Made by a program: the position numbers and the translations under genes
Notes under the pieces: generated by a model
The model's input: the letters and a program-made list of their open reading frames with translations, nothing else
Databases searched by the model: none
Told to the model about the DNA's origin: nothing
Part shown: in pieces, positions 1-24,747 of the stretch
Numbering within the stretch: position 1 is the stretch's first letter
How the letters are laid out: every line of letters starts with the position of its first letter
Origin: a virus
Virus record (IMG/VR): IMGVR_UViG_3300020281_000122
Coordinates: 1 to 24,747 of that record
Direction: 5' to 3' (one strand)
Length of the DNA stretch: 24,747 nt

Positions 1-98
1 ACATTTTCGCTGCAAAAGTAGGTTATGTGATTGCCTTTGTCGTTCTTCTTTACACCCTCATCAGCTTCAAGTTCTTTTCTTAACTGCTCAATATCCAT
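1..98 (-). CDS. Probable phage lysozyme/endolysin, N-terminal fragment (cut by window edge)
   Basis: Only the first 32 codons are present; the gene runs off base 1. It starts at the ATG at 98, five bases after the stop of the gene above it. The fragment begins MDIEQLRKELEADEG. The helix followed by Asp-Glu-Gly matches the start of T4-type (GH24) muramidases, where the Glu of that motif is the catalytic acid that cleaves the MurNAc-GlcNAc bond of peptidoglycan. After it comes a lysine/asparagine-rich stretch (residues 17-24) and then ITYFC, where GH24 enzymes usually have their first beta strand; the diagnostic T-x-GIGH segment would lie beyond the edge. Position downstream of a holin candidate fits an endolysin. 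Family assignment rests on this short start and on context only. Confidence 0.5.
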   Translation of the reverse strand, partial: MDIEQLRKELEADEGVKKNDKGNHITYFCSEN

Positions 99-102
99 GA
101 TC

Positions 103-279
103 TTACTTTCTTTTTCTAGCTTTAGCCTGTGCAGTTTTGGATAGTTCTCTCATGTGAAATAATGGTTTTGAAGATTTAGTATGTGTCTTACCAGAATGTA
201 ACTTGCCATTAGGCATCCTGTGCATACCACCTTTGTGTTCTGTACCATCTCTAAAATAATGCTTTACACCTTTTGCCAT
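103..279 (-). CDS. Small basic conserved phage protein (58 aa)
   Basis: Translated by hand from the ATG at 279, giving 58 residues that start MAKGVKHYFRDGTEHKG and end ARKRK. The protein is rich in Lys, His and Gly, with two HKGG/HSGKTH-like segments (about residues 15-34) and a basic tail. It has no membrane segment, no signal peptide and no catalytic motif I recognise. The pattern G-V-K-H-Y-F-x-D-G resembles a small hypothetical protein I recall from many marine phages and cyanophages; that is memory, not a search. The start codon overlaps the stop of the preceding gene (TAATG), so translation is probably coupled. A nucleic-acid-binding or particle-associated role would fit the charge but is a guess. 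Confidence 0.8.
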   Translation of the reverse strand: MAKGVKHYFRDGTEHKGGMHRMPNGKLHSGKTHTKSSKPLFHMRELSKTAQAKARKRK

Positions 280-395
280 TACTTTTTCCTCTTTTTCTTT
301 TTGAGTTTCTTGAAATCTGCCCCTGTAATTTTGTTTCTTGGTGGGGCTGTTCTAGCTAGTTTTTTTTGCTTTGGAGAATATTTACTAAATGGCAT
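279..395 (-). CDS. Very small basic conserved phage protein (38 aa)
   Basis: Found by reading the gap between two larger genes. The ATG at 395 opens a 38-codon frame, starting MPFSKYSPKQKKLARTA and ending in a run of Lys and Arg (KKKKRKK). Both ends are TAATG overlaps with its neighbours, which argues strongly that it is translated. A short helical stretch containing KITGADFKKL precedes the basic tail. The opening pattern MPF-x-x-YS-x-KQKKLA resembles a tiny hypothetical protein I recall from marine phages. No enzymatic motif or membrane segment is present. The basic tail would suit binding to nucleic acid or to an acidic partner, but the function is unknown. Confidence 0.75.
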   Translation of the reverse strand: MPFSKYSPKQKKLARTAPPRNKITGADFKKLKKKKRKK

Positions 396-652
396 TATCT
401 TTTCCTCTTTTTAAGTATGGTTTTTACTTTACCTTTAGGATTGGCACGTTTGCGTTTTACAGCCGACCTTATCTGTGCCTTAGTCATAGTCTTAGCTTTT
501 GCAGATGGAACACACTTAGGATAACCTCTCTTACTGCCTTTGGCTTTGCTACGACCACATTTCTCATAACCACCACCCTTTTTAGGCGCAGAAATATCTA
601 CCCATTTTTCTTTTTTAAACCACTTTGTAAGTCCACCAGTAGGCTTTGCCAT
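395..652 (-). CDS. DUF5872-like small basic phage protein (85 aa)
   Basis: An 85-residue protein opening MAKPTGGLTKWFKKEKWVD, followed by a glycine/lysine segment with two cysteines (about residues 32 and 47) and a helix with the pattern TKAQIRSAVKRKR. The order G-G-L-x-x-W-F-K-x-x-W-V-D, then KKGGG-Y-x-x-C-G-R and Y-P-K-C-V-P, matches my recollection of the DUF5872 family, common in marine T4-like phages and podoviruses and of unknown function. The two Cys could form a metal site or disulfide, but no full zinc-ribbon pattern is visible. It joins both neighbours through TAATG overlaps within the lysis-end cassette. Confidence 0.88.
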   Translation of the reverse strand: MAKPTGGLTKWFKKEKWVDISAPKKGGGYEKCGRSKAKGSKRGYPKCVPSAKAKTMTKAQIRSAVKRKRANPKGKVKTILKKRKR

Positions 653-834
653 TATGCAGTCCTATACTTTCCACCACGTTTCTTATACGTTCTGACCAAA
701 TAAGCATTGGCATAAGCTGATGGATATACGTCAAATTTTCTTTTTGTTTCGGCTTTTACTCTTGCGTACAGAGCCTTGTTTGTTGGTATTGCTTTTTTCT
801 TGCTGCTTTTCTTTTTTTTGCTTAGTAATGCCAT
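652..834 (-). CDS. Small conserved basic phage protein (60 aa)
   Basis: Sixty residues starting MALLSKKKKSSKKKAIPTNK. After the poly-Lys N terminus comes a helical segment, ALYARVKAETKRKF, then a conserved-looking YPSAYANAYLVRTYKKRGGKY end. This second half resembles a widespread marine-phage and cyanophage hypothetical protein (pattern RVK-E-K-x-KF-x-VYPSAYAN). The start has only a weak ribosome site (a GCAAGA stretch) but lies inside the end of the preceding 68-aa frame, suggesting re-initiation. No transmembrane or catalytic motif is seen. The aromatic YPSAYANAY segment is probably the functional core. Biochemical role is unknown. Confidence 0.85.
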   Translation of the reverse strand: MALLSKKKKSSKKKAIPTNKALYARVKAETKRKFDVYPSAYANAYLVRTYKKRGGKYRTA

Positions 835-937
835 GATCTTGCTTTGCCCTCTTTTTTATTGAATCAACATATTTTTTCCAAAAAATATCAGCTATTGCAT
901 GAAAGAAATCGTATAACCTCATGTAAATATTACTCAT
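731..937 (-). CDS. Small protein of the lysis-end cassette (68 aa), overlapping the next gene
   Basis: The ATG at 937 overlaps the stop of the holin candidate by four bases (ATGA), a typical coupled start. Residues 1-33 (MSNIYMRLYDFFHAIADIFW onward to KKRAK) form an aromatic, amphipathic helix that looks like genuine protein. From about residue 35 on, the frame overlaps the first 104 bases of the next gene and reads out as Lys/Gln/Ser-rich sequence, as expected when a poly-Lys gene is read in another frame. The real conserved part is therefore probably the first 33-38 residues, with the tail a by-product of overlap. Function is unknown; the aromatic helix beside a holin might associate with membrane. 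Confidence 0.6.
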   Translation of the reverse strand: MSNIYMRLYDFFHAIADIFWKKYVDSIKKRAKQDHGITKQKKEKQQEKSNTNKQGSVRKSKSRNKKKI

Positions 938-1326
938 TTTTTCCCCATCAGTTTCATTGCTTGACCAACACCTTTAATGCCAAATGAACTAGAAACGGCT
1001 ATAAATAAAAGATATTGATACCATTTTGGTAATGTATTTAAGACTTCAAAACCTTGTCTGACATACTCTGTCATGCTCGGTATAAAGACTAATATTGCAG
1101 GTAGTAGTAAAACAATTAGAGCAAACTCATCTTTCCAACTGCTATCTGTGGCATCAGCCATAGATTTTTCCCATGCAATCTCACCTGATGCTATTTTTTC
1201 TGCTACTGCTGCTTTACTTTTAGCTTGAGCAACTTTAGCTTGGCCATCAGCTTTAACTTTTTCGACCTTAGATTCCATCCAAGAACTAGCAAGGTTAGCT
1301 ATAGGCCCAATAAGGGCTGAAAACAT
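934..1326 (-). CDS. Holin candidate (130 aa, two membrane helices)
   Basis: The N-terminal half is an amphipathic Ala/Lys-rich helix (about residues 15-55, with AQAKSKAAVAEK), followed by a SWKDE segment at 63-67. Two hydrophobic helices then follow at about 67-84 (ALIVLLLPAILVFI) and 102-120 (WYQYLLFIAVSSSFGIKG), and the end is basic (KLMGKK). This layout (charged helix, W-K-D-E, two membrane spans, lysine tail) matches proteins annotated as holins or 'TM-helix containing' in marine podoviruses, as I recall them. A holin would open the inner membrane so that the endolysin encoded further down this transcript reaches the cell wall. The neighbouring EF-hand membrane protein is an alternative holin, and the two could act as a pair. 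Confidence 0.65.
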   Translation of the reverse strand: MFSALIGPIANLASSWMESKVEKVKADGQAKVAQAKSKAAVAEKIASGEIAWEKSMADATDSSWKDEFALIVLLLPAILVFIPSMTEYVRQGFEVLNTLPKWYQYLLFIAVSSSFGIKGVGQAMKLMGKK

Positions 1327-1327
1327 A

Positions 1328-1642
1328 TTATTTCCTATTCATAAAAGCAGATGCACCCATGTATGCAGCAACGATACCACCACCAGTGATATAAAAAAGA
1401 TTACTAATATCTGCCAAAGCCTTAACTCTTTCCAAATCGACAAAGAACATAGCAAAAGTAAACAAAGCCATAGCAACCAAACTGGCAGTTGCCATACGTC
1501 TTTGCGCTCTTTGTTTTCGTAAATCATGTTCTAGCTTCTTTATTTCACTTACATGACTTAGTTCTTCGTCACTAACTATCCCATCACCATCTTCGTCATA
1601 CTCTGCGTAGATAGATTCTTTCTGTAGTTTTTTTTGGGTCAT
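1328..1642 (-). CDS. EF-hand membrane protein (104 aa), holin-like
   Basis: Residues 16-27 read DEDGDGIVSDEE, a complete canonical EF-hand loop: Asp at positions 1, 3 and 5, Gly at 6, a hydrophobic residue at 8 and Glu at 12. It is followed by a charged helix (about 28-49, KKLEHDLRKQRAQRR) and two hydrophobic segments at about 50-68 and 82-101, ending in NRK. A single calcium-binding loop on the N-terminal face of a small two-span membrane protein is visible directly. Its role is inferred: size, topology and position next to a holin candidate suggest a lysis or membrane-timing function, possibly sensing divalent cations. The start overlaps the preceding stop (ATGA). An internal alternative-frame ORF at 1339-1527 is a shadow. 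Confidence 0.82.
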   Translation of the reverse strand: MTQKKLQKESIYAEYDEDGDGIVSDEELSHVSEIKKLEHDLRKQRAQRRMATASLVAMALFTFAMFFVDLERVKALADISNLFYITGGGIVAAYMGASAFMNRK

Positions 1643-3582
1643 TCTAAATTAACTGTTGGTAATGCTAAATTTTGTTGAAGGTTACCTGTAAAAGCATTTA
1701 TAGCTTCTGCAAGTTCACCATCTTTACCAGGTAATGCTGCTAATTTACCAAATTGTGTTACTAGCTGATTAGGTGCTGTGTTAGCCACTTGAGCAGTCGA
1801 TTTTACCCATCTAATAAATTTAGGGCTTGTCATTAGCTTTGCAGCAAATCTTGGTGCTAAAACTGTTGCACCTACTGCTGCACCTGCAACTGGCTGTCCT
1901 GTAAGAAATAAGCCACCTGATGTAAGTAATGATGTTACATTAGCAAAACCAATATTTACAGACCCAGTTCTTGATGGATTGTTAAGCAAACGTCTTTCAT
2001 CAACTGTTCTTACAACCCTTACAAGACTATCTATTTCTTTTGCTATTTCTTTTTGTCTTGGTCTGTTAAATAAAACTCTCTTAACACCTGTATCTAATTT
2101 ATTCCACTCATTTAAAAATGTTGTGGGTGACCAACCAGAATTAGGATCAGCTTTGTTATAACCTAATCTTGAAAATATAGTTGATGATACAGCATCCCTT
2201 TCTGGTTTTGTAAGTGTTTTAAAAACCTCTTTTATTCTTTGACTTCCTTGTTTGCCACCTTGCATAGCAAAAGTAAAAATCTGTGAATCAAGTGCTTTGT
2301 TTTGAATAGTCTCAATAGTTTTTTCTACACCACCTGTTTTCTTAGAAACGAACTTATTATATTGATCTGCTTTTTTTAACAACCTACTTGCTTCTGGGCT
2401 AACAGCATCAACAGATGCAAATATGTCTTTTGACAACGCACCATAAATAGCATTTAACTTGCCATCACCTGTAGACTCAATTTTTATTTTTCCTGGTGTA
2501 GCAGGGCCAATTATTCTACCTATTTCAGTACGAATTTGTCTAGCAGCACTTAAAGGCACAGACCCATCGGTAGCATCATTTAACAAATTATTAATTTTAT
2601 CTAATGATGGTTTATATATACTTTTCAATGTGTTAGGTGCTGAAGCTAATTCATTTTCTAAATTTGCTTTCAATGTTCTTATATTGTTTAAATTTACTTT
2701 TGCATTACCTGCTGCATCAAAAGCTGCCCCATACAAAGCTTCTTTTTTATTCTGTATTTTTTCAAAATAATTTTTTGAACCTGTTTTTATTATTGTGCCA
2801 ACATCTTGAATACTTGGTGCAGCATCGCCTAAATCTTTTGTAATTTTACCTACTACATCTTGAAGTTGTTTTTGTAATTTATCTCTTGATGCACCAATAA
2901 TGTCAGCAGCAAATATATTACCACCTAGCACTTCTTCAACATTAGCAACACCTCTGCTACCTGTTAATGTGGCAACTGTTGGCTGTACTCCAATTTTATC
3001 AAAGTCACTTGCTCTTTGGCCTGGTCTTATACCACTTAAAGTTTGTGTGCCTTTTTTTATCCCAGATTGTACACCTTTTAATAATTTATCAGCAGCAGCA
3101 CCACCAACGGCTTCCATGCCTATGTTCTCACCTGCTCTAATAATGTTTTGTGCTAAAGGTCTTTCAACATTACCAGGTGTAAGGGCATCACTTACTACAT
3201 CATATAATTGACCACCCATTTCACTACCCATAGCAACACCAACAGGAGTTGTAACTACACCAGGAGATGTTACAGCACCACCAATAAAACCACCTACTCC
3301 ACTAGCAAATTCTCTGCCTACACTTGGTATATCTCCCCAATCAAGTCCAGGTGGGTTGTAAACAGTTAGGTTGTCATTTCTATCTAAAAAGAAAAGATTA
3401 TCTGCACCATATTTATTTACAATATCAAGGTTAGGATTTGCTTTTTGTAAATCTTGTGCTGTGTAAACCTTTGGATAATATTTTTCTAATATAGATTTTC
3501 TTTGATTGTCAGGGGCATTGCCTACTGCTGCTCTTATAGCAAATGATGCACCACTTTCATCAATAGATACTTGTTTAGCCAT
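1639..3582 (-). CDS. Internal virion / ejection protein (647 aa)
   Basis: A large protein with two glycine-zipper-like hydrophobic regions, near residues 90-125 (GVGGFIGGAVTSPG) and 550-590 (GLFLTGQPVAGAAVGATVLA), separated by long Lys/Glu-rich helical sequence. The start has a good ribosome site (AGGAT about 8 bases before the ATG at 3582). Large helical proteins with Gly/Ala membrane-compatible patches late in a podovirus structural operon are typically internal or pilot proteins ejected ahead of the genome to form a conduit across the envelope (P22 gp16 and T7 gp15/gp16 are the models). I see no lytic transglycosylase or other enzyme motif. The assignment rests on composition and position after the fibres; no specific family is claimed. 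Confidence 0.7.
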   Translation of the reverse strand: MAKQVSIDESGASFAIRAAVGNAPDNQRKSILEKYYPKVYTAQDLQKANPNLDIVNKYGADNLFFLDRNDNLTVYNPPGLDWGDIPSVGREFASGVGGFIGGAVTSPGVVTTPVGVAMGSEMGGQLYDVVSDALTPGNVERPLAQNIIRAGENIGMEAVGGAAADKLLKGVQSGIKKGTQTLSGIRPGQRASDFDKIGVQPTVATLTGSRGVANVEEVLGGNIFAADIIGASRDKLQKQLQDVVGKITKDLGDAAPSIQDVGTIIKTGSKNYFEKIQNKKEALYGAAFDAAGNAKVNLNNIRTLKANLENELASAPNTLKSIYKPSLDKINNLLNDATDGSVPLSAARQIRTEIGRIIGPATPGKIKIESTGDGKLNAIYGALSKDIFASVDAVSPEASRLLKKADQYNKFVSKKTGGVEKTIETIQNKALDSQIFTFAMQGGKQGSQRIKEVFKTLTKPERDAVSSTIFSRLGYNKADPNSGWSPTTFLNEWNKLDTGVKRVLFNRPRQKEIAKEIDSLVRVVRTVDERRLLNNPSRTGSVNIGFANVTSLLTSGGLFLTGQPVAGAAVGATVLAPRFAAKLMTSPKFIRWVKSTAQVANTAPNQLVTQFGKLAALPGKDGELAEAINAFTGNLQQNLALPTVNLE

Positions 3583-3590
3583 TGTATATC

Positions 3591-4841
3591 CTAGTTTGGA
3601 AGATTGATTTTGTTGCTAGTTGTTTTTTGGTCACTTTTTTTCAAGTAATCATTCACATTTATGTTTGGTAAATTTTTGATTGATCTACCTTGTTTGAAGG
3701 CTTCAATATTTGTTCCTAGTTCAATTATTAACCTCTCAACATTAGCACGAACTGTGCTACCTCTAGTTGTTATGCCTGGTACAATTTGACTTAAATAAAG
3801 ATTAATTTCTTGCTGATTAGCTGTTGCACCAGTTCTTTTTCTTAGTCTAAGGTCAACTAGGTTCTGTATGGCATTATATAATTTTTGTGCATCTCCACTT
3901 CCTGCCCTTCCAATAGATGATCCAGAAAGAACTGCTACACTTTGATTATACTGCCCATTCTGAAGGTCACCACCAAACATAATATCTATAATTGTTTTAA
4001 TATCATTTGATGCTGATGCTGCATCTGAAACAAAAGATGCTTCTTTTTCAGATAATTTAGATGTTTTTGTAATAATAGGTTTTTCTTCTGGTTTTGTACC
4101 ATTTTGTGATGCTTGACTTACATTGCCACTCAAAACTGATTCTAAATTAATACCTGGTATTTGCTTCAACTCTATATTATTTGTTTCTGGATTTACTACG
4201 TTTATGTTTGTTGGCCTTGATAAAATTTGCTTTAGACCTAAAAGTTCTTGGTTTTCTGCATTTGATCTATTTGGATTATTGTTTAGTTCTATTGCTCGGT
4301 TAAGCATATTTGCCATACTTCCCATGCTACCTGTTTGTGAGCCACTAATGTTTTTAATTGATCCACTTACAGAGCCTATTTGGTAAACCTGACCTCTACT
4401 TGTATCAAGTCCTTTTGCTTGAGCTTGTTCATTTGATAGTGTTGTAAATGTTTCAGTAGGTTTTTGTGTGGCTTTTGTAATTTCCATATTAGCTGCTAGT
4501 GGCAAAGCTACTTCTGGTGCAACATTTGATAAACCTGATAATATAGGTGTTTTACTTAAATCTATACCAGCTAGTGCATTTGCTAGTTGATTTTGATATT
4601 CATTTTCTCTTGCCACCTGTCGGTCTATTGCACCTTTTTGTAGGTAAGCACCAATCAATGCAGAACTAAGTCTACCAAGACCTTGTAAGGGTGTTCTTAC
4701 TGGTGCTGACGATAAACCTTGCTGTTGTAGTTGTTGGCCTAATATACGTCTAGGATCAGATTGAAACGCAGGGTTTAGTGCTTTATATCTAAAACTTGGA
4801 CTATTTGGTAACCCCATCATTGTTCTTGGTGATATTGCCAT
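3591..4841 (-). CDS. Probable internal/ejected virion protein (416 aa)
   Basis: It opens MAISPRTMMGLPNSPSFRYK, followed by a Gln-rich helical stretch (residues 30-45, LGQQLQQQGL) and an Ala/Leu segment (about 55-70). The middle is Asn/Ser/Gln-rich and looks disordered. A structured helical block near residues 275-385 contains DIKTIIDIMFGG, LYNAIQNLVDLRLRKRTGA and a conserved-looking NLYLSQIVPGITTRGSTVRA. No catalytic motif or membrane helix is evident. It sits eight bases after the stop of the 392-aa protein and eight bases before the 647-aa ejection candidate, each with its own Shine-Dalgarno. The three probably form an internal core or ejection set. Function is inferred from position only. 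Confidence 0.6.
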   Translation of the reverse strand: MAISPRTMMGLPNSPSFRYKALNPAFQSDPRRILGQQLQQQGLSSAPVRTPLQGLGRLSSALIGAYLQKGAIDRQVARENEYQNQLANALAGIDLSKTPILSGLSNVAPEVALPLAANMEITKATQKPTETFTTLSNEQAQAKGLDTSRGQVYQIGSVSGSIKNISGSQTGSMGSMANMLNRAIELNNNPNRSNAENQELLGLKQILSRPTNINVVNPETNNIELKQIPGINLESVLSGNVSQASQNGTKPEEKPIITKTSKLSEKEASFVSDAASASNDIKTIIDIMFGGDLQNGQYNQSVAVLSGSSIGRAGSGDAQKLYNAIQNLVDLRLRKRTGATANQQEINLYLSQIVPGITTRGSTVRANVERLIIELGTNIEAFKQGRSIKNLPNINVNDYLKKSDQKTTSNKINLPN

Positions 4842-4849
4842 TATTTATC

Positions 4850-6028
4850 CTATCTAAGTAAGTATGCTGCGCCTAGATTACCTGCCAATCCAAATAATCC
4901 ACCTAAATCTGCTGATCTACTTGCCATAGCTTGATTGAAAGCATTTTGTTGTGCTGCCTGTTGTGCTGCAAATGCTCCTTGAGTATCTATTGCTCCTGGT
5001 GCAAAGAAACTAGCTTGTTGTATTTGTGGGCCACCAAGTAAGGCTGCTAACTCATTAAAGTTCTGACTTCTTAGTGCATTTCTTTCAGCTATTTCACGTT
5101 GTCTTTGTTGTTGTGCAATTTGATTAGATAGTAACTGATCGGCTATCTGTTGCTGTCTTGCTGCGTTTTGTAACTGAACATTGGCTGCATCTTGTCCAAA
5201 TGCCTGTTGTTGTCTCGCTAGTCCGAACTCACCTGTGGCTGCTCTTTCACCAAACTCCATAGCCCTATTCTGTCTAGCCTGATTGACTAATCTATCAGAT
5301 TCTTGACCTGCTGCTAATGTAGCCTGTTGCGCTAGTCTCTGTAGTTGTTCATTTTGTTGTGATTCAAGCCTGTTTACAGCTTGGTTATATGGATCACTTG
5401 TAATAGGTATGCCACGATTTATTAGATTGGTTTCTAGTTCTTCTCTTTGTCTAGTAAACTCTGGCTGTAACAAACCTAACTGTCTATTAAACAAAGTTTG
5501 TTCAATAGTGCTTCTAAATGCTTCTGGGTCAGATTGTAAAGCAGTCAAACCCTCTGTGCTTAGTGCTTGTGGTAAGCCTACATCTGTTCCTATATTTTGA
5601 TTAAATGCTTGTAAATTAGCAAGTTGTGTGGGATCAATCTCTTGTGCTGCACTTATACCTGATAATGTTGGTGCTGTTCTAAATGGATTTTGAAAGTCAG
5701 GATCATCTTGGAATATAGGTGTACCATCAGGATTTTGCCCTATAACTGTACGACCTGTAACTCTACCAAATGCAAGATTACCAAGACCTAAACCAGTACC
5801 TTCTGTAGCTGCTCTTAGTTGTGCTTGAAAAGGTGTTTCTTGTGTAAATGCTGCTGCTTGACCATCTTCAGGTACTACACCTTGCACAAACTGTCCCTGA
5901 TCTCCTACAGAACCAAATAATAAATTACCATAAGGTGTAAACTGTGTAATCCTGTTGGCATTAGCTTGAGCATTAATTAACTCATTTGGATTAGGTGCAG
6001 GAGGTGGAGTTGGACTGCTTTTACCCAT
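4850..6028 (-). CDS. Probable internal or tail-tip virion protein (392 aa)
   Basis: The start MGKSSPTPPPAPNPNELINA is a proline-rich lead followed by QANANRITQFTPYGNLLFGS. The motif 'KSS-PPPAP-P, ANAQA-ANR, TPYGN' is one I recall from structural proteins near the internal-protein genes of many marine podoviruses and siphoviruses. Residues 180-345 are extremely rich in Gln, Ala and Arg (for example QQQRQREIAERNAL) and predict as one long helix or coiled coil. The C terminus (about 370-392) is Gly/Leu-rich and mildly hydrophobic (GGLFGLAGNLGAAYLLR), perhaps membrane-active. The start overlaps the GNAT gene by eight bases and has an AAGGA ribosome site about 8 bases upstream. The role is most likely structural or ejected. 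Confidence 0.62.
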   Translation of the reverse strand: MGKSSPTPPPAPNPNELINAQANANRITQFTPYGNLLFGSVGDQGQFVQGVVPEDGQAAAFTQETPFQAQLRAATEGTGLGLGNLAFGRVTGRTVIGQNPDGTPIFQDDPDFQNPFRTAPTLSGISAAQEIDPTQLANLQAFNQNIGTDVGLPQALSTEGLTALQSDPEAFRSTIEQTLFNRQLGLLQPEFTRQREELETNLINRGIPITSDPYNQAVNRLESQQNEQLQRLAQQATLAAGQESDRLVNQARQNRAMEFGERAATGEFGLARQQQAFGQDAANVQLQNAARQQQIADQLLSNQIAQQQRQREIAERNALRSQNFNELAALLGGPQIQQASFFAPGAIDTQGAFAAQQAAQQNAFNQAMASRSADLGGLFGLAGNLGAAYLLR

Positions 6029-6455
6029 ATTTTAATTCCTTCTTAGTTTTCTTTATCCATTTACATTCATCTTTTAACATTCCCCAAATAATCGCATCAT
6101 TGGGATAATACATCTGTCTCAATATACCCTCTGGTGTAAAACCTAACTGTCTGTTCATTTTCATGGCTTTGTGGTTACTTTCATCGCAAGTAACTAGCAA
6201 TCTGTTTGCATCACATTGTATGAATGGATAAGCAAACAAAGAATACAGGACAGACCGAGTAGCCCATCTAGGGGAGGAGGATGCTAAACTAGCTTCAATC
6301 TGTCCATCTCGGTAATCGTGAAAAACTGCACCTGCAATCAACTGATTATCTCTTTGAACACCAATAGCTGTACTTGGCCCAAACCCTCTAATCCCAATTT
6401 TTTTCGCAACCCATGCTCTTACATAATCATCTATGTTTGTAACTATAGAAATCAC
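6021..6455 (-). CDS. GNAT-family N-acetyltransferase (144 aa)
   Basis: The fold is recognisable from its order: a beta-rich N-terminal half with AIGVQRDNQLIAGAVF, an Arg-rich step toward helix 3 (SSSPRWATRSVLYSLFAYPF), then RLLVTCDESNHKAMKMNRQL, and the typical GF-x-x-EG-x-x-R end (LGFTPEGILRQMY). GNAT enzymes move an acetyl group from acetyl-CoA to an amine; the N-x-x-A-x-x-x-x-x-x-LGF-x-EG pattern is typical of the RimJ/RimL-like branch. The acceptor cannot be read from sequence. Such genes are frequent between tail and internal-protein genes in marine phages. The start is GTG at 6455, overlapping the preceding TAG stop (TAGTG). It could acetylate a virion protein or a host target; both are inference. 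Confidence 0.82.
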   Translation of the reverse strand: MISIVTNIDDYVRAWVAKKIGIRGFGPSTAIGVQRDNQLIAGAVFHDYRDGQIEASLASSSPRWATRSVLYSLFAYPFIQCDANRLLVTCDESNHKAMKMNRQLGFTPEGILRQMYYPNDAIIWGMLKDECKWIKKTKKELKYG

Positions 6456-6655
6456 TAATATACTCTTACTTTGTCTTTATCTATTTGTGGCACAAGTTTA
6501 CATATACAGTTGTATTTCATGTTCTCACCTGTAGCACTATCGTATGTTTGTTCACTTAAATACTCTGTATAGAATGTGCAATCTGCAACATTTCTAAAAT
6601 AAATTGCGCCTTGTGCTACACCATTAAGATAACAAGCCAACATAAATGCAGTCAT
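6455..6655 (-). CDS. Small conserved hypothetical protein (66 aa)
   Basis: Starts MTAFMLACYLNGVAQGAIYF, a hydrophobic stretch that could be a signal or membrane segment but may equally be a buried strand-helix. It is followed by a Cys at 27 (DCTFYTEYLSEQ) and a C-x-C pair near residues 50-52 (KYNCICKLVPQ), and ends in a charged tail. Four cysteines in 66 residues is high for this genome and hints at disulfides or a metal site, which would suit an exported or envelope protein. ATGA overlap with the 156-aa membrane protein and TAGTG overlap with the GNAT gene show that it is translationally coupled on both sides. I do not recognise a named family. Confidence 0.68.
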   Translation of the reverse strand: MTAFMLACYLNGVAQGAIYFRNVADCTFYTEYLSEQTYDSATGENMKYNCICKLVPQIDKDKVRVY

Positions 6656-7122
6656 ATTATACCTTTTTTCTTAGCAATAATTGCTAGGACAGTTACTACA
6701 CCTGCACATAAAGCAGTAATTAATATTGCCAAAACAGTTTTTAAAATTATATCTTCAATTTTTTCTTTTCTTTTTTGCCGATCAATTGCAGCTTGTTTAC
6801 GTCTTTTTCTTGCTTCAGAGCAATGCGCCAAATAATCTGTGTAGAGATTAGGTCTGCCATAAAGTTGCATAAATTCTCTAAGTTGCTCTTTCTTTCTTCT
6901 TATTTCTTCTAAAGCCATAAATTCTTCTAGGTCATTGTCTTGTTTACCTAAAAAATTAGTCCACAAACTGTTTTTACGTTTATGTAAATCTTTTTGTAAT
7001 TGATCCTCTGCGCTTACAAATTTGCCTATGGCTGCTCCTGCCGAACTTATCTCCTTACCATTTTCGATGGTTTTTTTAATGACAGCATAAGCTGCATTGG
7101 CTGCTGCCAACATCTCAAGCAT
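6652..7122 (-). CDS. Membrane-anchored conserved phage protein (156 aa)
   Basis: Residues 1-34 form an Ala-rich helix (MLEMLAAANAAYAVIKKTIE). A charged segment with LHKRKNSLWTNFLGKQDNDLEEFMALE (here only described, residues 47-72) and a long helix (about 65-125) follow. One strong membrane helix lies at about 127-150 (LKTVLAILITALCAGVVTVL) and is followed by AKKKGII. The positive patch RKRRKQ before the membrane helix sets a cytoplasmic-N orientation. I recall similar proteins (AANAAYAVIK, LREFMQLYGRP) in cyanophages and other marine phages, with no known function. Position next to an XhlA-like protein suggests an envelope role such as a lysis accessory, but a particle protein with a membrane anchor used in entry is equally possible. 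Confidence 0.7.
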   Translation of the reverse strand: MLEMLAAANAAYAVIKKTIENGKEISSAGAAIGKFVSAEDQLQKDLHKRKNSLWTNFLGKQDNDLEEFMALEEIRRKKEQLREFMQLYGRPNLYTDYLAHCSEARKRRKQAAIDRQKRKEKIEDIILKTVLAILITALCAGVVTVLAIIAKKKGII

Positions 7123-7141
7123 AACATAATTTACCTACGTA

Positions 7142-7312
7142 TTAGTTTTTAATAATTATTGATATTAGAAGCACGATGGTTGTACCTGCTGATCCAATTA
7201 GTACAGCTTCTAGTCTTTTAACTCTATTAAGTAACTCTATAAATCTTTCCTGGCTAAGTGCTGCTAGTGTATCTAATTCAGCCTTTACAGATTGCACACT
7301 AGGTTTTGCCAT
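7142..7312 (-). CDS. XhlA-like small membrane protein (56 aa), holin accessory candidate
   Basis: Found by hand translation: the ATG at 7312 overlaps the stop of the preceding 58-aa gene (TGATG) and the frame ends at TAA 7144-7142. It starts MAKPSVQSVKAELDTLAALS. An amphipathic helix with heptad-like spacing (about residues 5-35, RFIELLNRVKRLEAV) is followed by one hydrophobic span at about 36-53 (LIGSAGTTIVLLISIII) and a short KN end. N-terminal helix plus C-terminal membrane anchor, with an R-V-K-R-LE sequence just before the span, is the layout of the hemolysin XhlA family that works with holins. The match is to layout rather than a confirmed alignment. It could also be a membrane-bound virion component. 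Confidence 0.68.
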   Translation of the reverse strand: MAKPSVQSVKAELDTLAALSQERFIELLNRVKRLEAVLIGSAGTTIVLLISIIIKN

Positions 7313-7488
7313 CAATCAGCATCCTCTATTTTATTGCCTTCCTTGACCCATTCTTGGATTGCTTGGTAGTCTATATTATCAGGAGCTAAAGGTATATGTA
7401 AGATTATATTAGAATTACTTTTAGTAGCTCTATAACTACATAATTTTCCTGTTGCTGGGTCTATATTTTTTTTAACACTATCAAACAT
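7312..7488 (-). CDS. Small tail-region protein (58 aa)
   Basis: Found in the gap between the last fibre and the membrane proteins. The ATG at 7488 has an AGGAG ribosome site that overlaps the stop of the fibre gene at 7500-7498. The 58 residues start MFDSVKKNIDPATGKLCSYR and end IQEWVKEGNKIEDAD. The closing pattern D-Y-x-x-I-Q-x-W-V-x-EGN-x-IE-x-AD is one I recall from many small proteins that follow tail-fibre genes in marine phages, where it is thought to be a fibre-associated or fibre-assembly piece. There is no membrane span or catalytic motif. Stop overlaps the next start (TGATG). Confidence 0.75.
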   Translation of the reverse strand: MFDSVKKNIDPATGKLCSYRATKSNSNIILHIPLAPDNIDYQAIQEWVKEGNKIEDAD

Positions 7489-7497
7489 AAATTACTC

Positions 7498-8610
7498 CTA
7501 TAACTCTGCTGTTACTGCAACTTTTGAACTTGCATTATTAAACCTAAAAAATCCTGCATGACCTGCAGTACCACCACTTATATCTGTCTGATTATAAAAT
7601 TCTATTCTTTGTGGATTGGATACACTTAAAGCAACATCGTCAATAGCATCATTAGAATTATTTCTAATAAAAACCATACCATTACTAACATCAGTTACTT
7701 CACCAGTTGGATTTGTTCTCATAGGAGTTGGTAATTCCACCACACCATAAACTGTTGTAGAATTATATGTTATACCAGGTGCAAGTGTACCACTTGAATT
7801 TTCAGCACCATCTGCAATCACAGTGTAATACCTCTGACACAAAGCTAGTTCTTCCCCAAATGACCTATGCTCAAATGGTGTGGCTTGTGAGCCTACTTCT
7901 AGTTGTATTCCTGTAATAAAAAAGTTGTTATCTGTACTGGATGCTAAATTTCCAACACCTGCAAATCTTTTGTTATTTGTAATATCTTCCCATGTTTCGT
8001 TTATTGTGCCACCTGTAAAGTTACTACCTCCACCAAATCCAATATGTATTGCTAATCCTTCAGCATTAGTTTCTACTTGTGCAGAACCACCTGTATCAGC
8101 AGGTAAAGTAAAAGTAAATCTTTGGTAAGAAGTTGTTATACTAAATGCTTTTGACACACTTCTTGAAGTACCACTCGTTGCTCTAACAAAATTTACAACA
8201 ACAGTTTGTGCAGTGGTTGCTTTTGCATAAAAACTAAAAGTACATTTCTTTGCATCACTTGTTCCCCATTCAAAATGAGAAATATCTTGACCCTCTGCTC
8301 TATATGATATTGCATGAAACTCATCAGCAGCTACGGAAGTATCAGCAGTAGTTACATCATATTTTAAGGCTTTACTAAAACCTGCAGGAGCATCAGAATC
8401 TTGAGAAACAGTATATCTTGCAGCAGTTCCTGAAAGTGTACTTTTAAATCTATCTGTGCAAAAGTAACCTTGAGAACCACCGACATCAGCTACTGAGGTT
8501 GCCCTTTGTGCCACCTGTTGACTTCCATTAATTATGACGTTTCTACGACCTCCTATTTGGTCGTTAGTTATGACTTCACCCATCTTTGCTAATTCTGCTG
8601 CTTTGGTCAT
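7498..8610 (-). CDS. Tail fibre / receptor-binding protein (370 aa)
   Basis: The N terminus MTKAAELAKMGEVITNDQIG followed by GRRNVIINGSQQVAQR is a signature I recall from cyanophage and other marine-phage fibre proteins. The middle (about residues 45-215) is a beta-rich domain with a carbohydrate-binding-module feel (SFYAKATTAQTVVVNF, HIGFGGGSNFTG). It is followed by the typical ITGIQLEVGSQATPFEHR and EELALCQRYY box (about 230-262). The C-terminal 110 residues form a separate beta-rich head, the likely variable receptor-contacting part. It overlaps the S74 fibre by four bases (ATGA), so the two fibres are made together. The receptor cannot be deduced. Confidence 0.82.
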   Translation of the reverse strand: MTKAAELAKMGEVITNDQIGGRRNVIINGSQQVAQRATSVADVGGSQGYFCTDRFKSTLSGTAARYTVSQDSDAPAGFSKALKYDVTTADTSVAADEFHAISYRAEGQDISHFEWGTSDAKKCTFSFYAKATTAQTVVVNFVRATSGTSRSVSKAFSITTSYQRFTFTLPADTGGSAQVETNAEGLAIHIGFGGGSNFTGGTINETWEDITNNKRFAGVGNLASSTDNNFFITGIQLEVGSQATPFEHRSFGEELALCQRYYTVIADGAENSSGTLAPGITYNSTTVYGVVELPTPMRTNPTGEVTDVSNGMVFIRNNSNDAIDDVALSVSNPQRIEFYNQTDISGGTAGHAGFFRFNNASSKVAVTAEL

Positions 8611-9830
8611 TCTGCGTTCTCCAATGCTGTAACTTTTGCTTCGAGTGTCTCTATTCTTGTAAGTGCTTCTTGTAGTGATTTTGTTAAAAGAGGTACTAGT
8701 TTACTGTGGTCTATACCTTGTGGCTTTATTACAGTTTGCTCATCACCATTTTCATCTGTATAATTTTCAGTGGCATCTTTTTTACCACTAATTGCATGAG
8801 GAACAATATCTGAAACCTCGTGTGCTAAAAATCCATCAACAGTAGCAGTATCACCTATAAAATTAAATCTTACAGGTTTGAGTTGCTTTAATCTAGTTGT
8901 TGCATCAAAAGTATAGTTTACATTTTCTTTTAATCTATAATCAGAACTTGTGTTGTATGATACAGTAGCACCACCACCAGTTTGTTCTATTGAACCTATT
9001 TCAGCATCACTAGACCTTCTAAACCTAATAAAATAACCACCAACATTGTTAGTTTCGTTTTTAAGAGCAACTGCATCTAAATTTCCCATATTTGCTGTAT
9101 TTACCTGTAATTTAGCAGCAGGAGCAGTATTGTTTATTCCTACAGCACCCTCGTTTGACATATCAATATATATGGCATTTATAAATGAACTACCATCTAC
9201 GCCTTGTATAACAAAATCACCATCAGCTACTATAGATTGAAAAACAGCATTATTACCATCTTTCTTTATTGCTGCATATTGAGTGCCACCATCAAGAAGT
9301 CTCACTTCACCATTATCATCAGCATCTATTTGTACATTTCCTGCTACGTCTATTGATAAATCACCACTAGACAAATCAATTTCCGTGCCATCAATAGTTA
9401 TATTGTCTATGCTAACACCTGCATTAGCAGTGACTGCACCACTAAATGTTGTGCTACCTGAAACACCACCAGTTAATGTAGTAGCACCAGTAACATTAAG
9501 TGTACTTGACATAGTAACACCACTATCAAAGCTACCACCATTAGTCTTACTTACTGTATCTGCCACTGAGAATACGTCATACACAACAATAACAATCAAG
9601 TCATTAACACTAGCACCTTGTGCCAATACAACAGACGTACCACTGGTACTTGTATAGTCTGCACTACCTAGCAATACACCATTCTGAAATACATCAATGT
9701 AGTTTGTATCAACATAAGATAGAGTTACACCCTCACTACTAGCACCAGTAAATGTAGTCTGACTAGCAGTAGCTGTGTAGGTATGTACTCGTCTTACTCC
9801 GTTGCTTGGACTTGTTCCTATATATGGCAT
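8607..9830 (-). CDS. Tail fibre with self-cleaving S74 chaperone domain (407 aa)
   Basis: Residues 1-100 start MPYIGTSPSNGVRRVHTYTA and form a beta-rich particle-anchoring domain. Residues 110-270 contain shaft-type beta repeats (NVTGATTLTGGVSGSTTFSG). From residue 296 begins a Peptidase_S74 intramolecular chaperone: S-D-Y-R-L-K-E-N with Ser296 and Lys301 five residues apart, the spacing of the known Ser-Lys cleavage dyad of endosialidase chaperones. LKQLKPVRFNF, DGFLAHEV and a C-terminal coiled coil (about 383-405, SLQEALTRIETLEAKVTALE) follow. The chaperone drives trimerisation, then cuts itself off before Ser296, leaving a mature fibre of about 295 residues. The start is ATG at 9830, three bases after the previous stop. 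Confidence 0.9.
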   Translation of the reverse strand: MPYIGTSPSNGVRRVHTYTATASQTTFTGASSEGVTLSYVDTNYIDVFQNGVLLGSADYTSTSGTSVVLAQGASVNDLIVIVVYDVFSVADTVSKTNGGSFDSGVTMSSTLNVTGATTLTGGVSGSTTFSGAVTANAGVSIDNITIDGTEIDLSSGDLSIDVAGNVQIDADDNGEVRLLDGGTQYAAIKKDGNNAVFQSIVADGDFVIQGVDGSSFINAIYIDMSNEGAVGINNTAPAAKLQVNTANMGNLDAVALKNETNNVGGYFIRFRRSSDAEIGSIEQTGGGATVSYNTSSDYRLKENVNYTFDATTRLKQLKPVRFNFIGDTATVDGFLAHEVSDIVPHAISGKKDATENYTDENGDEQTVIKPQGIDHSKLVPLLTKSLQEALTRIETLEAKVTALENAE

Positions 9831-9833
9831 TGT

Positions 9834-10133
9834 TTACTCACCATTTTCTCTAAATGTTTTATAATCAGCTTTAACTTTATCTGTCCATATAGCATTAGCT
9901 ATTGCTTGTACACTTGCATCTTCACCACTTATATCTGTAGCTTTGTGAGTCCATGTTTTTGATCCATCACTTTCTACCACATAATCTGATGAAAAAGGTT
10001 GTAGTACATGACGATGCCTTGACCTACTTATTTCAGTACCATCTTCTTTAATAACTGTATCAGTTGCCACTTGTATATTCCAAGTGCCTACGACTTCTAT
10101 CTTTGGTACTTCTGTTATTTTTGTTATTGCCAC
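9834..10133 (-). CDS. Small fibre-module protein (99 aa), GTG start
   Basis: Translation begins at GTG (10133), supported by a strong AAGGAG seven bases upstream at 10146-10141. The product starts MAITKITEVPKIEVVGTWNI. It is beta-rich in the first half (VATDTVIKEDGTEI), has a charged SRHRHVLQPF stretch, and ends with a helix (QAIANAIWTDKVKADYKTF). I recall similar 90-100-aa hypothetical proteins between fibre genes in marine phages. No enzyme motif or membrane segment is visible. Likely a small structural or fibre-assembly protein, given its place between two fibre genes. Confidence 0.75.
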   Translation of the reverse strand: MAITKITEVPKIEVVGTWNIQVATDTVIKEDGTEISRSRHRHVLQPFSSDYVVESDGSKTWTHKATDISGEDASVQAIANAIWTDKVKADYKTFRENGE

Positions 10134-10140
10134 TTTATTT

Positions 10141-10146
10141 CTCCTT
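10141..10146 (-). promoter_or_regulatory. Strong ribosome binding site for a GTG start
   Basis: AAGGAG lies seven bases before GTG 10133, and no ATG in that frame gives a comparable start. This supports GTG as the initiator of the 99-aa fibre-module protein. Confidence 0.7.
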
Positions 10147-10750
10147 ATGAACCTTGTATTGCATATGCGAAAGTTAAACCAAAACCAAAATCTGTATTAG
10201 CAGTAAAAGTTCCAGTATTATCGTATCTTGTGAAAGTATATGTTTCTGTTGTACTAGGATTTAAGTTTGCATGATAATGATTGCCAGTTGTTTGATACTC
10301 TCTTGTATTTACAGTAAGATGACTACAGTTATCATGTATTGTAAAAGGTAAACCTGATATTTTACCTAAAGAAGTTGTTGATGAAGTTTGTCTAACTGCA
10401 AGTCTTATGTTTACTATAACCATATTACCAATTTTTGTGTATTTACCTAATGTAACATTGTTTGCAGAAGATTGACTATAGCCTGGGGTAAAAGTTCCTT
10501 CTTCATAATCATCAATTAAATTAGATGCAGTAGCAGAAGTTACACCAAGATGAACACCTTTATTAGAAGCACCAAAAACAATATTATCTGATAAAGTAGA
10601 TACACCAGTAACTCCTAATGTGTTTGATAAAGTAGTTGCACCAGTTACACCTAATGTGCCACCTACAGTTGTATTGCCACTTATTGTTGCACTATCAACA
10701 CTAATAGACGTAGGAAATACTGTTGTTATTTGATTGCCAAGATAACCCAT
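10145..10750 (-). CDS. Short tail-fibre-like beta-repeat protein (201 aa)
   Basis: The start is taken at ATG 10750 (MGYLGNQITTVFPTSISVDS), not at an upstream in-frame ATG at 10804. The 10750 start forms a TAATG overlap with the preceding stop and has GGAG eight bases upstream (10762-10759); the extra 18 residues would lie inside the upstream gene. Residues about 25-62 are shaft repeats: two 12-residue units reading TLGVTGATTLSN and TLGVTGVSTLSD, also near-identical in DNA (10661-10590). The C-terminal 120 residues are a beta-rich globular domain (GTFTPGYSQSSANNVTLGKY). It is probably a fibre or a decoration that trimerises with its neighbours. Confidence 0.8.
   Translation of the reverse strand: MGYLGNQITTVFPTSISVDSATISGNTTVGGTLGVTGATTLSNTLGVTGVSTLSDNIVFGASNKGVHLGVTSATASNLIDDYEEGTFTPGYSQSSANNVTLGKYTKIGNMVIVNIRLAVRQTSSTTSLGKISGLPFTIHDNCSHLTVNTREYQTTGNHYHANLNPSTTETYTFTRYDNTGTFTANTDFGFGLTFAYAIQGS
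10590..10661 (-). repeat. Two tandem 36-bp units inside a fibre gene
   Basis: Bases 10590-10625 and 10626-10661 are two direct copies of a 36-bp unit that differ at a handful of bases. Both encode a TLGVTG-x-x-TLS-x repeat of 12 residues. A related V-T-G-A-T-T-L segment is encoded in the S74 fibre near 9505-9480. Such repeats make up beta-structured fibre shafts and allow in-frame length changes by slippage or recombination. Confidence 0.8.
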
Positions 10751-11109
10751 TATGTAATCTCCATGATAGATAATGTAATCGACACCTTGTCTGCCACAGA
10801 ACAATCTATCTGCAATTTATCTGTAGTTTCTAAAACAACCTTATTACCTGATAATATTTCTAATGATGATCCTACTGGGATAGGTGCATCTTTCAGTAAG
10901 AATGTTGTTGTGTTCGTAGCTGCTCTACCACCACCACTTGTATCAGAAACTAACTTAACATCTGCTGTTACCTGGCTTGTATGAACATTTGCTATGACTA
11001 ATCCTAATATAACAGTCGTAGTGCTACTTGGTGTAGTGTATAAATCCTGTGGTGTTCCTGCACTTGAGGGCATCACATCGTGAGATACTACTTTAAAAGT
11101 GTTTGCCAT
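10750..11109 (-). CDS. Small beta-rich virion-type protein (119 aa)
   Basis: Starts MANTFKVVSHDVMPSSAGTP with a strong AAGGAG site about five bases upstream of the ATG at 11109. The whole chain reads as alternating beta strands (TTVILGLVIANVHTSQVTAD, TTTFLLKDAPIPVGSSLEIL, VVLETTDKLQIDCSV) and ends in VSITLSIMEIT. There is no helix, membrane span or catalytic motif. Proteins of this size and pattern, with 'LIIANVHTSQV-V' and 'IPVGSSLEIL-GKVVLE', occur next to fibre genes in cyanophages as I remember them, and are presumed structural. It most likely forms a small jelly-roll-like decoration or fibre-attachment piece. Confidence 0.75.
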   Translation of the reverse strand: MANTFKVVSHDVMPSSAGTPQDLYTTPSSTTTVILGLVIANVHTSQVTADVKLVSDTSGGGRAATNTTTFLLKDAPIPVGSSLEILSGNKVVLETTDKLQIDCSVADKVSITLSIMEIT

Positions 11110-11118
11110 TTTTTCTCC

Positions 11119-12360
11119 TTATCCTAAAGCTATTGCAAGTGCTACAGCATTTGACTCTGCCGTTGCTTCTGTTACAGCACCAATGTCACTTAGAACTTCA
11201 CTTGCGCTTCTACCTTCTATTGTTGTGCCATTTACTCTTAAAAAGTCATCGTCAACAACACCTGATCCGAAAGTAGCCACATTGCCACTAGATATACCTG
11301 ATGTTGGTATTTGTGATGTAAGTGCCAAAGTTCCTGCTGTTGTTGGTAAAACTATGCTGACATTACCTGAGAAATCTGAATGAGCAGGAGCAGTAAGTTG
11401 TGCGTAATGTGCATTACTTGATTCACAATAAAATTTTATGTTTGACTGAGATCCACCATTTTTAAGAACAATCTCACCAGTTTGTATATCTACGTTACCA
11501 TCTATTCTGACAACACCTGTGCCATTTGGACTTAGTGCAATATTACCATTACTTGTAGACACAATAGAGTTTGATTGAACATCTAAGTCACCACCTAATT
11601 GTGGAGAAGTGTCCTCAACAATATTTGACATAGTACCTGCTGCAAGACCTGAGACTAAAGCACTTCTTGTAATCTTTTTTAAACCACCACCAGATGTATC
11701 AACAGCCATCAAAACATCATCACTAGCCACACTTGTTATTGCTGACAATGAAGTTATTGATACTGGGTTGAAGTTTGTGCCATCAGCTATGAGTAAGTGA
11801 CCTGCTGTGTTTGTACCCATAGTTAGGTCATCGCCACTTATAGTGAGATCACCAGTAATTGTTGTATCGCCACCAACTGTTAAATTACCTGCAACAGCTA
11901 GTGTAGAGTCAGCAACAGTAGCATTTGGTGTATGTGTTAGGTAAGTAACAAATGATCCACTAATTTTACTTGCTAATGTAAGTGTGCCACCATCTGCAAT
12001 ACTCAGTTTATGCTGATCTGCGTTATCATCGCCCTGATCTGCTTTTAGCACTATACCTAATGCAGCACCTTCAACATTTGCAGCTATCTCTAAACTATCA
12101 TTAGTGCTTTCATCATATTGTATTGCTATGTCAGAGTTTGTTCCAAGTAACAGTGTTTGATTATCAATAATAGATAAACCTACTGCAAATGGTATCTTAG
12201 CTGTTGTTGTTTGTGTGCCATCTTTTAAAATACAAGTTGTTAAGGCAGTTGTTATACCATCAAACTCTTGATCCATACGATCTGCACGAATTTTGATGCC
12301 ATTATCTCTGTCATCTGTCCAATCGTATATTCTTGAAAATGTGCCACTACTAAAAGGCAT
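11119..12360 (-). CDS. Tail fibre protein (413 aa)
   Basis: The N-terminal MPFSSGTFSRIYDWTDDRDN and following GIKIRADRMDQEFDGI (about residues 1-37) is a widespread fibre N-terminal domain that attaches to the tail. Residues 60-340 are beta-rich with shaft-type repeats (LTVGGDTTITGDLTISGDDL, ISLSPNGTGVVRIDGNVDI-like segments). The last 60 residues form a Gly/Ser-rich stretch and a helical end (EATAESNAVALAIALG). It is the first and longest fibre after the nozzle gene, whose stop it overlaps (TAATG). No lyase or hydrolase signature is visible, so receptor binding rather than depolymerisation is the default assumption. Confidence 0.82.
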   Translation of the reverse strand: MPFSSGTFSRIYDWTDDRDNGIKIRADRMDQEFDGITTALTTCILKDGTQTTTAKIPFAVGLSIIDNQTLLLGTNSDIAIQYDESTNDSLEIAANVEGAALGIVLKADQGDDNADQHKLSIADGGTLTLASKISGSFVTYLTHTPNATVADSTLAVAGNLTVGGDTTITGDLTISGDDLTMGTNTAGHLLIADGTNFNPVSITSLSAITSVASDDVLMAVDTSGGGLKKITRSALVSGLAAGTMSNIVEDTSPQLGGDLDVQSNSIVSTSNGNIALSPNGTGVVRIDGNVDIQTGEIVLKNGGSQSNIKFYCESSNAHYAQLTAPAHSDFSGNVSIVLPTTAGTLALTSQIPTSGISSGNVATFGSGVVDDDFLRVNGTTIEGRSASEVLSDIGAVTEATAESNAVALAIALG

Positions 12361-13907
12361 TACAATGGCCCTCCTGGTAAGAAGTGAAAATTACTGTTTA
12401 TTATGCTGACAACCTGCGTTGATGATGCCACTTTGATCCTCAAAGAAGCTGATCTACCAAGCGATCCTACTGCTTTTCTTTTTTGTATTATTCCTGCTGC
12501 GATTGTATCGCCCCAAAAATCTAAATCCCATTCTGCTTCATCCCAAGCAGCAACCTCTGAATCAAATGACCCAGTTGATAAATTAATTCCTGATGGTGTT
12601 CTCTGATCTATAGCCAAACCAAAATCAAATGCTACATCACCTATAGCTTCAAATGTAGGCGCAATACTTGAGAACCTTTTTACACTCGATCTATCGCCAA
12701 AATAATTAAAAGCAAATGATACGTCAGCAGTAATGGCTGCTGATAAGTCTGCAACACCACCTATCTTATATACCTTGCCATCTGTTGTTCCAAAGTATGT
12801 ATCACCATTAAAGTTTGCAAAGACATGAGCAGGTATATTCTGAAATATAGCCCAAGCCCTTGTTATAGGGTTAAAAACGTGTTGGTTAAAAGTATCTGTT
12901 GCATCGCCAGTAGGATAATTAAAATATACCTTTGAGCCATCAGCAGAAACGTGTATTTGCCAACCAGTAGAAGTGCCTGTAGAAGCCACTTGGTTTATGA
13001 CTGTACCTCTTATTTTTTCACTTATAGCTGCTGCTCTATTACCAACTAGGTCTTGTCTAAAAACCTGTGATAAAGGTAAATATCCTTCTTTTGTTATAAT
13101 TATTAAATCACCACCAAGTTTAGCTATGGCTCTTGGCTCATTTATAGGTTCTGCTATCCTAAATGTACCAACCAATGCAAAACTAGATGCGCTAGGATCA
13201 GTACCAGAATAAACCAATACCTCACCACTACTCATTATCAAGGTTAGAAGGTCATCAATACCCTCACCACCATCTTGTGTCAAAACACCAATCTGTATTA
13301 GGTTACCACCAAATGTACCAACCAAACCTACAGGAAACTTAGTAAAATTACCTTGATGTGTGTCCACAGTAGCCGAATAGTAAAAATTCTGATCTGTGCC
13401 AGTAAAGTAATATAACCTGTTCTTATAGGCTGTAACACCCTTTAGTGTTGATGCACTAGCACTATCTGACAAGGTTATACTTAGGTTTGATGCTGAACTG
13501 CCATTCCAACTAAAGGGTGTATCTGCTCCATTTACAAAAATGGTTAAACCATTAAATTCAACTGTCTGAAATCTACCATTTGATAGACCTGTTTTTTTAC
13601 TAACAGCAGTACCAGAATCTATCTGATATAACGTGCCATTTGACCCTACAGCTAGTAACTGTCTGTTTGCTCCTGCATTATGTTCTACTAATGTTTCAAC
13701 ATTACCAGTGCCTATGCCTGTGCAAAAACTACTGTAACCTTCTCTTGTTGTTATCTTTTCCACAGTTGGAAAGAAATTACTCATCACTATTGCATCTGTT
13801 TGTGGCATAGCATCTAAGCTATCTCTTGAGTTCAAGCCACCAAAAGGTGCAGGTATATTTACAGATTTTACATTATATCTGTTTGCTGATCTTAATGGTT
13901 GAAGCAT
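12360..13907 (-). CDS. Tail nozzle / DNA-stabilisation-type protein (515 aa)
   Basis: After a short lead, residues 17-50 contain VNIPAPFGGLNSRDSLDAMP and NFFPTVEKITTREGY. This opening pattern (PAP-GGLN-RDSL-AMP-TDA, N-FP, R-GY) is one I recall in a very common podovirus protein that closes the head-tail channel, analogous to P22 gp10 or T7 gp12. The rest is made of repeated beta hairpins with propeller-like aromatic/Gly turns (LLAVGSNGTLYQI, GLTIFVNGADTPFSWNG, NRLYYFTGTDQNFYYS, TYFGTTDGKVYKIGG). It sits directly after the adaptor with a TAATG overlap, the expected order for a short tail. Precise equivalence to P22 or T7 proteins is inferred. Confidence 0.78.
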   Translation of the reverse strand: MLQPLRSANRYNVKSVNIPAPFGGLNSRDSLDAMPQTDAIVMSNFFPTVEKITTREGYSSFCTGIGTGNVETLVEHNAGANRQLLAVGSNGTLYQIDSGTAVSKKTGLSNGRFQTVEFNGLTIFVNGADTPFSWNGSSASNLSITLSDSASASTLKGVTAYKNRLYYFTGTDQNFYYSATVDTHQGNFTKFPVGLVGTFGGNLIQIGVLTQDGGEGIDDLLTLIMSSGEVLVYSGTDPSASSFALVGTFRIAEPINEPRAIAKLGGDLIIITKEGYLPLSQVFRQDLVGNRAAAISEKIRGTVINQVASTGTSTGWQIHVSADGSKVYFNYPTGDATDTFNQHVFNPITRAWAIFQNIPAHVFANFNGDTYFGTTDGKVYKIGGVADLSAAITADVSFAFNYFGDRSSVKRFSSIAPTFEAIGDVAFDFGLAIDQRTPSGINLSTGSFDSEVAAWDEAEWDLDFWGDTIAAGIIQKRKAVGSLGRSASLRIKVASSTQVVSIINSNFHFLPGGPL

Positions 13908-14626
13908 TAGACACTACCATAACCACTATCAGGCAAGTTATAACTATATGGGCTTACTCTTAATCTTCTTGCATCATCTAATGTAATAGTCGGTGAGCCA
14001 CCAGAACGTGATATAGCCTGTCTTAACTCTAGTTGATACTGCCTGTAATCTTCAGCAAAGTCTAAGCCGTGCATCTGTTTAAATCGCCAGGTTACACCCA
14101 TTTCTATTAATAATTCATCTAATATGCCTGTATCACTATCTACAGTAAAAGCTGCTTGAGATGTACCATCTGTCTTTTGATTCCAATGACTACTTACATA
14201 CTCAAAACCAACTGTTTCTGTTGCAGTAGGTGTAGGTGTAATATCAAACCTAAGTGCATTAGAACTTGGCTTTAATCTAAACCTTTGAGTAATACCTGCA
14301 CTAGCTGTTCCATGCCTGTCTAACTGATATTGTTGTGGTGTAAGTGGGCCAGTAAACTTATCTAAGTCAGTTCTATTAAAAGCCGTATCACCTACAAATC
14401 TGTCAAAATCAGTTGGTAGAGCATAAGATTGTGTACCATTAGCAGTAGAAAACGTATGCTCTTTTAACAATATAGGCCAAGTATGTGACCTCATAAGCTG
14501 TTTGCCTTCACGTTGCGCCAAAGCTAGTAACTGCCTTGCAGTTGGTGAAGTGTTACCAATTATTGTTGTTTCTCTTTCAAAACCTGTAAAATCAGCTACG
14601 TTTTGGCATATCGTCAATAGGCTCAT
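13907..14626 (-). CDS. Head-tail adaptor (239 aa)
   Basis: Mostly helical at the start (MSLLTICQNVADFTGFERET, ARQLLALAQREGKQLMRSHT, then WPIL). Next come beta strands with TQSYALPTDFDRFVGDTAFN, a GPLTPQQYQL turn, and a C-terminal helix (LDFAEDYRQYQLELRQAISR). This string (LL-LANREGK-L-RSH-WP-L, YALP-DFDRFV-DT-FN, GPL-PQ--Q) matches my memory of a common podovirus adaptor family that docks below the portal. It overlaps the preceding gene by 35 bases; the ATG at 14626 is supported by AGGA seven bases upstream (14637-14634). The order portal, capsid, adaptor, nozzle is conserved in short-tailed phages. Confidence 0.78.
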   Translation of the reverse strand: MSLLTICQNVADFTGFERETTIIGNTSPTARQLLALAQREGKQLMRSHTWPILLKEHTFSTANGTQSYALPTDFDRFVGDTAFNRTDLDKFTGPLTPQQYQLDRHGTASAGITQRFRLKPSSNALRFDITPTPTATETVGFEYVSSHWNQKTDGTSQAAFTVDSDTGILDELLIEMGVTWRFKQMHGLDFAEDYRQYQLELRQAISRSGGSPTITLDDARRLRVSPYSYNLPDSGYGSV

Positions 14627-15026
14627 CTGGTATTCCTAAATTAAGTGGTTTGTGTACTTTTTCTATCTTAGGCTTTGATTTAGTCTGCAACTCTGCAATT
14701 CTTTGTAACTCAACATAAGGCTCACCAATGTTACGCAATATCTCAACGTCTGCATCTGCTAACTGTTCTACAGTTTCTATACCAACAAGTTCTAACTCTA
14801 CCCTTCTTGGCTCACTCATAGCAGGTAATTCTTTAAGTGAAGTGCCTTTTGTTTTTTTCTTACCTTTTGTCTTTTTGTAGGCTTCCCATTCAGTTGGAAA
14901 CCTTGTTAAATCTTCTGGCCTTACAGGACATTCAAAAACATCCTTCATACCTTTTATTGTGATCCTTACAAAATCACGCATCTTTCCATTGAACTCACGT
15001 TCATAAAATTGTGGTTCTACACTCAT
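14592..15026 (-). CDS. Small head-completion-type protein with helix-hairpin-helix-like segment (144 aa)
   Basis: Begins MSVEPQFYEREFNGKMRDFV followed by RITIKG, an opening I recall from small conserved proteins located between capsid and adaptor genes. Residues about 32-50 (VFECPVRPEDLTRFPTEWEA) are followed by a Lys-rich linker. Residues about 74-110 (VELELVGIETVEQLADADVE, then ILRNIG) then read like a helix-hairpin-helix module: helix, G-I, helix, then a second turn N-I-G. This motif commonly binds DNA backbone or serves as a protein contact. The last 35 residues are basic and proline-rich. It overlaps the adaptor by 35 bases. Role in head closure is inferred from position. Confidence 0.66.
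   Translation of the reverse strand: MSVEPQFYEREFNGKMRDFVRITIKGMKDVFECPVRPEDLTRFPTEWEAYKKTKGKKKTKGTSLKELPAMSEPRRVELELVGIETVEQLADADVEILRNIGEPYVELQRIAELQTKSKPKIEKVHKPLNLGIPDEPIDDMPKRS
14634..14637 (-). promoter_or_regulatory. Ribosome binding site placing the adaptor start inside the previous gene
   Basis: AGGA lies seven bases before ATG 14626. It supports the 35-base overlap between the helix-hairpin-helix-like protein and the adaptor as real and not a mis-called start. Confidence 0.6.
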
Positions 15027-15050
15027 AAAATCCCTCCAGATTAGTTAGTA

Positions 15051-15072
15051 AGGGGCAAGTTGCCCTGCCCCT
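15051..15072 (-). terminator. GC-rich hairpin after the decoration gene (terminator-like or attenuator)
   Basis: AGGGGCA (15051-15057) pairs with TGCCCCT (15066-15072) across an 8-base loop. An alternative inner stem, GGGCAA/TTGCCC (15053-15065), competes with it. This is the most GC-rich stretch in the area and sits in the longest intergenic gap of the operon (54 bases), right after the capsid and decoration genes. Read on the minus strand, the stem is followed by TACTAACTAATC rather than a clean U run, so termination would be partial at best. On the plus strand an AATTTTATTT tract follows instead. It may reduce expression of downstream genes or protect the 3' end of capsid mRNA. Confidence 0.5.
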
Positions 15073-15080
15073 AATTTTAT

Positions 15081-15551
15081 TTACATAGGAAAATCACAGA
15101 TAATTTCTTTATCTGAAATGTCTCCTGCAAATGCACAAACATGGCTTGTGACATCGGCAGTAACGTCTAGCTTTCCATCAGATGAACCAGTTGGTGTTAG
15201 TGGGTCACCATCTGCACCTGCTGTTAATGCTGCTGCCATTGTTGCAGGGCCTTTTATCTGAACCCAACAATACTGACCATCAGTAGGTGTTGATTGTAAA
15301 ATCCCTGCACCTATTTCTACAGAGTCAGATAGATCAGAAGTTACCTGATGATTTTTATAACCATCTAATGTGTAGTAATATGCTGCATTACCACTTGTGG
15401 CTGCAACACTACCTGCTCCAGTATCATACTGAACGTATTTATAGATTTTTGTACCATCTGAATCGATGATAGCACCTAACTGACCAGGTCTAAACTCTGC
15501 TGTGTCAGCTACGGCTGTTGGGTCAATACCCATAATTGCTGCTATTGCCAT
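15081..15551 (-). CDS. Capsid decoration-type protein (156 aa)
   Basis: It lies 29 bases after the major capsid gene with an AAGGAT ribosome site. Opens MAIAAIMGIDPTAVADTAEF, then RPGQLG and a beta-rich chain with KYVQYDTGAGSVAATSGNAA, VEIGAGILQSTPTDGQYCWV and a closing AGDISDKEIICDF. The pattern 'PG--G-I-D-DG--Y-YVQ' and 'G--QST-TDGQY-WVQIKG' is like the small beta-barrel proteins that often follow the coat protein and stud its surface. Ala/Gly/Thr/Asp-rich composition with few Lys supports an extracellular or particle role. No named family is claimed, and it could instead be a head fibre. Confidence 0.68.
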   Translation of the reverse strand: MAIAAIMGIDPTAVADTAEFRPGQLGAIIDSDGTKIYKYVQYDTGAGSVAATSGNAAYYYTLDGYKNHQVTSDLSDSVEIGAGILQSTPTDGQYCWVQIKGPATMAAALTAGADGDPLTPTGSSDGKLDVTADVTSHVCAFAGDISDKEIICDFPM

Positions 15552-15580
15552 AACAACTTATCCTTTCTTGTTAATTAAAA

Positions 15581-16522
15581 TTAAACGTGAATGACACCTT
15601 GTAAGGCTCTGTTAGAAACAGTTAAGTTTCCTGACCAAAACATAGGTGTTACCATTGCATCTTGATTGACACTCATCTTAGCTTCGCCAGGAACAAAGTT
15701 TCTGTTAGCTGCAACTTCCAATCTTAGATAATCTGTATTTAAGAAATACATCTTATTTGTTGGACAAGCATCGTCAAAGATCACGTCTGAATTAAGATAC
15801 TGAACACTTGTAAATCCAGAGTTTGCTAATGTATCAGATGTAACTCTCTGAATAGCCTGTAATGAGCCTAAGAAGGCTTTGTAGGCATTTGTATCAGCCA
15901 TAATTAAGTCTGGACTATCTGCGCCACGAACTAGACTCAAGTAAATATTATTCATATCTGCTTGAACATTTGCTGTGCTAAACGCAGAACTTGTTGCTGT
16001 TGTCTGAACATTTTGGAAAAAGGTAAATGTAGAACTGTTAATACCACCTACTGTACCTGTTCCTGCATCTGCTACAAGTAACTGTAGTCCACCGATTTCT
16101 TTACCACCAGAACCAGTGCCATCAGAATATAGTGATGTAGACAATGTATTCATCATTGTTTTTTCTAAAACACCAATTCTTGACTCAAGTAAGTTGATAA
16201 CAGCTTCAGTACCAGAGTTTTGAATTTGCTCTAATCCTGAGATTGTTACATTACCTGCAAGTTGCTTATAGTCGAATGTAGCACTTGTTAAAACATCTGA
16301 AGGTGAAACATCTAATGTCTCATATCCAGAATAGAACCCAACTGTGCCGTTTGAAGCATACTCAAGTTCTCTAACAATTTGTCTACCAGTAACAGTTGAT
16401 ACGTTACCATTCTCATTTAATCTTCGTAGCAAAGCATTATGATTTGTTACGTTATCAGCCAAACTTTTAGATCTGTTTCTAAGAGTAGTGGTGATTATTT
16501 CCGATAAATTTGGACTTGCCAT
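15581..16522 (-). CDS. Major capsid protein, HK97 fold (313 aa)
   Basis: An N-terminal helix (MASPNLSEIITTTLRNRSKS) is followed by a short extended loop with NALLRRLNENGNVSTVTGRQ and a VGFYSGYETLDVSPSDVLTS strand region that looks like the E-loop. Next come a long spine helix (about residues 100-135, SGTEAVINLLESRIGVLEK) and A-domain strands (about 190-285, PDLIMADTNAYKAFLGSL, DVIFDDACPTNKMYFLNTDY). The chain ends GNLTVSNRALQGVIHV. The size is typical of a HK97-type coat without a large insertion. It follows the scaffold and precedes a decoration gene, the classic head order. Many copies per particle are expected. No N-terminal maturation protease domain is apparent. Confidence 0.88.
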   Translation of the reverse strand: MASPNLSEIITTTLRNRSKSLADNVTNHNALLRRLNENGNVSTVTGRQIVRELEYASNGTVGFYSGYETLDVSPSDVLTSATFDYKQLAGNVTISGLEQIQNSGTEAVINLLESRIGVLEKTMMNTLSTSLYSDGTGSGGKEIGGLQLLVADAGTGTVGGINSSTFTFFQNVQTTATSSAFSTANVQADMNNIYLSLVRGADSPDLIMADTNAYKAFLGSLQAIQRVTSDTLANSGFTSVQYLNSDVIFDDACPTNKMYFLNTDYLRLEVAANRNFVPGEAKMSVNQDAMVTPMFWSGNLTVSNRALQGVIHV

Positions 16523-16525
16523 AAT

Positions 16526-17611
16526 CTATCCCCTTTCATTATTTTCTAATTGTTGAATTGATTTCAAGATTGTGTCTCTTACAGACAAACCAGTTGGAAG
16601 TGCTTTTTCAGCAGGTGTTGGGTTACCTCTAACAGTTGATCTCTGTGCTTTTTTTGCCTTTTTCACAGCTTCGGTCTTAACCTCTTTCTGTGTCTTGGTC
16701 GCTGCATAGTTATCCATCAAACTCTGTCTTAATTTAGGGTCTGCATAGATAGCCATCTCATAAGCTGACTCAAGGTCTTGTGCTTGGTTGCCTTGTATCA
16801 ATACTCCCATTCTATCCCTGACTTCTTCAAAGTGTGGATATTTAAGGTTGCCATCGGCATCTTTAGCACTTGCAAATTTGTCGATCATTGACTGTGTGTC
16901 TTGCTGAACACTTTGCATTTGTGTCTGTTGTTGTTGATTTAGAAAACCTTGTAACTGGGCTACTTGCTGTTGCAATGCTTTCACTTGTGGGTCTGCGTAT
17001 TCATCTTCGGCTGTGTCCATTCCGACTTCCGACATATCTACCCCATAATTTTTAGCTAACCATTGGATCGCTTGTTTAGGGTCTTTACGCAAATAATCGT
17101 GGGCTGCGAGTAACTGTCTTACTGCACCAACCTCATCCATTCCTGCCCTTGAGAAATCATCCATATGTGGTTTTAATATCTCATCAAAGGCTTCTTGTCT
17201 TTTTCGGTATTTAGCTACACCTTGAGTTTTTTTGGTATAGTCACCTTCTAATTCTTTATATCTTTTCATAAATAAATGCTGACCTGTAGCATCCATTTCA
17301 TTGAACTGATCTTTAAAATCAGTTGGCCAATGTTGTGGAGGTGTTATAGCTTCTAAGGGCTTTTCTTCTCCCTCTGCTTTTTCTTCAACCTCTGTTTCAG
17401 CAACTTCTTCTTCAGTTTCTTCTGTTGCTTCTTCTTCTATTTCCTCTGTCTCTTGTGGAGTTTCGGCTGTTTCTTGTTGTGGTATTTCCTGATTAGCCAA
17501 CACTCTGTTCAATGTTTCACGAACTGTCTCTGATGCTGACTCATTAGTAGCTTCTGGGCTTGTTGGCGCAGAATCTTGAGTGCTTTCTAGCTGTTCTAAA
17601 TTTTCTGTCAT
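16526..17611 (-). CDS. Capsid scaffold / assembly protein (361 aa)
   Basis: Strongly biased composition: residues 1-90 are Glu/Thr-rich and acidic (EEIEEEATEETEEEVAETEV), likely disordered. Then comes a conserved-looking PPQHWPTDFKDQFNEMDATG (about 90-110) and a helical body with YTKKTQGVAKYRKRQEAFDE. A Gln-rich coiled coil (about 208-240) follows, then a basic tail (KKAKKAQRSTVRG) that could contact the coat or DNA. Acidic N terminus, coiled coil, basic C terminus and position immediately before the major capsid gene are the usual marks of a scaffold. No serine protease motif is visible. ATGA overlap with the 70-aa protein upstream. Confidence 0.82.
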   Translation of the reverse strand: MTENLEQLESTQDSAPTSPEATNESASETVRETLNRVLANQEIPQQETAETPQETEEIEEEATEETEEEVAETEVEEKAEGEEKPLEAITPPQHWPTDFKDQFNEMDATGQHLFMKRYKELEGDYTKKTQGVAKYRKRQEAFDEILKPHMDDFSRAGMDEVGAVRQLLAAHDYLRKDPKQAIQWLAKNYGVDMSEVGMDTAEDEYADPQVKALQQQVAQLQGFLNQQQQTQMQSVQQDTQSMIDKFASAKDADGNLKYPHFEEVRDRMGVLIQGNQAQDLESAYEMAIYADPKLRQSLMDNYAATKTQKEVKTEAVKKAKKAQRSTVRGNPTPAEKALPTGLSVRDTILKSIQQLENNERG

Positions 17612-17820
17612 TTTAATATATGGTTTTGTTCATTCCCTACTTCAATAAAGTTATTTTTACGCAAAAACTCCCTATGCTGTGATCTTGACGTAATCCAACC
17701 AAAATCTTTCATATTCTGATATGGCTCTATATCTCTCATCAAATTCACAGAATGAGATTCTATTGCTTCCGATTTTTCAACAAGTTTGCCGTTAACGTAG
17801 ATGTAAGTTTTCTTACTCAT
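17608..17820 (-). CDS. Small conserved pre-scaffold protein (70 aa)
   Basis: Starts MSKKTYIYVNGKLVEKSEAI. The core reads DIEPYQNMKDFGWITSRSQH, then REFLRKNNFIEVGNE (about residues 30-65). The pattern D-I-x-PY-x-x-M-x-x-G-x-x-I-x-SRSQHR-x-x-L-x-x-x-x-x-x-EVGNE is one I recall as highly conserved in small proteins placed just before scaffold or coat genes in many tailed phages; its function is not established. There is no membrane segment or enzyme motif. It is coupled to the gene above and the scaffold below by ATGA overlaps. The conserved position points to a role in head assembly. Confidence 0.85.
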   Translation of the reverse strand: MSKKTYIYVNGKLVEKSEAIESHSVNLMRDIEPYQNMKDFGWITSRSQHREFLRKNNFIEVGNEQNHILK

Positions 17821-18032
17821 CTCATAAGCATCCTTGCTGCTTGTTGGCGCATTTCTGCATCCATCTTACGAGCAGGTCTTTTAAATGACCCTAATGCTTG
17901 GACAAACTCTTGACCAAACACTTTCGCAAGTATTCCCATAAGAGGACTGTCTACAGCTTCTCTTATTATTTCTTTTTCTTGTTCTGATAATTCTGCATAG
18001 GCTTTCGCAGCCATTTCCATATCTACCTGCAT
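17817..18032 (-). CDS. Small helical hypothetical protein (71 aa)
   Basis: Starts MQVDMEMAAKAYAELSEQEK. Residues 5-45 predict as two amphipathic helices (ELSEQEKEIIREAVDSPLMG, ILAKVFGQEFVQAL), followed by a basic stretch (KRPARKMDAEMRQQAARMLM). The charge pattern suggests a small dimerising helical protein. The start is an ATG overlapping the preceding stop (TAATG), with AGGAGA inside the upstream gene's end about 9 bases before it. The frame is well supported by its overlaps on both sides. I do not recognise the family; its place between an unknown disordered protein and the pre-scaffold protein suggests a head-assembly accessory. Confidence 0.72.
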   Translation of the reverse strand: MQVDMEMAAKAYAELSEQEKEIIREAVDSPLMGILAKVFGQEFVQALGSFKRPARKMDAEMRQQAARMLMR

Positions 18033-18847
18033 TACATGAAGTCTCCTGGATTACCAAACAGACCTAAATTAGCTGCTGCTTGTGTTGGTTGTGTTAGATT
18101 TCTTGTTCGTAAAAGATCAACTAATGTGTTTTGTGCATATCCATAAGGCTGATAAAGATTGCCTTGACCTGAGTACAGATAAAAAGGGTCTTGTAAGTAA
18201 TTTACGGCTAAATCATCTGATACTGGTGGTCTTGTTTCTTCTTCTACTGCATCTCTTGGGTTAGCTGCTCTAATAATCTGTGGCTCATTGTTGTCATCAC
18301 CCATATTCATGTCTGTGTTAGTTATTGTTGTCACAGGTGTAAACAAATCATAGCCTGGCACAGAACCAGTAGGACTAGCCATGCCAAAACCCTGACCTGT
18401 TGTTCCTGTTATTTGACCATCTGCATTGTAAGTTGGTACTTGACCTCTATTTAAAGCATTGAGTGTCATTCTTGAAGGCAGACCAGTTAAGGCATTTACT
18501 AAACTTGCACCTGGCACAATGCTTGGTATGTTTAGACCTTTAGCCTTTTCTTGTAATTGTTGTGCAGCTTGGCTGTTTGCAAAATTAAAGTCCGTTGCAT
18601 CAGGAACAGCATCTGAACTAAAAAAAGTTTGACTATCTTGACTTTGGCTTTGATCTGTTCGTGCAGACTTCATTGCTGCATCAGACAAATTTGATCTTGA
18701 TGTGGGTAATGATCCTATATTTGCATCCATAAAATCATCAACACCACCAGAAGCTATACCAACTTCAGTTTCAGACAAACCCATATTTGCATCAAAGCTA
18801 TCAGATGTATCTTCTTGACCTGAGTCGTTGCTTGGACTGTCACCCAT
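18032..18847 (-). CDS. Disordered, lysine-poor hypothetical virion-type protein (271 aa)
   Basis: No family recognised. Residues 1-90 are Ser/Asp/Gln-rich and acidic (MGDSPSNDSGQEDTSDSFDA). A short hydrophobic patch follows (about 104-130, GLNIPSIVPGASLVNALTGL), then a Gly/Pro/Thr/Asn-rich stretch and an aromatic C terminus with PFYLYSGQGNLYQPYGYAQN (about 218-238) and LVDLLRTRNLTQPTQ. Only three lysines are present, at 60, 101 and 103, unlike the Lys-rich small proteins elsewhere. Low complexity and aromatic repeats suggest a structural or minor capsid component. It starts inside the stop of the acyltransferase gene (TAATG), so the two are coupled, raising the possibility that it is the enzyme's substrate. 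Confidence 0.62.
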   Translation of the reverse strand: MGDSPSNDSGQEDTSDSFDANMGLSETEVGIASGGVDDFMDANIGSLPTSRSNLSDAAMKSARTDQSQSQDSQTFFSSDAVPDATDFNFANSQAAQQLQEKAKGLNIPSIVPGASLVNALTGLPSRMTLNALNRGQVPTYNADGQITGTTGQGFGMASPTGSVPGYDLFTPVTTITNTDMNMGDDNNEPQIIRAANPRDAVEEETRPPVSDDLAVNYLQDPFYLYSGQGNLYQPYGYAQNTLVDLLRTRNLTQPTQAAANLGLFGNPGDFM

Positions 18848-19248
18848 TATAAAATCACCTTTTTAAATAAATTATTCTTAGTTCTTCTTCCATGAAGAAT
18901 TGTACCTTTGCCATAAAGACTGACTAAATGTTTTCTTGCTTCTAAAAGCATTTGTTTGGCATTACCAAAGGGCATAACCAACTCAACTATCCAAAGGTTG
19001 TTGCCACCAACAAAATCCTGTCCTGTTATGTGGACACTTCCTCTTTCATAGTTTTCAGATGCTTCATCAGTGAGCCAAGCCCAAATCATAAAACCTTGTG
19101 GGTTATTATCACCATCCCAAACACGATACTGATAGTTAGCTATTGCAGGTAAGATCAATCTGTAAATATCACTAACCTTATAGGCTGCATGATGCCTAGA
19201 ATGACCCATAAGCCATACAATACGGCCTAGTGCTTCGCTGTTGTTCAT
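18847..19248 (-). CDS. HlyC-type toxin-activating lysine acyltransferase (133 aa)
   Basis: Members move a fatty-acyl chain from acyl-ACP to internal lysines of RTX toxins. The alignment to E. coli HlyC as I remember it is nearly ungapped: LGRIVWLMGHSRHHAAYKVS for the LG-V-WLW--SPLH--W-VS block, LILPAIANYQYRVW for VLPAI-ANQY, MIWAWLTDEASENY for CSWANLSLENE, and DFVGGNNLWIVELVMPFGNA for DWTSGDRKWFIDWIAPFGD. Catalytic His23 of HlyC corresponds to His20; Asp92 corresponds to Glu89, an acidic swap. The protein is about 35 residues shorter than HlyC at the C terminus. It sits between portal and head genes with no RTX toxin visible here. Activity and substrate are unknown; proteins of this class occur in some marine phage genomes as I recall. 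Confidence 0.85.
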   Translation of the reverse strand: MNNSEALGRIVWLMGHSRHHAAYKVSDIYRLILPAIANYQYRVWDGDNNPQGFMIWAWLTDEASENYERGSVHITGQDFVGGNNLWIVELVMPFGNAKQMLLEARKHLVSLYGKGTILHGRRTKNNLFKKVIL

Positions 19249-19249
19249 T

Positions 19250-21220
19250 TTAGCCAGTTACGATTTTAGCTGCGTCTATTTCTAGTTTTTCTTTTTTGAT
19301 TGCTAGATCGTCTTGTGCTTTTTGCCTATCAAGATCAAGTCTCGCTATCTTAACCTGTGCATCTGTCTGTGCTTGTGCAGTTTGTGCCTGTACTTTAGCA
19401 GCTTCTACCTCAACCAACTTATCAGCAGGATTTGCCTGTGGTTGTGGTGGCTGTATGGCTTCTAGGCTTTCTTCTAATTCCCTAGCACCTGGAAAAGCCC
19501 TAGCTGCAAATAATAACATCTGTTTTGCCTGATCGAACCCTAATGCACCAGAACTTACCAATGGCCCTACAGATTGTAAAAACTGTACTGTGGCAGTCAA
19601 AAACTCGGTTCTGTTTTTTTGATCCATAGCTGAATCAATAGCACTAGATTCCTCTGTATCTATAGATATTCTATAGCTTCTTAGTCGGTCATCACGCATG
19701 ACTGCGACCACTTCTGGAGGGATAGCAATCGCAGTCATCTTTTCAAGTAAGGTTGGCTCTAAGTTCTCAACAAGCAATTCAGCCTTTAACTGCATAATTT
19801 TGTCTAAAAACTTTTCTATTCTGCGCTGTCTGTTGACTAAACGCATTGCACCAAACTGACCTTTGATCCTTTGTGCCGTTGCTGTTTCCCTAGATGCAGA
19901 CTGACCCCTCATTATATCCGAGATACCTGTGATTTCATAAATAGTCTCAATGACTATCTGCCTTGATTGATATAATGCAGTTAATGCCCTAATAAGGTTG
20001 TCCAATGGGGCTTCTTGCATAACATTAGCAAGGCCACCACCTGCCTGTAACATAGCCATGTTATCTACTGGGATAAATTCATTATCATCAGCATCGGATA
20101 ATCTAATCAGTTCTTGAAAACTAGCATCATACACACCTCGCCTTTTTAGGGCTTCGGTAAGTGCTGCAATCCTTTGTGTAATCAAATCTAGTTCAAATAT
20201 CTGATCTTCATAGATAAACAACTCTGGTACTGGCAGAGTGGTGTCGGTAGTGGAGACTGCATATAACGGCTCTGGCATTGGCCAAAAACCATCTAAATTG
20301 TAAGGATCGTCAAAGTCCTCTAATATTTCGTTAAAACCTGTTGCAACAAATATTTGTTTACCAGACCTCTTATCCCAAATCTCATAAACTTCAGCCATAT
20401 CAGGTTCTGGATTGTCCTGATAATCAGACATTTCTGTTGATCTGTAAGTCAGAGGTATCTGCTCACCCTGTGTTCCATAATAATCAACCAAGTCCTGCCT
20501 AGATAATAAATGCCTAAAAGCAATCCATTTAACATCTTCCCAACATCTAGCAGGTGATATTGTTAAATCTGACCAGTTGACGTGTTCACAGGTAATTGAC
20601 TGTTCTCCAATAAACTCAACTGGATCACCCTCAATAAACATACCTCTTGAATCTTGCTTGACATTCTCTTGGTCAACTTCATTGCCATCAGGATCAAGTA
20701 GTCTTTGTGCAACCTGTACTTCACCCATTTGACCTGGTGCAACTTCACCAATGCCAGTAATAGGCTCAACTGTAACAGGTATTCTTTCTGGCTCACCAGT
20801 AACTAAAACAGGATCATACCTCAACCTAATAGCACCACGACCAACAATCAGCATATCCTCAATGGCTTTCTTTACTGCATTGTCAAAGTCGTAAATATCT
20901 AGCTGATACTGTAAACCTCTTTCAACAACTTCAGCAATAGTCCTACCAATAGGATCATTTGTCTTAAATCTACGGCTAACCTTTGGCTTCGGTGTATTAA
21001 AATATAAAGCAGACTTCAAAGTATCAACATTAGAATGAAATATATTCATCCTAGTCTCACGTTCAAATCTGTTTACATTATCATCACGATACCTCTGAAC
21101 TATGCCTTCAGCACGTTCTCGCCAGTTTTCCTCAAAACGTCTAGCCTTTAATATCTGATCGTTCCAATAAGCAGCCCTGTCAGCTTTCTTAGTTGGTTCT
21201 CTGTCAAATCCATATTCCAA
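19250..21220 (-). CDS. Portal protein (656 aa)
   Basis: The portal is the dodecameric ring through which DNA enters and leaves the head. Visible marks: an N-terminal helical part with RYRDDNVNRFERETRMNIFH and TLKSALYFNTPKPKVSRRF (about residues 43-87), LIVGRGAIRLRYDP (about 128-141), crown/wing strands, and a stem with YQSRQIVIETIYEITGISDI followed by MRGQSASRETATAQRIKGQF, a very typical portal signature (about 418-455). The C terminus (about 590-650) is an Ala/Gln/Lys coiled coil (KLVEVEAAKVQAQTAQAQTD). The start is TTG at 21220, directly after the in-frame TAA of the terminase; GGAGAT at 21231-21226 gives a 7-base spacing from GGAG. No ATG in frame occurs before about residue 60. Confidence 0.92.
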   Translation of the reverse strand: MEYGFDREPTKKADRAAYWNDQILKARRFEENWRERAEGIVQRYRDDNVNRFERETRMNIFHSNVDTLKSALYFNTPKPKVSRRFKTNDPIGRTIAEVVERGLQYQLDIYDFDNAVKKAIEDMLIVGRGAIRLRYDPVLVTGEPERIPVTVEPITGIGEVAPGQMGEVQVAQRLLDPDGNEVDQENVKQDSRGMFIEGDPVEFIGEQSITCEHVNWSDLTISPARCWEDVKWIAFRHLLSRQDLVDYYGTQGEQIPLTYRSTEMSDYQDNPEPDMAEVYEIWDKRSGKQIFVATGFNEILEDFDDPYNLDGFWPMPEPLYAVSTTDTTLPVPELFIYEDQIFELDLITQRIAALTEALKRRGVYDASFQELIRLSDADDNEFIPVDNMAMLQAGGGLANVMQEAPLDNLIRALTALYQSRQIVIETIYEITGISDIMRGQSASRETATAQRIKGQFGAMRLVNRQRRIEKFLDKIMQLKAELLVENLEPTLLEKMTAIAIPPEVVAVMRDDRLRSYRISIDTEESSAIDSAMDQKNRTEFLTATVQFLQSVGPLVSSGALGFDQAKQMLLFAARAFPGARELEESLEAIQPPQPQANPADKLVEVEAAKVQAQTAQAQTDAQVKIARLDLDRQKAQDDLAIKKEKLEIDAAKIVTG

Positions 21221-22654
21221 TTATAATCTCCACGATCCTGGTCGGCTTACGTTGTCCAAACCACTCATCATTTCCTCAATCGTTGGCTTTCGCCAAATAT
21301 CCTCATCTATCTCTGGGGCTTGTCTTGTGAATGGCCTACTCATACAAGCATAACGAATATCATCTGCTGCATGATCTTCCTGTGTCGTATCTATATCTTC
21401 CATTCTGTGCTTATCATGGGTCAAAACTGGTAAGGTTCTAATAGTGTCAACGCAATCACTAAACACATAAAGCATAGGAACTCCATCATCACCCATCAAC
21501 CTCTGACGAACCTGATCCCATCCTGCTACCCTCGAATTATCAGCCCTTCTAAACCGAACACCACATTTACCTAATCTTTCGCCAATAGATGGGCCACCAT
21601 CAAACTTCCAAATGCTAGGATCACCAACACCAAAGTCTATTCTTTCACCCTTTTCCATTGCCCTAATGCCACTACCAACTTCTTCGGCAGTCATTCGCAA
21701 ACCTCTATTTGGCCCTGCTGCTCCATACCACTCACGATACCTAATCAAAGCATCATCTGGTATAGTCTCATGTCCTTCAGCTACAGCCCACCAACCAACA
21801 CTAAAAGGCGATGCACTTCCCCAATCAAAAGACCTAAACTTTGTCCAATGATGTGGTATCTCAAATGGTCTTATAACGTGTAACTCACGTTTCCATACAT
21901 CTCCAAAGAATGATCCGACAACTAAATCCCAATCACCCTCTCTTAATGCTCTGCCTAACTCCTCTGGCAAACCACTAAATGAACTCGCATAAGATGGATC
22001 AATGTATTTGTTATCTTCCATCTTCGCAGGTATATACATCGACAACCAACCCCTATCCTTAGGATTGTTAGGGTCACGCATCGTATGATCGTAAAAATAC
22101 GTTTCACTTGGCGCAGGGTCGATATACAAAGCCTTCAAAAAATTATGTGATTGACCACCTGGATTGGCAGTCATAATCAATCTTGGTAAGTAATCTTTCT
22201 GAACAGGCTCATAAGACCCTAATCTCATTCTACTCTTAATATACCCAAGCTGATAAGCATTAAACTGACCTGCTTCGTCAATCAAACAAATATGTATTTC
22301 TGTTCCTTGAATACGATCACAGTCACTATCACGTTCTAAATACTGAAACTGTATGCTCGATCCATTGTAAAACTCAAACCTTTTCCTTGTCTCATTGAAA
22401 GCACCTAACTCACTAGGCATCTCTTTCTTCAAAGGCTGAATGTGGTTACTGTCTAACTCTGGTAATGACCTTCTAAAAATAAAAGCATTTAAACCAGGAT
22501 TCTCTAAACAGAAACCTATTATATCCCAACGACCACTATGAGACTTACCTCCACCTGCTGCCCCACCAAACAATATCTGCTTGGCTTTGCACTTGTGCAA
22601 CAAATCCTGTTTAGGCTGTGGTGTATAGTCTAGTTTTATTAGCTTCTTAGACAT
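21221..22654 (-). CDS. terL: Terminase large subunit (477 aa)
   Basis: This is the DNA-packaging motor and headful or cos nuclease. The ATPase part has Walker A GGAAGGGKS (residues 30-38) with Lys37, Walker B ICLIDE (122-127, Asp126-Glu127) and a TANPGG coupling segment (162-167). The RNase-H-like nuclease starts at FDWG (275-278, Asp276 the first metal ligand) and continues with DFGVGDPSIW (about 345) and a late DDIRYAC segment (about 447). Start: the frame extends to a TTG at 22657, but ATG 22654 forms a clean TGATG overlap with the preceding stop and is preferred. No small subunit gene is recognisable next to it in this window. Its stop abuts the portal start in the same frame. Confidence 0.94.
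   Translation of the reverse strand: MSKKLIKLDYTPQPKQDLLHKCKAKQILFGGAAGGGKSHSGRWDIIGFCLENPGLNAFIFRRSLPELDSNHIQPLKKEMPSELGAFNETRKRFEFYNGSSIQFQYLERDSDCDRIQGTEIHICLIDEAGQFNAYQLGYIKSRMRLGSYEPVQKDYLPRLIMTANPGGQSHNFLKALYIDPAPSETYFYDHTMRDPNNPKDRGWLSMYIPAKMEDNKYIDPSYASSFSGLPEELGRALREGDWDLVVGSFFGDVWKRELHVIRPFEIPHHWTKFRSFDWGSASPFSVGWWAVAEGHETIPDDALIRYREWYGAAGPNRGLRMTAEEVGSGIRAMEKGERIDFGVGDPSIWKFDGGPSIGERLGKCGVRFRRADNSRVAGWDQVRQRLMGDDGVPMLYVFSDCVDTIRTLPVLTHDKHRMEDIDTTQEDHAADDIRYACMSRPFTRQAPEIDEDIWRKPTIEEMMSGLDNVSRPGSWRL
21226..21231 (-). promoter_or_regulatory. Ribosome binding site deciding the portal TTG start
   Basis: GGAGAT lies inside the last codons of the terminase gene, with five bases between it and the TTG at 21220. 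The only ATG nearby (21213) is in another frame. This site makes TTG the best start for the portal. Confidence 0.7.
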
Positions 22655-24642
22655 CAAAGAACCAAATCATCTAATTCCAAACCAAAATATGATGGTGGTC
22701 TCACCATCTTACCTTTATTAAATTGTTGAAATGGAAAATACGTTTTTTCAAAATCTACATAATCAGTTATTTCGCCTTTAGTTGTACCTCGTCTGGCTTG
22801 TACGGCTCTAGCTTCAGCTTCACCTAAAATTACTTGATATTTGTCAAAAGCATCACTTTCACCAAAACCATGCCCCCTTCTTTCAAATTCTCTTATGGCA
22901 TTAAGTTTTTTGTTTATTGTAGTATATTCTAAATAACCTTTAAAATTTTTGTCTTGTTTTCTTTGTAACTTACCTATTTGTGATTTCATTTCTTTCAATG
23001 ATAAGTTTTTGTCCAAAATGTCATCTACATTACCACCTTCACCCTTGTAAAGTTCAATTCTCATTTGTCTTAATGATTTATCTCTTAATTTTTGAAAAGC
23101 TGCTTTCATCCAAGCATCTCTTTTTGGGCTTTTCGCTTTTGGATAGGTGTAACCTAGTTCTTTAAACAATTCTTGTCTTATTTCATCACCGAACTTATAC
23201 CAATTAGATTGATTAAATAAACGTCTTGGTTGGTAACCCTCACCTTGAGCAACTTTTTCATCTAATTGTTTTATGTAACTTGCTTTGTATAAAGGCTCTA
23301 ATTCCTTCTGATAATTGTCAAATTGTTTAAACTCTGGGTAAGCATTATATTTGTCTTTTTCTAATCTATATTTAAAATCAACTAACCTAATTCCTGCGTT
23401 GCTTAAATTAGAACCTTGTGAAAAGTTTTCTATGTCTTGTATTTTATGCTGTATCTCATGCACTAAAATATCTAAAATCTTTTCTTTATTTTCTGGAGTA
23501 TCAAGATTTACATCCTCAAGACCAGACTTGCGAAAACCAACATTTATATTGATCCCATCAAATCCAAAGTCTTTTGAACTATAAAATGCACCAGCAGTAG
23601 AAGAATCTGGATCATTATAAAAAGCAACCTTGATATTTTTTAACTGAGGGTAATTATCAAACAACTCTTTATGATTCATAATGTCAGATAAATTGACTGC
23701 ATTTTCAGATGCAAAAAATGACTTGAGTGAGCCTAATGCACTTGTCTCGGCTTTTGCCCCTGCCACATTAGCAACTATTTCTTCAAACTTACCTGTATTT
23801 ACAAAAACTTTATCCAGGTTTTTCATTGTAGCAACTGTATCGTCTATCTCAAACCTATACTGGCCATCTGGTAACTGAAATAACCCTGTTCCAAATTCTC
23901 TTTCACTTGCTTTAAACCTACTAACAGGATTTGCTAAACCAGTTCTGTAATCTTGTTTTTGCATAAATTTATCCAAATCATCAGTTAGAGTTTGCCTGTT
24001 TGCAGTCAGTCTAAGTGCTTCATTGTCTAATTCATCAATAAGTTGTTTTTTTCTTATCTGTAAATTGTCTGTGGCTTCATCGCCTAAAGTCATACGACCT
24101 TTTGTAAGTTCATTTTTTACAACATCTAATTCATTATTTAGCTGCAAAAACTTACTATCATCTGTTTCTTTTAAAAGAGATTTAGCAGGAAAATTTTTAG
24201 CACTCTTACCTGCAAAAACACCTAAACTGCCTTCAGGAACAAGACTTGTTCTGGATGCAGCTAAACCACCACCTGCAAGATTTAAAGATGTATCAAAGGC
24301 TAGTTTTTGTATCTCCTCTGGTTTTAATTCACCTCTAATAGCTTGGCCAAACTTCATTATACCACTATAAGCATCTTTGGCTATTGGTGGGAAATCTATA
24401 TTAACACCTCCAGGTCGATCTAATCTTGGGCTATCATCGTAAGGCCCTATGTCTTTTGAAAAAGGCATAAAATATGATGCTAAATTACCTAATGTCATTT
24501 GGCCCTGTATTGGCCTGGTTCTTTGCTTTGAGAAAGCATCACTTGGCTGAAAGAACCTGGAGTTAAATGGATTGTCCTTGTTCTCGGACATTAACTTCTG
24601 TGCCATCATGTTTCTGGCGAATTTGTTGCTTTGCATTTCCAT
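22654..24642 (-). CDS. Polyvalent-type phage protein with HEIQH metallopeptidase signature (662 aa)
   Basis: Several blocks match the large polyvalent protein-associated (LPD23-like) domain as I recall it: SLVPEGSLGVFAGKSAKNF (about residues 133-151), LPDGQYRFEIDD (about 258-269), DIMNHKELFDNYPQLKNIKV (about 320-339), then LVHEIQHKIQ with His395-Glu396-x-x-His399, and late GEAEARAVQARRG (Glu608, Glu610). HExxH is the zinc ligand and catalytic signature of gluzincin-type peptidases, and a downstream Glu could complete the site. The first 100 residues look unstructured. Polyvalent proteins are thought to be injected with phage DNA and to act on the host. It is the first gene of the block, and its stop overlaps terL (TGATG). 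Peptidase activity is inferred, not shown. Confidence 0.75.
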   Translation of the reverse strand: MEMQSNKFARNMMAQKLMSENKDNPFNSRFFQPSDAFSKQRTRPIQGQMTLGNLASYFMPFSKDIGPYDDSPRLDRPGGVNIDFPPIAKDAYSGIMKFGQAIRGELKPEEIQKLAFDTSLNLAGGGLAASRTSLVPEGSLGVFAGKSAKNFPAKSLLKETDDSKFLQLNNELDVVKNELTKGRMTLGDEATDNLQIRKKQLIDELDNEALRLTANRQTLTDDLDKFMQKQDYRTGLANPVSRFKASEREFGTGLFQLPDGQYRFEIDDTVATMKNLDKVFVNTGKFEEIVANVAGAKAETSALGSLKSFFASENAVNLSDIMNHKELFDNYPQLKNIKVAFYNDPDSSTAGAFYSSKDFGFDGININVGFRKSGLEDVNLDTPENKEKILDILVHEIQHKIQDIENFSQGSNLSNAGIRLVDFKYRLEKDKYNAYPEFKQFDNYQKELEPLYKASYIKQLDEKVAQGEGYQPRRLFNQSNWYKFGDEIRQELFKELGYTYPKAKSPKRDAWMKAAFQKLRDKSLRQMRIELYKGEGGNVDDILDKNLSLKEMKSQIGKLQRKQDKNFKGYLEYTTINKKLNAIREFERRGHGFGESDAFDKYQVILGEAEARAVQARRGTTKGEITDYVDFEKTYFPFQQFNKGKMVRPPSYFGLELDDLVL

Positions 24643-24747
24643 GATGGTTACCTATGGTTTACGACAACCTGTAATTTTTGTTTTTGGTTTACGACAACCA
24701 AGTGGTGTTTAATTTTTGGTGCGTGGGTATTCAATTTGAGCAAAAAA
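24643..24747 (-). promoter_or_regulatory. Leader region upstream of the late gene block
   Basis: This is the only stretch over 100 bases without a gene, and it probably carries the promoter for the block. On the minus strand a TTGAAT (about 24733-24728) followed 17 bases later by TAAACA is the best -35/-10-like pair, but the match is weak. It lies just upstream of the paired dyads, which would place those sites at or below the transcription start. An AGGT about eight bases ahead of ATG 24642 is a weak ribosome site. The sequence may also simply run into a gene beyond the window. Confidence 0.35.
24656..24699. repeat. Two direct copies of a 14-bp dyad, 30 bp apart, ahead of the late operon
   Basis: GGTTTACGACAACC occurs at 24656-24669 and again, identical, at 24686-24699. 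Each copy is itself an imperfect palindrome of the form GGTT-nn-CG-nn-AACC (10 of 14 positions symmetric). The second copy extends to TTGGTT/AACCAA arms (24684-24701). The start-to-start distance is 30 bp, close to three helical turns, so two dimers would sit on about the same face of the DNA. A shorter related GGTTACC lies at 24646-24652, next to the first gene's start. The pattern fits a regulator-binding operator; an RNA hairpin is less likely because no U tract follows on either strand. Confidence 0.65.

Follow-up and report, generated by a model that had tools for sequence, protein, structure and literature searches.

A strictly conserved EF-hand loop in a family of two-span phage membrane proteins, candidate effectors of lysis

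We identified a phage protein that combines a complete EF-hand loop with two predicted membrane helices, encoded in a 24,747-base virus record with terminase, portal, capsid, and tail genes (the whole of this stretch of DNA is referred to as the window). Sequence comparison places the protein in a large phage family in which conservation is highest in the loop, with the calcium-ligand positions ranking among its most constrained residues. This strict conservation, together with the usual place of the gene beside lysis genes, suggests that the protein is probably a calcium-sensing version of a membrane-opening lysis protein. The description that we favor, with moderate confidence, is a holin-type lysis effector with two spans in an N-in/C-in, class-II-like arrangement and an N-terminal calcium-binding loop, where pore formation, calcium binding, and gating are predicted properties.

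The EF-hand loop and the predicted membrane topology

The gene, its parts, and the two flanking genes lie in the window as follows.

1328–1642, minus strand: gene of the two-span membrane protein with the EF-hand loop (104 aa, ATG start, PHROG 27150-like)
1562–1597, minus strand: 12-residue EF-hand loop, residues 16–27 (D-E-D-G-D-G-I-V-S-D-E-E)
1439–1495, minus strand: TM1, about residues 50–68, at the end of one continuous predicted helix (25–65) that starts within the loop
1343–1405, minus strand: TM2, about residues 80–100, inside predicted helix 70–102; a second hydrophobic segment is scored in homologues too
1639–3582, minus strand: upstream gene of 647 aa, whose stop overlaps the start of the EF-hand gene (ATGA at 1639–1642)
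934–1326, minus strand: 3TM-holin-like membrane protein of 130 aa (PHROG 2524; distant link to PF11351, GTA_holin_3TM)

A sequence-only reading of this DNA had proposed a complete EF-hand loop followed by two membrane helices, and both features are borne out. Residues 16–27 satisfy EF-hand positions 1, 3, 5, 6, 8, and 12 (ligands at 1, 3, 5, and 12, glycine at 6, a hydrophobic residue at 8), and the helices are supported by hydropathy and by an AlphaFold2 prediction. A chance motif was rejected, as the strict loop arose in 5 of 200,000 shuffles of the window protein and in none of 1,838 distinct neighboring ORFs outside the family (367,275 aa). The window protein alone scores 17.5 bits against Pfam EF-hand_1, under the curated cut-off of 25.4, and the family profile matches solved EF-hand proteins in the PDB with E = 3.2e-10.

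The AlphaFold2 model of the window protein (mean pLDDT 77, pTM 0.52, N-terminus of low confidence) contains a short helix at residues 11–15 and two long helices at residues 25–65 and 70–102. The short one is the entering helix of the loop and is not conserved: a proline stands four residues or fewer ahead of the loop in 33 of 74 relatives, and fewer than eight residues precede the loop in nine of the 74. The exit helix is predicted from residue 25. Because the entering helix is not conserved, we describe the site as a loop plus an exit helix, not as a canonical EF-hand pair; keeping only these two elements is a dockerin-like trait, and single isolated EF loops are often weak calcium binders unless paired. 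Compared with calmodulin-type EF-hand proteins, the family shares the 12-residue loop, all ligand positions, and the profile match (E 3e-10), whereas its loop is single, its entering helix varies, and its exit helix is continuous with a membrane span.

About 23 charged residues separate the loop from TM1 in the window protein. Two spans are indicated by hydropathy and AlphaFold2, with the second span of the window protein passing in the model only and not at the stricter hydropathy cut. Topology prediction, a check that the sequence-only reading had proposed, gave a uniform answer: positive-inside charges favor an N-in/C-in arrangement in all 74 relatives. The loop is thus predicted to lie in the cytoplasm, mechanically joined to TM1.

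Foldseek comparison of the model with the PDB gave no matches at E 0.001 or better, and neither did a structure search of BFVD, where a phiM9 'transmembrane protein' ranked third at E 0.26. The window protein exceeded the threshold of no Pfam, NCBIfam, or PHROG holin model, and the EF-hand protein had no match to GTA_holin_3TM (PF11351) at E 1; the CRP-9 protein alone gave a sub-threshold match to Phage_holin_3_6 (15.1 versus 28.4 bits). Profile matches were to PHROG 27150, which holds family members with the loop, and PHROG 22774, which holds members without it; neither PHROG has an assigned function.

Conservation of the loop was followed in two overlapping sets of relatives. In the first collection, for which the loop served as one search pattern, 77 of 78 distinct relatives retain each of positions 1, 5, 6, and 12; the exceptions are Stenotrophomonas phage DLP6, which lost the loop, and CRP-810, with Asn for Asp at position 5. 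Retrieval was then repeated with loop-free queries that start after the loop, yielding 150 loci and 135 distinct proteins (each scan was limited to its best 80, out of 590 and 333 relatives), some of these loci being already in the first collection. Among the 135 distinct proteins in these best-80 sets, 134 carry the strict loop and the remaining one has Gln at position 12, and retrieval bias as the cause of the conservation was therefore rejected. The choice of start codon for the alignment required a loop match; of the 230 loci supplied, only L067, which has ambiguous residues, fell out and was dropped before the conservation counts.

The resulting alignment of 74 members is invariant at five columns only, namely D16, D20, G21, and E27 (loop D1, D5, G6, and E12) and Q47. 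The acidic residues D1, D5, and E12 are thus fixed in 74 of 74 proteins, the opposite of the free variation that, by the sequence-only reading, would have told against a calcium site. Codon changes at D1, D5, G6, and E12 are synonymous only; taking the six key loop positions together, synonymous changes make up 76% of codon differences, versus 28% outside the loop, and among 100,000 randomly drawn six-position sets, 17 reach the synonymous share of the loop. The loop is a real feature and under strong purifying selection. An appeal to the calcium of seawater, part of the earlier reading, proved unnecessary, since a freshwater Limnohabitans phage and Sinorhizobium phages also keep the loop.

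Genomic context of the gene

Isolates that carry the gene include the Roseobacter phages CRP-1, CRP-9, CRP-207, CRP-345, and CRP-810, Pelagibacter phage HTVC008M, Methylophilales phages Melnitz, Limnohabitans phage DC31, Sinorhizobium phages, and, in loop-less form, DLP6. There is one copy in each of 17 records searched. An ordinary bacterial gene was considered as an alternative origin and rejected: a pattern-limited scan of a genome collection recovered a single relative, on a Pelagibacter MAG contig. The capsid protein of the window itself is nearest to those of Bradyrhizobium phage ppBjS10J-1 (51% identity) and Stenotrophomonas phage BUCT555 (46%).

Merging identical EF-hand proteins on their last 70 residues left 162 loci. 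We excluded 53 of these because at least one flank had fewer than three genes, which gave 109; a further 20 loci, in which the ORF picker lost the EF-hand gene, are outside the context counts. Lysis-type genes, defined as 3TM holin-like, endolysin, or spanin genes within six genes, accompany the gene in 74 of the 109 distinct loci, a T4-type baseplate-hub cluster does so in 14, and neither is found in 21 (raw counts). This recurrence across unrelated phages strongly supports the link to lysis made in the sequence-only reading. In 53 of the 74 lysis-context loci, the nearest lysis-type gene is the first or second neighbor. A 3TM holin-like gene is present in 43 of the 74 (in 16 with nothing else) and absent from 31, and 15 have an endolysin and a u-spanin-like gene without a 3TM gene. 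The endolysins near the gene are M15_4-like (PF13539-like, with a PHROG endolysin match), GH24 (PF00959), M15_3 (PF08291), and GH108 (PF05838), and these differing types indicate that the EF-hand gene has met different lysis modules. In CRP-345, the order is EF-hand gene, 'spanin2', endolysin, and in DC31, EF-hand gene, Rz-like gene, endolysin.

Several labels behind these counts involve judgment. One link in the 3TM holin-like cluster, which was built by single linkage, is weak. Except where a PHROG or the record names a spanin, the labels u-spanin and Rz1 reflect manual reading (lipobox, spans, nesting). The o-spanin and DUF1353 labels cover five proteins each, assigned by BLAST from proteins chosen by reading; Pfam confirms DUF1353 for two of its five, and DUF1353 was not counted as lysis. 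CRP-207 (L007) was scored as 'neither', its authors calling the adjoining gene a putative lysozyme, a name without Pfam support. CRP-1 gp54 (L005 4731–5072) and its relatives, annotated as hypothetical, have a lipoprotein signal and a C-terminal span, fall in PHROG 30566 together with CRP-345 'spanin2', and look like a u-spanin family.

The context within the window is sparser. The ATGA overlap with the 647-aa upstream gene suggests late co-expression of the EF-hand gene, and counts from a promoter and terminator scan were under the shuffle means. On the other side, the ORF at 934–1326 begins one base past the EF-hand stop and is the only lysis-type gene near the EF-hand gene in the window. 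PHROG 2524, to which it belongs, has no assigned function. It matched neither the Pfam 3TM-holin model directly nor the 3TM holin family by direct BLASTP, and reaches the PF11351 family via intermediates only (E 5e-30, 5e-5, and 4.5e-33). The sequence-only reading had placed the EF-hand gene next to the holin; that this neighbor is a holin is probable.

Other window genes are recorded here as side observations. A run of small lysine-rich basic ORFs follows the 3TM-like gene (103–937; one is DUF5872), and similar basic ORFs recur around the EF-hand gene in relatives. About 5 kb upstream lie the one-span protein C1 (6652–7122, PHROG 32327) and a 57-aa coil-plus-span protein (7142–7315). C1 may act as a partner in lysis, as many loci have a C1 relative one or two genes ahead of the EF-hand gene. 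An Acyl-CoA N-acyltransferase-like gene (6021–6455) sits inside the structural module. The tail module contains a 515-aa protein (12360–13907) that matches a PHROG 'amidase' of the lysis category and may be a virion-associated hydrolase; besides it, no further endolysin was seen among the scanned window ORFs.

CRP-1 and HMO-2011, the pair for which terminases were compared, are closely related: their TerL proteins are 85% identical, and their C1 proteins are 29% identical. CRP-1 has the order C1, basic ORF, EF-hand gene, endolysin, u-spanin-like gene, TerS, TerL, and HMO-2011 has C1, an unnamed gene, 3TM-like gene, a second unnamed gene, lysozyme, TerL. The slot between C1 and the endolysin is thus filled by the EF-hand gene in CRP-1 and by a 3TM holin-like gene in HMO-2011. 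Across ten complete isolate records, the HMO-2011 3TM-like protein matches three (HMO-2011 itself, CRP-13, and CRP-901), from which the EF-hand family profile is absent, and has no match in the other seven (CRP-1, CRP-9, CRP-207, CRP-345, DC31, CRP-810, and DC33), all of which the profile matches, DC33 with a loop-less protein. No 3TM match of either kind was found in CRP-1, CRP-9, CRP-207, CRP-345, or DC31. The exclusion is not universal, because CRP-810, which has an EF-hand gene and a PF11351 holin, and the window carry both kinds.

Homologues of the membrane part that lack the loop were detected among 1,439 ORFs in phage cta1H496 (L247 2998–3210, profile E 1.7e-10) and Limnohabitans phage DC33 (L252 2989–3306, E 4.7e-11). 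Both genes stand directly upstream of an i-spanin-like gene with a nested lipoprotein gene, followed by an endolysin, which is the textbook place of a holin. The spanin-like neighbors have Rz-like PHROG matches, the one in cta1H496 being weak. DC31 and DC33, which infect the same host, have the same gene order, and their Rz-like proteins are 40% identical. The DC33 holin-like ORF is unannotated in its record, and the Inoviridae label of that record looks wrong because it is 39 kb long with an Rz-like/endolysin cassette.

Proposed role of the loop and alternative readings

Where a 3TM holin-like gene is present too, as in the window and 43 of the 109 loci, the EF-hand protein may not be the main holin. 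It could instead be an antiholin or co-holin that pairs with the 3TM holin-like protein and restrains or frees it in response to calcium, without forming the pore, and the one-base spacing of the two genes in the window, their joint occurrence in those 43 loci, and CRP-810 with both all fit such a regulator. We consider it unlikely, as CRP-1, CRP-9, CRP-207, CRP-345, and DC31 have the EF-hand gene without any 3TM match. In CRP-1, a screen of annotated CDSs for proteins below 300 aa with at least two hydrophobic segments returned 2 of 67, the EF-hand protein and the u-spanin-like lipoprotein, which leaves the EF-hand protein as the sole two-span non-lipoprotein small protein found.

For the holin-type effector, we propose tentatively that a cytoplasmic EF-hand loop senses calcium as it first leaks across the inner membrane and makes the pores open in synchrony. 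The calcium-gated form is possible but less than probable; that calcium times lysis is plausible, given the predicted cytoplasmic loop and the exit helix predicted to run into TM1. The protein would be made late, on one transcript with structural genes, and would build up in the inner membrane. Its loop would face the cytoplasm and, at the very low free calcium there, stay empty; the exit helix would be continuous with TM1. A first breach or depolarization, caused by early holin holes, by the neighboring 3TM holin-like protein, or by outside damage, would admit calcium and fill the loop. With the loop filled, the helix may be stabilized or may pair with another subunit, so that the lattice opens all at once, and this sharp, all-or-none trigger would let endolysin and spanins complete lysis. 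The direction of the calcium effect is conjectural, and the loop could instead hold the pore shut.

The same residues could form a permanent calcium or magnesium site that stabilizes a helix of a lysis protein or another membrane protein and senses nothing, a reading compatible with the holin assignment and to which we give a low probability. Conservation alone cannot tell a structural from a regulatory site, and cytoplasmic magnesium is millimolar. Position 12, however, is Glu in 74 of 74 proteins, where Asp would favor magnesium, and a calcium site at the predicted cytoplasmic location would be unoccupied at rest.

The T4-like carriers raise another alternative, a tail or entry protein that anchors the baseplate-hub/tape-measure assembly or acts from the virion at the inner membrane, with calcium telling outside from inside. 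HTVC008M, Melnitz, phiN3, and phiM12 share the order gp26, gp51, EF-hand gene, tape-measure-like gene, and DLP6 has the same order with its loop-less homologue; this hub context accounts for the 14 loci above, and in HTVC008M the next gene has tape-measure PHROG matches. We regard this role as possible within the T4-like carriers but as rather improbable for the family, because in most other lineages the neighbors are not tape-measure genes but endolysin, spanin, or 3TM holin-like genes. The T4-like location is also weakly informative, since lysis genes in DLP6 are scattered without a lysis module, according to the DLP6 paper. The DLP6 gene beside the loop-less homologue (L009 4421–6583, 720 aa) has a GH108 lysozyme domain at residues 508–582 and weakly resembles tape-measure proteins over its first half. 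Related marine contigs L102, L161, L164, and L165 have an Rz-like/Rz1-like pair near the gene (L161 and L164 also DUF1353), and L110 has an Rz-like and a DUF1353 gene. The T4 holin model (PF11031) matched none of seven records of T4-like and other carriers, and the controls were also without a match.

A role in superinfection exclusion or host takeover, without connection to lysis, is very improbable for this membrane protein. In its favor, the loop-less DLP6 protein has a weak match (E 4e-4) to PHROG 2203, a 'membrane protein' in the moron and host takeover category, and 21 of the 109 loci show no recognized lysis or hub gene; against it, the family recurs beside different lysis modules and its loop-less homologues sit in textbook cassettes.

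Relation to known systems and implications

Class II two-span holins such as S of phage 21 are small late proteins encoded beside the endolysin and spanin genes. The EF-hand family resembles them in size and predicted late timing, its two spans, the predicted N-in/C-in topology, and gene position, and differs in the charged stretch of about 23 residues and the EF-hand loop before TM1 and in having no sequence match to a holin family, its holin role being predicted. The GTA_holin_3TM (PF11351)/PHROG 2524 proteins occupy in HMO-2011 the slot that the EF-hand gene fills in CRP-1 and are its neighbor in the window, yet they belong to a different sequence family with a different number of spans, and the EF-hand family is absent from the three isolates with the PHROG 2524 type. 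STIM1 is a eukaryotic membrane calcium sensor with a luminal loop, a single span, and a paired EF-hand plus SAM domain. An EF-hand coupled to a membrane helix is common to both, driving oligomerization in STIM1 and proposed to do so here, whereas the phage proteins have two spans and a loop predicted to be cytoplasmic.

Calcium control of a phage lysis protein has a precedent in the phage T5 endolysin EndoT5, a calcium-activated L-Ala-D-Glu peptidase in which control acts through a mobile loop (PMC10487532). The parallel lies in loop-based control, which is predicted for the EF-hand family; EndoT5, in contrast, is a soluble peptidase without a membrane span, and calcium acts on the enzyme (PMC10487532). 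The Melnitz paper puts CsgG forward as an analogue of a pinholin, and a term search of its text gave no mention of EF-hand or calcium (PMC9004378). We found no description of an EF-hand holin in the literature searched, which mostly lay outside subscription papers; by title and abstract, papers joining EF-hand and holin were mostly on endolysins, and EF-hand remarks found among them concerned an unrelated orphan protein or an absence. For EF-hand proteins in Pelagibacter lysis, the literature search returned a paper on plankton transcription.

The family would provide a candidate lysis protein for abundant marine phages that infect SAR11, OM43, and Roseobacter hosts and for which few lysis genes are known. 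What makes a holin fire at a set time is a long-standing open question, and a holin-type family with a ligand loop stricter than its own spans would offer a direct handle on lysis timing. If the protein is calcium-gated, the lysis clock would be an ion sensor, and not only a concentration threshold.
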